This document shows positions 1-64,000 of a stretch of DNA of 64,000 nt, in pieces. The position numbers and the translations under genes were made by a program. A model generated the notes under the pieces. That model was not told the origin of the DNA. It did no database searches and was given only the letters and a program-made list of their open reading frames with translations. The stretch's first letter is position 1; each line of letters begins with the position of its first letter. The stretch is from an uncultured Clostridia bacterium (GTDB lineage Bacteria; Bacillota; Clostridia; Christensenellales; CAG-314), in assembly GCA_947053925.1 (NCBI GenBank), contig CAMRUG010000002.1, forward strand, positions 238,003 to 302,002. The letters are read 5' to 3'.

Positions 1-423
1 TTTTATAATTTCATATACTATTTGACAAGTGCTAGCATACGGTTTAAGACAATTATATTTAGAGAAAAATTCTCCGCCGTGATGGTCAATAGTCATCGTT
101 TCGCCAAAATCAAAATATTCTTGCGAAAACTCGCCGACACGGAATATATCACCGCAATCAACGGCAACCAACAAATCGTATTTACCGTTAAATGCTTGAG
201 ATACAGTTCTCGTCTCGTCAAAACAAGAAATTCGTCCGTCTAATTTGCTGTCGCAAAAGACATTAACAGTCTTGCCGATTTTCTCTAATGCAAGTTTTAA
301 ACTTATACTTGCTCCGATCGTATCTCCGTCAGGATTTGTATGCGCAAACAAAGCAATCTTGTTTTTATCGGACAGAATTTTTGCCGCTTGCTCAATTGTT
401 GTTGTCTGTTTTATTGATTTCAT
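1..423 (-). CDS. nrnA: Bifunctional oligoribonuclease/PAP phosphatase NrnA, DHH family (3' end outside window)
   Basis: This partial gene runs off the left edge and is therefore missing from the ORF track; I translated it by hand from ATG at 423. The 141 visible codons carry the DHH phosphoesterase motifs: HTNPDGDTIGA near residue 28, an AVDCGD acidic motif, and IDHHGG near residue 120, which supply the metal ligands. Family members degrade short RNA oligonucleotides and dephosphorylate pAp in the cytoplasm. Its start overlaps the end of rbfA by 32 bases, so it is cotranscribed with the nusA-infB operon, as in Bacillus-type genomes. The DHHA1 domain lies outside the window. Confidence 0.9.
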   Translation of the reverse strand, partial: MKSIKQTTTIEQAAKILSDKNKIALFAHTNPDGDTIGASISLKLALEKIGKTVNVFCDSKLDGRISCFDETRTVSQAFNGKYDLLVAVDCGDIFRVGEFSQEYFDFGETMTIDHHGGEFFSKYNCLKPYASTCQIVYEIIK

Positions 424-751
424 TTAATATCTCGTCAATCTTCTGTCCGTACGCCATAGACGTATCTAGCATAAAAGAGAATTCGGGAACTTTGCGTATG
501 TGCATTTGTTTAGATATTTCACGGCGCAAATACGGTTCGCTTTCCCGTATTGCTAAAAAAGTTTGCGCCGCCCTATCGGTATTGGTAGAAAATATGCTAA
601 CATATACTTTTGCCGTAGCCAATTCTTTATCACAGTTTACTTCAAGAATAGTAAACATTTCGGTAATACGCGGATCTTTGACTTTTTTAGTCAGTATTTC
701 CGCAAGATATCTTTTAAACTCGGAATTTAATTTGTTTATTCTGTTTGTCAT
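392..751 (-). CDS. rbfA: Ribosome-binding factor A
   Basis: This 119-aa protein matches the single-KH RbfA family in length and start ([19 protein letters not shown]), with a KDPRIT segment and a central AKVYVSIF strand. RbfA assists late 30S maturation by binding near helix 1 of 16S rRNA. Its ATG overlaps the infB stop codon as ATGA (748-751), which suggests translational coupling, and its end overlaps nrnA. The infB-rbfA-nrnA order is the usual Bacillota arrangement except that ylxP is absent between infB and rbfA. Confidence 0.95.
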
Positions 752-3375
752 TGTGCAATTTCTTCCATTTGATAAATTTCAAATATATCGCCAAGTTTGA
801 TATCGTTGTAATTTTCAACAGAAATACCGCATTCAAAACCGTATGCAACCTCTTTAACGTCGTCTTTAAATCTCTTTAAAGCAAGAATATTTCCTTCGTA
901 AACGCTTATATTATTGCGGTAAATACGCACCTTGCCGTTTCTGACAACTTTTCCATTGGTAACATAGCATCCTGCAACAGTACCCACACCGGATATTTTA
1001 AATACTTCGCGAACTTCGGCAGAACCGGTAATATTTTCAGTAAACTTAGGAGCCAACATACCCTTCATTGCTGCGGTAACGTCATCTACTGCGTCATAAA
1101 TTACGCTATACAAACGGATATCGACATTTTCTTTTTCTGCCAATGTTTTAGCATTATTGTCTGCTCTGACATTAAAGCCGATAACAATTGCCTCCGATGC
1201 TTTTGCAAGCATAATATCGGTTTCGTTTATTCCGCCTACACCTCCGTGTATTGCGCATACTTTAACTTCGTCATTGGATATTTTTTCCAAACTGGACTTC
1301 AATGCTTCCAAACTTCCCTGAACGTCGGTTTTTACAATAATGTTCAAAGTCTTTAATTGACCTTCGGAAATTCTGCCGAACAGATCTCCTAGATTGATTG
1401 AAGGTACCTGACGAGTATTTTCCAACTTAATCTTGTCTTTACGCTCTTCGGCGGCCTTTTTAACCAGTTTTTCATCAGCAACGTACATATAATCGCCCGC
1501 TTGCGGAACTTCCGAGAAACCTAGTACTTCCACAGGCGTTGACGGACCTGCCGACTTGACCTTTTTGCCTTTATCGTCAAACATAGCACGGATTTTACCC
1601 GTTGCCGCGCCTGCTATCAAACTGTCTCCGACGTTTAATGTTCCGTTGCTTACCAAAATAGTCGCAACCGGACCTCTGCCCTTGTCAAGTTTAGCTTCGA
1701 TGATAGTTCCTGTTGCACGTTTTTTAGGATTAGCTTTAAGTTCTTTTAGTTCCGTAACTAATAAAACGCTTTCCAACAGCTTATCAATTCCCATACCCGT
1801 TTTAGCAGACACGGGAACCATTATCGTATCTCCGCCCCATTCCTCGGGAACAAGTTCGTATTCGGTTAATTGTTGCTTTACCCTGTCAGGATCAATGTGT
1901 GTTTTGTCCATCTTGTTTATCGCAACAACAATGGATACTCCTGCCGCTTTAGCGTGGTTTATGGCTTCTATAGTTTGCGGCATAACACCGTCATCGGCGG
2001 CAACAACTATAATAGCAATGTCCGTTATCTTTGCGCCGCGTGCACGCATAGCGGTAAATGCCGCGTGTCCGGGAGTATCGATAAAGGTAATTTGTTCTCC
2101 GCAAGCGGTTACAGTGTACGCACCTATATGTTGCGTAATTCCGCCTGCCTCGCCGCTTGTTACGTTAGTATTGCGGATTGCGTCCAAAAGAGAAGTCTTA
2201 CCGTGGTCAACGTGTCCCATAACGGTAACTATAGGAGAACGCTTTGTATCGTTTTCCAAACCGTCGTCCGCTTCTGCATTTGAAATAATTTCTTCCGCTG
2301 TTTTCTCAACTTTCAACTCTAGCGTAACGTCATGCATACTTGCTATGTAAGCGGCATAATCGAAATCAACGGAATCGTTAATTGTCTTCATTATTCCTTC
2401 TTTAAAAAGTTGCTTTATAATTTCAGATGCAGATACACCGATTTTTTCACTCAACATTTTAATAGGAACTTCTTTTACGGTAATTACGGCGTTAGTAATT
2501 TTGGGCGCAACTACTGTACGCGAAGTATCCGACTTCTTACTGCGCGCACGGCGTACAACTTTGTCCTCGTCATAATCGGCAGAAAAATCACGCGTTAACA
2601 AACTTTTTTTAAAGCCTGTCTGACGTTTTTCTTCAGAATGTTCTTTTGTTTTATTTTTATTTCCGTGCGATTTTTGCGGACCGCTTTGAGGAATATCGAC
2701 AATGGGCGCCGCCGCAAAACGTTTCTGCGCGGTTTTTTGTGCGCTACCGCGTCTGTTATCAGACTGCTGATCTTTGTTTTGAAATTGCGTTTGCGAACCG
2801 TTCTGACGTCTTGCATCCTGCCGTTGCTGTCCGTTCCGCGCTACTCCGCCGTCAGTTTTTCTTGCTCCGTTTTGCGTTGTTGCGGAACGCTTAGCAGTAG
2901 CGTTAGATAAATCCAAAAACTTCCTTACTTTTACGTTTCCCTTATCGTCAGTGTAGGTTTTAACCTCTCTGCCGTTTTCAATGGTAGTAACTACTTGAGT
3001 CTTTGGCTTTTCTTCTTTAACAACGGGTTCGGATATATTTTTAAAATTTTCTAAAGGTTCAGTAACTTCCGCGCCATCGGAAGGCTGAATATCTTCTTTT
3101 TCATTTTCTATAACCGCTTGATTGTTTTCAACCGTTTTCGGCTGCTCTACAACTTCGGTTACATTGTCCAAAGAAACCGTTTCTTCTATTTCAGGCTCGG
3201 CCGCTTTGGCAAACTCAACTCTACGCTTGTTGATTGCATCGGACAGCGAAAAAGCGTGTCGTTTAATTTCAGCAATCCTTTGCTGTAAATCGCGCGAAAC
3301 GTCCAAAACGTTAGTCTTCAAATTTTTAACAGATTCTTGTCCTTTAATTTGTAGATTATTTGTCGTATTTGCCAT
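748..3375 (-). CDS. infB: Translation initiation factor IF-2
   Basis: The 875-aa GTPase brings initiator tRNA to the 30S subunit and promotes subunit joining. I use the ATG at 3375 (MANTTNN) rather than the upstream codon at 3390, because GGGAGG lies just 5' of it. A long low-complexity Q/N/R/K-rich linker (about residues 90-300) precedes the conserved IF2-N segment and the GTPase domain, which shows [14 protein letters not shown] (G1), DTPGH (G3) and NKMD (G4). The C-terminal beta-barrel domains are complete. It lies between ylxQ and rbfA in the nusA operon. Confidence 0.97.
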
Positions 3376-3376
3376 A

Positions 3377-3673
3377 TTACCTCCCAGCAACCAACGTTAT
3401 GTTTTCTATTATAGCGTTGGCAAGCGAACTGTCGCAAATTGCCAAAGCCTTACAATTTCTCTTTTTTAATAAATCGTAGTCATCTATTTCTGCAATTCGA
3501 CAACTGCGCTTTTTTGCAATATTTTCCAAAAATTTTACAGAATTTTCCGATAGAGACTTTGTGCGCAATATCAACTTGATTGTTTTACGACAAGTTTCTA
3601 TGCTATCGCAACCGAATACTACCGAACCTTTTTTTATTGCAAAACCGATGTAAGTTTCAATCTTACTGTTCAA
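3377..3673 (-). CDS. ylxQ: L7Ae-family RNA-binding protein (YlxQ)
   Basis: The 98-aa protein shows the L7Ae/L30e/Gadd45 pattern: [18 protein letters not shown] near the N-terminus, a central [10 protein letters not shown] segment and a hydrophobic C-terminus. Bacterial YlxQ binds kink-turn RNA, but its cellular role is poorly defined. It overlaps ylxR by 11 bases and ends one base before the infB start, so all three are tightly coupled. The family call rests on size, context and motif pattern. Confidence 0.85.
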
Positions 3674-3923
3674 TTATTTTCTCCAGTTCACTTGCGACCG
3701 TTTCTAACGAAAAGCCGTATGTTTTAGTGAATTTTTTATTTTTCAATGCCTTTTCAACGCAGGATTTGCTTTTGCAAATATACACGCCTCTGCCGTTTAC
3801 TTTGCCCGTCGTATCAACAATTACACTCTGTTCGTAATTTAATACGCGGATAAGCTCATTCTTGGGTTTCATTTGCCTACAAGAAATACACATTCTTTCG
3901 GGAATCTTTTTACCTGAACTCAC
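3663..3923 (-). CDS. ylxR: YlxR/RnpM family RNA-binding protein
   Basis: The 86-aa protein has the family hallmark RMCISCRQMKPKNELIRVL at residues 11-29 and the downstream GKVNGRGVYICKSKSCVEKA motif. The family is DUF448; in Bacillus the protein was renamed RnpM and modulates RNase P. It lies between nusA (4-base gap) and ylxQ (overlap), the standard neighbourhood. Confidence 0.93.
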   Translation of the reverse strand: MSSGKKIPERMCISCRQMKPKNELIRVLNYEQSVIVDTTGKVNGRGVYICKSKSCVEKALKNKKFTKTYGFSLETVASELEKIIEQ

Positions 3924-3927
3924 CGGA

Positions 3928-5016
3928 TTACTCCTCGTCAGAATTTTTCATTTCTTCAAACATTCCGCTTTGCATAGCGGCAGTATAAGATTTAACGTCA
4001 ATCTTCCAACCCGTAAGTTTCGCCGCTAAACGCGCATTCTGCCCTTCCTTACCGATTGCAAGCGAAAGTTTTTCATCGGGAACGACAACCTTAGCTTCCT
4101 TATTGTCTTCGTCGGCTTGTACAATCAAAACTTTAGCAGGAGACAACGCTCTTGCAATATAATCAAGTATATCGTTACTCCAAGGAATAATATCGATTTT
4201 TTCTCCGCCTATTTCAGAAACAATAGCATTAACTCTTACACCCTTGTTGCCTACGCATGCGCCCACGGCGTCTATATCGGGGTCGGTAGAATAAACTGCC
4301 ATTTTAGTACGGAAACCTGCTTCGCGCACAATACTTTTGATTTGCACTATATCTGCACGGATTTCGGGCACTTCGTTTTCAAACAGACGTTTGATAAACA
4401 TATAACTCGCGCGCGAAAGCATTACCTGAGTACCGCCGACGCTATCCCTTACACGCTTAACCAAAACTTTTATTCTATCACCAGCGTGATATTTTTCTCC
4501 GGGAATTTGTTCCTGAACTGTCAAAACTCCTTCCGTTTGGTTTTTGCCTATTTCAACGAAAATCGTACCGTCGTCTTTAACACGCGTAACTACGCCGATG
4601 AGCAATTCGTTTTCCTTATCCGAAAACTGATTAAAAGTAACGTCTTTTTCCGCTTGATGAAGACTGTTCATAATAACTTGTCTTGCATTCTGAGCGGCAA
4701 TACGTCCAAACGTACGGGGGTCGATTTCCGTCAAAACCTCGTCTCCGAGTTTATACGATTTCTTTATCAGCTTGGCGTCTTCCAAAGCAATTTCCTTTTC
4801 GGGCGTTTCAACGACTTCAACCACTACCTTGCAAATATATGCTCTGATAGTAAACTTGTCGGGATTTGTTTTAACGACAACATTAGAAGCTTCGCCGAAA
4901 TTCTTTTTACAAGCGATAGCTAGCGCCGTTTCCAAAGATTCGATTACCTTATCTTTGCTTATCCCTTTTTCTCTTTCCAATTCGTCTAACGCAAGGAAAA
5001 AATCTTTGCTGGTCAT
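3928..5016 (-). CDS. nusA: Transcription termination/antitermination protein NusA
   Basis: This 362-aa protein has the short Gram-positive NusA architecture: an N-terminal RNA-polymerase-binding domain (1-about 125), an S1 domain (about 130-200, including [16 protein letters not shown]) and two KH domains. KH1 contains [14 protein letters not shown] and KH2 contains [24 protein letters not shown]. It lacks the acidic C-terminal repeats of proteobacterial NusA. NusA binds the beta-flap and nascent RNA to modulate pausing and termination. It follows rimP by 13 bases. Confidence 0.97.
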
Positions 5017-5029
5017 TTTTACGTTCCTC

Positions 5030-5488
5030 CTAAAACTCTATGATAGGCTCGACTTTTGCCGTATCTTTTTTTATAAATTTTATTGCCTCACCGGAATCAA
5101 CGGTTATACAAAAAGAATCGTCGTCATAACTGGACAACACCCCTTGATAAACTTTTTTTCCGTTAAAAGGCTTGTACAATTTAACTGATATTTTTTTATT
5201 TAAATTACGCTTATAGTCGCGCTCGACTTTTAAAGGTCTGTCTAATCCGGGAGAAGAAACATTTAGAGTATACGATTCTTCAATCGGGTCAAGTTCGTCC
5301 AACGGTCCGTCTATGGCTCGGTGGAGTTTTTCACAATCGTCGATTGTTACACCGCCGTCCTTATCTATTACCACAGTCAAATTCATACCGTCAAAACGTT
5401 TCTCGTATGTTACTTCCAATATCTCCAGACCGAATTCATCCGCAATAGGCTGAACAAGCGCAAATACTTGATCGGAAACTTTACCCAT
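5030..5488 (-). CDS. rimP: Ribosome maturation factor RimP
   Basis: The 152-aa protein matches RimP in length and motifs: EFGLEILEVTYEKR, a VVIDKDGGVTIDDCEKLHRAI block and SYTLNVSSPGLDRPL. RimP acts in early 30S head assembly. It is the first gene of the rimP-nusA-ylxR-ylxQ-infB-rbfA-nrnA operon, with a GGAGG ribosome binding site directly upstream, a leader hairpin at 5509-5536 and a sigma-A promoter at 5625-5653. Confidence 0.95.
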   Translation of the reverse strand: MGKVSDQVFALVQPIADEFGLEILEVTYEKRFDGMNLTVVIDKDGGVTIDDCEKLHRAIDGPLDELDPIEESYTLNVSSPGLDRPLKVERDYKRNLNKKISVKLYKPFNGKKVYQGVLSSYDDDSFCITVDSGEAIKFIKKDTAKVEPIIEF

Positions 5489-5508
5489 ATTTCCTCCACA
5501 TATTAAGT

Positions 5509-5536
5509 TGAGAGTGGAGAAAAGCCTCCACTCTCA
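5509..5536 (-). promoter_or_regulatory. Perfect 11-bp leader hairpin upstream of rimP
   Basis: GAGAGTGGAG (5510-5519) and CTCCACTCTC (5526-5535) form a perfect stem, extended by one T-A pair, around a 6-nt loop. It lies in the 5' leader of the nusA operon about 20 bases upstream of the rimP start codon. No U-tract follows on either strand, so it is not a classical terminator. It could be an mRNA stabiliser, an attenuator or a protein-binding site. Confidence 0.55.
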
Positions 5537-5624
5537 CCATAGCATACATTAACTTTGGCGAAAATTGCAACAAGGCTACAAATTACTCAAACACCTGTAA
5601 CGGGTTGCAATTTATTATGTACAA

Positions 5625-5653
5625 ATTATAACACAGGTAAAATGCTTTGACAA
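5625..5653 (-). promoter_or_regulatory. Sigma-A promoter of the rimP-nusA operon
   Basis: On the minus strand TTGTCA and TATAAT are separated by exactly 17 bases. The predicted start near 5618 gives a leader of roughly 130 nt containing the 5509-5536 hairpin. Confidence 0.75.
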
Positions 5654-5676
5654 GTATTTATATATAAATAATATAA

Positions 5677-7317
5677 TTACTTAACTCTACTTGCCAAAAC
5701 ACTCATAGAACGCGCCACGGTAACAGCAGTATCGAAGCACAATTTTGAACCGTCATAGTTAACCTTGCAAGTTTTAGCAACGTCTTCTAATTTGGTACAA
5801 TTCGGCTTTTTTACAAAAATACTGTTATCAAATAAATTTGAGAGTAACTCCGTTTGATTGACTTGTAAATTCGCAAATTGATACCCGATCGGCGCGGCAT
5901 AATAATTCAATAAGTCCAATGTTTGCGGCAAATTCATTCCTACGATTTCACAGCCGTTTAAAAATTTGTACAAATCGGAAATAATTTCTGTTATCGTAGG
6001 AAAGAACACTATTTTTTCAACAGAAGTTTTCGCCTTAGACAAAACTTCGTTGCTAATATCGGCTTCCGGATTAACATAGGTAAAAAATTGTTCGGATATG
6101 TGTCCGTCGGTAATTTTTACGCCGCATATTGCAAAAATTTTATCTTTTGCAATGTTATATCCTGTAGCATTGATATGCAAAACAACATACGTTTTGTCGG
6201 ATAAAATAGATTTGCCTATTATTTTATCTACAAAAGTAGTTTGTAAATATTCTTTATATATACTGGGTTTTATCAATACATACTCGTCGGCGACAGGTCG
6301 GGTAAATTCTGCCAACTTACTTATCGGCGAAATAATACACTTACATATGTCGTAAACGCACATTTCCAATTGTTCGCTATAACTGTTAAAAGACACTTTG
6401 CCGCGCACTATTACCGACATACTGTCGTAAATATCCATAACCTTTTTCATCTTTTTGTCATTTGCCAACGTTCTTGTACGCGATAACGTCAAGGCTTCCG
6501 AATCAGTCTTGCCCATTTTTTCTTTAATGGTCAAATAATCGGCAATTTCAAATTTAACAAAAACAACACAAGTAATCGAGCCGCCCGAAGCATCCGTAAG
6601 AGTAAATTTACATATATGCATATTAGGATTGCTTTTAGACGCTTTAAGAGACTTGTTTGAAACAGTACCGCAAATAACGCACGAATCCGTTGCCTTACGA
6701 ATATCGGAAATATACATAGGCGAACTCAAAATTACCTTTCCGATATGCTTTTCTACATTACTGACGGTAAAGTATCTCGATGGCTTTAATAACTCTCTGT
6801 TAACAGCAAAATGAACCAGTTTTTCCTGTTCGGCAAGATCTACTTTTATTGACGCAGAATCATCAATTAACGACGTTAATTTGATTTCATAACAAGTATA
6901 CTCTTTAAAAAATTTTTCTAATTGCCCGCATAAATCTGCCGTTTCTATGTTTTGATTCATTACGGAATTTACTTTAAATTCCACGTTAATTTCACGCCCG
7001 CTAATACTCACATACATATTGTTTTTTATAAGCGGAGCAAAAAGCGGATATTTATTTTTCAAAATATCGTTCAATAATTTTTTTAAACTTAGTTCCGTAA
7101 ATTGGTCATTAACAAAACTAACAGAACAAGAATATGTTGTCGGCACTAAACTTCTTGTATACTCGGTTATTGCTTTTCTCGTCTCAATGTTTAATTCACC
7201 AACATTTGGGTAAGAAAAAGTGCAAAAAACTTTTCGCAGTTGCTTATCAACCCGAATTTCTCTTGCACGCAAATCATTTAACTCTGAAAATTGTTGATGT
7301 ATCTTACTTATTATCAT
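5677..7317 (-). CDS. PolC-like N-terminal protein without PHP or polymerase domains, dead exonuclease
   Basis: The 546-aa ORF lies exactly where polC sits in Bacillus-type genomes, next to rimP-nusA, but a full PolC is about 1,400 aa. Residues 1-200 look like the PolC N-terminal region. Residues about 205-330 resemble the OB domain (VICGTVSNKSL, FTLTDASGGSITCVVF). Residues about 375-540 resemble the DnaQ/DEDDh exonuclease. There the ExoI D-x-E is replaced by H381-I-N383 (VVLHINATG), and the ExoII aspartate appears to be T466; an ExoIII-like aspartate (FDTAVT) remains. The PHP halves that normally bracket the exonuclease and the whole polymerase are absent. It overlaps ispG by 4 bases. I infer a non-catalytic derivative; the domain assignment is by eye. 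Confidence 0.65.
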   Translation of the reverse strand: MIISKIHQQFSELNDLRAREIRVDKQLRKVFCTFSYPNVGELNIETRKAITEYTRSLVPTTYSCSVSFVNDQFTELSLKKLLNDILKNKYPLFAPLIKNNMYVSISGREINVEFKVNSVMNQNIETADLCGQLEKFFKEYTCYEIKLTSLIDDSASIKVDLAEQEKLVHFAVNRELLKPSRYFTVSNVEKHIGKVILSSPMYISDIRKATDSCVICGTVSNKSLKASKSNPNMHICKFTLTDASGGSITCVVFVKFEIADYLTIKEKMGKTDSEALTLSRTRTLANDKKMKKVMDIYDSMSVIVRGKVSFNSYSEQLEMCVYDICKCIISPISKLAEFTRPVADEYVLIKPSIYKEYLQTTFVDKIIGKSILSDKTYVVLHINATGYNIAKDKIFAICGVKITDGHISEQFFTYVNPEADISNEVLSKAKTSVEKIVFFPTITEIISDLYKFLNGCEIVGMNLPQTLDLLNYYAAPIGYQFANLQVNQTELLSNLFDNSIFVKKPNCTKLEDVAKTCKVNYDGSKLCFDTAVTVARSMSVLASRVK

Positions 7318-8351
7318 TTAGCAATTAAATCTATTTCCCTTTTGAACTCTTCTACAGCAACCGATTCGTCTACCGTTTTATAAATCTTTCCGTATTTAAA
7401 AAACACGCAACGCCCGTTAGCGCCTGCAATACCGACATCAGCGTCCAAACATTCTCCCGGACCGTTGACTTCGCACCCCATAACGGCAACTTTAATATTT
7501 TTGCGCATATCTTTTACATATTCGTAAATTTCCGTTGCGGCTTTTTCCAAATCATAACCGCATCTGCCGCATTTAGGACAAGATACAAATTTTACGCCGT
7601 CTCTTAAATTAAGAGACTTTAGTATTTCCTTTGCCGCACGGACTTCTTCAACAGGATTAGCCGTTAGAGAAACCCTGATAGTATCTCCTATTCCGTCAAG
7701 CAGCAATGTCCCTATTCCTACAGAATTTTTTACCAACCCCTGATATGCCGGTCCCGCTTCGGTTACGCCCAAATGGATAGGATAATCGAATGACGCGGCA
7801 ATACTTCTGTTTACCCTTACCATTTCGGAAACGTCGCTGCTTTTTACGGACAATACTATTTTGTCAAAACCTTTATCTTCAAAATACGTTATATATTGAC
7901 GTAAATTTGCTTCAATTGCTAAAACTTTATCGCCGTTGTGCTTTTTAAGCAAGTCTCGGTTAACAGAACCGCCGTTAACTCCAAGCCTTATAGGAATGCC
8001 GTTAGACTTAGCGCAATCGATTACGGAATCGAGTTGTTTAAAAGACATATTACCGGGGTTTATACGGATTTTGTCCGCCCCTGCCTCAATTGCCGCAACC
8101 GCAAGTCTGCCGTCAAAATGAATATCGGCAACGAGAGGCATATCTGTATTTTTTCTAACAATCGAAAACGCTTCTGCCGCTTTATTATCAGGCAACGCTA
8201 TCCGCACTATATCGCAATCGGAATTTTGCAAGTCGTTTATCTGCCGTAAAGTACTGTCTACATCGCAGACGGAGACATTCGTCATTGACTGCACAGATAT
8301 AGGTGCACCTCCGCCGATTGGTAAGTTTTTGATTCTTATTTTTTTCGTCAT
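7314..8351 (-). CDS. ispG: 4-hydroxy-3-methylbut-2-en-1-yl diphosphate synthase (IspG)
   Basis: This 345-aa [4Fe-4S] enzyme converts MEcPP to HMBPP in the non-mevalonate isoprenoid pathway. The start PIGGGAPISVQSMTNV is typical, the TIM-barrel region carries ADIHFDGRLAVAA and KIRINPGN, and the cluster ligands appear in SCPKCGRCGYD and VMGCEVNGPGE. It follows rseP by 3 bases and overlaps the polC-like gene. With dxr and uppS nearby, the operon concentrates isoprenoid and undecaprenyl synthesis. Confidence 0.96.
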   Translation of the reverse strand: MTKKIRIKNLPIGGGAPISVQSMTNVSVCDVDSTLRQINDLQNSDCDIVRIALPDNKAAEAFSIVRKNTDMPLVADIHFDGRLAVAAIEAGADKIRINPGNMSFKQLDSVIDCAKSNGIPIRLGVNGGSVNRDLLKKHNGDKVLAIEANLRQYITYFEDKGFDKIVLSVKSSDVSEMVRVNRSIAASFDYPIHLGVTEAGPAYQGLVKNSVGIGTLLLDGIGDTIRVSLTANPVEEVRAAKEILKSLNLRDGVKFVSCPKCGRCGYDLEKAATEIYEYVKDMRKNIKVAVMGCEVNGPGECLDADVGIAGANGRCVFFKYGKIYKTVDESVAVEEFKREIDLIAK

Positions 8352-8354
8352 ATC

Positions 8355-9668
8355 TTATAGTTTAAGTATATCTATCAATAGCATCAGTCCTATTAACACT
8401 ATTAAACCTATACCGTTTATATATGCCTGCACTTTGCGGTTAATAGGTTTGCGCGCTATCCATTCGATGATAACAAAAATCATCTGACATCCGTCAAGAG
8501 CGGGCACAGGTAGCAAATTAAACACAGCAAGATTAACTGATATCAACACTATCAATCTAAGTATATTACCAAAACCTGTTGCAACAATTTGACTTGTTAT
8601 ACCTATAGTCGAAATAGGTCCGCCGATATCGTTTACGCCGACCATACCGGTAAATAAACCGCCAAGCGTTCGCAAAACAAGCATCGCTACTTCGCCGCAA
8701 TAAGGCACAACGCGTACTAAGGCCTCGCCGAATCCGATTTTTTGGTTGACATAATCTACGCCCATTCCTATTCCGCTATATTCGTTTTCGGCGAATTTGA
8801 CACTGCTGCCGAGCATAGACTTGTCGATTGTATAATCGTAAAACTTATTGCCTACCCTGACCGTCAAAGTTATTTCACCGGTTAGGTTTTGAACTGCATT
8901 AGAAAAATCGCCTTTTTTGAATAAAACGTTGCCGTTATTAACTTTATAAATCCAATCGCCTTTTTGTAAAATACGCTTTTCTTCGTCATTAGACTTTATT
9001 TCAGTTATAATTTCATCAACATTACAATTTACAAAATCGCTTTTAGTAAGTCCTGTTATAGTAACTTCTTCAAACGTTACCGTATCTGTTTCCTTGTCAA
9101 GAGTAGGTCTTAGCACGGTAAAAGTCATCTCATCGCTCTTCATATATCTGCTTATGTTATCCAAAACAAACACACGTTTGCCGTTTATTTTGTATATCAA
9201 ATCTCCGCCCTGCAACTGTTGATTAACGGACGGTGCAAATTCATATACGTCGCTCACTTGTGCAAAAGTATCTCCGTAACAGGAAAAGGCAATTATTCCT
9301 ATGAGAATAGCAGAAATAAAATTGAAAAATGCGCCGCTGAACAATACAATTAGTCTTTTCCACGGTTTTTGTTTGTTAAATGCTTTCGGATTTTCCTCTC
9401 CGTCCTCATTCTCGCCTTCAAAAGCGCAAAATCCGCCCAAAGGCAGTAATCGTAACGAAATAACTTCTCCGTTTTTCTTCTTTCTGGAAAAGATTTTCGG
9501 TCCCATCCCGATTGCGAATTCGTTTATTTGAAATCCCAATATCTTACCTGCGGTATAATGCCCTGTTTCGTGAATCAGCACCATAAACATCAGTATTACA
9601 AGTGCTAACAGTATCCTACCGATAGTAGACATAACCGAAGCAAAATTAGCCAACAATAAATTTAACAT
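8355..9668 (-). CDS. rseP: Site-2 zinc metalloprotease RseP/RasP family
   Basis: I start the gene at ATG 9668 (MLNLLLANF) because GGAGAA precedes it; the upstream codon at 9710 lies inside dxr. The 437-aa membrane protease has the HExxH motif in VLIHETGHYTAGKILG near residue 35, a central PDZ-like region, and the second zinc site NLLPVPALDGCQMI near residue 380, with transmembrane helices at both ends. The family cleaves membrane-embedded substrates such as anti-sigma factors and signal peptide remnants. It overlaps dxr by 7 bases. Confidence 0.93.
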   Translation of the reverse strand: MLNLLLANFASVMSTIGRILLALVILMFMVLIHETGHYTAGKILGFQINEFAIGMGPKIFSRKKKNGEVISLRLLPLGGFCAFEGENEDGEENPKAFNKQKPWKRLIVLFSGAFFNFISAILIGIIAFSCYGDTFAQVSDVYEFAPSVNQQLQGGDLIYKINGKRVFVLDNISRYMKSDEMTFTVLRPTLDKETDTVTFEEVTITGLTKSDFVNCNVDEIITEIKSNDEEKRILQKGDWIYKVNNGNVLFKKGDFSNAVQNLTGEITLTVRVGNKFYDYTIDKSMLGSSVKFAENEYSGIGMGVDYVNQKIGFGEALVRVVPYCGEVAMLVLRTLGGLFTGMVGVNDIGGPISTIGITSQIVATGFGNILRLIVLISVNLAVFNLLPVPALDGCQMIFVIIEWIARKPINRKVQAYINGIGLIVLIGLMLLIDILKL

Positions 9669-10765
9669 AATTCTCCGTCTATTATCTTCTCCGCATATTT
9701 TCTTGCACAACTGTCGTAAATTTTTATACTGTCAATATCAAGAGATTTACCGCTAACTTCTTTTGCAAAATAATTAACGATACGGATTATTATATTGTAA
9801 AAATCATTAAAAGATAATTGACTTTTTAAAAATTTCTCTACGCAAACATCGTTAGCAGCATTCATTACTGTTGCGCATAATGGCGGATACTGCTTTATTT
9901 CATATCCTAATTTTGCACAAGGAAAATTCTCGAAATTACATTTTTCAAATGTCAGTGTCAGCATATCTGACATATTTACACCGCCCGCATACGCCTTACA
10001 AGGCTTATCGAGTAAAGCAGATTGAATAGGTAAACGCATATCGGGGTTTGCCAATTGCGCTATAATACTTCCGTCGGAAAACTCTACCATAGAATGAACT
10101 ATGCTTTGTCTATGTACTACTATTTGAATTGCATCGCTATTAACGCCGAACAGATAAGACGCTTCTATCACCTCTAAAGCCTTATTCATCATTGTTGCGC
10201 TGTCAATAGTAATTTTGGAGCCCATATTCCAGTTAGGATGTTTTAACGCCTGTTCAGGAGTTACATTTGAAAGTTCTTTTTTAGAAAAATTCCAAAACGG
10301 GCCGCCGCTTGCAGTCAAAAGAATCTTGTTTACATCCAATCTGTTATTCAGCAAACACTGACTTATGGCATAATGTTCGCTGTCAATCGGAATCAGTTTA
10401 GCCGAACTTTTTGATAAAGCGTCAAAGATAATCTCTCCGGCGCATACCAAGGCTTCCTTGTTTGCAATAGCAACATCTATATTACGGTTTAAACAGTATA
10501 GTATGCTCTCTATGGCGCAAATACCGCGAGTTGCAACTACTGCCAAATCGCAATTCTGTACGGCCTTAATCAGGCATTCGTCGCCCCCTACGCTAATCAA
10601 AGCATAATATTCAGGCTTAAACTCGGACACTTGCTCTGATAACTTTGCGGCGTTAGAATAAGCGACAAGGGAAACGACCTTTAAACTTTCTGTATTATCC
10701 CGTATAATGTCTAGCGTTTGCGTACCTATAGATCCGGTACTGCCGAGTATGGCAATTTTTCTCAT
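9662..10765 (-). CDS. dxr: 1-deoxy-D-xylulose 5-phosphate reductoisomerase
   Basis: The enzyme converts DXP to MEP, the first committed step of the non-mevalonate pathway, using NADPH. The start is ATG 10765 (MRKIAILGSTGSIGTQTLDII), since the longer ORF prefix does not match the family. The Rossmann motif GSTGSIG, catalytic-site segments IPIDSEHYAI and ASGGPFW, and the HPNWNMGSKITIDSATMMNKALEVIEA block are all visible. It lies between cdsA and rseP as in Bacillus. Confidence 0.97.
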   Translation of the reverse strand: MRKIAILGSTGSIGTQTLDIIRDNTESLKVVSLVAYSNAAKLSEQVSEFKPEYYALISVGGDECLIKAVQNCDLAVVATRGICAIESILYCLNRNIDVAIANKEALVCAGEIIFDALSKSSAKLIPIDSEHYAISQCLLNNRLDVNKILLTASGGPFWNFSKKELSNVTPEQALKHPNWNMGSKITIDSATMMNKALEVIEASYLFGVNSDAIQIVVHRQSIVHSMVEFSDGSIIAQLANPDMRLPIQSALLDKPCKAYAGGVNMSDMLTLTFEKCNFENFPCAKLGYEIKQYPPLCATVMNAANDVCVEKFLKSQLSFNDFYNIIIRIVNYFAKEVSGKSLDIDSIKIYDSCARKYAEKIIDGELC

Positions 10766-10784
10766 AACAATATTTCCACACCGA

Positions 10785-11792
10785 CTAATATATAAACATA
10801 AAGACAAAAGCGACTAAAACAGATGTCAACATTATTCCGTCGAACCTATCCATAATACCGCCGTGCTCGCCCAAAATACGACTGTAATCTTTTATTCCGC
10901 AATAACGTTTTACCTGACTGGCAATCAAATCTCCTATTTGGGTCGTAATCGAACCTGCTAAACCTATAATCACATATGTTAATACGATTTGTACGGTAGG
11001 CAAACCGTATCCTGCAAATGTTAAGCCCATCTGTTCTCCGAATATTTTAAAATAATCAAACAGGAAAAATACTAATGCCGAGCCGAATATTCCGCCGAAT
11101 ATTCCGCCAATCGACCCCTCAATAGTTTTCTTAGGACTTATTTCGGGACAGAGCTTATGTTTACCGAACAAACTTCCTACGAAAAAAGCAAATACGTCAG
11201 TAAAAGAAGCAACTGCAAATATCAATGCCAAACCGATAGCGTTTAACGGCAATAAATTATGCGAACGGTTCGTATCAGGAAAAACCGCCCAAATATCATT
11301 CTCTAAAAACGGCAATAATTCCGGAGAAATAATTGCTTGCGTGGACGCCGAACGGTTAATATATAACATAGTTGACATAAATAAGCCCGGATAAACAAGC
11401 ATAAAACCTATGTATATCAAACTGTCAACTCGGTTTTTAACTAAGGACGTTACAATAGCGGCAATAAACACTACTAATGTAAAAAATATAATTCCGGTAA
11501 ATCCGAACAAACTGTACATCATAGCAACGCCAAAGCCGTACAGCCAAATAAGCCAACTGAAACAGTCCGGTACGCGTTCCTTACCGAATGCACGACGCAT
11601 TTCTATTACCGACAGCAATATCAATACGGCTAAAATAACAGAGTTAATTGCTCTTCCGCTTACAAACGTGTTCTTGCTCTCGTTGTTTGCATAGTTCGGA
11701 AAATATATATTGAGCATAACCATACCTATCATGACGATAAATATGATTGCACCAACCCATATTCTGTTAAATAATGATTTTTTATTAATCAT
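10785..11792 (-). CDS. cdsA: Phosphatidate cytidylyltransferase
   Basis: This multi-pass membrane enzyme makes CDP-diacylglycerol from phosphatidate and CTP. I choose ATG 11792 (MINKKSLF): the ORF-track start at 11807 reads ATGGAGGAA, where GGAGG is evidently the ribosome binding site for the downstream ATG. The C-terminal signature SQVKRYCGIKDYSRILGEHGGIMDRFD is clear, and about eight hydrophobic segments precede it. It overlaps uppS by 8 bases. Confidence 0.95.
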   Translation of the reverse strand: MINKKSLFNRIWVGAIIFIVMIGMVMLNIYFPNYANNESKNTFVSGRAINSVILAVLILLSVIEMRRAFGKERVPDCFSWLIWLYGFGVAMMYSLFGFTGIIFFTLVVFIAAIVTSLVKNRVDSLIYIGFMLVYPGLFMSTMLYINRSASTQAIISPELLPFLENDIWAVFPDTNRSHNLLPLNAIGLALIFAVASFTDVFAFFVGSLFGKHKLCPEISPKKTIEGSIGGIFGGIFGSALVFFLFDYFKIFGEQMGLTFAGYGLPTVQIVLTYVIIGLAGSITTQIGDLIASQVKRYCGIKDYSRILGEHGGIMDRFDGIMLTSVLVAFVFMFIY

Positions 11793-12468
11793 TAACAATT
11801 CCTCCATAAGTGCGAATGCGTAGTTGATACTCTTTGATTATATTATCATACTCTTTCAAACTGAAATCCGGCCAAAGAGTATCCGAAAAATACAATTCGG
11901 AATACGCGCTTTGATACAATAGAAAGTTAGATAACCGTTTCTGCCCGCCTGTACGGATAATCAAATCAGGCTTAGGAATAAACGAATTATATAAAAACTC
12001 AGACAAACTTTCAACAGTAATTTCACTGTTAGATTTTGCCAAAGCATTCGCCGCCTTTACTATTTCATTTTGTCCGCCGTAATTTATACATAAATTTACG
12101 CAAATTCCGTCGAAATTTTTAGTTGCTTGCTCAATTTTTTTGATTTTGCTAACTAATTTCTCAGGAAGACCTTTTCTTTCTCCCGATACAACAATGCGGA
12201 CGCGGTTTTTGCAAAATTTTTCCAAGCGACTGAGATATTTATCCGCCAAGGAAAAAAGAGAATCCACCTCTGCTTTGGGACGTTTCCAGTTTTCAGTCGA
12301 AAATACATATAAGGACAAGTACTTTATGCCTAAAGTTTGCGAAAAATCTATTATTTCTTCCGCCACTTCCAAACCTTTTTTATGTCCGTACATTCGTATC
12401 AGTCCCTTAGCTTTAGCCCAACGACCGTTACCGTCCATAATTATTCCGATGTGCGTAGGAATACTCAT
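11785..12468 (-). CDS. uppS: Isoprenyl transferase (undecaprenyl diphosphate synthase)
   Basis: This 227-aa cis-prenyltransferase builds undecaprenyl diphosphate, the lipid carrier of peptidoglycan synthesis. The family motifs IGIIMDGNGRWAKAKG, LSLYVFSTENWKRP, DLIIRTGGQKRLSNFLLYQSAYSELYF and LWPDF are all present. It overlaps the small gene upstream by 4 bases and cdsA downstream by 8 bases. Confidence 0.97.
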   Translation of the reverse strand: MSIPTHIGIIMDGNGRWAKAKGLIRMYGHKKGLEVAEEIIDFSQTLGIKYLSLYVFSTENWKRPKAEVDSLFSLADKYLSRLEKFCKNRVRIVVSGERKGLPEKLVSKIKKIEQATKNFDGICVNLCINYGGQNEIVKAANALAKSNSEITVESLSEFLYNSFIPKPDLIIRTGGQKRLSNFLLYQSAYSELYFSDTLWPDFSLKEYDNIIKEYQLRIRTYGGIVND

Positions 12469-12665
12469 TTAACCGCAAATAAATAACGGCAAACTATCAG
12501 TTCCAAAATATCTTGTTTTTGTCTGACAGCCGTTACAATCTCCTTATCATATTCTTTTTGCTTTCTATCTACATAATAAACAAACTTGAAGTTTGTTATA
12601 CCTAATTCCTGCATTTTGTTTTCGGCTTCACAAACTTCAAGTCCAATTAAATCAGTCAAATTCAT
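12465..12665 (-). CDS. Small PASTA-like hypothetical protein
   Basis: The 66-aa product is not confidently assigned. Its pattern LIGLEVCEAENKMQELGI followed by beta-like segments and a possible V-x-x-Q-K turn recalls a single PASTA repeat, but this is pattern similarity only. It has no signal peptide or membrane segment. It is wedged between frr (2-base gap) and uppS (4-base overlap), so it is very likely translated. A link to envelope synthesis would be inference from context. Confidence 0.6.
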   Translation of the reverse strand: MNLTDLIGLEVCEAENKMQELGITNFKFVYYVDRKQKEYDKEIVTAVRQKQDILELIVCRYLFAVK

Positions 12666-12667
12666 TT

Positions 12668-13243
12668 CTAAACAGACATTACGTCATTTTCTTTTTCTTT
12701 AGAAAGTTTATCCACCGTTTCTATCAACTTAGATAAAGATTTATCAACTTCCGCTTCGTAATCGGAAATCAAATCCTCCGAAACCGTTTTAGCGTTCTTC
12801 TCTTTCTTTAGCGAATCCATTGCGTCTCTACGCGCATTTCTCAATACAACTTTTGTATCTTCGGCAAGTTTCTTCACTTGCTTAACTAATTCCTTACGGC
12901 GTTCTTCTGTTAACACAGGGAATGTTAATCTGATAACCGTACCGTCATTTTGCGGCGTTATGCCTATGTTAGCGGCAAGGATTGCTTTCTCTACCAATTT
13001 TAAAGCCGATTTATCCCAAAGCGTTATTACTAAACATCTCGGTTCGGGAATAGAAATATTACCCATTTGATTTATGGGAGTCAGCGCTCCGTAGTAGTCT
13101 ACCTTGATACTCTCTACAAGTTTAGGATTAGCTCTGCCTGCGCGCATAAGATTATATTCGCTTTTCATATAAGAAATAGCTTTGTCGCATTCCATTTCAA
13201 AAGTGAGAAACAGTTCTTCGATTTGTGGGTTAGCGTAATTCAT
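12668..13243 (-). CDS. frr: Ribosome recycling factor
   Basis: The 191-aa protein works with EF-G to split post-termination ribosomes. It shows YNLMRAGRANPKLVESIKVDYYGALTPINQMGNISIPEPR and the C-terminal helical block LVKQVKKLAEDTKVVLRNARRDAMD. It is the first gene after the promoter at 13271-13299 and so leads the frr-uppS-cdsA-dxr-rseP-ispG unit, although read-through from pyrH is possible. Confidence 0.97.
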   Translation of the reverse strand: MNYANPQIEELFLTFEMECDKAISYMKSEYNLMRAGRANPKLVESIKVDYYGALTPINQMGNISIPEPRCLVITLWDKSALKLVEKAILAANIGITPQNDGTVIRLTFPVLTEERRKELVKQVKKLAEDTKVVLRNARRDAMDSLKKEKNAKTVSEDLISDYEAEVDKSLSKLIETVDKLSKEKENDVMSV

Positions 13244-13270
13244 AATACTCTCCTATAATTTAATAAATGT

Positions 13271-13299
13271 ATTGTACAACAATTCCCGTCTAATTTCAA
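13271..13299 (-). promoter_or_regulatory. Sigma-A promoter upstream of frr
   Basis: TTGAAA and TACAAT on the minus strand are 17 bases apart, placed between the pyrH stop and the frr start. The leader would be short, about 20 nt. Confidence 0.6.
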
Positions 13300-13302
13300 C
13301 AG

Positions 13303-14001
13303 TTATTTTATGGTTGTTCCAAGTTTTTCGCCGTTCAAAACCCGCAACACACCGTCGGGCTCGTCTTTGCTTAAAGCAACGACTTTCAACCCGTATTCCC
13401 TGCACATAGCCATAGCGGTCAAATCCATAGCTTTCAAATTATCCGATATAACTTTATCGAATGTTATTTCATCGTATTTTTTTGCTTTCGGATTTGTTTT
13501 GGGATCACTGTCATAAATACCGTCTATATTTTTAAGATAGAAAACTGCATCCGCATGCGTTTCGCAAGCGCGTAAAGATAATGCCGTGTCTGTAGAAAAA
13601 TACGGTAAACCCGTTCCGCCAACAAAGATAACGACTTTGCCCGAAGTCATATACTCCAAAACTTTTGGCAAATAATACGGCTCGCATATTTTATCTATCG
13701 TAAATGAGGATACTACACGACAATCTACACCGCAAGCTTTAAGCGCTTCCGAAAGAGCAAGTCCGTTCATAACCGTAGCCAACATACCTATATGGTCGGC
13801 AACAGATCTATCCATCTGCTCGCTGCTCCTGCCGCGCCACAAATTTCCGCCGCCGACAACTATTCCTAGTTCTACGCCTGTTTCGGTAATGCGTTTTATT
13901 TGTTCGGCTACGGCGCTTACGCCCTCATTGTTAATTCCGCTTCCGCTAACCGACAATGCTTCGCCGCTTATTTTCAACAAAATACGCTTGTATCTAGTCA
14001 T
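13303..14001 (-). CDS. pyrH: UMP kinase
   Basis: This 232-aa amino-acid-kinase-fold enzyme phosphorylates UMP to UDP. Visible motifs are YKRILLKISGEAL at the N-terminus, GIVVGGGNLWRGR, and TDTALSLRACETHADAVFYLKNIDGIYDSDPKTNP. It lies in the usual rpsB-tsf-pyrH-frr order, but a strong terminator separates it from tsf, so its expression may depend on partial read-through. Confidence 0.97.
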   Translation of the reverse strand: MTRYKRILLKISGEALSVSGSGINNEGVSAVAEQIKRITETGVELGIVVGGGNLWRGRSSEQMDRSVADHIGMLATVMNGLALSEALKACGVDCRVVSSFTIDKICEPYYLPKVLEYMTSGKVVIFVGGTGLPYFSTDTALSLRACETHADAVFYLKNIDGIYDSDPKTNPKAKKYDEITFDKVISDNLKAMDLTAMAMCREYGLKVVALSKDEPDGVLRVLNGEKLGTTIK

Positions 14002-14025
14002 AACACACCTTCTATTTTTTGTTTG

Positions 14026-14053
14026 AAAAAGGGAACAATCAAATATTGTTCCC
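14026..14053 (-). terminator. Rho-independent terminator after tsf
   Basis: GGGAACAAT and ATTGTTCCC (14031-14039 and 14045-14053) form a 9-bp stem with a 5-nt loop. On the minus strand it is followed by TTTTT. It ends the rpsB-tsf transcript, probably with some read-through into pyrH. Confidence 0.85.
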
Positions 14054-14070
14054 TAAACAATAAATACAAA

Positions 14071-15003
14071 TTACTTAATGTTCTTCATTTGTTCTGCAAT
14101 TTCGTCGACAAAATTATCTACGCGTTTTTCAATGCCTTCGCCCATTTCGTAACGCACAAATTTCGCAACAGTGATTTCCGCTCCTGCTTTCTTTGCTACG
14201 TCAGCAATTACTTGTTTTACAGACATAGCCGAATCGCGCACATATTCTTGTTCAAGCAAACAAACTTCCTTGTAGTACTTGTGAATACGTCCTTCAACCA
14301 TTTTAGAAATAACAGCTTCGGGTTTGCCCTCATTTCTGGCTTGTACGGTAAGAATTTCTCTTTCCGAATCAAGTTGAGCAGCATCAACATCGGCAATCGA
14401 AATAACCTGCGGTCTGCTAGCGGCAATTTGCATACAAACGTTAAATGCAAGTTCCTGCAAATCGGCTTGGCTAGCCGTACTGTTTATTTGAGTCAACACG
14501 CCTATTTTTCCGCCCATATGGATATAACTTGCAACAATGCCGTTTCCGTTTACAACAAACTTTGTAAATCTACGGAAAGAAATTTTTTCTCCGATAGCCG
14601 CCGTTGCTTCGGCAATGAGTACGTTAAGCGTTTTAGACTTGTCTAAATAATAATTCTCTGCCAAAACTTCTTCGATTGTATGAGCGTTAGAATGTAAAAT
14701 ATGATTGGCAATATTGTCTACAAGAGCAATAAATTGATCGCTTCTTGCAACGAAGTCCGTTTCGCAGTTGATTTCTACTGCCACACCGGTTTTCTTGTCA
14801 TCGGAGATAACACACTTTACAAGGCCTTCAGCCGCAATACGGTCGGCTTTTTTAGCGGCAGAAGCCATACCCTTTTCACGGAGATATTTAACCGCTTCGT
14901 CAAAATTACCGTCAGTTTCAACAAGGGCCTTTTTGCAGTCCATCATACCTACGCCTGTTTGCTCGCGCAGTTTCATTACGTCTTTATTAGTAAAATTAGC
15001 CAT
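14071..15003 (-). CDS. tsf: Elongation factor Ts
   Basis: EF-Ts exchanges GDP for GTP on EF-Tu. The start is ATG 15003 ([27 protein letters not shown]), preceded by GAGGAGG; the ORF-track prefix lies inside rpsB. The N-terminal UBA-like segment, the ETDFVARSD motif near residue 80 and a long core domain are intact, giving about 310 aa. It overlaps the end of rpsB by 8 bases. Confidence 0.97.
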
Positions 15004-15751
15004 TGGTAACCTCCTCATCGGCAACTTTAACTTCTTCTTTGTCATCGTCTTCGGGAGCAGTCATAACAACGCCTTCCTTAGCTTCGATAACAGCGCCTGC
15101 AATAATAGAAGCAATAACTTTAATAGCGCCTATTGCGTCGTCGTTTGCAGGTATTACTACGTCTACTTGGTCGGGATCGCAGTTAGTATCTACGATAGCG
15201 ACAATAGGAATATTCAAAGCGTGCGCTTCCGCAACGGCAATAGATTCTTTCTTGGGGTCTACGATAAAAATACATCCGGGCATACCCTTCATATCTTTGA
15301 TACCGCCGAGATTGGCTTCGAGTTTATCGCGTTCTTCCAAAAGTTTTGCAACTTCTTTCTTGGGCAATACGTCAAGTTCGCCCAACTTTTCCATTTGATT
15401 TATATGGTTAAGTCTTTCGATACGGGACTTAATCGTCTTGTAATTTGTAAGCGTTCCGCCGAGCCAACGGTTATTAACGTAGTACATTCCGCAGCGTTCA
15501 GCTTCCGTTTTGATAGCCTCTTGCGCTTGTTTTTTCGTTCCTACAAACAATACGGGCTTGCCTTCTGCCGCAATATCGCGAACAAAAGTATACGCGATTT
15601 CAGCTTGCGCTACCGTTTGTTGAAGGTCGATAATATGTATATCGTTACGTTCTGCGTAGATATACTTCTTCATTTTGGGATTCCATCTTCTGGTTTGGTG
15701 TCCGAAGTGAACGCCGCTTTCCAAAAGCTGTTTCATTGATACAACTGCCAT
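14996..15751 (-). CDS. rpsB: 30S ribosomal protein S2
   Basis: The 251-aa protein begins [27 protein letters not shown] and carries [14 protein letters not shown] and [16 protein letters not shown], all S2 signatures. The C-terminus has an acidic tail ([13 protein letters not shown]). It is preceded by GGAG and by a structured leader with a consensus promoter, and is cotranscribed with tsf. Confidence 0.97.
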
Positions 15752-15764
15752 TTTTCTTTTCTCC

Positions 15765-15870
15765 TTATTTTTTATCGTTTTTTAACCTCTTTACGCCGTC
15801 AACTCTATACGCCACCAAGCGGCAAAACTTGGCACAACGGATAAATCTTGCGTAAATGCGAATTAAACCT
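15765..15870 (-). promoter_or_regulatory. Candidate structured 5' leader of rpsB
   Basis: The roughly 100-nt leader between the promoter and rpsB contains GCCAAG and CTTGGTGGC arms that can fold as a GC-rich hairpin in otherwise AT-rich sequence. Ribosomal protein leaders often serve autoregulation, so an S2-binding site is possible. This is inference from local pairing only. Confidence 0.35.
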
Positions 15871-15875
15871 AATAG

Positions 15876-15904
15876 ATTATAGCACACTCAATACTAATTT
15901 GCAA
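15876..15904 (-). promoter_or_regulatory. Sigma-A promoter of rpsB-tsf
   Basis: TTGCAA and TATAAT on the minus strand are separated by 17 bases; transcription would start near 15869. Confidence 0.7.
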
Positions 15905-16539
15905 CAAATTTTATCTTACTTTTCATTCAACTTTAAACAACGAAAATTTTTGTAAATTTACAAATTAACTTATGGCAAGCCGTTATTTTCAATATCGACA
16001 AACTTCCAAATACATACTGTGCATTTTTAAGAATAATAAACTTGTAAATATCAAAATATCCGTAAAAGTAAAAGAATAGTACTTTAATAATGATTTTCTT
16101 CTTTTTTTCTCAAAATCCATAACAACGCAGCATTCAATTATTTTTAAGAATTGCTCAATATAATATTAGTAAATCAAAGGCGAAAAGCAATAAAAGTTAT
16201 CGGGTTTGCATTATAATTATGTAACATACAACTGCATTAGTTATTTGCATAAATTGCAACGGTTACAGCATTTGATTTGAACTGCTTATATCAATTACAA
16301 AATATTGTAAAGGAATGTTATTTTACACAAACTATTGCATTGTTACGCAATACAATGTAATAGCAGTTAGTTATTTGTGGCAAAACGTCGTTAGATATTG
16401 TTCATACACTTAGAATAATCAAAAAAAACGTCGCTATCGGTTCAATAACTACGAAATAACAAAATTAAAAACATTTTGCTTAAGCGGATTGGAATACTAA
16501 TACATTTCTTACAGTATAACTTGAACAAAAGGAGACATT
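15905..16539. other. AT-rich intergenic region between rpsB and the HtrA-like gene
   Basis: About 635 bases lie between two divergent units with no convincing gene. The clearest structure is an inverted repeat, CTATTGCATTGT (16332-16343) and ACAATGTAATAG (16352-16363), with one mismatch and an 8-nt loop and no U-tract. A 35-codon ORF at 15972-16079 lacks a ribosome binding site. A TTGGAA and a TATAAC upstream of the protease gene are 20 bases apart, too far for a normal sigma-A promoter. Confidence 0.5.
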
Positions 16540-17853
16540 ATGAAAAATAGCGTCAAAAGATTACTCTTAGTAATTTTATCAGTTATAATGATTTTTGCTT
16601 TATGTGCTTGCAGCGAAGACAACAGCGGATTATCTGCATACGAAATCGCGGTTAAAAACGGTTTTGAAGGGACTGAAGCCGAATGGCTCAAATCCTTGCA
16701 CACTACTAACACTATCAAAGAAACAACAAATAATTACAACGTTAACGTACAAAACGTTCACGATATTTCTCTTGCAACAAACATAGGTCTAAAATCGGCA
16801 GTTTCGGTTTACTGCAAGCATACGATTACCGAACGCGTATATGTAGGTATGTATCCGTTCGGTCAATACCAAACGCAAGAAAAGCAAGTACAGTCGGCAG
16901 GCTCGGGAGTTATATACAGGTTAGAAGATGACGGTTCGGCATATATAATAACCAACCATCACGTTGTATACGAAAATGACAGTATTGCCTCCGACCGCAT
17001 AAGTAACGATATCAGCATATTTCTGTACGGAATGGAAAGCGCTCAGTACGCCATTCCCGCAACATATATCGGCGGATCGCTTAACTACGACATTGCCGTT
17101 CTGCGTATCGAAAAAAGCCAAATACTCAAATCTTCCATCGAAAACAATACAGTTGCTAACGTTACCTTTGCCGATTCTAACGAAATACGCACGGGACAGA
17201 CTTCTATTGCAATAGGTAACCCCGAGGCGGAAGGAATATCTGCAACTTGCGGCATTGTAAGCGTTGATTCCGAATACATTACTATGAAAGCCGTTGACGA
17301 ACAAACAAGCATTACTCTGCGCGTCATCCGTACAGATACGGCGGTAAACAGCGGAAACTCGGGCGGCGGATTATTTGACGACACAGGCAAACTTATTGGC
17401 ATAGTAAACGCAAAAGTAAGCGACAGTTCCGTCGAAAATATTGCTTACGCCATACCCTGCAACGTCGCCAAAGCAATTGCGGAAAATATAATCGACTACA
17501 ACAAACTTTACAATAAAAACTGTGTTATGCGCCCCATTCTCGGAATAACTATCCAAACGGTAGAAATGTACACGGAACTAGACAATAACGGCTTTTTAAA
17601 TAAAGTAGAAAAAATAGCCGTTAATGACATTAACAGCAACAGCATAGTAAAAGATATTCTGCAAAAAGACGATATACTTTTGAGTATTCAAATCGGCAGT
17701 AATGACGCAATAAACATTACGCGCAATTATCAATTTACCGACGCTTTGCTTAACGCGCGCGTAAACGATGAAATCGTCATAGAATATCTGCGCGGCAACG
17801 TTAAAGAAAAGGCAACCGTAACCATAACGGAAAGTTGCCTGACAGAATACTAG
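16540..17853 (+). CDS. HtrA/DegP-like trypsin-fold serine protease, lipoprotein
   Basis: The 437-aa protein starts after AAAGGAG with a lipoprotein signal ending LCAC (lipid-modified Cys24), so it should be anchored outside the membrane. Residues about 33-53 form a YEIAVKNGFEGTEAEWLKSL segment, a motif I associate with clostridial surface and phage-type proteins. The protease domain has a complete triad: His141 in TNHHVV, Asp184 in NYDIAVLRI and Ser274 in GNSGGG. Residues about 340-430 form a PDZ-like domain. It probably handles envelope protein quality control. It is monocistronic, on the opposite strand from its neighbours. Confidence 0.88.
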   Translation: MKNSVKRLLLVILSVIMIFALCACSEDNSGLSAYEIAVKNGFEGTEAEWLKSLHTTNTIKETTNNYNVNVQNVHDISLATNIGLKSAVSVYCKHTITERVYVGMYPFGQYQTQEKQVQSAGSGVIYRLEDDGSAYIITNHHVVYENDSIASDRISNDISIFLYGMESAQYAIPATYIGGSLNYDIAVLRIEKSQILKSSIENNTVANVTFADSNEIRTGQTSIAIGNPEAEGISATCGIVSVDSEYITMKAVDEQTSITLRVIRTDTAVNSGNSGGGLFDDTGKLIGIVNAKVSDSSVENIAYAIPCNVAKAIAENIIDYNKLYNKNCVMRPILGITIQTVEMYTELDNNGFLNKVEKIAVNDINSNSIVKDILQKDDILLSIQIGSNDAINITRNYQFTDALLNARVNDEIVIEYLRGNVKEKATVTITESCLTEY

Positions 17854-17886
17854 TATCAAACAATTAAACAGAATTTTGCTGAATTG

Positions 17887-17916
17887 AAAAAGCAGACGGG
17901 ATATACCGTCTGCTTT
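17887..17916. terminator. Bidirectional terminator between protease and DUF1292 genes
   Basis: AAAGCAGACGG and CCGTCTGCTTT form an 11-bp stem with a 6-nt loop between convergent genes. The U-run is best on the minus strand (after yrzB), while the plus strand has TTTAAATTATTATT. Confidence 0.8.
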
Positions 17917-17922
17917 AAATTA

Positions 17923-18288
17923 TTATTCGTGATGATGACATTCGCAATCGGGGTCGTCGCAACCGTCGCCCATTGCGGCAACTTCCGCTTCTAACTTTTT
18001 GTAAAGAATTTCATACAAATCGTCGTCTATTGGCAAGAAATTATAGTACGGCTCTCCGTCTTCTTCTACTTCTTCCAATTCAAATATTTCTATTACGGGG
18101 TCTTCGTCGTCAGCCTGTTGCAAACAAGCGTACTCTTTACCCTCGTGCTCAAGAGTAGCGATATGATAGAAAGGAATCTCGTTTCCGTCTTCGTCCTCTA
18201 ACATTACAACGTCTTCGTCAACCTCACAACCGCAATCGCAATTGTGTTCGTGTTCGCAATCACACACGTTCTTTTTTTCTTCAGACAT
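17923..18288 (-). CDS. DUF1292 (YrzB-like) acidic protein with Cys/His-rich termini
   Basis: The 121-aa acidic protein contains the DUF1292 core VVMLEDEDGNEIPFYHIATLEHEGKEYACLQ near residues 27-57. It follows ruvX by 15 bases, an association also seen in Bacillus (yrrK-yrzB). Unusually, the N-terminus has CDCEHEHNCDCGC and the C-terminus has CDDPDCECHHHE, each rich in potential metal ligands. The function of the family is unknown to me; metal binding is inference. It is followed by a terminator. Confidence 0.88.
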   Translation of the reverse strand: MSEEKKNVCDCEHEHNCDCGCEVDEDVVMLEDEDGNEIPFYHIATLEHEGKEYACLQQADDEDPVIEIFELEEVEEDGEPYYNFLPIDDDLYEILYKKLEAEVAAMGDGCDDPDCECHHHE

Positions 18289-18303
18289 ATTATACCTCCA
18301 ATT

Positions 18304-18720
18304 TTATCTTTTACTGTCTAAATAATTTTGCAAAATAATGGTCGCAGCAACTTTATCTATAACTTTTTTTCTGTCCTCTCTCCGAACATTGCCTTGTATT
18401 AACACACGTTCAGCAGATAAAGTCGTAAAGCGCTCATCTAAATAATCAACGGGAATATCGCATATTTCGTTGATAGCGGCAATAAACTCCCGTGTTTTAA
18501 GCGTTTGTTCGTTTTCTTTTCCGTTTAAACCTAACGGCAAGCCCGAAACAAATCTCGTTACTTCCTTTTCTTTTGCCAAATCAACTATATACTTCGCGTC
18601 TCTTTCACGGTTGCCCGTACGCGTGTACGTTTCCAAAGGATTGGCTATTATTCCCGTTAAATCGGAAACAGCAATACCTATTCTGACATCCCCTACGTCC
18701 AACGCCATTATTCTACCCAT
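18304..18720 (-). CDS. ruvX: Putative pre-16S rRNA nuclease / Holliday junction resolvase homologue YqgF
   Basis: The product is a 138-aa RNase H-fold protein with MALDVGDVRIGIAVSD, FVSGLPLGLNGKE, DERFTTLSAERVL and KVIDKVAATIILQNYL, matching RuvX/YqgF, which acts in 16S rRNA 5'-end processing. I prefer ATG 18720 (MGRIMALD) over 18741 because a TATAAT at 18744-18749 would place transcription initiation near 18737, downstream of the longer start. Neither start has a clear ribosome binding site. Confidence 0.9.
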   Translation of the reverse strand: MGRIMALDVGDVRIGIAVSDLTGIIANPLETYTRTGNRERDAKYIVDLAKEKEVTRFVSGLPLGLNGKENEQTLKTREFIAAINEICDIPVDYLDERFTTLSAERVLIQGNVRREDRKKVIDKVAATIILQNYLDSKR

Positions 18721-18743
18721 AGTATTAACATTGTAACACATTC

Positions 18744-18749
18744 ATTATA
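18744..18749 (-). promoter_or_regulatory. Candidate -10 element for ruvX
   Basis: A perfect TATAAT lies just upstream of ruvX on the minus strand. I see no good -35 at 16-18 bases. If used, the leader would be only about 16 nt. Confidence 0.35.
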
Positions 18750-18802
18750 AAAAAGACAGTATATTTACATATTTTCTTAATTTTTAGAAATAATATTTAA
18801 AT

Positions 18803-18839
18803 AAAAATTTCGTCGCATCACTCATTGAAGGACGAAATT
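18803..18839 (-). terminator. Terminator of the isc operon
   Basis: AATTTCGTC (18806-18814) and GACGAAATT (18831-18839) form a 9-bp stem with a 16-nt loop, continued on the minus strand by TTT. It lies 22 bases beyond the small membrane peptide gene. Confidence 0.65.
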
Positions 18840-18860
18840 AGTTTAAAATATACTAAAAAA

Positions 18861-18983
18861 TTACTCTACAAAACTTTTAATTTTTTGCTTTCCCTTTTTT
18901 AAAGCATTTTTCACAGCAGGAATTTGGCTTATCATAACGCCTGCTACCGCGCCTACCGCCATCACAAAAATCGCTTTTTTCAT
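18861..18983 (-). CDS. 40-aa small membrane peptide in the isc operon
   Basis: This gene is too short for the ORF track. An ideal GGAGGAAATT precedes ATG 18983. The peptide starts MKKAIFVMAVGAVAGVMISQ, a single hydrophobic Gly/Ala-rich segment (residues 4-19), and continues with a strongly basic tail (KNALKKGKQKIKSF). It could be a one-pass membrane peptide with a cytoplasmic basic tail, or resemble the YtxH-like small proteins. It lies 64 bases after iscU and just before the operon terminator, so it is probably cotranscribed with iscR-iscS-iscU. Its function is unknown. Confidence 0.65.
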   Translation of the reverse strand: MKKAIFVMAVGAVAGVMISQIPAVKNALKKGKQKIKSFVE

Positions 18984-19047
18984 AATTTCCTCCAAAAGTA
19001 TTTGTTAGTAATAGTTTGGTCGGTAAATGCTAATATTATTCACAAAT

Positions 19048-19452
19048 CTAAACGTATTCGATACTTGTTTTATCTACGCTCTTATTTTGCTGTTTTGCAC
19101 GGTAATCTTCTATAGCCTTTTTAATCGCTTCTTCGGCAAGCACAGAACAGTGAATCTTTTGCGGAGGAAGTCCTTCCAGATATTCCACTACTTTTGCGTT
19201 AGTAACCTGCAAGGCTTCGTCCACAGTCATACCTATTATCATTTGAGTAGCAGTCGAACTTGTAGCGATTGCCGCAGCGCATCCGAATGTCTGAAATTTG
19301 GCGTCGACAATTTTGTCATTTTCTATTTTCAATGTAATTTTCATTATATCTCCGCAAGTGGCGTTACCAACGGTGCCTTCTCCGTCGGCATTTTCGATAA
19401 CTCCTACATTTTGCGGATTGGCAAATGCGTCCAAAACCTTTTGATTATACAT
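19048..19452 (-). CDS. iscU: Iron-sulfur cluster scaffold protein IscU/NifU N-terminal type
   Basis: The 134-aa protein has the three scaffold cysteines Cys33 (ATCGDIM, with Asp35), Cys58 (TFGCAAAIA) and Cys102 (KIHCSVLAEEAI). It begins MYNQKVLDAFANPQNVG, as in NifU-like proteins of Clostridia. It assembles Fe-S clusters with sulfur from the adjacent cysteine desulfurase, whose gene it overlaps by 8 bases. Confidence 0.95.
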   Translation of the reverse strand: MYNQKVLDAFANPQNVGVIENADGEGTVGNATCGDIMKITLKIENDKIVDAKFQTFGCAAAIATSSTATQMIIGMTVDEALQVTNAKVVEYLEGLPPQKIHCSVLAEEAIKKAIEDYRAKQQNKSVDKTSIEYV

Positions 19453-20626
19453 TATACGTTCCCCCTGTTTTCAAATTAAATAGCGGCGACATTTCTCTTA
19501 GTTTTGCTATTGTTTCTTTAAGTTTCTCCACGGTATAGTCAACTTCTTCCATTGTGTTATCTTTACCGAAAGAGAATCTGATAGAGCCGTGCGATACTTC
19601 GATAGGCACTCCCATTGCTAAAAGGACGTGAGACGGATCCAGACTGCCGCTGCTGCACGCAGAACCGCTTGATACGGCTATGCCGTTAAAGTCCATTAGC
19701 ATCAGTATGCCTTCGCCCTCTACAAATTCAAAACTGAAATTGGCAACGCTAGGCACTCGGTGTTCTTTGTTACCGTTAAACCTGACATACGGTATTTCCG
19801 CCAACACCCTATCGACAAAGCGGTCGCGCAATTTGGCAATGCGGCTGTTGTTTTCTTCCATTTCAGTAACGGCGTATTCTAATGCCTTAGCCATTCCTAC
19901 AACCAACGGCGTATTTGTTGTTCCTCCGCGTTGCGAGCGTTCCTGCCCGCCGCCGCAAATAAGTTTATCTAACTTGACGCCGTTGCGGATATACAAGGCG
20001 CCTACTCCCTTAGGACCGTAAAACTTATGCGCTGACATTGACAGCAGGTCTACGCCCAATTCTTTGACGTCAATTTTAATATACGGCATTGCCTGAACGC
20101 AATCGCTATGAAACAGCGCGCCGTGTTTATGCGCTATATCTGCAAGTTCGCGTATCGGCTCTATTGTTCCCACTTCGTTATTGACATACATAACGGATAC
20201 TAACGTTGTTTGGTCGTCAATAGCGTTTTCCAAGTCCTTTGGCGAAACCCTGCCCGTACTGTCCACGGGCAAGCGCGTTACCCTAAAACCGTTGTTCTCC
20301 AGCCAATCTGCGGAAGTCAATATTGCGTGATGCTCTATTGCAGAAATAATAATATGATTGCCTTTGTGCCTGTTGTGCAAAGCAACGCCTTTCAGCGCCC
20401 AGTTGTCCGCCTCCGTACCGCTGGACGTAAAATACAATTCGTTAGGTTTGCAACCTATCAAACCTGCAACGGTCTCGCGGGCGTCGGCAACTGCCTTTGC
20501 CGTATCTCTGCCGAAGTAATGCTGACTGTCGGCATTGCCGTATTCATCTGTAAAATAAGGAAGCATCGCTTCGACAACCCTTTTGTCGCAGGGCGTTGTC
20601 GCCGCGTGGTCAATATAAATTCTCAT
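19445..20626 (-). CDS. iscS: Cysteine desulfurase, NifS/IscS family
   Basis: This 393-aa PLP enzyme transfers sulfur from cysteine to the scaffold protein. It begins MRIYIDHAATTPCD, carries the PLP lysine Lys201 in SAHKFYGPKG, and has the persulfide cysteine Cys324 in SSGSACSSGSLDPSHVL, the long-loop group I form. It follows iscR by 17 bases with a GGAG site and overlaps iscU. The operon supplies clusters for proteins such as IspG. Confidence 0.96.
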   Translation of the reverse strand: MRIYIDHAATTPCDKRVVEAMLPYFTDEYGNADSQHYFGRDTAKAVADARETVAGLIGCKPNELYFTSSGTEADNWALKGVALHNRHKGNHIIISAIEHHAILTSADWLENNGFRVTRLPVDSTGRVSPKDLENAIDDQTTLVSVMYVNNEVGTIEPIRELADIAHKHGALFHSDCVQAMPYIKIDVKELGVDLLSMSAHKFYGPKGVGALYIRNGVKLDKLICGGGQERSQRGGTTNTPLVVGMAKALEYAVTEMEENNSRIAKLRDRFVDRVLAEIPYVRFNGNKEHRVPSVANFSFEFVEGEGILMLMDFNGIAVSSGSACSSGSLDPSHVLLAMGVPIEVSHGSIRFSFGKDNTMEEVDYTVEKLKETIAKLREMSPLFNLKTGGTYNV

Positions 20627-20643
20627 TTAAGCAAACTCCTAAA

Positions 20644-21048
20644 TTATAAGTCGTCATCGGCAAGTTGCTGCAATGAAATTGTATCCAAGTAGGTGTTTAT
20701 ATTTTCATACAATTTTGCCCACAAATTGCGTGATACGCAATGACATTTATTGTCGCATCCGTTATGGATACAATCGACTATTTCAAGATTATCCTCGACG
20801 GCGCGCAAAACTTGCCCTACCGTAATGTTTTGCGGAGAATCGAGCAATTTATAACCGCCGTTTGCGCCTCGTAAAGCAACGACAATATTTGCTTTTTTCA
20901 TCAATGCAATTATTTGTTCAAGATACTTTTCCGTAACTCCCGTAGATTGTGCCAGCGCCGACACTGTTGCTACTTCGCCCTGCGCATACTTCTTTGCCAA
21001 CTCTACCGCCACATACAAGCCGTACCTTGCTTTAGATGACATTTTCAT
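20644..21048 (-). CDS. iscR: Rrf2/IscR family transcriptional regulator
   Basis: The 134-aa winged-helix protein begins MKMSSKARYGLYVAVELA and contains RGANGGYKL in the wing. Four cysteines (93, 98, 102 and 104, in DCIHNGCDNKCHC) can bind a [2Fe-2S] cluster, so it should sense Fe-S status rather than act like CymR, which lacks the cluster. It leads the isc operon, and its promoter overlaps a palindrome, pointing to autoregulation. Confidence 0.9.
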   Translation of the reverse strand: MKMSSKARYGLYVAVELAKKYAQGEVATVSALAQSTGVTEKYLEQIIALMKKANIVVALRGANGGYKLLDSPQNITVGQVLRAVEDNLEIVDCIHNGCDNKCHCVSRNLWAKLYENINTYLDTISLQQLADDDL

Positions 21049-21061
21049 AATTTAAATTCCT

Positions 21062-21107
21062 ACTAATTTACTAGGATTAGTTTACTATAATTATATCCGT
21101 AAGTCAA
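21062..21107 (-). promoter_or_regulatory. isc operon promoter with Rrf2-type palindromic operator
   Basis: TTGACT (21102-21107) and TAAACT (21079-21084) are 17 bases apart on the minus strand. The inverted repeat ACTAAT-N8-ATTAGT (21062-21067 and 21076-21081) overlaps the -10 element, well placed for repression by the adjacent Rrf2 protein. Confidence 0.55.
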
Positions 21108-21194
21108 ATATTTTAGTGCTGTTTTTTTATACAGAATAAAAATTGTCTTCGATTTAAGCGGCTGGGAAATTTTTGTTACAAATGTCGACAATAT

Positions 21195-21223
21195 AAAAAG
21201 CGCAGAACATTTAATTCTGCGCT
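21195..21223 (-). terminator. Terminator after the GDPD gene
   Basis: AGCGCAGAA and TTCTGCGCT form a 9-bp stem with a 7-nt loop, followed by a T-run on the minus strand. Confidence 0.85.
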
Positions 21224-21241
21224 CCAAATATCCGATTGATT

Positions 21242-22072
21242 TTATAGTGTTGCAAACAATTTTTCCGCGTCGATATAGTTGCTGGTAATACCCGAAATAT
21301 ACGGGTTGATATTTGCAATTTTACTTTCGCTGTCCATTGTCCACACTTCCAAGGGCATATTGTACTTTTTGCAAGTATTTATTTGCGGAATAGTTACAAG
21401 CATATAAAAAATATCCATAAAACAAACATTGCGTCCGTTATCTATTTTAACCATTGCTTTGACGTCTTTTGCCGTCAAGATATTTGCAATTAGACCCAGT
21501 CTGTCATTAGGACGGATTTGAGCAAGTTGTGATAGAAAGTTAATATCTCGCGCTATCCATGTAACCGTTGCAAGATTAGAATTGTCTATCACTTCTGCAA
21601 GGTAAGCGACCTGCTCTGCCGTAGCGCCGTTTTTAATTTCTATATACGGATATAAATCGAGTTCTTCGCACAAATCTACAAACTCCTCGTAAGTTGGTAT
21701 CTGTTCGCCTGCAAATTTCTCATCTTTCCAACTGCCGAAATCGAGTTTTCTTACTTCTTCCAAAGTAATCTCGTTTATTTTAACTTCCTTTTTACTGTCG
21801 ACATTTGAAGTACGGTTTATTGTATCGTCGTGTAACAATACCGCTTTGTTATCTTTTGTAAAGCTAACGTCGCACTCAACCATTTTAAATCCCTTTTCCG
21901 CAGACATTCTGTATGCGCTCAAAGTATTTTCCGGCGCGTCGCCGTAACCTCTGTGATTAACCGAATTGATTTTCCTGTTTCTGTTAGCGTCGACGTTTTG
22001 ACTGCAACCGCACAATACCAGAGTAAGCGCCAACAATAAACAAAGCGCAACCGCAACTAATCTTTTTTTCAT
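21242..22072 (-). CDS. Glycerophosphodiester phosphodiesterase lipoprotein
   Basis: The 276-aa protein has a lipoprotein signal ending LVLCGC, so it is probably membrane-anchored outside the cell. The GDPD TIM-barrel motifs are visible: NHRGYGDAPENTLSAYRMSAEKG, VECDVSFTKDNKAVLLHDDTINRTSN and YIEIKNG, giving the catalytic histidines and calcium ligands. It should hydrolyse deacylated phospholipid or teichoic acid glycerophosphodiesters. It is monocistronic with its own terminator. Confidence 0.9.
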   Translation of the reverse strand: MKKRLVAVALCLLLALTLVLCGCSQNVDANRNRKINSVNHRGYGDAPENTLSAYRMSAEKGFKMVECDVSFTKDNKAVLLHDDTINRTSNVDSKKEVKINEITLEEVRKLDFGSWKDEKFAGEQIPTYEEFVDLCEELDLYPYIEIKNGATAEQVAYLAEVIDNSNLATVTWIARDINFLSQLAQIRPNDRLGLIANILTAKDVKAMVKIDNGRNVCFMDIFYMLVTIPQINTCKKYNMPLEVWTMDSESKIANINPYISGITSNYIDAEKLFATL

Positions 22073-22088
22073 AATGTACTCCTAAGAT

Positions 22089-22118
22089 ATCCTATGTTTA
22101 ATATCGCAAGTATATCAA
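22089..22118 (-). promoter_or_regulatory. Possible promoter of the GDPD gene
   Basis: TTGATA and TAGGAT on the minus strand are 18 bases apart, just upstream of the start codon. The match is moderate. Confidence 0.35.
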
Positions 22119-22171
22119 ATAAAACAATTAAATGCAATACGCAATTTTAAATTTACATTGAAAAATAAGAC

Positions 22172-22208
22172 AAAAAGGCATAACCGTCAAAATTTTGACA
22201 GATATGCC
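22172..22208 (-). terminator. Terminator after trxA
   Basis: GGCATA and TATGCC flank an inner GTCAAAATTTTGAC palindrome, giving a long, interrupted stem followed by TTTTT on the minus strand. It probably ends the comM-dprA-topA-...-trxA gene string. The rest of 22073-22349 holds no gene I can support. Confidence 0.7.
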
Positions 22209-22349
22209 CGTAAATAAATTTAATACACAAATAATTATGCGCTTGTTACTCAAAGCGACAAATAATAATCCGTTTAATGCAAAATGACAGGCAACCGTTC
22301 TTATAATTGCTGTAAGCAATTTGCTGTCAAACACTTATTATTAAACAGA

Positions 22350-22661
22350 TTACAAATGCTTTTTAATAGTCTCCGTCAATTCGTCTTCATCGCAAAGTCC
22401 TATTATTCTGTCGACCAACTCGCCGTTTTTAAAAATACAAACATTAGGTATAGACATTACGTTGTAACGTTTTGCCAACGCCGCCGCTTGGTCAACATCC
22501 ACTTTACCGAACTTTACGTTAGTAAGTTTGTCTGCAACTTCGTCAATTATGGGTGATAACATTCTGCACGGCCCGCACCAGTTTGCCCAAAAATCCACAA
22601 CGGCAACGTCGTCTTTAATAAAACTGTCAAATGAATTTGCAATATCGTTAATTTTGCTCAT
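22350..22661 (-). CDS. trxA: Thioredoxin
   Basis: The 103-aa protein is a standard thioredoxin: AVVDFWANWCGPCRMLSPIIDEVA with the Cys29/Cys32 redox pair, VKFGKVDVDQ and the cis-proline segment YNVMSIPNVCIFKNG. It reduces cytoplasmic disulfides. Its start overlaps the end of the rseC-like gene by 14 bases, an unusual pairing of two redox-linked genes. Confidence 0.96.
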   Translation of the reverse strand: MSKINDIANSFDSFIKDDVAVVDFWANWCGPCRMLSPIIDEVADKLTNVKFGKVDVDQAAALAKRYNVMSIPNVCIFKNGELVDRIIGLCDEDELTETIKKHL

Positions 22662-23106
22662 TTTTATTTTCTCCTTCTATTTTATTATTATTTATTTTCT
22701 CGTTATTTACAATGGCTTTAAGCGTAGGCGATTCTGCCCATTTATGTTTACTTAATTTGTCTATAAGTGCAACAATAACAAACCCCACCGCAAGTCCTAC
22801 AAAAAAAAGCAATATAGTAAGCCATTCTTTCCATTTAAGACCTATCGAAATGCCCAGTAAAATCAATGCGGGGATTATCGGCAAAATATATGCCACAAAA
22901 GCCAGTCTTGCCGTGTTTGCTTCGGGAATGTCAATTTCGACAATGTCTCCCAAGCGGGCATTCAAAGAATTTTCAACAAAAAAATCTGCGTGTCTTTGTT
23001 TTTCTGTCATTCCGCATTTTCCGCAGGAACCGCAAGCAGAATGACGCTCTATTCTGACTTGGGCAAACTTACCTTTGTCTTTTATTACTACACCTCTTTC
23101 AACCAT
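22648..23106 (-). CDS. SoxR-reducing system protein RseC family
   Basis: Starting at ATG 23106 (MVERGVVI, preceded by GAGGAAG), the protein is about 152 aa. The N-terminal half has an RseC-type cysteine motif ACGSCGKCGM and a DIVEIDIPE strand; two transmembrane helices follow (AFVAYILPIIPALILLGI and WLTILLFFVGLAVGFVIVAL). Family members are linked to RNF-type electron transport and SoxR reduction, but no rnf genes occur in this window. It overlaps aspS by 8 bases and trxA by 14. Confidence 0.85.
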   Translation of the reverse strand: MVERGVVIKDKGKFAQVRIERHSACGSCGKCGMTEKQRHADFFVENSLNARLGDIVEIDIPEANTARLAFVAYILPIIPALILLGISIGLKWKEWLTILLFFVGLAVGFVIVALIDKLSKHKWAESPTLKAIVNNEKINNNKIEGENKNEQN

Positions 23107-24895
23107 TGTCTTCCTCACAAACAATACGCAAATCGCGGAGTTGCTTGTCATCCACTCTTGCAGGCGCTTCCGTCATCATACAACTGGCATTCTGCATTTT
23201 AGGGAAGGCTATGACGTCCTTGATATTAGATGTATCGGTAAGCACCATTACAAGTCTGTCAAGCCCCAACGCCAAACCGCCGTGCGGAGGCGTGCCGTAC
23301 TTAAATGCGTCAACAAAGAAACCAAATCTGTCCGCAATTTGTTCGTCGGTAAAACCAAGCGCTTCAAACATTGTTTTTTGGACGTCGCGGTTATAAATAC
23401 GCATACTGCCGCCGCCCATTTCGTCGCCGTTTATTACAACGTCGTATGCTTTTGCCCGTACGCGTGCCGGGTCTGTAAGCATATACTGTAAATCTTCGTT
23501 TTTGGGATGCGTAAACGGATGATGCATAGCGACAAAGCGTTTTTCCTCTTCGGAGTACTCAAATAACGGAAAGTCGACTACCCATAAGCAAGCAAAGTCT
23601 CCCGACTTACATAAGCCGAATTTTGCCGCCAAATGACAACGCAATGCACCCAAAGCAACAACGGTTGTTTTCCAATTGCCGTTTGCAACTAACAGCGCTA
23701 TATCGCCCTGTTCCATACTAAGCGCAGATTTAATTGCCGAAAGTTCTTGTTCGTCAACGGCTTTTGCAAAACTGCATTTCACTCCGTCTGCGCCGAGTCC
23801 GTACCACGCAAGTCCGCCTACACCGTAAGTTTTTACAAATTCTACAAGTTTATCCAACTCTTTACGCGACAGCTTGTCCGCACCGTTTTTTAAAACTATT
23901 GCACGGACAGTTCCTCCTGCGTTTAAAGCATTTTGAAATACTACAAATTTACTGTTTTTAACAGTTTCGTCAAGATTTTGTATTTCCATTCCGAAACGCA
24001 AATCGGGTTTGTCGGAACCGTATCTGTTCATACATTCAACCCAAGGCATACGCACAAAATGTTCGGGCAAATCGACATTGCGGACTTCTTTAAATATTTT
24101 GCAAAGCAAGCCTTCGGTAAGTTGCATTACTTCCTCTTCCTGATCCACAAAACTCATTTCCAAGTCTATCTGAGTAAACTCTGGCTGACGGTTTGCACGC
24201 AAATCCTCATCGCGGAAACAACGGGCAATTTGGTAATATCTGTCCATTCCGCCAATCATAAGCAACTGTTTGTACAGTTGCGGAGATTGCGGCAAAGCGT
24301 AAAAAGTTCCGCTATGTACACGGCTGGGCACAAGATAATCTCTTGCTCCCTCCGGCGTAGATTTACCAAGCATAGGAGTTTCTATTTCCACAAATCCGTT
24401 ATCCGAAAGATAATTGCGGGTAATTTGACATATTTTGTTACGCGCAATCAAATTTTGCTGTAATTTTTCGCGTCTTATATCCAAATACCTGTATTTTAGA
24501 CGCAATGCCTCGTTTGCGCCGTCGTCGCCTACTGAGAATGGTGTCGTATCCGCCTCGGACAGTATTTTTAACTCTTCCGCGACAACTTCGATTTCTCCGG
24601 TTTTCATATTAGGATTTATGTTATTGCCGACACGTCTGCGTACCTTACCCACTACAGATATAACGTATTCCAACTTAATTGTAGACGCTTTTTCCAAAAG
24701 CTCGCGAGAACAAACGTCAGTATCGAAAACCACTTGCGAAATTCCGCTTCTGTCGCGCAACTGCAAAAATATAAGTCCGCCCAAATCACGTCTGCGGTGC
24801 ACCCACCCCATAATCGTTATCTTTTTACCGATATAATCTGTTGTAATTTCTCCGCACATAACCGTGCGTTTTTGACCGTTTAACAATTCTGCCAT
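23099..24895 (-). CDS. aspS: Aspartate-tRNA ligase
   Basis: This 598-aa class II synthetase has an N-terminal OB fold (ITIMGWVHRRRDLGGLIFLQLRDRSG), motif 2 (RCFRDEDLRANRQPEFTQIDLEMSF), a bacterial GAD insertion domain and motif 3 (GLALGLDRLVMVLTD). Length and domain order are those of bacterial AspRS. An AGGAGA site precedes ATG 24895. It follows hslU by 18 bases. Confidence 0.97.
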   Translation of the reverse strand: MAELLNGQKRTVMCGEITTDYIGKKITIMGWVHRRRDLGGLIFLQLRDRSGISQVVFDTDVCSRELLEKASTIKLEYVISVVGKVRRRVGNNINPNMKTGEIEVVAEELKILSEADTTPFSVGDDGANEALRLKYRYLDIRREKLQQNLIARNKICQITRNYLSDNGFVEIETPMLGKSTPEGARDYLVPSRVHSGTFYALPQSPQLYKQLLMIGGMDRYYQIARCFRDEDLRANRQPEFTQIDLEMSFVDQEEEVMQLTEGLLCKIFKEVRNVDLPEHFVRMPWVECMNRYGSDKPDLRFGMEIQNLDETVKNSKFVVFQNALNAGGTVRAIVLKNGADKLSRKELDKLVEFVKTYGVGGLAWYGLGADGVKCSFAKAVDEQELSAIKSALSMEQGDIALLVANGNWKTTVVALGALRCHLAAKFGLCKSGDFACLWVVDFPLFEYSEEEKRFVAMHHPFTHPKNEDLQYMLTDPARVRAKAYDVVINGDEMGGGSMRIYNRDVQKTMFEALGFTDEQIADRFGFFVDAFKYGTPPHGGLALGLDRLVMVLTDTSNIKDVIAFPKMQNASCMMTEAPARVDDKQLRDLRIVCEEDNG

Positions 24896-24913
24896 TATAC
24901 TGTCTCCTGTATA

Positions 24914-26197
24914 CTACAAAACGTATTTTTTAAGATTTCTCGATTCTGTACGGAAATTATTTTCTACATAAGTCTTATCTATAACAACTTTTTTAGTTTG
25001 ACCTTCTTCGTCGATATCGTACGAAATATCTTCTACTATATGTTCCATAATACTCTGAAGCCGTCTTGCGCCGATATCTTCCAAAGTATTGTTTTGGTCA
25101 AATGCCACGTTGGCAATTTCTCTTATACCGTCATCGGCAAATTGCAAATCTATGTTGTCTACCGCTAATAATTTTTTATATTGGTCTGTGATAGCATTGG
25201 CAGGAACCGTCAAAATTTTAACAAAATCGTCAATACCTAGACTGTCTAATTCTACCAACACGGGAAAACGTCCTTGAAGTTCGGGAATAAGGTCGGAAAC
25301 CTTACTGACGTGAAACGCACCGCTTGCAATAAACAAAATGTAGTCGGTTTTAACGTTTCCGTATTTTGTATTGACAGTACATCCCTCAACGATGGGGAGA
25401 ATATCTCTCTGTACGCCCTCTCTCGATACGTCAGGACCGTTTTGAGAAGATTTACCTGCTATCTTATCCATTTCGTCAATGAATATAATTCCGTCATTTT
25501 CAGCGCGGCGCACTGCTTCGATTTCAACGCTGTCAAGGTCAATCAGTTTTTCGCTTTCTTCCCCTGCAAATATCTTCAACGCTTCAGCAACGGTAACGGT
25601 ACGTTTTTTTGTCTTTTTAGGAAGAATATCGCCGAAGATGCTTCCCAAATTTATTTCGCCCGCACCGGGTTGAATTTCTACAGGTTTAGGATTATCTGCA
25701 ACTGAAATTTCCACTTGCATTTGATCCAAATTATGCTTAGACAATTCGTTTTCTAAGTCTATTTTGCTAATTCCCTCGGGAAGTCCCACGGGTTGTTTTA
25801 ACATTATTTCTGCAAGTCTTTCTACGGCTTTATCAAATGCACGGGCTTCAACCTCTTTATAACGTTCGTCTTTAACCAAACGTATAGATACTTCTACAAG
25901 GTCGCGAATCATACTTTCTACATCGCGTCCGACATAACCCACTTCCGTATACTTAGTAGCCTCTACTTTCAAAAATGGCGCTTTTACCAGTTTTGCAAGT
26001 CTACGGGCAATTTCCGTTTTACCTACGCCCGTAGGCCCTTTCAAAATTATATTTTTAGGAGTAATCTCTTCGCGGTCGGCAAGTGATAACTTGCTTCTGC
26101 GGTATCTGTTTCGCAAAGCGATTGCAACAGCCTTTTTAGCTTGAAATTGACCTATTATATAACGATCCAATTCGTTTACTATTTGCTTTGGCGTCAT
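24914..26197 (-). CDS. hslU: ATP-dependent protease ATPase subunit HslU/ClpY
   Basis: This 427-aa AAA+ unfoldase has Walker A GPTGVGKTEIARRLA, Walker B GIIFIDEMDKIA and the C-terminal EDIGARRLQSIMEHIVEDISYD sensor region. It has a shortened I-domain compared with the E. coli protein, as in other Gram-positives. It starts MTPKQIVNELDRYIIGQ. It pairs with HslV, whose gene ends 3 bases upstream, to form the proteasome-like HslUV protease. Confidence 0.97.
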   Translation of the reverse strand: MTPKQIVNELDRYIIGQFQAKKAVAIALRNRYRRSKLSLADREEITPKNIILKGPTGVGKTEIARRLAKLVKAPFLKVEATKYTEVGYVGRDVESMIRDLVEVSIRLVKDERYKEVEARAFDKAVERLAEIMLKQPVGLPEGISKIDLENELSKHNLDQMQVEISVADNPKPVEIQPGAGEINLGSIFGDILPKKTKKRTVTVAEALKIFAGEESEKLIDLDSVEIEAVRRAENDGIIFIDEMDKIAGKSSQNGPDVSREGVQRDILPIVEGCTVNTKYGNVKTDYILFIASGAFHVSKVSDLIPELQGRFPVLVELDSLGIDDFVKILTVPANAITDQYKKLLAVDNIDLQFADDGIREIANVAFDQNNTLEDIGARRLQSIMEHIVEDISYDIDEEGQTKKVVIDKTYVENNFRTESRNLKKYVL

Positions 26198-26200
26198 TTT

Positions 26201-26752
26201 TTATGCCTCCTCAACTGTTATGTGTCCGTTTGTAAACACACAAATTTCACTTGCAATTTGCAACGCTTCTTTTGCTATTTCTTTAGCAGACAATTTGGTA
26301 TTGCGGTATAACGCTTTTGCCGCAGCCAAAGCATAATTGCCGCCGCTGCCTATTGCACATACGCCGTCATCCGGTTCTATTACGTCTCCCGTTCCCGAAA
26401 GCAACAATATATTTTCCTTATCGGCGACAATCATCATTGCTTCTAATTTGCGCATAACGTTATCACGACGCCAAAGTTGTGCTACTTCCACTGCGGAGCG
26501 CAATAGATTTCCGCTGAATTTTTGCAACATCTCCTCAAATTTTTCCGACAAAGTAAACGCGTCGGCAACAGAACCTGCAAAACCCGTTATAATTTTTCCG
26601 TCATAAATACGTCTGACTTTAACGGCATTTCCTTTCATAATAACATTTTGTCCCTGCGTAACTTGCCCGTCGCCAGCAACGGCTATCTGTCCGTTGCGTT
26701 TGACGGCACATATCGTTGTACCTTTTATAGAATCGGCAAAAACTTCTGCCAT
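26201..26752 (-). CDS. hslV: ATP-dependent protease peptidase subunit HslV/ClpQ
   Basis: The 183-aa protein aligns with HslV from [23 protein letters not shown]. An 11-residue N-terminal extension precedes the predicted catalytic Thr12, so maturation would need propeptide removal, as for ClpQ; Bacillus ClpQ uses an N-terminal serine, whereas this one keeps threonine. [14 protein letters not shown] is also diagnostic. It lies between trmFO and hslU. Confidence 0.95.
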
Positions 26753-26756
26753 AATA

Positions 26757-28067
26757 TCATACCTCCTGATTGATAGTTAACAATTCTTTCATTTTATCAA
26801 GTGCGCGCACGCTGTACGCCGCTTTTCTTTGCGATTTATCCCTTATATTGTCTTTTAATGGAGTAAGTATACCGAAATTACTGTTCATCGGAGAATATTC
26901 GCCGAATTCCGTAGAAATATGCTTACACAAAGCGCCTGTCATTGTTTCCTGTGTGAACTCTATTGGATTTTGTCCGTTGATTATACGGTATCCCTGCAAC
27001 GCCGCTATGAGCCCGCTCAAAGTAGACTCCATATAACCTTCTACGCCCGTTATCTGTCCTGCAAAGAATATCTTTCCATCACCTTTAAGTTGAAAATATT
27101 CGTTAAGAAACTTAGGCGCATTCAAGTATGTATTTCTGTGCATTACTCCGTAACGTACAAATTCGGCGTCCTTTAAAGCAGGTATCAATGAAAATACACG
27201 TTTTTGTTCCGAAAACTTTAAATTGGTTTGAAATCCGACCAAGTTATACAATGTTCCGTCAAGGTTTTCCTTGCGTAACTGCAACACTGCATAAGGTCTG
27301 ATATCGGTTCTTTCGTCTCTTAAGCCTACGGGCTTTAACGGTCCGAATCTGATAGTATCCGCTCCGCGCTTTGCCATTATTTCGATAGGCATACAGCCTT
27401 CAAATACGTTAATCTCAAAATCGTGCAGTTGCACTGTTTCCGCATTCACAAGATTATCGTAAAATTTCAAATATTCGTCCTTAGTCATAGGACAATTTAA
27501 ATAATCCGCGCTACCTTTGCCGTATCTCGAAGCAGTAAATGCGCTGTTGTAATCGATGCTTTCTGCCGTAACGATAGGCGCAACCGCATCAAAAAAATAA
27601 AGAAAATCTTTGCCGAACAAATCGGTTAATGCGGGAATTAGCGCGTCATCAGTTAACGGTCCTGTTGCAACAATAACAAAATCGTAGCCGTAGGTATTTA
27701 AAGAAGTTTCAACCTTGTTGACAATATGAAAATTTTCAAACTTTAACAATTCTTCCGTTACGGTTTGAGAAAACTTATTTCTATCTACCGCTAATGCGTT
27801 GCCTGCAGGCACTTTAGTCTGTTCTGCTATCCGCAAAATAAGACTGTCTAATAAACGCATTTCCGCCTTCAAAAGTCCGCTCGAAGTGTTGACGTCATCG
27901 CTTTTAAAGGAATTGGAACATACTACTTCGCACAAGGTATCGAGATTATGCGCGGGCGATTTTTTGTCAGGCTTCATTTCAACGAGCGTTACGTCTGCTC
28001 CGCGTTTAAGAAGTTGATAGCACGCCTCGCACCCTGCAAAACCGCCGCCGATAACTTTTACTTTCAC
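26757..28067 (-). CDS. trmFO: tRNA (m5U54) methyltransferase TrmFO, folate/FAD-dependent
   Basis: The 436-aa flavoprotein methylates U54 in the T-loop using methylene-tetrahydrofolate. The FAD motif [19 protein letters not shown] is at the N-terminus, followed by [13 protein letters not shown]-like and [10 protein letters not shown] segments and the C-terminal [20 protein letters not shown]. It overlaps topA by 4 bases, as in the Bacillus topA-trmFO order. Confidence 0.95.
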
Positions 28068-30274
28068 TTACTCTCACCGCCGTCGTAATTGCATTCTTTA
28101 TTAGAACAACGTACAACCCCGTCGCTGCCTTTTTTATAAACCAAATGAGAGCCGCAAATAGGACACATCTTACCTGTCGGCACATCCCACGAAACGAAAT
28201 CGCAATCCGGATACCCGGTACAGCCGTAAAAAACAGTTCCTTTTTTAGATATACGCTTAATTACGTCTTTGCCGCATTTAGGGCATTGCGCGACAACTTC
28301 CGTTATAGGCTTAGTGTTTTTACAATTGGGATAATTACTGCACGCGAGATACTTTCCGTATCTGCCTTGCCGTTCAAGCATCTTTGCGCCGCAAATTTCA
28401 CATTCTATGTCTGTTTCTTTAGGTGGCGCTTTTTCTTTTAAACTCTTCATATTAGAACAGTTTGGATAATTACTGCAAGCAAGATATTTTCCGTACCTGC
28501 CGGTTCTAATAACCATCGGCGAACCGCACTTTTCGCAAATCTCATCAGATACTTCGTCTTGCAAAACAATTTTTTCTCCGTGCATAGCGACTTTAACTTC
28601 GTCAAGCATTGGCTGATAAAACTCGTCTACAATTTTATACCATTGTTCTCCGTTGTCCTCTATTGCGTCAAGTTTATCTTCCATTTCAGCAGTAAACTGA
28701 ACGTCTACGATTTTACCGAAGTACTGTTGGAGATAATCTGTAACCTGAATTCCCAAAGTGCTTGGAGCAAGCGCTTTTCCGTCTTTAGTTATATACTCTC
28801 GTTTATAAAGAGTTTGCATAGTTGCCGCGTAAGTACTGGGACGTCCTATGCCTTTTTCTTCCATAGTTTTAATAATACTTGCTTCGGTAAACCTTGCAGG
28901 CGGCTTTGTAAACTTCTGCTCGTGTTTTAACTTGATTAGTTCTAACTTATCGCCTATTTCCAAAGGCGGAATAACGGCATTTTCGCCTTCTTCGTTTTCT
29001 TTACTTTTCGTTTCGCCGTAAATTGCCAAATAACCTTCAAATATCAGTGTCTTACCTGTCGCGGTAAGTCCGTACTCTCCGCACGAAACGTTTACGTTTA
29101 CGCTGTTATATGTTGCATTCGCCGCTTGACTTGCCAAAAATCTCTGATAAATCAGCTTGTACAATAGATATTGATTGCGTTGAACTTTATCTTTTATAGA
29201 TTCGGGAGTAATATCCAAATTGATAGGACGGATAGCCTCGTGCGCGTCCTGAGCTTGTTTTTTAGAAGCATAAAAATTGGGTTTTTCCGGCAAATATTCC
29301 TGACCGTATTTAACAGCAATCGTTTCTCTTGCGCTTGCCACCGCGTCTGTAGACACTCTTACAGAGTCTGTACGGATATAGGTAACCAATGCAACGTGTC
29401 CCATTCCTGCAATATCAAACCCTTCGTAAAGCTGCTGTGCTACCGACATAGCTACTGCGCTGGTCATTTTGAGTTTATTGACGGCGTCCTGTTGCATTGT
29501 GCTGGTCGTAAAGGGCGGCAATGGCTTACTTTGCGTTACGGCTTTTTTAACGTTTGTAACCGTAAATTCGCCGTTATTTAATACAGACAATGCATCTTCG
29601 CACTGCTCTTTATTTTGAATTTTGTATTTTTTTCCGTCCTTTTCGGTCAGATTTGCAGTGAAACTCGGCTTTGCATTTGGCTTGTCCAAAGTTGCGGCAA
29701 CCGTCCAGTATTCTTCCGGTTTAAAAGATTGAATTTCTTTTTCACGGTCAACTATCAAACGCAACGCCGCAGACTGTACTCTACCCGCAGAAAGTTTATT
29801 GCGTATTTTTTTACACAATACAGGAGACAGCGTATAACCGACAAGTCTGTCTAAAACCCTGCGGGCTTGCTGAGCATCGACTAAACCTTTATTGATATAT
29901 TTAGGATTTTGTATTGCTGCATTAACGGCTTTCTTAGAAATTTCGTTAAACATAATACGGTTTTTTTCGTTAGGGTCCAGATTAAGCGCACATTGCAAAT
30001 GGTACGAAATTGCTTCGCCTTCGCGGTCAGGGTCGGTTGCCAAATAAACTTGTTCGGCTTTGGCAACTTCTTGCCGTAAACGTGCAATTGTTTCCTTTTG
30101 TTCAGGCTTGCGGGCTTCGAGTTCGGGTTTATAATTATTTTTAAAATCCACACCCATCGTCTTTTCGGGTAAGTCCCATATATGCCCGCGAGAAGCGTCA
30201 ACCTTGTACCCTTCCCCTAAATATTTGCCTATTGTTTTTGCTTTTGCCGGCGATTCGACAATTACAAGTTTCAT
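28064..30274 (-). CDS. topA: DNA topoisomerase I
   Basis: The 736-aa type IA topoisomerase relaxes negative supercoils. The Toprim domain starts MKLVIVESPAKAKTIGKYLG with ATDPDREGEAISYHL, and the active-site tyrosine is in VTYIRTDSVRVS. The C-terminus carries four Cys4 zinc ribbons (CEKCGSPM..CSNYPNC, CEICGAKM..CSNYPNC, CPKCGKDV..CTGYPDC, CPICGSHL..CSNKEC). It overlaps dprA and trmFO by 4 bases each. Confidence 0.97.
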   Translation of the reverse strand: MKLVIVESPAKAKTIGKYLGEGYKVDASRGHIWDLPEKTMGVDFKNNYKPELEARKPEQKETIARLRQEVAKAEQVYLATDPDREGEAISYHLQCALNLDPNEKNRIMFNEISKKAVNAAIQNPKYINKGLVDAQQARRVLDRLVGYTLSPVLCKKIRNKLSAGRVQSAALRLIVDREKEIQSFKPEEYWTVAATLDKPNAKPSFTANLTEKDGKKYKIQNKEQCEDALSVLNNGEFTVTNVKKAVTQSKPLPPFTTSTMQQDAVNKLKMTSAVAMSVAQQLYEGFDIAGMGHVALVTYIRTDSVRVSTDAVASARETIAVKYGQEYLPEKPNFYASKKQAQDAHEAIRPINLDITPESIKDKVQRNQYLLYKLIYQRFLASQAANATYNSVNVNVSCGEYGLTATGKTLIFEGYLAIYGETKSKENEEGENAVIPPLEIGDKLELIKLKHEQKFTKPPARFTEASIIKTMEEKGIGRPSTYAATMQTLYKREYITKDGKALAPSTLGIQVTDYLQQYFGKIVDVQFTAEMEDKLDAIEDNGEQWYKIVDEFYQPMLDEVKVAMHGEKIVLQDEVSDEICEKCGSPMVIRTGRYGKYLACSNYPNCSNMKSLKEKAPPKETDIECEICGAKMLERQGRYGKYLACSNYPNCKNTKPITEVVAQCPKCGKDVIKRISKKGTVFYGCTGYPDCDFVSWDVPTGKMCPICGSHLVYKKGSDGVVRCSNKECNYDGGESK

Positions 30275-31359
30275 TCAGTTCCTCCATATATCCGATAAGA
30301 ATTACCGGGTAGCCTCGCAATTATACTCCTTAATTCCAAATTTGCCAACAAAAAATTTAAGTCGGACGGACTAAATCCTGTTTCGCAAACTAACTGATCG
30401 AACGATTTTTGTCCGACAGTCAAAACGTCGACAATTTTTTGTTCTTCAAAATTTAGTTGAATTATTTTATTTTCAACTTGTTTGCTCTCCAAGTTGTAAA
30501 AATCAATTATATCTCTCGGCGTAGTTACACACGCGCCTTGCATACTCTTAATAAGCGCGTTACTGCCGCTAAAACCCGAGTCGTATATTTCTCCGGGAAC
30601 GACAAAAACGTCCTTTCCCTGTTCTAAAGCAAGCTCTACTGTAGAATTTGTTCCGCTCTTTAATGGTGCCTGACAAACGAGCAATCCGCGTGATAACCCT
30701 GCAACTATGCGGTTACGGTGCGGAAAATGATATGCTAACGGCGAAGCCCTTAAACCGTATTCCGAAATAATGAGTCCTCCGCCCTTTAAAATTCTGTCAG
30801 CCAAATTTTCGTTAGTCGGCGGATATATATTCAAAATACCCGACCCCAACACTGCAATGGTCAAACCGCTTTCGGTGAGAGTCGTTTCGTGCGCAATGCT
30901 GTCAACGCCGTAAGCAAGACCGCTTACAATTACAAAATGTTCGGCGAGCAATCTGGTAAAGTCTGTTGCTATCCGTCTGCCGTAAGAAGATACTTTTCGC
31001 GTGCCTACGACGGACAGGCAGTTTTTACTTAATAAAGTAATATCTCCTTTACAGAACAAAATGTAAGGCGGCTCATCGATATCGCGCAAACAGCGCGGAT
31101 ACTTTTCAGAATACCAAGTAACTGCTTCGATACGGTTTTGTTCCATATCGAAAATAATTCTCTCAGCGTCATTTTTCTTGATAGCAGATTTCAGTACACC
31201 GTAACTGTTACCCAATATAGAACGTATCCTATCATCACAGTCAAAATTTCTTACCAACTCATCGGCAGTGTCATACAGTTCGGAAAGTTGAAAAAACTTT
31301 TTAACCGTCAACCCGTTTTCGCCGAATAATATACACAATTTATCTTTTAAAGTATACAT
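30271..31359 (-). CDS. dprA: DNA processing protein DprA/Smf
   Basis: The 362-aa protein binds single-stranded DNA and loads RecA during transformation in competent species. The Rossmann core shows GTRKVSSYGRR, VSGLAYGVDSIAHE, AVLGSGILNIYPPTN and FPHRNRIVAGLS, and a winged-helix domain forms the C-terminus. It lies between comM (4-base gap) and topA. Competence itself is not shown by this window. Confidence 0.95.
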   Translation of the reverse strand: MYTLKDKLCILFGENGLTVKKFFQLSELYDTADELVRNFDCDDRIRSILGNSYGVLKSAIKKNDAERIIFDMEQNRIEAVTWYSEKYPRCLRDIDEPPYILFCKGDITLLSKNCLSVVGTRKVSSYGRRIATDFTRLLAEHFVIVSGLAYGVDSIAHETTLTESGLTIAVLGSGILNIYPPTNENLADRILKGGGLIISEYGLRASPLAYHFPHRNRIVAGLSRGLLVCQAPLKSGTNSTVELALEQGKDVFVVPGEIYDSGFSGSNALIKSMQGACVTTPRDIIDFYNLESKQVENKIIQLNFEEQKIVDVLTVGQKSFDQLVCETGFSPSDLNFLLANLELRSIIARLPGNSYRIYGGTE

Positions 31360-31363
31360 CTTC

Positions 31364-32890
31364 TCACACTCGGTATTTTCTGTCTAATGACCTGTATTGT
31401 ATAGACTCGGCGATATGCTTAACAGAAATATTATCCGCTCCGTCTAAATCGGCTATTGTTCTTGCAACTTTTAAAATTCGGTTATATGCACGGGCAGATA
31501 AATTCAATCTGTCAAAAGAATCTTCCATCAAAGTAAGGCTTTCTTTATCTAATTTACAATACTTTTTAATATCGACTGTGGTCATTTGCGCATTACAACG
31601 CTTTCCGCTACCGCTCAAACGGCTAAGCTGTTTTTCACGCGCGATATTAACGCGTTTGCGTATTGTCTCGGACGGTTCAGCCAATGTATCGCTTTGTATA
31701 TCGTAATATGTTACATTATCAACTTCTATATGAATATCTATTCTGTCGAGCAACGGACCCGAAAGCTTGCCCAAGTATCTATGTATTTGCGAAGCAGAGC
31801 AAGTGCATTCTGCCGTTGCGCTGCCGTAATTTCCGCACGGGCAAGGATTCATACTGGCAATCAACATAAAATCCGCAGGATACGTTACCGATACCGCATT
31901 ACGGGCAACCGTTATTACTCCGTCTTCTAACGGTTGGCGTAAAGTTTCAAGAGTTTGACGGCTGTATTCGGGCAACTCGTCTAAAAACAAAACTCCGTTG
32001 TGCGCAAGACTGATTTCTCCCGGACGGGCTTTATTTCCGCCGCCTGTCAAAGCAACCATCGTGGCTGAGTGATGCGGCGTTCTGAACGGTCTTTCATATA
32101 TAAAGCCTCCGTCAAGTTGACCGGAAATACTGTGAATTTTGGCAACTTCCAACGCTTCGTCAAAAGTTAAGTTCGGCATAATAGACGGCACAGCACGGGC
32201 AAGCATTGTTTTTCCCGCCCCCGGAGGGCCTACCATAAGAATATTATGTCCGCCTGCAACGGCTATTTCCATAGCGCGCTTTGCAGCAAATTGACCTTTT
32301 ATATATTTAAAATCGTTATCGCCGCGTCTATACTCAACGTCGTTTTGCCAACTTCTGGTAGTCAACGGCTGTAATTCCGTTTGTCCTGTCAAAAATGCCA
32401 CCGCTTCGCTAAGAGTGGCAACGGCGTATATTTCCGTACCTTCTATAAACACAGCTTCTTCGGCATTATCACGCGGTATAACAAAAACTCGTTCGCCTTG
32501 TTGTTTGGCAGAAATTATCATAGGCAACAAGCCGTTGATTTTTCGGACTTCGCCGTTTAAAGACAACTCCCCGAGAATTACTGCCTTTTTTAATGTATCA
32601 TAAGGAATTTGTTTACTTGCGGCAAGCATACCGATTGCGATAGGTAAATCGTATAATGTGCCTTCCTTTTTTATATCTGCAGGAGCAAGGTTTATAACAA
32701 CTGAAGCTACGGGATAGGAATAACCACTGTTTTTTACGGCAGAACGTATGCGCTCTTTAGATTCCTTTACAGCCGTATCTGCAAGTCCTACTATATCGTA
32801 GGTGGGCATACCGGAGTGCATATCTATTTCTGCTTGGACAGAAAAACCGTCTAATCCTTTTAAACCGTAGCTTTTGACGAGAGCGAGCAT
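31364..32890 (-). CDS. comM: YifB/ComM family Mg chelatase-like AAA ATPase
   Basis: The 508-aa protein has the N-terminal ChlI-like domain (MPTYDIVGLADTAVKESKERIRSAVKNSGY), Walker A GPPGAGKTMLARAVPSIMP, and MNPCPCGNYG with a Cys-rich insert. In naturally competent bacteria ComM is a branch-migration helicase. It is the first gene of a long unit running through dprA, topA, trmFO, hslVU, aspS and trxA, with GGAGAAAG upstream. Confidence 0.93.
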   Translation of the reverse strand: MLALVKSYGLKGLDGFSVQAEIDMHSGMPTYDIVGLADTAVKESKERIRSAVKNSGYSYPVASVVINLAPADIKKEGTLYDLPIAIGMLAASKQIPYDTLKKAVILGELSLNGEVRKINGLLPMIISAKQQGERVFVIPRDNAEEAVFIEGTEIYAVATLSEAVAFLTGQTELQPLTTRSWQNDVEYRRGDNDFKYIKGQFAAKRAMEIAVAGGHNILMVGPPGAGKTMLARAVPSIMPNLTFDEALEVAKIHSISGQLDGGFIYERPFRTPHHSATMVALTGGGNKARPGEISLAHNGVLFLDELPEYSRQTLETLRQPLEDGVITVARNAVSVTYPADFMLIASMNPCPCGNYGSATAECTCSASQIHRYLGKLSGPLLDRIDIHIEVDNVTYYDIQSDTLAEPSETIRKRVNIAREKQLSRLSGSGKRCNAQMTTVDIKKYCKLDKESLTLMEDSFDRLNLSARAYNRILKVARTIADLDGADNISVKHIAESIQYRSLDRKYRV

Positions 32891-32929
32891 TAACTTTCTC
32901 CTTTGCTGAAAACACTTTCCTATTTTATT

Positions 32930-32958
32930 AGTATAACTGCCAAACTTAAAACAAACAA
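32930..32958 (-). promoter_or_regulatory. Promoter of the comM-dprA-topA unit
   Basis: TTGTTT and TATACT on the minus strand are separated by 17 bases and lie about 40 bases upstream of the comM start. Confidence 0.55.
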
Positions 32959-33160
32959 GTCTTTTAACAAAAAATAATTTAATAAATTTTTTTGAAAACT
33001 ATTTAAATCTCATATTCGCTACAATAAAAAACAGCAAATCGTCTTAAAAGTAAAAAATTACAGCAAAACTGCTACTTACTAATTGGAAAACTTAGAAAAA
33101 AATGTACGAAATAAAGCAGACATAACAATGAGAACAAAAAACGCCGCTATAATTATGCTG

Positions 33161-33814
33161 TTAATTTAGTTTGTTAATTTTACAACCGAATATTGTTCCG
33201 TCTTTTAATAATGATTGTCGAATTGTATCAGACAAATCAGCCAAATTCATATTCCAATCAGCAATATGTTTACCTTGTCTGATATAAACTTGATTAGATA
33301 AATACTTGTCTGTAATAAACAAATCATAATCTTGCCGCTGAACTAAATTTAGTACATTAATGCAAATATCGTTATTATAAATGCTATGCGCGTATACAGG
33401 ACCGTAGAAAAAGAACCTCCCCTCGGCGTCGTAAGCGTCGCCGAGATTAGTTTTAATATAAGTAAATCCGTATTCGTTAAAAAGATAAGCAAACGCTTGT
33501 TTAATTATTTTTTCATCATCGCTAAGAGAGTTTATATACATTCTTTCTAAAATACTAATTTCTTTTAAATACTCTTTGCTTAAAGAAAATACATCGTAAC
33601 TGTTTTTGTTCTTACGCGCACCAAAATAAATTTGTTTTTCCGTTAAATCAATTTTATACATTTGAATGCCGTCCGTTACTATTTTGCCATAACCCACAAA
33701 ACGTTTTTTTAAACAGGGCTGCCAATTATATTTAAAAATATTTACTCCTTCGATTTCGCACAAATCGTTACCGTCAAACTTTCCCAATAAAAGCAAGCCA
33801 CTGTTTTTATTCAT
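33161..33814 (-). CDS. Orphan hypothetical protein with a perfect consensus promoter
   Basis: I do not recognise this roughly 217-aa protein. The ORF-track start at 33829 is a TTG inside the ribosome binding site (TTGGAGAAAAG), so ATG 33814 (MNKNSGLLLLGKFDGND) is preferred. The sequence is soluble-looking with alternating beta and alpha character and aromatic clusters (RFFFYGPVYAHSIYNN). It is monocistronic, between comM and rplS, driven by the promoter at 33851-33879. A +1 frame just past its stop codon encodes a hydrophobic stretch. Confidence 0.75.
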   Translation of the reverse strand: MNKNSGLLLLGKFDGNDLCEIEGVNIFKYNWQPCLKKRFVGYGKIVTDGIQMYKIDLTEKQIYFGARKNKNSYDVFSLSKEYLKEISILERMYINSLSDDEKIIKQAFAYLFNEYGFTYIKTNLGDAYDAEGRFFFYGPVYAHSIYNNDICINVLNLVQRQDYDLFITDKYLSNQVYIRQGKHIADWNMNLADLSDTIRQSLLKDGTIFGCKINKLN

Positions 33815-33850
33815 TATTCTTTTCTCCAATTTACATTCAAATTAAAATAA

Positions 33851-33879
33851 ATTATAGATATAGCGAGAAGATTTGTCAA
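33851..33879 (-). promoter_or_regulatory. Perfect consensus sigma-A promoter of the orphan gene
   Basis: TTGACA and TATAAT on the minus strand are exactly 17 bases apart. The predicted leader is about 30 nt and contains the GGAGAAAAG site. Confidence 0.8.
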
Positions 33880-33885
33880 ATATTA

Positions 33886-33917
33886 AATAAAAGCAACCCC
33901 GTTTGACGAGATTGCTT
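33886..33917 (-). terminator. Terminator after rplS
   Basis: AAGCAACCCCG (33891-33901) and CGAGATTGCTT (33907-33917) form an 11-bp stem with two wobble pairs and a 5-nt loop, followed by TTATTT on the minus strand. Confidence 0.7.
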
Positions 33918-33931
33918 ATCAGAATAAAGAT

Positions 33932-34270
33932 TTAGTTAGAACTCTTAACTTTAGCCGCTTTACCTGTACGGGAACGCAAATAATAAAGCTTAGCTCTGCG
34001 TACATGTCCTTTGCGTACAACTACAATGCTGTCGATTTTAGGACTGTGAACAGGGAATATACGTTCAACGCCGATACCCGACGAAATACGTCTAACTGTA
34101 AAAGTTTCGCGAAGTCCGCCGTGTTTACGCGCAATAACAATTCCTTCGTAAGCTTGAATTCTTTCTTTGTTACCTTCTATAACTTTGAAATTAACGCGTA
34201 CCGTATCGCCTACGTTAAAAGGAGTTACTTCTCTTAAAGATTCCGTTTCAATTTGCTTAATGATATCCAT
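33932..34270 (-). CDS. rplS: 50S ribosomal protein L19
   Basis: The 112-aa protein has the L19 signatures [32 protein letters not shown] and [33 protein letters not shown]. It contacts 16S rRNA at the subunit interface. In Bacillus it follows trmD; here it is separated from the trmD operon, with its own promoter, leader and terminator. Confidence 0.97.
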
Positions 34271-34274
34271 TTGA

Positions 34275-34345
34275 CTTTTCCTCCAAAATATTTTTGTTAA
34301 CTAAGCGTTCATAAACTATTAGCCAGAGGACCGCCCGAAGCCACT
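34275..34345 (-). promoter_or_regulatory. Candidate L19 leader
   Basis: The 5' leader of rplS contains a GC-rich block (CAGTGG..CCTCTG arms around a GGGCGG loop) unlike the surrounding AT-rich DNA. L19 leader RNAs are known in Firmicutes, so autoregulation is plausible. I could not compare it with a family model. Confidence 0.4.
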
Positions 34346-34350
34346 GATAT

Positions 34351-34379
34351 ATTTTAGCATACAGAAGGTTGAAACGCAA
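34351..34379 (-). promoter_or_regulatory. Promoter of rplS
   Basis: TTGCGT and TAAAAT on the minus strand are separated by 17 bases, just upstream of the structured leader. Confidence 0.6.
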
Positions 34380-34790
34380 GCGTTTTTACACTACTTTTAT
34401 TATTGAGTTTCAGATTTTTAATATAAATCCATTGTTAAATAAATTGCATTATACCGAATACAAATCAAATAAAATATATGGTGCTCATCTAAACCGCATT
34501 TTAATATAGTAACGGTTGTTAATTGCAAATAATTGTAAGGGTAATTAAAGATATATAACGCTAAACAGAGTTAAATAATCGACAAAGAAAAAAACGAACT
34601 AACTCTCTATACTTTAAATAGTTATTATTAAAAAAGCAGTATAAATTTCAATAACAACTTATCCAAAATAGAGATACAAATTTTGTACTGTCGCAAGTCA
34701 TCTTCTCCTAAATATTGTTTTTGTCAAAATTACATATACTATGTCTAAGATAGTATTATCTAATTTAGCATATTTGACTGCAATTTAACG
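34380..34790. other. AT-rich intergenic region between yraN and rplS
   Basis: No gene is supported in these roughly 410 bases. A short AT-rich inverted repeat, ATACTAT and ATAGTAT (about 34737-34757), lies downstream of yraN without a U-run. A 17-codon ORF near 34700 has a misplaced ribosome binding site and is not called. Confidence 0.5.
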
Positions 34791-35135
34791 CTAATTACGA
34801 AAAGCGTCTTTTAAAACTGTAACTTCTTCGCACATCACTTCTACAACGTCAAAACGCGTAGGTGCGCCTGTATTCTTATTCAAATACAGCCAATACTTAG
34901 CCGCGCCTATTATTCTTTGACGTTTATAAGGCGTTACAGCTTCTCTCGGAAGACCGAACTTATCGCTTGCGCGGCTTTTAACTTCTACAAAAACGACAAA
35001 GCCGTCATTAACGGCAACGATGTCTATTTCGCCGAATCGGCATTTAAAATTACGTTCCAGTATTTTATATTTATGTTTAACAAGATAATCAGCAGCAATA
35101 TCTTCGCCTTTTACGCCTTTAATATGAGTATTCAT
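34791..35135 (-). CDS. yraN: YraN family putative endonuclease
   Basis: The 114-aa protein matches UPF0102/YraN: GVKGEDIAADYLVKHKYKILERNFKCRFGEIDIVA and FVVFVEVKSRAS give the restriction-endonuclease-like D-ExK core (Asp in GEIDIVA, EVK). The role of the family is not established, though it is linked to recombination. It follows rnhB by 3 bases at the end of the operon. Confidence 0.93.
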   Translation of the reverse strand: MNTHIKGVKGEDIAADYLVKHKYKILERNFKCRFGEIDIVAVNDGFVVFVEVKSRASDKFGLPREAVTPYKRQRIIGAAKYWLYLNKNTGAPTRFDVVEVMCEEVTVLKDAFRN

Positions 35136-35138
35136 AAT

Positions 35139-35729
35139 TTATGCTTCAACAAAATTTTTAATAAAACTGCGTCTATGTATTTCACAAGGACCGTATTCTT
35201 TAAGCAAACGTATATGTTCTGCGGTGCCATATCCTTTGTGCTTTGCAAAATTGTACTGCGGATATTGTTTATCGTATTCCATCATAAGCCTGTCTCTGGT
35301 AACTTTTGCAATTATACTTGCCGCCGCAATACTGTAACTTAACGAATCGCCGTGTATGATAGAAACGGTAGGTACTTTCGCCTCCAACTTTACCGCGTCA
35401 ATCAATACCGTATCTACCTTTGACAGTCCGTTAATACATTGTAACATTCCTTGCTTTGTGGCATTGAGAATATTTATTGTATCAATTGTATTGTGCGAAA
35501 CAACCGCTACTTGTACGTCCACTGCCTTTGACATAATTATATCAAAAAGCAACTCGCGCTTTTTTGCCGACAATTTCTTGCTATCGTTAATTCCTTCTAC
35601 AATATCGTCTAACGGCATAATTACCGCCGCCACCACTACAGGTCCTGCAAGCGGTCCTCTGCCTGCCTCATCAACTCCTGCAATATATTGTTTTCCCTGC
35701 TCAACAAGTTGTCTTTCGTATTCCAGCAT
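35139..35729 (-). CDS. rnhB: Ribonuclease HII
   Basis: The 196-aa enzyme removes ribonucleotides from DNA. GVDEAGRGPLAGPVVVAAVI carries the first two acidic residues, LIDAVKL the third, and SIIAKVTRDRLM is also typical. It overlaps rbgA by one base and is followed by yraN. Confidence 0.97.
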   Translation of the reverse strand: MLEYERQLVEQGKQYIAGVDEAGRGPLAGPVVVAAVIMPLDDIVEGINDSKKLSAKKRELLFDIIMSKAVDVQVAVVSHNTIDTINILNATKQGMLQCINGLSKVDTVLIDAVKLEAKVPTVSIIHGDSLSYSIAAASIIAKVTRDRLMMEYDKQYPQYNFAKHKGYGTAEHIRLLKEYGPCEIHRRSFIKNFVEA

Positions 35730-36580
35730 TATATTATATCCTTTGGCAAATCTAATGTAATTTTGCCCAATTTTCCTTTACGGAAGTCATCCAGTATCGC
35801 TTTGGCGCAACGTTCGTAATCGATTTCTCCGCCCCGAAGCAAAAAGCCTCTTTTGACTGCTATATTTTCAAAAATTTCTGCAACGTCTTTATTCTCTAAT
35901 GAAATCTTGTACCTCTGCGTTAAATATTGCGGATATTGATTACTCAATTCTGACAGGAGTAAATTAGAAACTTCGTACAAGTCTACAACATCGTCTTTAA
36001 TACTACCGATAAAACACAATCGCGAAGCGATTTGCTCGTTTTCAAACTTGGGCCACAGCGTTCCGGGAGTGTCAAGAAGTTCCAGTCCCGACTGCAATCT
36101 AACCCACTGTTTTCCTTTGGTAACTCCCGGCTTGTCGCCCGTTATAACGGTCTTTCTGCCTGACAAACAGTTTATCAGCGTAGATTTACCGCAATTAGGA
36201 ACGCCGATTATAAGGCATCTGACGGGCTTAAAAACACCTTTACTCTTGTATCTTTCACGTAAGTCAGACGTTATTTCAGCAAAAGCACTTGATATTTTTG
36301 CCGCTTCCGACGATGCTGTAGCCGTAACTTTTATAAAATGTAAATTGTTTAAACGGAAGTACTTACACCATTCTTCGATTTTTGCGGCGTCTGCCAAATC
36401 GCATTTATTCAAAATAAATACACAAGGTTTATTCCCTACTATTTTATTAAAACTCGGATTGAAACAAGATGCAGGCGCGCGCGCATCTAGAACGTATCCG
36501 ATAGCGTCGACGATTTTTACATTTTCTTCCATCATTCGTAGGGCTTTTGTCATATGCCCCGGAAACCATTGTATTGTCAT
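35729..36580 (-). CDS. rbgA: Ribosome biogenesis GTPase RbgA/YlqF
   Basis: This 283-aa circularly permuted GTPase has the G4 motif LNKCDLAD before G1 GVPNCGKSTLINCLSG and G3 LLDTPGTLWP. It starts MTIQWFPGHMTKALR, typical of YlqF, and has a C-terminal ANTAR-like domain. It acts late in 50S assembly. It overlaps trmD by 4 bases. Confidence 0.96.
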   Translation of the reverse strand: MTIQWFPGHMTKALRMMEENVKIVDAIGYVLDARAPASCFNPSFNKIVGNKPCVFILNKCDLADAAKIEEWCKYFRLNNLHFIKVTATASSEAAKISSAFAEITSDLRERYKSKGVFKPVRCLIIGVPNCGKSTLINCLSGRKTVITGDKPGVTKGKQWVRLQSGLELLDTPGTLWPKFENEQIASRLCFIGSIKDDVVDLYEVSNLLLSELSNQYPQYLTQRYKISLENKDVAEIFENIAVKRGFLLRGGEIDYERCAKAILDDFRKGKLGKITLDLPKDII

Positions 36581-37251
36581 TTTTTCTCCAATAAATCCGG
36601 ACGGTTAGTTTTTGTAATCATCAAAGATTGTTCTTTTCTCCACCGCTCGATATTCTTGTGATTGCCGCTGATTAAAACTTCGGGAACGGTTAAACCGTTG
36701 AAATCTTGCGGTCTTGTATACTGTGGATACTCTAACAGCGAATCGGAAAAAGATTCGTCTGCAGTCGATTGACTGTTGCCCAGCACGTTAGGAACATAAC
36801 GCAAAATAGAGTCTATCAAAACCATTGCAGGAAGTTCGCCTCCGGACAAAACATAATCGCCTATGGACAATTCCATATCTATGTCCATATCTATTATCCG
36901 TTGATCAACCCCCTCATAATGCCCGCACAAAATAAGAATGTTATTCTGCTCAGATAATTCCCTGACAATTTTTTGTTCTAAACGCTTGCCGCGCGGAGAC
37001 ATAAAAATTCTCAAAGATTTGTGTTCGGGGTCGACAGAACTTATACAATCGTGAATCGGCTGAGGAGTCATAACCATACCCGCTCCTCCGCCAAACGGCG
37101 TGTCATCACATTTTTTATGCTTATCAGTCGAATAATCTCGGATATTATGACAGTTTAATTCATATATACCGTTTTCCTTTGCCTTGCCCATAAGGGAACT
37201 GTCAAGCGCGGCAAACATTTCGGGAAAAAGAGTTAAAACTTCAATCTTCAT
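36577..37251 (-). CDS. trmD: tRNA (guanine-N1)-methyltransferase
   Basis: The SPOUT-fold enzyme makes m1G37. The start is ATG 37251 (MKIEVLTLFPEMFAALDSSLMGKA), preceded by GGCGG; the ORF-track prefix lies in rimM. The knot region shows LILCGHYEGVDQRI and DYVLSGGELPAMVLID, and ADESFSDSLLEYPQYTRP is diagnostic. It overlaps rimM by 11 bases. Confidence 0.97.
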   Translation of the reverse strand: MKIEVLTLFPEMFAALDSSLMGKAKENGIYELNCHNIRDYSTDKHKKCDDTPFGGGAGMVMTPQPIHDCISSVDPEHKSLRIFMSPRGKRLEQKIVRELSEQNNILILCGHYEGVDQRIIDMDIDMELSIGDYVLSGGELPAMVLIDSILRYVPNVLGNSQSTADESFSDSLLEYPQYTRPQDFNGLTVPEVLISGNHKNIERWRKEQSLMITKTNRPDLLEKK

Positions 37252-37741
37252 AAACCGCCACCTCGTAAAAGCGTTTAGTTGCAAGAGCAATAGTTTTGTT
37301 ATCGACATTTACCGAAAGCACTAAATCGTTTAAAAATGGAAAAAAAACGGTTTTTCCGTCTTTGTCGCATACAAAAACGTCAGCCGCACCATACTGCAGT
37401 ACGTCTTTTACAGTACCTATAATATCGCCGTTTTCCAACGTAACTTTACAGCCGATGAGATCGGTTATAAAATATCTGTCTTTTTTTAACGCCAAACACT
37501 CTTTGTCTGCATACACCGACCAATTACGCAACCCTTCCGCCGTATTTCTATCGGCAATGCCGTCCAGTAAAACATAGCAAAATTCACCGTCAAAACGTAT
37601 TTTTTCGATAGTATAAGTTTTAGTACCGATATACAACTGTTTTACATTCTTGAGCATCGTCGAATCATCGAGGTAACTTACAAGCTTAATTTCACCCTTA
37701 ATCCCCTGCGCTTTAAGTACTTTACCGATTTCAATTTTCAT
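37241..37741 (-). CDS. rimM: Ribosome maturation factor RimM
   Basis: Starting at ATG 37741 (MKIEIGKVLKAQGIKGEIKLVSYLDD), this is a 166-aa 30S maturation factor with an N-terminal RimM barrel and a C-terminal PRC-like barrel (YFITDLIGCKVTLENGDIIGTVKDVLQ..FLNDLVLSVNV). The ribosome binding site is weak. A terminator separates it from khpA, so its expression relies on read-through or a weak TTGTGG-17-TATATC promoter overlapping the hairpin. Confidence 0.95.
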   Translation of the reverse strand: MKIEIGKVLKAQGIKGEIKLVSYLDDSTMLKNVKQLYIGTKTYTIEKIRFDGEFCYVLLDGIADRNTAEGLRNWSVYADKECLALKKDRYFITDLIGCKVTLENGDIIGTVKDVLQYGAADVFVCDKDGKTVFFPFLNDLVLSVNVDNKTIALATKRFYEVAVYED

Positions 37742-37810
37742 ATCAATTACTTTGTATTTAAATATATTTAAATTTGTTTCTAAAATATTGCAGATATATC
37801 TTTTTATAAG

Positions 37811-37838
37811 AAAAGCCACAAGATATAATACTTGTGGC
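37811..37838 (-). terminator. Terminator between khpA and rimM
   Basis: GCCACAAG and CTTGTGGC form an 8-bp stem with an 8-nt loop, followed by TTTTCTT on the minus strand. It may attenuate rather than fully end the ffh-rpsP-khpA transcript. Confidence 0.7.
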
Positions 37839-37845
37839 AAATAAT

Positions 37846-38076
37846 CTAATCGGCAATATCGATACTGTATCTTTTACCGTTTTTAATTCCTACCGCCTTG
37901 GCTAATGTGCGAATAGCCATTGCAATTTTGCCTTGTTTACCGATAACTTTTCCTATATCGTTCTCTGCAACGTGTATAGTAACAACCTCAACCCCGTTTT
38001 CTTCAGCCGAAGTAACATTAACTGCAGACTTGTCGTCAACAAGTTGCTCAACTATATAAGTAACTAATTCTACCAT
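37846..38076 (-). CDS. khpA: KH-domain RNA-binding protein KhpA
   Basis: The 76-aa single-KH protein contains the GxxG loop in NDIGKVIGKQGKIAMAIRTLAKAVG and ends with a KRYSIDIAD strand. KhpA works with KhpB in RNA binding and cell division control in Gram-positives. It lies 13 bases after rpsP, the conserved Bacillota position. Confidence 0.94.
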   Translation of the reverse strand: MVELVTYIVEQLVDDKSAVNVTSAEENGVEVVTIHVAENDIGKVIGKQGKIAMAIRTLAKAVGIKNGKRYSIDIAD

Positions 38077-38089
38077 ATTTTACCTCAAA

Positions 38090-38350
38090 TTACGCTTTAG
38101 GCGCTTTTCTGGGCTCAAGCACATTTTCGCGAACAAGCAGTGTTCTTACTGTTTCGGTAGGTTGTACTCCGTTAGCAATCCATTTCTTTGCCTTATCTAC
38201 GTCAAGATGAAGTTCTTCGTTTAACGGATTGTAAGTTCCGACCAAATCAACATATTGTCCGTCGCGTGCCTTGTGAGAATCGATTACTACTACACGGTAA
38301 AACGGGCTTTTTTTGTCTCCCATTCTTGTCAATCTCATTTTTACTGCCAT
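38090..38350 (-). CDS. rpsP: 30S ribosomal protein S16
   Basis: The start is ATG 38350 (MAVKMRLTRMGDKKSPFYRVVVIDSHKARDG) after GGAGGAAAAAACA; the upstream ORF prefix is the ribosome binding site. The 86-aa product also shows GTYNPLNEELHLDVDKAKKWIANGVQPTETVR. It follows ffh. Confidence 0.97.
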   Translation of the reverse strand: MAVKMRLTRMGDKKSPFYRVVVIDSHKARDGQYVDLVGTYNPLNEELHLDVDKAKKWIANGVQPTETVRTLLVRENVLEPRKAPKA

Positions 38351-38392
38351 TGTTTTTTCCTCCAAAAGTATTTATAATTTATATTTTATTTA

Positions 38393-39703
38393 TTAAAAAG
38401 GTAAGCGTTTTGACTTAGCCATTTTTTTCATCATATCGCGAGACTGTTCAAACTGCTTAATAAGCCTGTTTACGTCTTGCACTTCAAGCCCGCAACCTGC
38501 GGCAATTCTCTTGCGTCTAGAATAATTGAGAATTTTAGGGTTACTGCGTTCTTCTTTTGTCATAGATTGTATAATCGCTTTGTTACGTTTAATCTGCGCT
38601 TCGTCAACTTTCTTGTCTCCCAATTTGAGTCTACCCGCACCGGGGATCATTCCGACAAGCGAATCGAGATCTCCCATTTTTGCAACTTGTTCAAACTGCT
38701 CTAAAAAGTCATTCAAATCAAAAGACGCTTCTTTTAACTTCTTAGCCATTTTCATAGCTTGTTCTTCGTCTATAGCTGTCTGAGCCTTTTCGATAAGAGT
38801 CAGCACATCGCCCATACCTAATATTCTGGACGCCATTCTGTCGGGATAAAACGGCTCTAAATCTTCGGGCTTTTCGCCTGTGCCGACAAATTTAATCGGT
38901 TTGCCTGTAACCGCTTTAATAGAAAGCGTTGCTCCGCCGCGTGTGTCGCCGTCCAATTTAGTCATTATAACGCCGCTGATATTCAATGCTTCGTCAAAAG
39001 TCTTAGCTACGTTTACAGCATCCTGACCTGTCATAGAATCGACAACCAAGAGAGTTTCGTAAACGTTTACCGCTTTCTTAATAGACTTTAATTCGTCCAT
39101 CAATTCCTGATTTATATGCAAACGTCCCGCCGTATCTATAATGACTGTATCGAAACCGTTCTTCTCCGCATATTTTACAGCGCTTTCGGCAATTTTCGTC
39201 GGATTGCCCTGCCCCATTTCAAAAAAGCCCGATTTTACTTTGTTTGCAACAATCTCTAATTGCTTTATTGCCGCAGGTCTGTATACGTCGTCGGCGCAAA
39301 GAAGCACGCGCTTGCCTTGCTTCTGCAAATGCAATGCCAACTTTCCGCACATTGTTGTTTTACCAGCGCCTTGCAGTCCGCACATCATAATGATAGTAGG
39401 CAATTTAGGCGACACGCCCAACTTGCTTTGAGTTGAACCAAGCAATTCAATCAATTGTTCGTTGACGATTTTGATTACTTGCTGACCGGGAGTAAGACTT
39501 TTTAACACCTCTTCCCCTACGGCGAGTTCGGAAACTTTGCTAATAAAGTCCTTTGCAACGGTAAAATTAACGTCGGCTTCCAACAATGCAACGCGGACTT
39601 CGCGCATTGCTTGCTTTATTTCCAACTCAGTCAATGCGCCTCGGTTTTTCAATTTAGAAAAAACATGGTTAATTCTATCTGTTAAATTAGAAAAAGCAGC
39701 CAA
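38393..39703 (-). CDS. ffh: Signal recognition particle protein Ffh
   Basis: The 436-aa SRP54 homologue has the N domain, GTPase G domain (GLQGAGKTTMCGKLA, DTAGRLHI, TKLDGDTRGGA) and the methionine-bearing M domain with the RNA-binding segment RIAAGCGLEVQDVNRLIKQF. It binds signal peptides and SRP RNA and docks on FtsY. It follows ylxM by 3 bases. Confidence 0.97.
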   Translation of the reverse strand: MAAFSNLTDRINHVFSKLKNRGALTELEIKQAMREVRVALLEADVNFTVAKDFISKVSELAVGEEVLKSLTPGQQVIKIVNEQLIELLGSTQSKLGVSPKLPTIIMMCGLQGAGKTTMCGKLALHLQKQGKRVLLCADDVYRPAAIKQLEIVANKVKSGFFEMGQGNPTKIAESAVKYAEKNGFDTVIIDTAGRLHINQELMDELKSIKKAVNVYETLLVVDSMTGQDAVNVAKTFDEALNISGVIMTKLDGDTRGGATLSIKAVTGKPIKFVGTGEKPEDLEPFYPDRMASRILGMGDVLTLIEKAQTAIDEEQAMKMAKKLKEASFDLNDFLEQFEQVAKMGDLDSLVGMIPGAGRLKLGDKKVDEAQIKRNKAIIQSMTKEERSNPKILNYSRRKRIAAGCGLEVQDVNRLIKQFEQSRDMMKKMAKSKRLPF

Positions 39704-39706
39704 TTT

Positions 39707-40012
39707 TTACTCCTTTGAAATAAACTTTATAGCAATTTCCTTTAATTCTTTGTCATCATCACTACTTATTGCTTTAGACAAATCCTTTATCAACCGCGCT
39801 AAATGTATTGTGCTTTCAAACTTTACAAGCGCAGCCTCACTATTTATAATTGCGTCGCGAACACCTTGGCGGGAAATACCCGTTTCATTTGCAATTTCAG
39901 CCAATGAACAATCGCAATCGCAATACATAGAAACAGCCTCTCTTTGCTTACCTGTAAGTAAGTCGCCGTATATAGACAATAACTCCGATAACTGCAATTT
40001 AGATAATGCCAT
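39707..40012 (-). CDS. ylxM: YlxM family SRP-associated HTH protein
   Basis: The 101-aa helix-turn-helix protein has the family motifs LLSIYGDLLTGKQREAVSMY, DLSLAEIA-like CSLAEIANETGISRQGVRD, and a helical tail. YlxM is a UPF0122 protein that modulates SRP in streptococci. It leads the ylxM-ffh-rpsP-khpA unit behind a perfect -35 promoter. Confidence 0.94.
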   Translation of the reverse strand: MALSKLQLSELLSIYGDLLTGKQREAVSMYCDCDCSLAEIANETGISRQGVRDAIINSEAALVKFESTIHLARLIKDLSKAISSDDDKELKEIAIKFISKE

Positions 40013-40025
40013 TTGTGTACCTATA

Positions 40026-40047
40026 TGTAAAGCAAATTTACTTTACA
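40026..40047 (-). promoter_or_regulatory. 22-bp near-perfect palindrome at the ylxM transcription start
   Basis: The 11-base arms begin TGTAAAG and end CTTTACA, with 10 of 11 positions pairing. It lies just downstream of the -10 element, covering the expected transcription start and early leader, so it could be a repressor operator or an mRNA hairpin. Confidence 0.5.
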
Positions 40048-40052
40048 AGCAT

Positions 40053-40081
40053 ATTCTATCTTAAATTTTACCCCTTGTCAA
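40053..40081 (-). promoter_or_regulatory. Promoter of the ylxM-ffh operon
   Basis: TTGACA and TAGAAT on the minus strand are separated by 17 bases. The element lies immediately after the accessory operon's terminator. Confidence 0.8.
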
Positions 40082-40101
40082 GCAATATATTCAAACATTT
40101 T

Positions 40102-40131
40102 AAAATACGGCATTCAATTATGAATGCCGTA
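40102..40131 (-). terminator. Terminator of the accessory TIR operon
   Basis: TACGGCATTCA and TGAATGCCGTA (40106-40116 and 40121-40131) form an 11-bp stem with a 4-nt loop, followed by TTTTA on the minus strand. It insulates the ffh operon from the accessory genes. Confidence 0.85.
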
Positions 40132-40142
40132 AACAGTATTTA

Positions 40143-42317
40143 TTATTTACTCTCGTTTTCATCTACAACAAGCAGTCCTATCGTAAGCAATCTATCGTAC
40201 AAAGCGTCCAATGTCATATAATCGTAATTATAAATTGCACTCAAAGCCAATAAACGGCCATCGCTGTTTAATTCTCTTATTGTCTTTTGTTCGTCAGGAT
40301 ATAATTTTGAGAACAAGAATAGAATAATTTCGTTAAGCCCGTGATAAGTTGTTAAACAAGCATGGAGTTTTTGACTGCAGTCTCTTCTTTTAAAATCAGT
40401 TTGACCGTATTCATTAACATACTGACGACTCAAAAGCGTGTTTTTGCTCATCTGAGAATAATCGGACAACAAATAGTAAGCGTTCCATCTCGCATGCTCG
40501 ATAAAGGCAAGTACATTGCTGGAATAGGTTTCAAAATAAAACGAATAATTGTTATATCCGCTATTTATGCAGGGATTTACATATTTGTCAAAATACTCTT
40601 CCTTAGTTATTACGCGCGTACAGTTTTCGTCTTGCTTACTCAGCCCAAAACCCAACAATCCAAGTTTAAACGGTATATTCAAAGCATGATAGATATTTGA
40701 AAACTGCTGATCCACATCCAGTTTGCCCCACTCTTCAACCATAATTTTACGGTTTTGCGCTTCTTTAAATCTCTCTAAAATTGCCTTTCGCTTTGATTCC
40801 GATTGTACTGTTCCGCTTGACCAGTTTGCAGATTCTGTAGTATCGTTATATAACAAGTTTATGCGCATAGCAAGTTCTGTTAAATGCTCGTTCACTATCG
40901 AATCTCTTGAATATGCGTCTTTCTCGTCCCCGAAATAAACAATACCGTCATTAGACTCATTAAGTTTAGAGCAATTCCCGTTCTTAGTACGCACAAAAAT
41001 TTGGTAATTTTCTTCGTCCGCAAGCAATTTTCTTATAGTTTGCGCATAAGCAGAATCTACCAAGTCGTCATCCAGAGATATGATAAAATAAGTATAACTG
41101 TCTTCATTGACTATTTTTTTGAAAACTTCTTTAGCTTCAACTGAATTTGCATCTATTTTCTTAGGAGTAATTAAATCGCAAATTTTGTCAGGTTTCTCAA
41201 AGTCGCATCCTTTAAATTTTTCGTTTATTTCGTATAAAATTTTAGAAAAATTCTCATTATGCATTGAATTTTCGTTATTATCAATTACATAATAATGCAC
41301 GGGCTTTGATGACAATCTGCCGTCGGCACATTCGGCAAACTGAAACTGCATTGCCGTCATACAAAATAGCCGATAATTGACTTTGCCGAATCCGACAAAT
41401 ACGACATTTAACTGTTTTGACTCTTTTATTGCACAATTATCCAAATAAAACGAACGAGGCAAATACTTACTCATAGGATATTCAAAAACAAATTTACGCG
41501 CCAAAAGTTCGTATTTATTAAAACAAGTTATATAAGCGCCTACGCTCTGCTCTGTTTTGGCAATAAACTTTTCGTTAATTACTTTTATTTCGTCAGTCTG
41601 CACTTCCAGATGAATAAAAAGCGTACCATCATATTTCTTTTTTATTAACGAAAAGAAATTTATCAACTCCAAATAAGACTGATTAGAGTCGCAAAAAGCT
41701 ATTATATGATATTCTTTGCTTTTTTTTAGCTTATGCAATAAATATTTAGCGTCCAACCTAGAACGGAAAACAACGGTTCCGCTTTTAATTAGATCGGCAT
41801 ATTCGCTTTTGCCGATATTAGTTCCCCAAAGTATGCTGTTAGAATTTGTACGGACATATTTTAATCCCATAGGAGAAACACCGACAACTATATCGCAACT
41901 ATGTCGAAAAAGTTTTTTTTGAGAAACAAAGTTCTTTAGCCTTTGACTGAAGAAGCTTACAAAACTCAGAATTGCCGTTGCAGAGCACAGTATTTCAACA
42001 ATTATAAAATCAGCATAAAATATTGGATACTGTTTTGCAATTCCTAAAATCAAATTTGTTTCGGGTTTAAACACGAATAAATCCAATGCTTTGTTAATTA
42101 GCGACAAACAATAAAAGAAATCTAAATTTATGCCACTGCTCACAGCCGCTATAATATACAACGAATATCCCAACAAAAACGAAGGAATAAGATACAATAA
42201 ATTTTTCTTAGAAACAAGCTCTTTATCTACAATTATTGTACGGATAAACAAATACGTCATCAAACCCAGTACAATTAAGGACAAAACTAAAAAAATTATT
42301 CCCAACGCCAAATACAT
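40143..42317 (-). CDS. Membrane protein with two Rossmann-like regions and a C-terminal RyR-like domain
   Basis: The 724-aa protein begins with three to four transmembrane segments (residues 4-26, 39-62, about 98-125). Two TrkA-N-like nucleotide-binding regions follow, near residues 143-260 (DIVVGVSPMGLKYV) and 310-450 (LNVVFVGFGKVNYRLF, a GxGxxx loop). Residues about 600-660 resemble the ryanodine receptor domain: IEHARWNAYYLLSDY and then KLHACLTTYHGL, the usual EH-x-RWN and K-H-x-L pattern. It is the last gene of the TIR operon (18-base gap, AAGGAG site). I infer a membrane-bound nucleotide or NAD sensor or effector. Confidence 0.7.
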   Translation of the reverse strand: MYLALGIIFLVLSLIVLGLMTYLFIRTIIVDKELVSKKNLLYLIPSFLLGYSLYIIAAVSSGINLDFFYCLSLINKALDLFVFKPETNLILGIAKQYPIFYADFIIVEILCSATAILSFVSFFSQRLKNFVSQKKLFRHSCDIVVGVSPMGLKYVRTNSNSILWGTNIGKSEYADLIKSGTVVFRSRLDAKYLLHKLKKSKEYHIIAFCDSNQSYLELINFFSLIKKKYDGTLFIHLEVQTDEIKVINEKFIAKTEQSVGAYITCFNKYELLARKFVFEYPMSKYLPRSFYLDNCAIKESKQLNVVFVGFGKVNYRLFCMTAMQFQFAECADGRLSSKPVHYYVIDNNENSMHNENFSKILYEINEKFKGCDFEKPDKICDLITPKKIDANSVEAKEVFKKIVNEDSYTYFIISLDDDLVDSAYAQTIRKLLADEENYQIFVRTKNGNCSKLNESNDGIVYFGDEKDAYSRDSIVNEHLTELAMRINLLYNDTTESANWSSGTVQSESKRKAILERFKEAQNRKIMVEEWGKLDVDQQFSNIYHALNIPFKLGLLGFGLSKQDENCTRVITKEEYFDKYVNPCINSGYNNYSFYFETYSSNVLAFIEHARWNAYYLLSDYSQMSKNTLLSRQYVNEYGQTDFKRRDCSQKLHACLTTYHGLNEIILFLFSKLYPDEQKTIRELNSDGRLLALSAIYNYDYMTLDALYDRLLTIGLLVVDENESK

Positions 42318-42335
42318 TGCGCAATTCTCCTTTGT

Positions 42336-42968
42336 TTAAATATCGCAAAGCGGTTTATTTCTTATCATTTTATAACTCTTAACAGCAGGCAAATTGTATC
42401 CGCCATAATCGTCAAATGCATCGCCCACTATTTTGAATCCCAACTTTTCATAAAGCCTAATGGCCGCGATATTGTTTTCCAAAACCGTCAATTCTATAAT
42501 CTCTGCATCGCTTGAACTCAATAGGCTATCAAGCATATAAAAACCGACACCACGCCTGCGAAAAGATTCCTTTACGGAAATATTACACATTGACGAACCC
42601 AACTTACGATAATTATAGGTTTTTTCCATATACTCTGATGCGCCAAAAAACGATCGAGGCGGAACAACTCCGCTATTGGCAAAATCCCTAAGCATACTGT
42701 CTTCATTCCACTTAAAATCGTTAGAATGACACAGAGCTACCGAAACTACTTCGTCCGTAGGCCTGTACTTTACAATGTATACTGCTTTTTTATAAAATAC
42801 GCTATCTGCATTTTCAAACGAGCGTATCAATACTTTCTTCGCATTATTCATATCGCCGAAAATATCACTGTAAATAAACGGGTCGGTATTATAAATCAAT
42901 TCCGCTGTTTCACAATAATCGGTTTGAAATGACAATAGCGACAATTCATAATTCTCAATCATATTCAT
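42336..42968 (-). CDS. GNAT family N-acetyltransferase in the TIR operon
   Basis: The 210-aa protein has the GNAT acetyl-CoA motif SFRRRGVGFYMLDSLL and the following IIELTVLENNIAAIRLYEKLGFKIVGD, close to RimI-type proteins. The first half is divergent. Its start overlaps the 768-aa gene by 14 bases, so it is translationally coupled and belongs to the system. The substrate is unknown; modification or immunity of an operon protein is possible. Confidence 0.85.
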   Translation of the reverse strand: MNMIENYELSLLSFQTDYCETAELIYNTDPFIYSDIFGDMNNAKKVLIRSFENADSVFYKKAVYIVKYRPTDEVVSVALCHSNDFKWNEDSMLRDFANSGVVPPRSFFGASEYMEKTYNYRKLGSSMCNISVKESFRRRGVGFYMLDSLLSSSDAEIIELTVLENNIAAIRLYEKLGFKIVGDAFDDYGGYNLPAVKSYKMIRNKPLCDI

Positions 42969-45261
42969 CTATCATAACAAAGTTTTTGTATGCTATAATT
43001 GTAGGTTCTATCCACAATTTAATTTCGTTACTACCGCACATTTTATTTGGCAGACAATAATATTTAGAGTTTATTAAATACCTGAATTCCGACAATACTT
43101 CCACATCGATATTCTCATCGCGTGAAGGTGTAGAAATAGAAAAGTGCGCAATTCGATATCCGTCGCGAGTTTCGTGAGTATACTCATAAGTTCCGACATA
43201 GGGATAAATACCGTCTAAACCGCTTTCCTTATCACTGCCGTTTTGCAGATATCCGTAAACATAGATTATTTTTTTAATGGCTTCGTCCATTTGAGATTTT
43301 TCGTTGACGTTTTCAAATTTCAGCAATTCCTTTAATGGTCCTATTTGATTGAAATCAAGAAAATAATGGCGTCCTAAAAACGTGCGTAAAATCTCGTTTT
43401 TGGTCTTAGGTCCTTTTACAAAGACACACTCGTCATTCAACTTTTTAATTTCGTCTAAAACTTTTTCTACCGCGGTTATACTAGAACCGAATGTTTTTAA
43501 ACGCTTTAACTGACTGGCAACCTCTGTCCTAAATGCGATATTTGCACTGTTTTGGAATTCGTCTATCTCCTTACCGGAAAAAATATAAAAACTGGAACGC
43601 TCCCTAAAATCGTTTTTAACTTCGGCATATTTAAAAAATCCGCAATAAAACACATACAGTGCTTTCAGCGTATTAAGTACAATAGACGTTGCCCGTTCCT
43701 TTTTACGCTCAATAGACAAATCGGCTCTCGTAAGCCATTCTAACATTTGTATGTGAGAATTGATATTGAGAGGATATTTGCTTTTGTATTTATTGTCTTG
43801 CGATTCGTTGATTTTAAGTAATTCAGACAAATAGTCTATAAGTTTCAATGCTCTGATTTCTGACGTAATAGACAAACGCTGCGCGTCGATTACTCTATTG
43901 CTTCCGTCTGTAACCGTGTGATTTTCGCCGAAATACCTGCTTACCCATCTCTCAAATGCAAGGGCTGTTTCTTTCTTTGTATCCTCTTTAAGTTTTTCGG
44001 CGTCGAATACGTTTGATCCAAATCGCATTTGAATATTGTAAAGCAATTTATCGTATGTATTATTGTCAACAGAAAATAAGAATTGCAGTACGCTTGTAGC
44101 ACTCTCTTTGACAAATAAAATTGCAATAATCGTATCCCACACATGATGAAATAAATCCGGATATTTCAACTGATAATTATTGCGCAAGGCAAGCTTGTTT
44201 TCCGCCGTTAAAATATCGGAAACAGACATCGTCAATTGTTTGATATAACGGTAATTGATAGCATAAAAATCTTTGATGTAAATTTTTTTATTACTATCCC
44301 TTGTACTGCTAATATGCAAATCTCGCAAAACAGTAATATACGCCGTTGGCGAAACAATAATAAACTCTCCGTTGCGAGCAGTATAGTTTTCGTCGGCAGT
44401 CAGGTTTATTCTGACATAGCTGTTATCGCTACCGACACGGGCATAGTTTAAATATGCTACTTCGCGCCTATCCTTACCTACTTTATCGCGGACTACTTCT
44501 TCCAGATAGTAGAACTCGTTCCCGATATTTATCAGAGTCAAATTAGTACTTAAAATCTCGTCGGTTATATCGTCTTTAATTACGATTCTGTTTATACGGT
44601 CGAACGGTATTTTGTTGAGTCTAGAAGGAATAGTTCCGTCATCTGACTTATTCTCAAAATCCGGCAGCTCCAATACGGCATAAATATTCTTAAATTCATT
44701 TTTTAACGGTTCAAATTCCAAATCAATTTTGCGTAAATACGGAAAAAGCCGTAAAAATTCTATCAATTCGTCATACTTTGAATTAAGATTCTCTTTTCCT
44801 ATTAGTCCGCGTGAAGAATTCCTAGCAATCTTGGCTTTTTGCACAAAATACGCGAATCTGTTGCTCGAATCCGGATTAAGCATCTCTGACAAATCCAATC
44901 TTTGACACAAAACTCCTCTTGAATGTATGTCCAACTGCACATCCATTATGGTGGGCTCTATAACAGAATAATTTAAATTCTTTTCAGTATATAATTCGGA
45001 AAATGTCTTGTTGACGCGCATATATGAATTGTAAATTTCGGAATCGTCTATATCTATATTACCGTCATTTTCTTTCCAGTTTCTAAACTTTGCATATATC
45101 AAAGCGAACGTCAAATTCAAAACATTAGAAAAATACTGATTGATTTCCTCTGTAGTAGTCAAAAAATCCGAATTGCCGTATTTATTATTAAAAATAATTT
45201 TCCGTACTTCGTTGTCCGCAACTAACAAGGAAACTTTTTTCAAACAATCGTTTCTATCCAT
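42955..45261 (-). CDS. 768-aa unknown protein of the TIR operon
   Basis: I do not recognise any domain. The sequence has no membrane segment or signal peptide. It is a mix of helical N-terminal region (1-200), beta-rich middle (about 200-340, e.g. FDRINRIVIKDDI, YVRINLTADENY) and a long helical second half (350-690), ending in a beta-rich segment (DGYRIAHFSISTPSRD, NEIKLWIEPTIIAYKNF). It starts 3 bases after the ATPase stop with GGGAG. A scaffold or target-recognition role is inference from size and position. Confidence 0.8.
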   Translation of the reverse strand: MDRNDCLKKVSLLVADNEVRKIIFNNKYGNSDFLTTTEEINQYFSNVLNLTFALIYAKFRNWKENDGNIDIDDSEIYNSYMRVNKTFSELYTEKNLNYSVIEPTIMDVQLDIHSRGVLCQRLDLSEMLNPDSSNRFAYFVQKAKIARNSSRGLIGKENLNSKYDELIEFLRLFPYLRKIDLEFEPLKNEFKNIYAVLELPDFENKSDDGTIPSRLNKIPFDRINRIVIKDDITDEILSTNLTLINIGNEFYYLEEVVRDKVGKDRREVAYLNYARVGSDNSYVRINLTADENYTARNGEFIIVSPTAYITVLRDLHISSTRDSNKKIYIKDFYAINYRYIKQLTMSVSDILTAENKLALRNNYQLKYPDLFHHVWDTIIAILFVKESATSVLQFLFSVDNNTYDKLLYNIQMRFGSNVFDAEKLKEDTKKETALAFERWVSRYFGENHTVTDGSNRVIDAQRLSITSEIRALKLIDYLSELLKINESQDNKYKSKYPLNINSHIQMLEWLTRADLSIERKKERATSIVLNTLKALYVFYCGFFKYAEVKNDFRERSSFYIFSGKEIDEFQNSANIAFRTEVASQLKRLKTFGSSITAVEKVLDEIKKLNDECVFVKGPKTKNEILRTFLGRHYFLDFNQIGPLKELLKFENVNEKSQMDEAIKKIIYVYGYLQNGSDKESGLDGIYPYVGTYEYTHETRDGYRIAHFSISTPSRDENIDVEVLSEFRYLINSKYYCLPNKMCGSNEIKLWIEPTIIAYKNFVMIDEYD

Positions 45262-45264
45262 AAA

Positions 45265-46185
45265 TCAGTCTCCCAAAAGACATTTAACAACCTTTTTGTA
45301 TGCTTCAATCGCTTTAATTTCATCTTCTGCAAGTAAGTCTTCCGATAATTTAAACAAAACGTCTTCCTGTATTTTAAAACGTTTCACTTCGTTCACTCCG
45401 AAAAAGTCTTCGCCTTTACCTACCATATCTAGACATATTTGATTGCCATGCGTATCTAAACTACCGAAAATTTCCATAATATCGCGTTTGATGTTCTCGT
45501 AACTTACAATCAAACAGTCAACAACTATGTCATCCGTCGGCACTGCATTAGGTACAAGTACAAACTTTTTATTGCAATAACGCGGTAAAATCCGTTGCAT
45601 AAAGTCAAGTGTGCCGTATCTGAATTGATATGTAATTCTCATACAAGTCGCTATAGTATCGGAATACTCTATCGCCCAATTGGCTGTTAATTGATCTCCT
45701 GCCGGAGTATCAAAAATTACAGCAGAGCAATCGTACAGTTCGCAAGAATCTATAAGATCTTTAAACTTCTCTTTTACGCTGTTTCCGACATCGTAATTAT
45801 TATTGCTTTCTTTATTCAACGGCTTACCCGTGTCGGCAGGTATAAACAAAACTGACGCATTGCTTTCGTTGTCTAAACCGAAATATTTACCGACAGGGAT
45901 ACATCTTCCGAAAATAGGATGACTTGACAGCGGGATAAAGTCAGGCGAATACAGACCTTTTGCAACACAGGTATTAAGCGCTTCCTGCACTGAATAAGAC
46001 TTTGTATTTGCCCCTTTCTTTTTGAGTAAAAAAGTTAGTCCTGCGCTGTCTAAATCCAAATCCATCAAAATAATCGGATGTTTTGGAGAAGCATTTAATT
46101 GCTTAACAATATACGGTAAAGTGTTGTAAGCCAGTGAACTGCGCCCTGCGCCGCCCTTATAAGAAAAATACGATAATTTAATCAT
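45265..46185 (-). CDS. ParA/MinD-like ATPase with KGGxGR variant Walker A
   Basis: The 306-aa protein starts MIKLSYFSYKGGAGRSSLAY. The deviant Walker A keeps the signature Lys10, but the P-loop lysine is Arg15. Walker A-prime/switch residues are in IILMDLDLDSAGL (residues 38-50) and Walker B-like VIFDTPAGD. This KGGVGR-motif variant is an established subgroup of SIMIBI ATPases that often lies near TIR or other signalling genes. It probably acts as a nucleotide-dependent switch for the flanking large proteins. It sits 11 bases after the coiled-coil gene. Confidence 0.88.
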   Translation of the reverse strand: MIKLSYFSYKGGAGRSSLAYNTLPYIVKQLNASPKHPIILMDLDLDSAGLTFLLKKKGANTKSYSVQEALNTCVAKGLYSPDFIPLSSHPIFGRCIPVGKYFGLDNESNASVLFIPADTGKPLNKESNNNYDVGNSVKEKFKDLIDSCELYDCSAVIFDTPAGDQLTANWAIEYSDTIATCMRITYQFRYGTLDFMQRILPRYCNKKFVLVPNAVPTDDIVVDCLIVSYENIKRDIMEIFGSLDTHGNQICLDMVGKGEDFFGVNEVKRFKIQEDVLFKLSEDLLAEDEIKAIEAYKKVVKCLLGD

Positions 46186-46196
46186 TTTATACCTCT

Positions 46197-48350
46197 TTAA
46201 AATTTATCTCTAATACATCTTTGCAAAGCATCAAATATTTGCTTTTCGGCATAGTCGTCCATATCTTTATATATCTTGTTAAAATTCTCGCGTTGAGCCT
46301 CGTTTATCCTCTCAAAATCTCCGATTTTCAGTTTGAATAAATCGGCAAAATTACTTAAAATTACACGTTTTAACAATACCGTCAAATTTTCTTCTTCGCG
46401 CACTATTCTGCCGTTTTCTGTAAGCAAATCGTTAAAAATGCTTTTTAAGAATGTACCCAATTCTTTGTTCAAATAGTTTTCAATAATATTTTCTATTTCC
46501 TGAACAACCGGCGCTTTTTTATTTGCAAGTTCGTTTTTTTCACCGACTAAAGTAATTATTTTTTCTTCGTAATCAGACTTAATTGATGCCAACTCTATTT
46601 CTGCGGCTTGTTCCTGTTCGGACAAACGGCGCAATATTTCTTTGTCTTTGGCAGCCAGAGCTTTATCCTTATCGGCAAGTTCTTTATCTTTTTTTGCTAT
46701 ATATTCTTCTTTAAGTAAAGCAAACGGCTCCTCGTACTTTTCGTAATAGTCATAAAAACTACGGAGCGCAAAAACGTAATTATAGTTATTGATGAGCTGA
46801 TATCCGTCCCTATCCCATAACCATTCGTTTTCCATTTTGTTGCTCATAATGTTATCCTTGAAAAGACGCATCTCGTATTGCGGATACGGTGTAAGATACA
46901 TAGATAAAACGTTATACGTTTTAATGATAACCGGTAACAAATTTAATGCGACTATGTTTTGTTTACGCACAAAACGCGCTTGAAGCGTTATGGAATTTTG
47001 CGCAACACTGTCATCAGGTAAATTTTCGTTTAATTTGACAAGATATTGCTCGCAAATGTATTCTTTTCTCAATCTGGCAAGTTTTTTATAAAGCCTTTGT
47101 ACATTAGGTATTGTGTACTGTAAACTGTCGTAAAACTCTACTTCCTTATTTTTAGATTTATAATCCAAATCAACGCCTGCCGCCATCATAATATTTATAG
47201 CAAACAATACGTTAAATAAAGCATCGCTGGTACTGGCGGTTTCTATACTTTGTGCAGTAACTAGGTTAAAGTTATAACTGAAAAAGTCCTTAGTAGTATC
47301 AACCTTAGAAAAATATGTGTCTACATAATGCCCAGCGTCCATCATTACTTTATTAAACAGCGAAAAATGGCGCCTATATATTCTTTTAATAAAATCAAAA
47401 TCACGTTTTTGGTATGCTTGTAGCGAATCCAAATCCATCCCGTATTGTTTTTCATCGGCATTTTCAATCGTTACGTCGTCGCCGCTGTCTTTTATATTAT
47501 TGCGTAATTTTCTAACAAGGCTTATGGAATTTGAAAATGTTTCATAAAATGCCAAATATGCGTCGCTTACAACATAAGTATAATACAATGAAATATCGGT
47601 ATCTTTATGATAATCTGACGGAATATCGGTAAATGTCCACCCCTTATAACGCATATTAACACCGTTGTTGTCAAGCAACGGTTGGTCGTCGCCGTTCAAA
47701 ATATAATCAACACCCAAATCGCCGTTGATTTTTAAAGCCGATTTCGACAATTTATCTAAACATTTTGCAATAATGCTTTCAACAAACGACAATTCCTTTC
47801 TCGTTCTCTCATTTTGCGAAATCCTCTTCTGTGCTTGAATAAAACAATTGTCAATTTCTATCGTGTTCCTGTTCGCATCTAAATCATTAGCAAGTAACCG
47901 TCTTATTTCAATTGCAACACGCAGCACTAATGCAATTGACTCTGTATAGCAAATTATATTTGATTCTTCCGATACATAGGGCGAAGCGTCAAATACCAGC
48001 TCTTCCGTATCAGCATGAATACGTCGCAAAACATCGTTAAAAGCAATATTGATTTTTTCGGAAACGTCGGGATATTTACCTAAATCCAAATTAAATTTAG
48101 CGTATTCCGCAAGCGTTATAATGCCGTAACACTGCGAAATCAGCCCCACACGGTTATCGCTTTTCTTCATTACAAAGCCTTGCGAATTGTTATTGACATC
48201 TAAATTCATAAAACTTTCAATCATCTTTTTACCGACTTCTTCTTTATCGATATACAAATTGAAAATTTCCTGCGCCCTGTTTGCAAGCGTATCTGCAGAT
48301 TTGGCAGACGGTTTAAGCAACAGATCAATTCTTTGGTTGTTGGTCTCCAT
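46197..48350 (-). CDS. 717-aa helical coiled-coil protein of the TIR operon
   Basis: The protein is predicted largely alpha-helical. Residues about 230-290 include a conserved-looking aromatic patch (YKGWTFTDI, DISLYYTYVVSDAYLAFYE), possibly part of an all-helical toroid or solenoid. Residues 553-612 form a clear coiled coil with KDK-ELA-type heptads (KELADKDKALAAKDKEI). A helical C-terminal domain follows. No catalytic motif or membrane segment was found. It lies 13 bases after the TIR gene and has GGGGAG upstream. An oligomerising adaptor is the simplest inference. Confidence 0.82.
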   Translation of the reverse strand: METNNQRIDLLLKPSAKSADTLANRAQEIFNLYIDKEEVGKKMIESFMNLDVNNNSQGFVMKKSDNRVGLISQCYGIITLAEYAKFNLDLGKYPDVSEKINIAFNDVLRRIHADTEELVFDASPYVSEESNIICYTESIALVLRVAIEIRRLLANDLDANRNTIEIDNCFIQAQKRISQNERTRKELSFVESIIAKCLDKLSKSALKINGDLGVDYILNGDDQPLLDNNGVNMRYKGWTFTDIPSDYHKDTDISLYYTYVVSDAYLAFYETFSNSISLVRKLRNNIKDSGDDVTIENADEKQYGMDLDSLQAYQKRDFDFIKRIYRRHFSLFNKVMMDAGHYVDTYFSKVDTTKDFFSYNFNLVTAQSIETASTSDALFNVLFAINIMMAAGVDLDYKSKNKEVEFYDSLQYTIPNVQRLYKKLARLRKEYICEQYLVKLNENLPDDSVAQNSITLQARFVRKQNIVALNLLPVIIKTYNVLSMYLTPYPQYEMRLFKDNIMSNKMENEWLWDRDGYQLINNYNYVFALRSFYDYYEKYEEPFALLKEEYIAKKDKELADKDKALAAKDKEILRRLSEQEQAAEIELASIKSDYEEKIITLVGEKNELANKKAPVVQEIENIIENYLNKELGTFLKSIFNDLLTENGRIVREEENLTVLLKRVILSNFADLFKLKIGDFERINEAQRENFNKIYKDMDDYAEKQIFDALQRCIRDKF

Positions 48351-48363
48351 TTGTTTCTCTCCC

Positions 48364-49545
48364 CTAGTTGTTTAGTTTTATTTTTATGGCAGGCATTATG
48401 CCGCCGTATGCATCTGTAAAATTATAGTCTATATACGCTACGCTACCGTTGAAACCGCAAAACGTTTTCCGCTTTCTGACCGTCTCCATATCAGATAGCC
48501 AAGCAAATTTATAAGGTAATTCATTTGATTTTTCTGCAAATTCTGTTTCGGAAATTTTATCTATTTTACCTTCTGTCTTTTTCACGTCCTCTACACTAGG
48601 CAAATACGGCATACCGCTAACTATTTGTTTTTCTTCTTGCGTAAAAGCGATGTCGTAAAATTTAGTCAGCCATTGTGTTAAAACAGAATTATCCCCCTCA
48701 CAAACATCAATTATATTTTTGGCAACAAAATCAGCCGTATCGTCATTAACGTTCGTCAGCATCCATTTAATCGGCTTAAACGCATACAGCGTATTTGAAG
48801 ATTTAACAATTCTGTCGCCGTTACCGAATTGGTATATATCGTTTACCATTACAAAATCTCGTATGCCTTCATACTCTGTTGAAGGATACGTTCCAAATAG
48901 TAATTCATATCTGTCGTCCACGCGGCATAGTTTATCGGCAAATTTTTCTTTCAGTTTGCTTAAATTGTTTTTTGCATCAGAAATTGCATCGGGATTTTGC
49001 TTCCTGACGTCTTCAATAATTTCTTGTATGTAATTTCCGGTGCGCAGTTTGTAAATTTTATCTTGATTAAACGCTTTTAAAACCGTCAAAACTCTGCTTT
49101 CGGGTAAAGCGTTTTGTAACTGTTTGGTATTAAAATCAGAACACAATAAAAAAGAATTTCTAACAATAGAATAAACCGATTCGTCGTTCGGCGAAATGAC
49201 ACAAAAAGAAAATAAATTTTTTCGTATACGATTATATTTTTCAAATAATTCTATCTCTTTCTCGATAGCACCCCCCCCCATCAGGCAATTTATATCGAAA
49301 AAGAAAATAACTCCGCAACAGTTTTCGTCCGCCAAGCAGCGTTCGACCTTTTCGTACCAAATATCTCCGTTACACAGTTCTTTATCATACCAAAAATTCA
49401 AACCGGCATCAAACAGCTTATTCAAATCTTGATATACAATTTCACTGCTTTTATGAGAATACGAAACAAACAAATATTTAGCGCCAGACGGCAGTCCCTT
49501 TCTATCTAAATATGTATTTGGCATAAATGCAACTTCGTTAGACAT
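48364..49545 (-). CDS. TIR domain protein with C-terminal DUF6273-like domain
   Basis: The 393-aa protein leads the operon. Residues 22-105 are a TIR domain: AKYLFVSYSHKSSEIV, GLNFWYDKELCNGDIWYEKV and CCGVIFFFD, with Glu97 in AIEKEIELF at the position of the NADase glutamate. The C-terminal half (about 210-393) resembles DUF6273: LLFGTYPSTEYEGI, PIKWMLTN, YDIAFTQEEKQIV, FAWLSDMETV, and GGIMPAIKIKL at the end. A nine-G run encodes Gly90-Gly92. I infer an NAD-consuming or NAD-derived signal-making effector gated by the C-terminal domain. Confidence 0.85.
   Translation of the reverse strand: MSNEVAFMPNTYLDRKGLPSGAKYLFVSYSHKSSEIVYQDLNKLFDAGLNFWYDKELCNGDIWYEKVERCLADENCCGVIFFFDINCLMGGGAIEKEIELFEKYNRIRKNLFSFCVISPNDESVYSIVRNSFLLCSDFNTKQLQNALPESRVLTVLKAFNQDKIYKLRTGNYIQEIIEDVRKQNPDAISDAKNNLSKLKEKFADKLCRVDDRYELLFGTYPSTEYEGIRDFVMVNDIYQFGNGDRIVKSSNTLYAFKPIKWMLTNVNDDTADFVAKNIIDVCEGDNSVLTQWLTKFYDIAFTQEEKQIVSGMPYLPSVEDVKKTEGKIDKISETEFAEKSNELPYKFAWLSDMETVRKRKTFCGFNGSVAYIDYNFTDAYGGIMPAIKIKLNN
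49271..49279 (-). repeat. Nine-G homopolymer inside the TIR coding region
   Basis: The plus strand reads nine consecutive C. In the TIR gene this is ATGGGGGGGGGTGCT, codons 89-93. Gain of one G leads to TGA, and loss of one G to TAG, within about ten codons, by direct reading of the other frames. Confidence 0.9.
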
Positions 49546-49601
49546 ATTTTTCCTACTCCGAAATGATATACTGTTACAAATAATTTAAAATAATCGGCAA
49601 A

Positions 49602-49635
49602 TGTAAATTTTTACATATTCTTGATTTTGCAAAAT
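49602..49635 (-). promoter_or_regulatory. Two short palindromes in the TIR operon leader
   Basis: TGTAAATTTTTACA (49602-49615) and the perfect 12-mer ATTTTGCAAAAT (49624-49635) lie in the predicted 137-nt leader between the promoter and the TIR gene. They may be protein-binding sites or weak RNA hairpins. Confidence 0.4.
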
Positions 49636-49688
49636 TCGCAAACAAAATCAAATTTACCTAAAATTCGACACTATTCAATTTAATAAGT

Positions 49689-49717
49689 ATTATATATGTT
49701 ATACGCAAAATTGTCAA
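49689..49717 (-). promoter_or_regulatory. Perfect consensus promoter of the TIR operon
   Basis: TTGACA and TATAAT on the minus strand are exactly 17 bases apart. The expected start is near 49682, giving a leader of about 137 nt. Confidence 0.8.
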
Positions 49718-49778
49718 CACCAACATTAAAATATGTAGACAAGCTATCAAACAAACATTTATCAACTTATATTTATTG

Positions 49779-49798
49779 TTCAATACCACTATATTGAA
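49779..49798 (+). promoter_or_regulatory. Candidate TetR operator
   Basis: The inverted repeat TTCAATA-N6-TATTGAA lies 29 bases upstream of the tetR -35 element, between two divergent promoters. Size and position fit a TetR-family operator, though binding is unproven. Confidence 0.45.
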
Positions 49799-49827
49799 TA
49801 ACACAGCATAAATCACATTGAATTTGA

Positions 49828-49856
49828 TTGACAGAGAATGATTTATAAATTATAAT
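49828..49856 (+). promoter_or_regulatory. Perfect consensus promoter of the tetR-ABC operon
   Basis: TTGACA and TATAAT on the plus strand are exactly 17 bases apart. An AAAACA-AC-TGTTTT repeat (49871-49884) lies in the short leader before the AAAGGAG site and could be a second operator. Confidence 0.85.
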
Positions 49857-49901
49857 AAAACAAACGTTGCAAAACAACTGTTTTATAAAGGAGATGACAT
49901 T

Positions 49902-50480
49902 ATGCCGCCAAAAGCAAAATTTACAAAGCAGGAGATTATTGATGCCGCATTAGAAATAATAGAAACCGACGGCATAGAATTGCTTACAGCCCGCAGTCTA
50001 GGAGAACGGCTTGGAAGTTCTGCTAGACCTATTTTTACGACTTTTAACAGTATGGAAGAAGTCATTTCGGACACAACCGCTTACGCAAACGAAATTTATA
50101 CCAAATATGTCGAAAAAGGATTAAAAGAAGCACTACCCTTTAAAGGCGCAGGAGAAAACTATATAAAATTTGCAAGCGAACGTCCAAAACTGTTTCAGCT
50201 ACTGTTTATGAAAGAAAGTAACAACATACCGGATATGCGCACGGTACTTCAAGGGATAGAATCAAGTTATAATAAAATACTCAATTCAATCGTTTCAAGT
50301 TACAATGTTGACCACGAACAGGCAAAGAAGCTCTATTTACATATATGGATATACTCTCACGGAATAGCCGTTTTAACGGCAACTAAAGTCTGCGAGTTCA
50401 CAACCGAGCAAGTCTCGGAAATGCTTAGTGATGTATTTATAAGTATACTAAAAAGGATAAAAAGCGGAGAAATAAAATGA
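49902..50480 (+). CDS. TetR/AcrR family transcriptional regulator
   Basis: The 192-aa protein has an N-terminal TetR helix-turn-helix (FTKQEIIDAALEIIETDGIELLTARSLGERLGSSARPIFTTFNSMEEV) and a helical ligand-binding domain with IYSHGIAVLTA, similar to the WHG-type C-terminus. Its stop overlaps the ABC ATPase start (ATGA). It most likely represses its own operon and responds to an exporter substrate. Confidence 0.92.
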   Translation: MPPKAKFTKQEIIDAALEIIETDGIELLTARSLGERLGSSARPIFTTFNSMEEVISDTTAYANEIYTKYVEKGLKEALPFKGAGENYIKFASERPKLFQLLFMKESNNIPDMRTVLQGIESSYNKILNSIVSSYNVDHEQAKKLYLHIWIYSHGIAVLTATKVCEFTTEQVSEMLSDVFISILKRIKSGEIK

Positions 50481-51163
50481 TAAAAGCGGAACATATTTTT
50501 AAATCCTTCAACAACGGGATAACCGAAGTATTAAAAGACATTTCTTTGAATATTTCGGACGGAGATTTTGTTGTGATTCTCGGCGCATCCGGCTCGGGAA
50601 AATCTACGCTAATGAATGTGCTTTCAGGATTAGAACAAGCCGACAAAGGTAAAATTACCGTTAACGAACAAGAATTGACCACCTTAAACGACAAGCAACT
50701 AACCGAATTCCGCAAAAACAATATAGGATTTGTTTTTCAGCAATACTATTTGCTGCCGCACTTAAACGTAGAAAGCAACATTAAACTCGGTGCAGATTTG
50801 GTCAAAAACCACAACTATGCAGAGATAATCGAGTCGCTAGGATTGACCGACAAAATAAAAAAGCACCCAAGCGAACTGTCGGGAGGCGAACAGCAACGGG
50901 TGTGTATAGCAAGAGCATTGGCAAAAAAACCATCCGTACTTTTCTTAGATGAACCTACCGGCGCATTAGACGAAGCCACGGGACGCGATGTTTTGGATTA
51001 CATTATTAAAGAAAAAGAGCGGCACGGTTTTACTATGATTATGGTAACGCACAACCAAAATATTGCCGAGACAGCGCATACCGTCATAAAGATGAATAGC
51101 GGTAAAATAGTAGAAATCCATACAAACAATAAACAAAAAACAGCAAGAGAAATTGGGTGGTAA
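50477..51163 (+). CDS. ABC transporter ATP-binding protein (MacB/LolD type)
   Basis: The 228-aa ATPase has Walker A GASGSGKST, Q-loop VFQQYYLLPHLNVESNI, signature LSGGEQQRV, Walker B VLFLDEPTGALD and the switch histidine in VTHNQ, the pattern of MacB/FtsE-like ATPases with FtsX permeases. It is coupled to tetR upstream and to the permease downstream. Confidence 0.95.
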   Translation: MIKAEHIFKSFNNGITEVLKDISLNISDGDFVVILGASGSGKSTLMNVLSGLEQADKGKITVNEQELTTLNDKQLTEFRKNNIGFVFQQYYLLPHLNVESNIKLGADLVKNHNYAEIIESLGLTDKIKKHPSELSGGEQQRVCIARALAKKPSVLFLDEPTGALDEATGRDVLDYIIKEKERHGFTMIMVTHNQNIAETAHTVIKMNSGKIVEIHTNNKQKTAREIGW

Positions 51164-51164
51164 A

Positions 51165-52304
51165 ATGATAATATCGTTTAAAAGCGCATTAAAACTCGTG
51201 GGCATTGCAATCGTACTTTTTTGCGCAGCGTTCGTTTGCACGTTCTTTCTCAATTTTTACTTGGACGTACTGCCCTTGCGCGACGAAGTTACAGAGCAAA
51301 TGTTACCTTTGTACGAAGCGCAACTTGCAACGGCACAAATGTGCTGTGCAATAACGGGCGGAGTATTAACTTTCATTGCCTGCATAATGGCGCTGTTTTA
51401 TGTTAAGTTGTATATTGATGAGCATTACAAAGAACTGGGTACATTCAAAGCTTTGGGATACTCGGCAAATAGACTTGCGGCAAGTTTTATGCTGTTTGGT
51501 CTAAGTGCGTTTGTTGGCTGTGCATTGGGATACGGGTTAGGACACGCTATGATGCCATCGATTTACAAATGGCTGACCATTGACGGATTGAATGTGGAAA
51601 TTCACTACCACACAGGTTTACTGTTTGGTATAGTTATTACGCCTACGATATTTCTTGGCGCAGTAGCATATCTTTGCGCCTACTTGCAGTTAAAAAAGCC
51701 CGCGCTTGCAATATTAAAAGGACAACGCAAGCAACGCAAAATCAAGTCAAATAACGGCTCAAAGCAAAACAACAACAGTTTTTTAAAGGAAATGTGCTTT
51801 AAAACAATAACGGACAATAAACTTCTTACCTTTTTTGTTACTTTTTCAGCATTTTGCTTTTCAGCAATGATACAAATGGGCGCGTCTATGGAGAGTTTGG
51901 TTGACGGCACTATGGGTTGGATGATACTTGCAATAGGTTTGGTTTTAGCAGGCACGTCGGCTTTTATGGCGTTGACTTCGCTTGTTAAAAACACATCTCA
52001 AAGTATCGCAATGATGAAAACATTCGGTTACTCCCTTAGAGAGCGTGTAACAAGCATATTTGCGGGGTTCATTCCCTTTGCGATACTCGGCTTTGTTATC
52101 GGAACCGTTTATCAATACGGCTTACTGACACTTATGATTAACCTCATTTTTAAAGATGTCGGAGAAGTGCCCGACTACTCTTTCAATGTAAAAATAATGT
52201 TTATTACTTTGGCGGCATTTATTGTAACCTACACCGCCATTACAGCGATATACGTGGCAAAAGTTAACAAAGTTTCTGTTAAGCAAATTATGTTGGAAAA
52301 TTGA
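51165..52304 (+). CDS. FtsX-like ABC transporter permease
   Basis: I use ATG 51165 (MIISFKSALKLVG), 1 base after the ATPase stop and preceded by GGGTGG; the track's TTG at 51153 lies within the ATPase gene. The roughly 379-aa protein contains two FtsX-like halves, each with paired transmembrane helices (KELGTFKALGYSANRLAASFML; IAMMKTFGYSLRERVTSIF), and a large exterior segment is missing. It is more compact than the usual 800-aa permeases. The pair probably exports a peptide or drug or acts in mechanotransmission. Confidence 0.9.
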   Translation: MIISFKSALKLVGIAIVLFCAAFVCTFFLNFYLDVLPLRDEVTEQMLPLYEAQLATAQMCCAITGGVLTFIACIMALFYVKLYIDEHYKELGTFKALGYSANRLAASFMLFGLSAFVGCALGYGLGHAMMPSIYKWLTIDGLNVEIHYHTGLLFGIVITPTIFLGAVAYLCAYLQLKKPALAILKGQRKQRKIKSNNGSKQNNNSFLKEMCFKTITDNKLLTFFVTFSAFCFSAMIQMGASMESLVDGTMGWMILAIGLVLAGTSAFMALTSLVKNTSQSIAMMKTFGYSLRERVTSIFAGFIPFAILGFVIGTVYQYGLLTLMINLIFKDVGEVPDYSFNVKIMFITLAAFIVTYTAITAIYVAKVNKVSVKQIMLEN

Positions 52305-52337
52305 ATAACCTGAATTCAAAATAAATAAGAATTAAAA

Positions 52338-52371
52338 AAAAAGCGAAGAACGTACAAATTCTTCGCTTTTT
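52338..52371. terminator. Bidirectional terminator after the ABC permease
   Basis: AAAAAGCGAAGAA and TTCTTCGCTTTTT form a 13-bp stem with an 8-nt loop between convergent genes, with T-runs on both strands. Confidence 0.92.
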
Positions 52372-52416
52372 GTAATTTACCCTAAACAAAACTATTGTAT
52401 GAACAAAATTATTATT

Positions 52417-53169
52417 TTAAGTCAACCGCTCAACAAGTTCCATAAATTTCTTTTCGTTTTGTATTTCGTTTGTAACATAATTTCCGTTATAGAAAACGGC
52501 ATAATTCGTCCACGCCATAGGCGCATTTTGCGCTTTTTCTTTACTGTCTATAAATACGCTCTCAAAAGGTATGCCTTTCTCTTTGGCAAAACTTTCTACG
52601 ACAGGAACATATTTTGCCGTAAAAGGACAGCCGTGCGTGTAATAGATTACAAAACCGCTTTTATCTGTTTTCGGAGTTTTGACACAAGCCTTGAATTGCG
52701 GAACGGGTGTATTATCGTCAAACGGCAAATACAGTAACGTAAAATTCGGGTCGGCTTTATCTGCAACCTTAAACCCTTTATATGCAAGATATTTCGGGTC
52801 GGACAAAAACGGCATTTTCTTTGGCGAAGATATTACGGTTATGCCGTGTTTGCCTTGCGCTTTTGCATCGGCAATACAAGCGTTCAATAAATCGTTAGCA
52901 TAGCCGTGTCCCTTAAATGAACCCGAAACCCAAAAGCAATTTATATGCATATAGCCGCTTGCTTCGATAGGACACCAAGCATTTTCGGCAGGGATATACT
53001 CTATAAAACATTTGCCGCGCTCGACAGATTTCAAAAAAACCAAACCGTCGTTTAACCTGTCTTTGAGCCACGCTTTTTTGCTTGCTACTTGCACGTCCTT
53101 ATTGTTAGATATGGCACAGCAAATATGTTCTTTTTCCAAATTATCAAGTGTGAGTTTTATGTATTCCAT
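52417..53169 (-). CDS. GNAT acetyltransferase with YoaP-type thioredoxin-like C-terminus
   Basis: The 250-aa protein has a GNAT domain (CFWVSGSFKGHGYANDLLNACIADAKAQGKHGITVIS near residues 83-120), followed by a YoaP-type domain with YYTHGCPFTAKYVPVVESFAKEKGIPFESVFID. The CPF motif suggests a single-cysteine thioredoxin-like fold. Related YoaP proteins are annotated as N-acetyltransferases of unknown substrate. It follows ftsY by 69 bases with an AGGAAA site, and ends the accessory block. Confidence 0.87.
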   Translation of the reverse strand: MEYIKLTLDNLEKEHICCAISNNKDVQVASKKAWLKDRLNDGLVFLKSVERGKCFIEYIPAENAWCPIEASGYMHINCFWVSGSFKGHGYANDLLNACIADAKAQGKHGITVISSPKKMPFLSDPKYLAYKGFKVADKADPNFTLLYLPFDDNTPVPQFKACVKTPKTDKSGFVIYYTHGCPFTAKYVPVVESFAKEKGIPFESVFIDSKEKAQNAPMAWTNYAVFYNGNYVTNEIQNEKKFMELVERLT

Positions 53170-53238
53170 TTTAACTGTTTCCTGTTTATCTTTCGATTAT
53201 TATGTCGCTATGGTATATTTTGGACTTTCATATAAAGC

Positions 53239-54132
53239 CTAAATTATCCCCTCGACGTAACTTTCGGAGTCGAATTCCAGTAAATCGTCTATGCCTTCGC
53301 CCACTCCAACAAAATAAACGGGAATATCCATATCGTGCTTTATTGCAAGTACTACTCCGCCCTTTGCAGTTCCGTCCAACTTAGTCAAGACAATGCCGTC
53401 AATGTCAATTGCCTCGTTAAATACGTCCACTTGCTGTATTGCGTTTTGCCCTGTTGTAGCGTCAAGCACTATCAGATTTCTACGATCGGCATCAGGAAAC
53501 TCCCTGTCCACCACGCGGTTAATTTTAGAAAGCTCATCCATCAAATTTTTCTTATTGTGAAGGCGCCCCGCCGTATCGACAAGTACTATATCTGTACCGC
53601 GGCTCTTTGCAGACGCAACGGCATCGTAAACTACGGCGGCAGGATCACTGCCTTCCTCGTGTTTGATAATGCGGACTTTTGCTCTGTTTGCCCAAACTTC
53701 CAACTGCTCGCTCGCGGCAGCGCGGAATGTATCGGCAGCGGCAATCACGACAGATTTGCCCTGTTTTACAAAAATATTTGCAAGCTTACCTATCGTAGTG
53801 GTTTTACCTACGCCGTTCACTCCTGCTACCATTATTACGCAAGGAGTATTAAATTCAAATTTTTCATCACCAAGAATATCGCACATAACGTTTTTCAGAT
53901 ACTGATTAGCTTGTTTCGCATCTGAAATACGGTCTTGACGCATTCTTTCGCGCAATTCTTCTATTATGTCTGTCGTAGTATCTTCGCCTATGTCGCTTCC
54001 GAGCAATATAAACTCTAATTCTTCGTAGAAATCTTCGTCAAATATTCCACGCTTAAACAGCTCGTTTAATTTAAATCCTATTTGCTGTTTTGTTTTACGC
54101 AAACCGTCAATTATTTTTTGAAAAAACCCCAT
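53239..54132 (-). CDS. ftsY: SRP receptor FtsY
   Basis: The 297-aa NG-domain GTPase has GVNGVGKTTTIGKLANIFV (G1), DTAGRLHNKKNLMDEL (G3), TKLDGTAKGG (G4) and the YFVGVGEGIDDL closing motif. It lacks a long acidic A domain, as in many Gram-positives. It receives SRP-bound ribosomes at the membrane. Its usual neighbour ylxM-ffh is now 13 kb away. Confidence 0.97.
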   Translation of the reverse strand: MGFFQKIIDGLRKTKQQIGFKLNELFKRGIFDEDFYEELEFILLGSDIGEDTTTDIIEELRERMRQDRISDAKQANQYLKNVMCDILGDEKFEFNTPCVIMVAGVNGVGKTTTIGKLANIFVKQGKSVVIAAADTFRAAASEQLEVWANRAKVRIIKHEEGSDPAAVVYDAVASAKSRGTDIVLVDTAGRLHNKKNLMDELSKINRVVDREFPDADRRNLIVLDATTGQNAIQQVDVFNEAIDIDGIVLTKLDGTAKGGVVLAIKHDMDIPVYFVGVGEGIDDLLEFDSESYVEGII

Positions 54133-54186
54133 ATCTCACTCTACCTTTTTTAAGGCTATACTTGCCGTATTCAATCTTTCATCAAG

Positions 54187-54215
54187 GTTATAATTCTTTT
54201 AAGTTTACATTCCAA
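54187..54215 (-). promoter_or_regulatory. Promoter of ftsY
   Basis: TTGGAA and TATAAC on the minus strand are 17 bases apart in the 151-base gap between smc and ftsY. Confidence 0.55.
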
Positions 54216-54283
54216 CGGCAAAAAAGCATAACTATCAATAAATATACTTTATCGTACCGTTCCGAAAACCTTTCAAATTTACC

Positions 54284-57200
54284 TTACATAGCCTGTTTGA
54301 TTGCTTCCGTAAGTTTTACGGATACAATCTTAGATACGCCCTTTTCTTCCATTGTAACGCCGTAAAGCACATCGGCGTTTTCCATAGTAGGCTTTTTGTG
54401 CGTAATAACCACAAATTGCGTAGATGAAGAAAACTTACGCAAATATTTTGCAATTCTTTCGGCATTTGCATCATCGAGAGCGGCTTCAATTTCGTCCAGA
54501 ACACAGAAAGGCATCGGATTAAACTTCAATATTGAAAACAATATTGCCGCCGCCGTCATAGTACGTTCTCCGCCTGACAGCAATGAAATATTCTGCAATT
54601 TCTTTCCGGGCGGCTGAGCTTCTATTTCTACGCCCTGATCGAGAGAAGCCTTGTTAGGATCGTTTTCTACATACAAACGCGCATTACCGCCGTTAAACAA
54701 TTCGCGGAAGATAATCTTAAAGTTATCGTTAATTTTATTCATACCTTCTTCAAAGCGCGCTTCAATATCAGTGGTCAACCCCTTTAAAGCACCTTTCAAA
54801 TCATTTTCCGCTTTCTTCAAGTCTTCTATTTGACTCAACAAATCGTCATATCTGTTTTGCGTTTCTTCCAAGTCCTGAATAGCGTTTACGTTCACGCTAC
54901 CCAACTTTAATAATGCTTGCTTGCACTCGGAAATCCGTTCTTTACCCGCTTCCTTATCGTAGTTTTCGTCTTTGTACTGCATTGCGGCAGAATAAGTAAT
55001 GCCGTATTCTTCTTGTACCTTTTGTTGTAATTGCAACAAATCGTCGTCTATCTTGCTGAGAATGTATTCTTCTTTATCGATTGTTCCGCGCAAACTTTCA
55101 ATTTCGTTAGACAACCGCATACGCTCATCTGTTAATCTTTGAAAATCCGCGTCTAATTGGTTTTTCAAATTGCCCGAGGAAGCAATCTGCTCTGTTAATT
55201 GCGTCATTTCTTCCTGCAATGCGGCATCGACTATGCTTTCATTCATTGTCTGATACATTCCGTCAATCGCTACGCGAACTTGCTCTATATAAGCTTCGGC
55301 AGATTTATTGCTTTCTGCCAATGCCTCCGACTGCGCTTGATTCGATTTTATTTCTTTCTCTGCAGATTCGATATTTGCAATCAGTACAGCTAAACGATAG
55401 CGCTTATCGGAAAGAGATGCAGAAATCCCGTCCTTTGCCACAATCTCAGTTTGCGACATTTCTTTTAAATGCTCCATTTTTGAACGGAGTTGTTTTTCCT
55501 GAGACGACAATTCTACTAAACGCTTTTCGTTTTTATCGACTAACTGGTCTATTACTATAAGCCTATTGTCAATCTTATTCTTTTCACCTGAAAGTCCCAA
55601 TATATTTTTCTTGTCGGAATTACTCAAAGTGTTAGATGTTTCGATTTTTTCTTTAACTGTAGCAATTTCGATATTAAGCACGTTAATATTATCCAACAAT
55701 TTATTCTGAGTTAGACGCGACTCTTCCAACAAACTGTCCAACTTACTTTTTTCTTCTTCGGATTGCTGTAAATCTTTCTCCAGTAATTTCAGTTTTTCGC
55801 TGCGTTCAGCAATCTGCGTTTCGTAAGAGAGCAAATTGCCTGTAGATTGTTTACGCAGACTACCGCCTTCGAGTGAACCGTCGTTAGAAATACGTTCGCC
55901 TGTAAGCGTTACCATACGGTGCGTATAACGGTATTTACGGCTCAATTTAACGGCATTATCAAAGTTGTCTACAATAACGATACCGCCCAGCAACGATTCA
56001 AAGACGTTAGAATAATGCTTGTCAAACTGTACCAAATCGCTTGCAACTCCCAGCACTCCTTGCTCTGACAGTACTTCTGCACGTTCAATACCGTGCGGTT
56101 TCATAGACGAAACCGGCAAGAAAGTCGCCTTGCCGTAATCGTTTATTTTTAGGTAGTTTATAAGGTACTTTACATCATCTTCGTTTTCTGTAACGATATT
56201 CTGCAATCTGCCGCCCAAAGCAGTTTCGATTGCAAGCTGTAATTTAGGCTCAACCTTTATTAAATTTGCAACAACACCCGCAATGTGTGAAGCCAACTCT
56301 CTGTCGCGCTTTGCATCTTGCATTAAGTATTGCACACTGGCTTGGTAACCTTTGTAATTGTTAGCGAAATCTTTAAGCATTTCAATTCCGCCCTGCTCGC
56401 CAGAGTATGCCTGATGTTTACGCTGCAATTCTTTGTTTAAATTGAATTGCTTAAACTCCATATCTTTGATTTGCTGTTTTAATTGATTTGATTTTATTAC
56501 AAGTTGGTCTTTTTCTTTTTTCAACGAATCAAATCTTGTCATCAAATCGCCCTCTTCTCCCGAAGACGCTTTAAGCTTCAACGCCAATTCTTCCTCGCGC
56601 GCGGCTATTTGTTCCAGACGTTCGCGCAAAGTACTTTTTTCTGTTTGACAAGCGGCCAATTTACTATTACATTCCGATGTTGACAAAATGACTTCATCTA
56701 ACTTTTTACGCAGCGATTCCGTTTGATTATTTATTTCTTCTACTTTAGTGCCCACTTCAGCATACTGCTTATTTATATCGGTAATATCTTTTTCTAATTC
56801 GCAACGTTCTTCGTTACGACGTAGCAATATAGTCCCTATTTTAGTATTAGCATCAAGTATATTGTCTATTTCCTGCTTATTTGCGGTAATCTGCTCTTCT
56901 TTTGATTGAATATCACGGAGACAACCGTTAATTCTCTCCTGAATAAGATTCTTCGCACCTTCTTTTTTCTCGGATTCGACTGCAAGAGCCAACTGTCTGT
57001 CTCGTAGCGCGGCTATCTCGTCGTCAATGCCGTTGCGCCTATGGAACATATCGTCATATTGCTCGTTGACGTCAACATACTGAGATTCTTTAAGCGAATA
57101 CTCTTCACGTAAGCCGTCTAAGCGTTTTTTGCCGTTTTCCTTGTCTTGACTGGCATGGTCATATCCGTAAATATACGCATTGATTTCACAAAGTCTCAGT

Positions 57201-57865
57201 TCATCGTAAATTGTAAGGTATTTTTTTGCATTCGTTGATTGACGTTTTAATTCCGGCAGACGGTGTTTCAACTCTTCTACCAAAATCATTATATTTTGCA
57301 TATTACCGCGCGTTTTTTCCAATTTGCGTTCAGTATCGACTTTCTTGATACGGAAAGTCGAAATACCCAATGCCTCTTCAAAAATAGCGCGTCTGTCTTC
57401 GGGACGGGCATTCAATACGGCATCCATACGCCCCTGTCCGACGATGGAGTACCCCTCTTTTCCAAGTCCGACGCCGCGTAGCAATTCTAAAATATCTCTC
57501 AAACGTACAACATTACGGTTAAGAAGATATTCGCTTTCGTTACTGCGGTAAAGTTTACGGCTAATAATGATTTCATCCATAGCGATAGGAAAGATACGCG
57601 TTGTATTGTCAAAATACAAGGATACTTCACAATAGCTCATAGATTTTCTGGTATCGGTACCGTTAAAAATTAAGTCCTGCATCAATTTACCGCGCAGATT
57701 TTTAGTACTTTGTTCTCCCAATACCCATCTTATTGAGTCGGAAATATTACTTTTTCCGCAACCGTTAGGTCCGACAATACCGGTAATAGGCTGATCGAAC
57801 TTCAATTCAACTTTATCGGCAAAACTTTTAAAGCCGTACATTTCTATTTTTTTAAGATAAAGCAC
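54284..57865 (-). CDS. smc: Chromosome partition protein SMC
   Basis: The 1,193-aa ATPase has Walker A GPNGCGKSN near the N-terminus, two long coiled coils, a central hinge (ALGGRLQNIVTENEDDVKYLINYLK near residue 550), and the C-terminal LSGGERTM and FCVLDEIEAALDDANAERIA. I start it at GTG 57865, because GGAGAA lies 9 bases upstream of it; the in-frame ATG at 57880 falls on that site. The start overlaps the rnc stop as TAGTG. SMC organises and segregates the chromosome. Confidence 0.96.
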   Translation of the reverse strand: MLYLKKIEMYGFKSFADKVELKFDQPITGIVGPNGCGKSNISDSIRWVLGEQSTKNLRGKLMQDLIFNGTDTRKSMSYCEVSLYFDNTTRIFPIAMDEIIISRKLYRSNESEYLLNRNVVRLRDILELLRGVGLGKEGYSIVGQGRMDAVLNARPEDRRAIFEEALGISTFRIKKVDTERKLEKTRGNMQNIMILVEELKHRLPELKRQSTNAKKYLTIYDELRLCEINAYIYGYDHASQDKENGKKRLDGLREEYSLKESQYVDVNEQYDDMFHRRNGIDDEIAALRDRQLALAVESEKKEGAKNLIQERINGCLRDIQSKEEQITANKQEIDNILDANTKIGTILLRRNEERCELEKDITDINKQYAEVGTKVEEINNQTESLRKKLDEVILSTSECNSKLAACQTEKSTLRERLEQIAAREEELALKLKASSGEEGDLMTRFDSLKKEKDQLVIKSNQLKQQIKDMEFKQFNLNKELQRKHQAYSGEQGGIEMLKDFANNYKGYQASVQYLMQDAKRDRELASHIAGVVANLIKVEPKLQLAIETALGGRLQNIVTENEDDVKYLINYLKINDYGKATFLPVSSMKPHGIERAEVLSEQGVLGVASDLVQFDKHYSNVFESLLGGIVIVDNFDNAVKLSRKYRYTHRMVTLTGERISNDGSLEGGSLRKQSTGNLLSYETQIAERSEKLKLLEKDLQQSEEEKSKLDSLLEESRLTQNKLLDNINVLNIEIATVKEKIETSNTLSNSDKKNILGLSGEKNKIDNRLIVIDQLVDKNEKRLVELSSQEKQLRSKMEHLKEMSQTEIVAKDGISASLSDKRYRLAVLIANIESAEKEIKSNQAQSEALAESNKSAEAYIEQVRVAIDGMYQTMNESIVDAALQEEMTQLTEQIASSGNLKNQLDADFQRLTDERMRLSNEIESLRGTIDKEEYILSKIDDDLLQLQQKVQEEYGITYSAAMQYKDENYDKEAGKERISECKQALLKLGSVNVNAIQDLEETQNRYDDLLSQIEDLKKAENDLKGALKGLTTDIEARFEEGMNKINDNFKIIFRELFNGGNARLYVENDPNKASLDQGVEIEAQPPGKKLQNISLLSGGERTMTAAAILFSILKFNPMPFCVLDEIEAALDDANAERIAKYLRKFSSSTQFVVITHKKPTMENADVLYGVTMEEKGVSKIVSVKLTEAIKQAM

Positions 57866-58548
57866 TACTCTATTCTCCATTTAGTTACAATTTTTTTTGC
57901 AGCGGCTTGTTCGGCAATCTTCCTGCTTGCTCCGACTCCTGAACACAAGCATTTACCGTCGATATATAAGCCGTACTTATATTGCGGCGAATTGTCCGCA
58001 CCCGTTCTCTCAATTAACTTATATACAGGCGTCGGTAATTTATTGTGTTGGCAATATTCTTGTAATTTTGTTTTGCAATCCTTATTTAAAGCACCGTGCG
58101 CATTAACAAGTTTGTCTTTTAACGAATGTAAAATAAAACTTCTTGCCGCTTCAATTCCGCCGTCTAAATATATCGCCGATACTATCGCCTCGTACAAATT
58201 CGATTCTATTTTTTTAGATGCGCTTTTTATTCTTTTTGCACCGCTGGCAACTTGCAAATATTGCATTATTTCTAATTTATCAACAATAGGTCTTAAAGCG
58301 TCGGCAGAAACGATATTCGAGCGCATTGTAGACAATTGCCCTACTTGACATTCAACGTAATTAGCAAATAAATACTCCGACACAATACAGTCTAAAATTG
58401 CGTCTCCGAAAAATTCCATTTTTTCGTTGTCTTCTAAAGATTGGACATTTGCATACGAAGAATGGGTAAATGCCTGTATAAGCAGTTTTTTATTTTTAAA
58501 TTTGTATTGTAATTTTAATTCAATAGCATTTATAACCTTGTCTGTCAT
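57865..58548 (-). CDS. rnc: Ribonuclease III
   Basis: The product is about 227 aa from ATG 58548 (MTDKVINAIELKLQYKFKNKKLLIQAFTHSSY). The catalytic block NEKMEFFGDAILDCIVSEYLF and EAIVSAIYLDGG, plus a C-terminal double-stranded RNA-binding domain, are present. RNase III processes rRNA and dsRNA. The rnc-smc order is conserved; a consensus promoter lies upstream. Confidence 0.96.
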   Translation of the reverse strand: MTDKVINAIELKLQYKFKNKKLLIQAFTHSSYANVQSLEDNEKMEFFGDAILDCIVSEYLFANYVECQVGQLSTMRSNIVSADALRPIVDKLEIMQYLQVASGAKRIKSASKKIESNLYEAIVSAIYLDGGIEAARSFILHSLKDKLVNAHGALNKDCKTKLQEYCQHNKLPTPVYKLIERTGADNSPQYKYGLYIDGKCLCSGVGASRKIAEQAAAKKIVTKWRIE

Positions 58549-58596
58549 TATGTTTACAAGCAATTATGCCTACTTTTCCAGTTTATTTGTGTTTTA

Positions 58597-58625
58597 ATTA
58601 TACTATATAACCGCCTGTTTGGCAA
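58597..58625 (-). promoter_or_regulatory. Promoter of the rnc-smc operon
   Basis: TTGCCA and TATAAT on the minus strand are separated by 17 bases, about 42 bases upstream of the rnc start. Confidence 0.7.
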
Positions 58626-58692
58626 TGAAATTATCAAAAATAGGAATATGTTTCACGATTTATAACACTAATATCCGTTTGTTTCACAGAAT

Positions 58693-58722
58693 AAAAAACC
58701 ATCGACAAAACTGCCGATGGTT
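58693..58722 (-). terminator. Terminator after rpmF
   Basis: AACCATCG and CGATGGTT form an 8-bp stem with a 10-nt loop, followed by TTTTTT on the minus strand. Confidence 0.85.
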
Positions 58723-58743
58723 CAAATTTAAACAAAATAAAAA

Positions 58744-58932
58744 CTATTTATTGTCAGCCGAAACTTCTACAACTTGTTTTCCGTCATAATATCCGCAAGC
58801 GTCGCAAACTTTATGAGAAACCTTCAATTCGTGGCATTGAGGACATTCTACCAAAACAGGAGCCGTTGCCGTCCAGTTAGCTGCTCTCTTGTGTTTTCTT
58901 TGTTTTGATACTTTTCTCTTGGGTACTGCCAT
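58744..58932 (-). CDS. rpmF: 50S ribosomal protein L32
   Basis: The 62-aa protein begins MAVPKRKVSKQRKHKRAANW and has four zinc-ribbon cysteines (CPQC and CDAC), so it is the zinc-binding C+ form. It follows yceD by 15 bases, the conserved pair. Confidence 0.97.
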   Translation of the reverse strand: MAVPKRKVSKQRKHKRAANWTATAPVLVECPQCHELKVSHKVCDACGYYDGKQVVEVSADNK

Positions 58933-58947
58933 AGTAATGCACCTCCG

Positions 58948-59445
58948 TTAGAATTTTAAATTTTTAAGTACCGAAAAGGGATTGTCGTGCGTCGTATCGC
59001 AATCGCACTGCTTTTCGTTTAGGTTTGTTCCGCACTTAGGGCACAAGCCTTTGCAATCGTCTTGACACAAAAACAAACTCGGCATTGACAGAATTATTTC
59101 GTCGCTAACCGCTTTTGTTGCGTCAAGCATACTTGTTGAGTAAATATAACCGTCATCGTTTGCCGATATGTCTTTGTAAAACATCTGTTCAAAATGTAAT
59201 TTCACTACTTTGTCAAGGTTTGTCAAACATCTGTCGCAATTACCTTTTACATAGCATATAATATTACCGCTGACGCTGACATTGGGATTTAAAAAGGTTA
59301 CGTCAAAATTAACTTTTACTTTTTCCAAAACAGCGTTCGGATAAGCAAGCAAGTCATTGTCTAGAACAAATTCGCCCGTAAACGGCAAAGTTTTACCGAC
59401 ATTAGCGATATTATCAGTCAAATCAATTACAATTCTTTCAGACAC
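58948..59445 (-). CDS. yceD: YceD/DUF177 family protein, probably leaderless
   Basis: The roughly 165-aa protein has DUF177 features, a beta-rich N-terminal half (IVIDLTDNI..FTGEFVLDND) and cysteine pairs CDRC and CPKC..CDCD. YceD accumulates 23S rRNA-related function and is paired with rpmF. The track start at 59460 lies inside the -10 element. I use GTG 59445, which coincides with the expected transcription start, so no leader exists; there is no ribosome binding site. Confidence 0.85.
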   Translation of the reverse strand: MSERIVIDLTDNIANVGKTLPFTGEFVLDNDLLAYPNAVLEKVKVNFDVTFLNPNVSVSGNIICYVKGNCDRCLTNLDKVVKLHFEQMFYKDISANDDGYIYSTSMLDATKAVSDEIILSMPSLFLCQDDCKGLCPKCGTNLNEKQCDCDTTHDNPFSVLKNLKF

Positions 59446-59451
59446 TAGTCT

Positions 59452-59480
59452 ATTATACAAAGTTAGTAACGTTTTGTCAA
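59452..59480 (-). promoter_or_regulatory. Perfect consensus promoter of yceD-rpmF
   Basis: TTGACA and TATAAT on the minus strand are 17 bases apart. The -10 element ends 7 bases from the GTG at 59445, so transcription should start on the start codon. Confidence 0.85.
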
Positions 59481-59484
59481 CGGT

Positions 59485-60687
59485 TTAACCCAACTTTGCT
59501 TCAAGCATTGTTTCGCGGGCAATAACTAGTTCCTCGTTAGTAGGCACAACAAGTATTTTTACTTTCGAATCTTTTGCTTGAATTTCGGCTATAACTCCGC
59601 GCGGACAACTAGCGTTTTTCTTCTCATCGAGTTTTACGCCTAAATAGTCCATTCCTTGCAACGATTTACTACGAACGACATCGTCGTTTTCGCCTATTCC
59701 TGCAGTAAATACAATTACGTCTACACCGTTTAAAGCAGCAGCATAAGCGCCGATATATTTTTTAACTCCGTAAGTAAACATATTTAATGCGAGTTCCGCA
59801 CGACGGTTACCGTTATTTGCCGCATTAGACAAATCTCTGAAATCAGACGAAACTCCAGAAACACCCAAAACTCCGCACTTCTTGTTAAGATAATTAAGCA
59901 TTTCCGAAACGCTTAAACCTTCCTTTTTAGCAAGATACTCTGCCGCCGAATAATCGATATCTCCGCTTCGAGTTCCCATAGGCACTCCTGCAAGCGGAGT
60001 AAATCCCATTGACGTATCTATACATTCGCCGCCGTTAACAGCCGTAATCGAAGAACCGTTGCCTAAATGACAAGTAATAATTTTTAAACTCTTTAAATCT
60101 TTTTTAAGATACTTTGCCGCTTCCTGCGCTACAAACTTATGACTTGTTCCGTGAGCGCCGTAACGGCGAATCTTGTATTTTTCGTAGTGAGCGTAATCTA
60201 TTGCATACATATACGCGTAGTCAGGCATAGTAAAATGGAATCCCGTATCAAATACCAAAACCATCGGCGTATCAGGCATTTCCAAAAGGCACGCTTTAAT
60301 TCCCACTATCGCCGCAGGATTATGCAAAGGTGCAAGATCCTTTATTTCTTCCATCAATTCCATAGATTCGGGAGTTACAAGCGTCGGTTTTTTAAACGCC
60401 TCACCCGAGGCAACAACGCGGTGTCCAACTCCGTCAATTTCGGACATAGAAGAAATAACGCCAACATCCTTGTCCATTAACTTTTTAAGCACCAACTGAA
60501 CGGCAACGTTATGGTTCGGCATATCTACTTGTTGTTCAATCGTTTTTCCGTGCGCTTTGTAAATAAAGTTTGAATTTTCTATACCTATACGCTCGCAGTT
60601 GCCTTTTGCAAGCACGCTTTCCGTTTCCATATCTATAAGTTGATACTTCAACGAAGAACTTCCCGAGTTAATAACTAATATTTTCAT
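59485..60687 (-). CDS. ackA: Acetate kinase
   Basis: The 400-aa enzyme converts acetyl phosphate and ADP to acetate and ATP. It begins MKILVINSGSSSLKYQLIDME and carries DTGFHFTMP, GAHGTSHKFVA, LGNGSS and FTAGIGENDD. It follows pta by 16 bases; together they give the classic clostridial ATP-yielding acetate pathway. Confidence 0.97.
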   Translation of the reverse strand: MKILVINSGSSSLKYQLIDMETESVLAKGNCERIGIENSNFIYKAHGKTIEQQVDMPNHNVAVQLVLKKLMDKDVGVISSMSEIDGVGHRVVASGEAFKKPTLVTPESMELMEEIKDLAPLHNPAAIVGIKACLLEMPDTPMVLVFDTGFHFTMPDYAYMYAIDYAHYEKYKIRRYGAHGTSHKFVAQEAAKYLKKDLKSLKIITCHLGNGSSITAVNGGECIDTSMGFTPLAGVPMGTRSGDIDYSAAEYLAKKEGLSVSEMLNYLNKKCGVLGVSGVSSDFRDLSNAANNGNRRAELALNMFTYGVKKYIGAYAAALNGVDVIVFTAGIGENDDVVRSKSLQGMDYLGVKLDEKKNASCPRGVIAEIQAKDSKVKILVVPTNEELVIARETMLEAKLG

Positions 60688-60703
60688 TACATTCTACCTC
60701 TAA

Positions 60704-61699
60704 TTATAATTGCGTTTGCAATACCGTTATTGCCACAGCGCCCACTATATCTTCCGCCTTGCAGCCGCGGGACAAGTCGTTTAACGGCTTTGCAAATCCT
60801 TGACAAATAGGGCCTACCGCCATAAAACCGCCAAGACGTTCCGCTATCTTGTACCCGATATTTCCCGCTTGCAAATCGGGGAATATAAATACGTTAGCGT
60901 GTCCGGCAACGGAACTTCCCTTTGCTTTCATTTCGCCGACTGACGGAACTATTGCCGCATCGAACTGAAGTTCGCCGTCCAATTTAATGTCGGGAGCTTT
61001 TTCTTTGGCAATACGCGTCGCTTCCTGAACGAGCGTAACGTTATCGTGTTTTGCACTGCCCTTAGACGAGAAAGACAGCATTGCAACACGGGGTTCGATT
61101 CCCGCTATTGCTTGCGCAGACTTTGCCGTAGCAATTGCGCAATCGGCAAGGCCCTCTGCAGTATATGTCGGGTTAAGACCGCAATCGGCAAACACAACCA
61201 AGCCGTCAGGACAATACTGATTGCCTTGCGGCGGACAAATCATAAGGTTAAAACTGGATACCGCCGAAACTCCTTTTGCTGTTTTAATGATTTGAAGTCC
61301 CGGACGAAGCGTATTAGCAGTAGAATGGCACGCGCCCGAAACGAGTCCGTCGACATCGCCCATTTTCAACATCATCGCACCAAAATACGTTCCGTCTTTT
61401 AAAAGTTCAGCCGCCTGTTCGCTCGTCATACCTTTAGACGCACGTAACTCACATAACTTTGCATTGTACTCGGGCAATTTATCGCTAGTTAAATGGTTTA
61501 CAATTTCTACACCCGAAAGATCAACTTGCGGATTGCTTGCTTTTATTGCATCGGGATTTCCAAGCAATATAATTCTTGCAATGCCCTCTTTCGTTGCCAT
61601 AGCCGCCGCCGCAACAACTCTGCTGTCTTCGCCTTCGCACAAAACGATAGTTTTATTTAGAGTTGCGGCTTTTGCCTTGATTTGTTCCAAAACGTTCAT
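60704..61699 (-). CDS. pta: Phosphate acetyltransferase
   Basis: The start is ATG 61699 (MNVLEQIKAKAATLNKTIVLCEGEDSR), after AGGAGAATATT. The roughly 331-aa single-domain enzyme converts acetyl-CoA and phosphate to acetyl phosphate. MLKMGDVDGLVSGACHSTANTLRPGLQIIK and SFSSKGSAKHDNV are characteristic. Its promoter at 61772-61800 also faces the divergent tmcAL gene. Confidence 0.96.
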   Translation of the reverse strand: MNVLEQIKAKAATLNKTIVLCEGEDSRVVAAAAMATKEGIARIILLGNPDAIKASNPQVDLSGVEIVNHLTSDKLPEYNAKLCELRASKGMTSEQAAELLKDGTYFGAMMLKMGDVDGLVSGACHSTANTLRPGLQIIKTAKGVSAVSSFNLMICPPQGNQYCPDGLVVFADCGLNPTYTAEGLADCAIATAKSAQAIAGIEPRVAMLSFSSKGSAKHDNVTLVQEATRIAKEKAPDIKLDGELQFDAAIVPSVGEMKAKGSSVAGHANVFIFPDLQAGNIGYKIAERLGGFMAVGPICQGFAKPLNDLSRGCKAEDIVGAVAITVLQTQL

Positions 61700-61771
61700 A
61701 ATATTCTCCTTATAAAACACTTTATTTATCATTAAATTTTGTGTATAATATCAGTGTCGTTTTACCGATAA

Positions 61772-61800
61772 ATTATAGCATATTGCTTTTACAATGTAAA
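61772..61800 (-). promoter_or_regulatory. Promoter of pta-ackA
   Basis: TTTACA and TATAAT on the minus strand are separated by 17 bases. The -35 lies within a TTTACA-A-TGTAAA inverted repeat. Confidence 0.7.
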
Positions 61801-61826
61801 GAAAATTACTAGACTAGGATACAAAA

Positions 61827-62876
61827 ATGACAACAACTGCAATTATCTGTGAATTTAATCCGTTACACTCCGGACATAAAAAACTTATTGATTATGCAAA
61901 AACTTTTTCCGACAGAATCGTTTGCATTATGAGCGGTAATTTTACGCAAAGAGGAATGCCTGCCTGCGCAGATAAATACTCGCGGGCAAAACACGCCGTT
62001 TTATCGGGAGCCGACCTTGTAGTTGAACTTCCGACAATTTACGCTATTGCCTCTGCAGAAAACTTTGCATTGGGCGGAGTGCAAATTGCAAACATTTTAA
62101 AAGTTAACAATCTTCTTTTCGGCAGCGAATGCGGCGACATATCTCAACTACAGGAATGTGCCGTCTTACTTGACGATTCTAATATAAACCGACAAATCGC
62201 ATCCGAGTTATCAAAGGGTGTCAGTTACCCAAAAGCCGTAGCAACGGCATTAGACTCGCATATACTTGAAAGTCCAAATAATATTTTGGCAATAGAATAT
62301 TTACGAGCAATCAAGAAGACTCGATCGAACATTGTTCCCGTAACCGTTAAAAGAGAAAATAATTACAACGGAACGCCGCAACAGTTTGCATCATCCGCCG
62401 CTCTCAGAAATGATAAGGCATTAAGAAATTTATATTCTTATGATTTCGTATCAAAAGACATTGACGACAGCATCGAATTACAGTACAAAGGCTTTGCAAC
62501 CGGCATTTTGGCTTTATACGAAAAAACGCAACTTTCTGAAATAGAAGGAGTTATCGAAGGACTGGAAAACCGAATTTTTAATGCAGATAAAACTTGCGGC
62601 TACGACAAAATGATAGAAGAAATCAAATCGAAACGCTATACCAGACTAAAATTACAACGGATAATTCTAAATGCGATATTAAACATAACTAAAGAAACAG
62701 CCGAACAAAGCAAACAGCAAAAGCCCGAGATAAAAGTTTTGGCAGTAAAAAGCGACAAAGTAAATTTGCTGGCAGGAATAGAAAACAAAAGCGACAAGCT
62801 TACTCTCAAAGCCGACCGACTCTACTATTCATTATCAAATAAAGTACCTCCCACAAAACTAATCAAAATTGATTAA
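61827..62876 (+). CDS. tmcAL: tRNA(Met) cytidine acetate ligase TmcAL (YlbM)
   Basis: The 349-aa nucleotidyltransferase-fold enzyme makes ac4C34 in elongator tRNA-Met from acetate and ATP. The start MTTTAIICEFNPLHSGHKKLIDYA contains the HxGH-type motif, followed by MSGNFTQRGMPACADKYSRAKHAVLSGADLVVELP and FASSAALR. The C-terminus is shorter than in Bacillus YlbM by about 60 residues. It lies divergent from pta-ackA and upstream of a YlbJ-like gene. Confidence 0.93.
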   Translation: MTTTAIICEFNPLHSGHKKLIDYAKTFSDRIVCIMSGNFTQRGMPACADKYSRAKHAVLSGADLVVELPTIYAIASAENFALGGVQIANILKVNNLLFGSECGDISQLQECAVLLDDSNINRQIASELSKGVSYPKAVATALDSHILESPNNILAIEYLRAIKKTRSNIVPVTVKRENNYNGTPQQFASSAALRNDKALRNLYSYDFVSKDIDDSIELQYKGFATGILALYEKTQLSEIEGVIEGLENRIFNADKTCGYDKMIEEIKSKRYTRLKLQRIILNAILNITKETAEQSKQQKPEIKVLAVKSDKVNLLAGIENKSDKLTLKADRLYYSLSNKVPPTKLIKID

Positions 62877-63019
62877 CTAAGTTAAATATACTAATTTTGC
62901 TATGAATACCACTATTATGTTAAACATAGTAGTTTAAATTTTGCCCATTATTGATATAAAATCCAGATTTTAGACAAAATACTCTTTATTTTTTTTAAAT
63001 AAGCACAATAGATTTTATT

Positions 63020-63907
63020 GTGAAATATTTAAAAGTTTTTGCAACAGCAATATTTATCTGTATAATAACAATATTTATATCTGCACCGTCAAAGTATATG
63101 CAGAGCTTTTTTGACGGCATAACCATTTGGGCTTATAACGTATTACCCGCAATATTTCCATTTACCGTCATAACTACAGTCACATTAAAATTGCAATCTG
63201 AAAACAGATATTCTTTTACAAAGTGCTTATTCAATATTGACTGCGACAAAATCCTGCTATCGAGTATTATTTGCGGATACCCTATCGGCGCAAAATGCAT
63301 AGCTGACAGTAACGCAGATACAAATACGTCCACAAAAATGTGTGCGTTTTGTTCCACGGCAGGGCCTATATTTATGATTGCAACCGTAGGAGCAAAACTG
63401 TTACAAAGCACTACGGCTACCGTCATAATAATAATCGTGCATATATGTTCGGCAATAATTAACGGTTTAATTTTCAAAACAAAAAAAACTTCTCAAATAT
63501 CCAATGTAAGCCTTAGCGATAGAAAAGAAAATCTCGGAGATATAGTTACGAATTCGGCTTTGTCGATTATTTCAGTCGGCGGATTGATAGCATTGTTCTA
63601 TATGTTTACCGATATGATAAAATGTTTGTTGCCGGAATATATTACCGATAATTTAGTATTCGGTTTTGCAATAGGATTATTTGAAATGACAAACGGACTT
63701 TTTGCAATATGTAAACTTGCAGATATTACTACCGCAACCGTGTTATGCAGTGCATTGCTGTCTTTTGGCGGACTGTGCGTTTTTTTGCAGTGTTTTGCTT
63801 TTTTAAGCAATAAAAACGTTAAACCGTTAGATATTATCAAAATGAAACTTATACAATCTTCTATAGCTACTATTTTGAGCTTTATTTTGGTAAAAATATT
63901 TATGTGA
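63020..63907 (+). CDS. YlbJ-like Gate-domain membrane protein
   Basis: The roughly 295-aa protein has six to eight transmembrane helices and the conserved IICGYPIGAKCIAD and CSTAGPIFMIATVGA motifs of the nucleoside-recognition (Gate) fold found in YlbJ. It is shorter than Bacillus YlbJ (about 400 aa). The neighbouring tmcAL (YlbM) supports the assignment, since ylbJ and ylbM are near each other in Bacillus. The GTG start has no ribosome binding site; the next Met is residue 27. YlbJ is sporulation-linked, but no other sporulation gene is here. Confidence 0.7.
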   Translation: MKYLKVFATAIFICIITIFISAPSKYMQSFFDGITIWAYNVLPAIFPFTVITTVTLKLQSENRYSFTKCLFNIDCDKILLSSIICGYPIGAKCIADSNADTNTSTKMCAFCSTAGPIFMIATVGAKLLQSTTATVIIIIVHICSAIINGLIFKTKKTSQISNVSLSDRKENLGDIVTNSALSIISVGGLIALFYMFTDMIKCLLPEYITDNLVFGFAIGLFEMTNGLFAICKLADITTATVLCSALLSFGGLCVFLQCFAFLSNKNVKPLDIIKMKLIQSSIATILSFILVKIFM

Positions 63908-64000
63908 GCATCTACTACAACGCTCTACGCTCACATTACGTCAATTAGCCTAGATTTAATATAAAGCATATCAAAAAGAAATTTGAAATTTTAGAAAAAA

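Follow-up and report, generated by a model that had tools for sequence, protein, structure and literature searches.

The polC locus and its neighbours

The window (the whole stretch of DNA that was analysed, 64,000 nucleotides long) carries at 5677..7317 on the minus strand an ORF of 546 aa that encodes a short PolC without polymerase and PHP domains. Upstream lies ispG (7314..8351, minus strand; named from sequence and position, without a family-model test), whose stop codon is overlapped by the ATG start of the short polC ORF. Downstream, 189 bp separate the end of the ORF from rimP (5030..5488, minus strand; also named from sequence and position), in which interval no polymerase remnant was found. 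Next comes nusA (3928-5016), the short gene thus adjoining the nusA-infB genes. Location between ispG and rimP-nusA was our criterion for a PolC locus and the window gene meets it; the order ispG-short polC-rimP-nusA is retained at most loci compared, and the full PolCs of Christensenellales occupy the same position wherever neighbours were detected. Elsewhere in the window, at 40146-48350 on the minus strand, a run of three adjacent ORFs (724, 768 and 717 aa) has no Pfam match, and the three are mutually dissimilar.

Domain architecture and relationship to PolC

All parts of the protein are encoded on the minus strand. The N-terminal region (aa 1-180; 6778..7317) comprises two tandem alpha/beta KH-like domains, probably the counterpart of PolC NTD I/II, and is followed by an OB domain (aa 181-335; 6313..6777) recognised by Pfam PF01336 and by hhalign alignment to the PolC OB, by a linker (aa 336-370; 6208..6312) that replaces the N-terminal PHP half of full PolC, and by a DnaQ-fold exonuclease (Exo) domain (aa 371-546; 5680..6207) that has lost all DEDDh residues. 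Within the linker, QTTFV (aa 359-363; 6229..6243) lies where catalytically active relatives have their QxxLF motif of clamp-binding type. An AF2 model reproduces this layout, showing a tandem pair of KH-like domains followed by an OB fold and, after a loose linker, a DnaQ fold, with a pLDDT of 85.6 for the whole model and of 85.6 and 87.5 in the N-terminal region.

The NCBIfam PolC model PRK00448 matches the protein at 6.3e-15 and only through the Exo domain, while the PF01336 match (aa 214-262, 7e-05) falls under the curated cut-off. No PHP or polymerase Pfam match was obtained in the 546 aa, and the criterion of a PHP-Pol3-HhH core is not met. When 23 proteins of the genus were aligned by hhalign with full-length PolCs of the same order, OB and Exo matched at 99.3% (E 8e-21), and a Foldseek search with the AF2 model returned PolC 9qpc as the top PDB match (E 2.9e-12). 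The OB and Exo domains are thus homologous to those of PolC. For the NTD of the window subfamily no direct sequence link to PolC was found; the link runs through seven catalytically intact relatives (set A2), which align with PolC from NTD to Exo (100%, E 1.2e-61, columns 18-511), and is also supported by the tandem KH-like layout of the model. The literature likens PolC NTD I/II to tau domain V, which gave only a weak structural match here (5fku_E, rank 37, E 0.03) and was on that account rejected as the nearest NTD structure. Fold matches of the NTD include KH-domain RNA proteins such as NusA. Descent of the window gene from PolC is very likely.

Loss of the exonuclease site and continued selection

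All five DEDDh positions are replaced in the window protein (H381, N383, T466, K525 and T530), which does not meet the residue criterion for a DnaQ/epsilon proofreading exonuclease. Within the genus, the changes D to H or Y and E to N are found repeatedly, with ExoI position 1 varying between H, Y and N, and the H and D of ExoIII are absent. The site is lost in 34 short proteins, belonging to three genera of family f1 (g1, g18 and g19), to family f17 and to one genus of family f30 (g74), and the other inactivated lineages show unrelated substitutions at the catalytic positions. A midpoint-rooted DnaE tree built from 40 genomes by maximum likelihood forces at least three separate exonuclease losses, showing that the DnaQ-type site died independently at least three times, the window lineage included.

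Site loss is also seen in otherwise intact PolC, as the full-length protein L038 (G036, f13) has all five exonuclease positions changed and L036 (G034, f11) has a degraded site with a D to Y change. The genome of the window further encodes a separate 193-aa DEDDh-type exonuclease (PF00929; G000:C1:201527-201979) that is patchy among congeners; such a separate DnaQ-type proofreader was rejected as a general replacement in the genus, since two congeners lack any RNase_T match.

The short protein is present in 24 of 25 sampled genomes of the genus at 39-60% identity, the exception being G016, which is 79% complete. In the 24 members the open frame is retained at 543-597 aa, and 57 columns are invariant across 23 species. 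NTD, OB and Exo all show a strong third-position bias in their substitutions, and within the genus the dead Exo is conserved as well as the OB (0.51 vs 0.54). In the closest pair, changes in Exo by codon position number 26/14/80 and dN/dS is about 0.11; values of about 0.1 were obtained in two congener pairs, whereas an active pair gave about 0.02. These are pairwise YN00 estimates with NG86 as fallback, and several dS values are saturated. The protein is under purifying selection; that on the dead Exo is looser than on active Exo, the difference in dN/dS indicating that constraint has been partly relaxed.

Three claims of the sequence-only reading can be judged at this point. It had described a PolC-related ORF at the polC locus without PHP and polymerase, which held by profile, hhalign, Foldseek, Pfam and the ispG-rimP position. 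Its claim that the ExoI acids became His and Asn also held (H381/N383), the remaining three catalytic positions being lost as well, and so did its view of a remodelled protein under selection, given the conserved ORFs, the third-position bias and the Exo dN/dS of about 0.1.

Distribution and catalytically intact relatives

In a survey of 151 genomes of the order, most of them draft assemblies, the families split roughly in half between full PolC, mostly of 1330-1650 aa, and the short form, with open frames of about 490-710 aa. The short form is thus conserved across about half of the sampled Christensenellales families. Among the matches examined from 196 genomes of the class, those covering the whole short form came from Christensenellales only. 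The order was identified through Candidatus Fimimonas merdipullorum, which carries the same protein and whose genus has been placed in family CAG-314 of Christensenellales (PMC8035907). The protein is also carried by MAGs labelled Corallococcus sp. and Ca. Fimimonas (L062, L073 and L076); NCBI taxonomy lists Ca. Fimimonas in Myxococcota, in disagreement with the paper that described it, which assigns it to Christensenellales.

Outside the inactivated lineages, all five DEDDh residues are intact in 54/54 active short forms, which come from 12 other families, one further genus of f1 (g20) and most of f30. In 41 of these 54, the OB-Exo linker contains the pattern Q..[LMIF]F, against 0.93 expected by shuffling linkers, and outside linkers it occurs 7 times in 26,479 aa. 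The pattern was chosen after viewing the sequences; it agrees with the published clamp-binding consensus QL[S/D]LF or QxxLF (PMC12309361) and occupies the place of the first PHP half in PolC. None of the 34 dead forms contains the strict clamp motif. Members of the window genus have a linker consensus of QxNFV with the Q invariant (24/24), and the QTTFV of the window protein, with V at position 5, is non-consensus and may bind the clamp weakly or not at all, an inference from sequence. A further candidate, QTELLSNLF (aa 488-496), was set aside as a clamp motif as it lies within a predicted helix of the Exo fold.

Replicase content

The genome of the window, a draft estimated to be 95% complete, contains one PF07733 match, a DnaE of about 1195 aa in which PHP, finger, HhH and OB are all present. 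In polymerase content the genome fits a DnaE1-only system, its sole C-family polymerase being this DnaE, which has PHP and OB as well as a clamp motif. A PolC profile search found no PolC polymerase in this genome or in seven congeners, while both controls gave full PolC. PF07733 matches were present in 78 of 80 short-PolC genomes tested; all are DnaE, and no PolC polymerase was among them. The other two genomes, G062 and G133, had no PF07733 match, possibly owing to assembly gaps or a diverged DnaE. Irregular cases are a second, diverged C-family polymerase in G006 (G006:C1:91676-92458, open frame 1072 aa, PF07733 1.6e-26), a partial extra PF07733 match in G107 and a DnaE in two pieces in G083 and G147. 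Full-PolC genomes have PolC plus DnaE, apart from some incomplete cases, G113 and G035 among them.

The PHP signature of nine residues (HHDHEHCDH), which when intact is scored as an active proofreader in the literature (PMC12926913), is kept in 40/40 DnaEs examined, and of the short-PolC genomes checked 32/32 have an intact PHP proofreading site in DnaE. The DnaE encoded alongside the window protein has the intact signature, as reported for clostridial DnaE1; its assignment to DnaE1 rather than DnaE3 is tentative. In the DnaE tree of 40 genomes, full-PolC and short-PolC genomes are separated with support of 100/100. DnaX length showed no clear pattern when compared between the groups.

A trimmed PolC as proposed proofreader and possible later adaptor

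We propose that PolC lost its PHP and polymerase modules once, keeping NTD, OB and Exo joined by a new linker, and that the trimmed protein then acted as an epsilon-like subunit proofreading DnaE in trans. Retention of NTD-OB-Exo after polymerase loss would preserve an activity known from B. subtilis, where PolC, in complex with DnaE, proofreads the errors of that polymerase in trans (PMC5627055). The QxxLF linker motif would have held the protein at the sliding clamp, substituting for the clamp motif that disappeared together with the C-terminus of PolC, while NTD and OB would have held it at the replisome. Where the PHP site of DnaE is intact, the DnaQ-type site may become dispensable, which could account for its repeated loss. 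In the window lineage, the protein would have been kept as a non-catalytic replisome adaptor or regulator binding DnaE and/or the clamp, retention of a dead protein being most simply explained by non-catalytic contact with DnaE, the clamp or DnaX.

We give this sequence of events as a whole a probability of about 0.6. The ancestral role as trans-proofreader for DnaE is likely, with clamp and DnaE binding inferred. For the present adaptor role of the window protein the case is evenly balanced; clamp binding, DnaE binding and the adaptor role are all inferences made without binding or activity data. The direction of change, that is, loss of PolC, rests on PolC being general in Clostridia. A bolder reading, for which we see as much reason to doubt as to believe, is that in an order of gut Clostridia a second replicase was turned into a clamp-tethered DnaE proofreader, a convergent epsilon, and that in at least three lineages this became a dead, structural and still-needed replisome subunit.

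Several other explanations were considered. A decaying pseudogene, a PolC leftover without function in the genus, would fit the loss of catalytic residues and strict clamp motif and the weaker Exo constraint relative to the active pair, but it is very unlikely considering the retained locus and open frames in 24 genus members, the third-position bias in all three domains and the 57 invariant columns. It is also improbable that the protein is still a nuclease or another nucleic-acid enzyme with a rebuilt site, for instance one using the conserved His/Asn, rather than an adaptor: the dead Exo is constrained and H/Y for D and N for E recur in the genus, yet all five catalytic positions are changed, ExoI position 1 varies, the ExoIII H and D are gone and other inactivated lineages carry unrelated substitutions.

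A replication-independent role for the NTD-OB-pseudoExo protein, such as a translation- or RNA-linked task, draws on the adjoining rimP/nusA-infB genes and on the NusA match of the NTD fold. We consider it unlikely, since the position is the ancestral polC site, also occupied by full PolCs of the order, the short form tracks the absence of a PolC polymerase and active relatives carry a clamp-type motif. Finally, an assembly artefact or a split PolC with its polymerase half elsewhere could be suspected in a draft genome that is 95% complete, but is all but excluded by the identical architecture in dozens of independent assemblies and by the lack of a PolC polymerase match in this genome, the seven congeners and the other short-PolC genomes.

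The remaining claims of the sequence-only reading can be judged against this background. Dependence on a DnaE-type replicase held, the single C-family polymerase being DnaE, and the alternative of a second polC elsewhere in the genome was rejected, as neither PF07733 nor the PolC profile revealed a PolC polymerase. The suggestion of a replisome adaptor remains plausible and is our leading reading for the window copy, though only by inference. The label of a PolC remnant was revised to a PolC-derived, epsilon-like subunit secondarily inactivated in the window lineage, because in most other families the catalytic site of the short protein is intact and a clamp-type motif is present. Absence of PolC similarity or a full PolC adjacent in relatives would have refuted the reading; both were looked for, and neither was found within the genus.

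Were the proposal true, a natural replicase switch would be at hand with its stages still visible, along with repeated natural experiments in which the proofreading and scaffolding functions of a PolC exonuclease are separated. It would further be predicted that ibezapolstat and other PolC inhibitors find no PolC polymerase to target in these commensals.

Comparison with known systems

Surveys recognise three replicase combinations and assign PolC plus DnaE1 to Clostridia (PMC3919608, PMC12926913). Because an intact polymerase region was a condition of inclusion in the 2013 survey, polymerase-less PolCs would have escaped it. Neither a PolC without polymerase nor Clostridia without PolC were found described in the open-licence literature searched, an absence that is weak evidence.

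With PolC-type DNA polymerase III (B. subtilis; E. faecium 9qpc) the window protein shares the NTD-OB-Exo order (for the NTD by inference through relatives and fold), the locus and profile and fold similarity, but it lacks PHP and polymerase core and its exonuclease site is dead; the clamp-type motif of its active relatives is located in the linker between OB and Exo and not C-terminally. Those active relatives resemble E. coli Pol III epsilon (DnaQ) in being separate DEDDh exonucleases with a clamp-type motif, their function being predicted, in cells with a DnaE replicase. In contrast to epsilon, the short PolC derives from PolC, has a KH-like NTD and an OB, and carries its motif ahead of the exonuclease, and the catalytic residues are missing from the window copy. 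PolC variants of Clostridia and Negativicutes without the Exo insertion (PMC3919608) likewise show PolC domain loss in Clostridia, though of the opposite kind, with PHP and polymerase kept and Exo lost. The inactivated DnaQ-like domains of PolB2 and PolA2 (PMC12926913) are, as in the window protein, dead domains that have been kept, but they sit in B- and A-family polymerase proteins, whereas the window protein has no polymerase domain.
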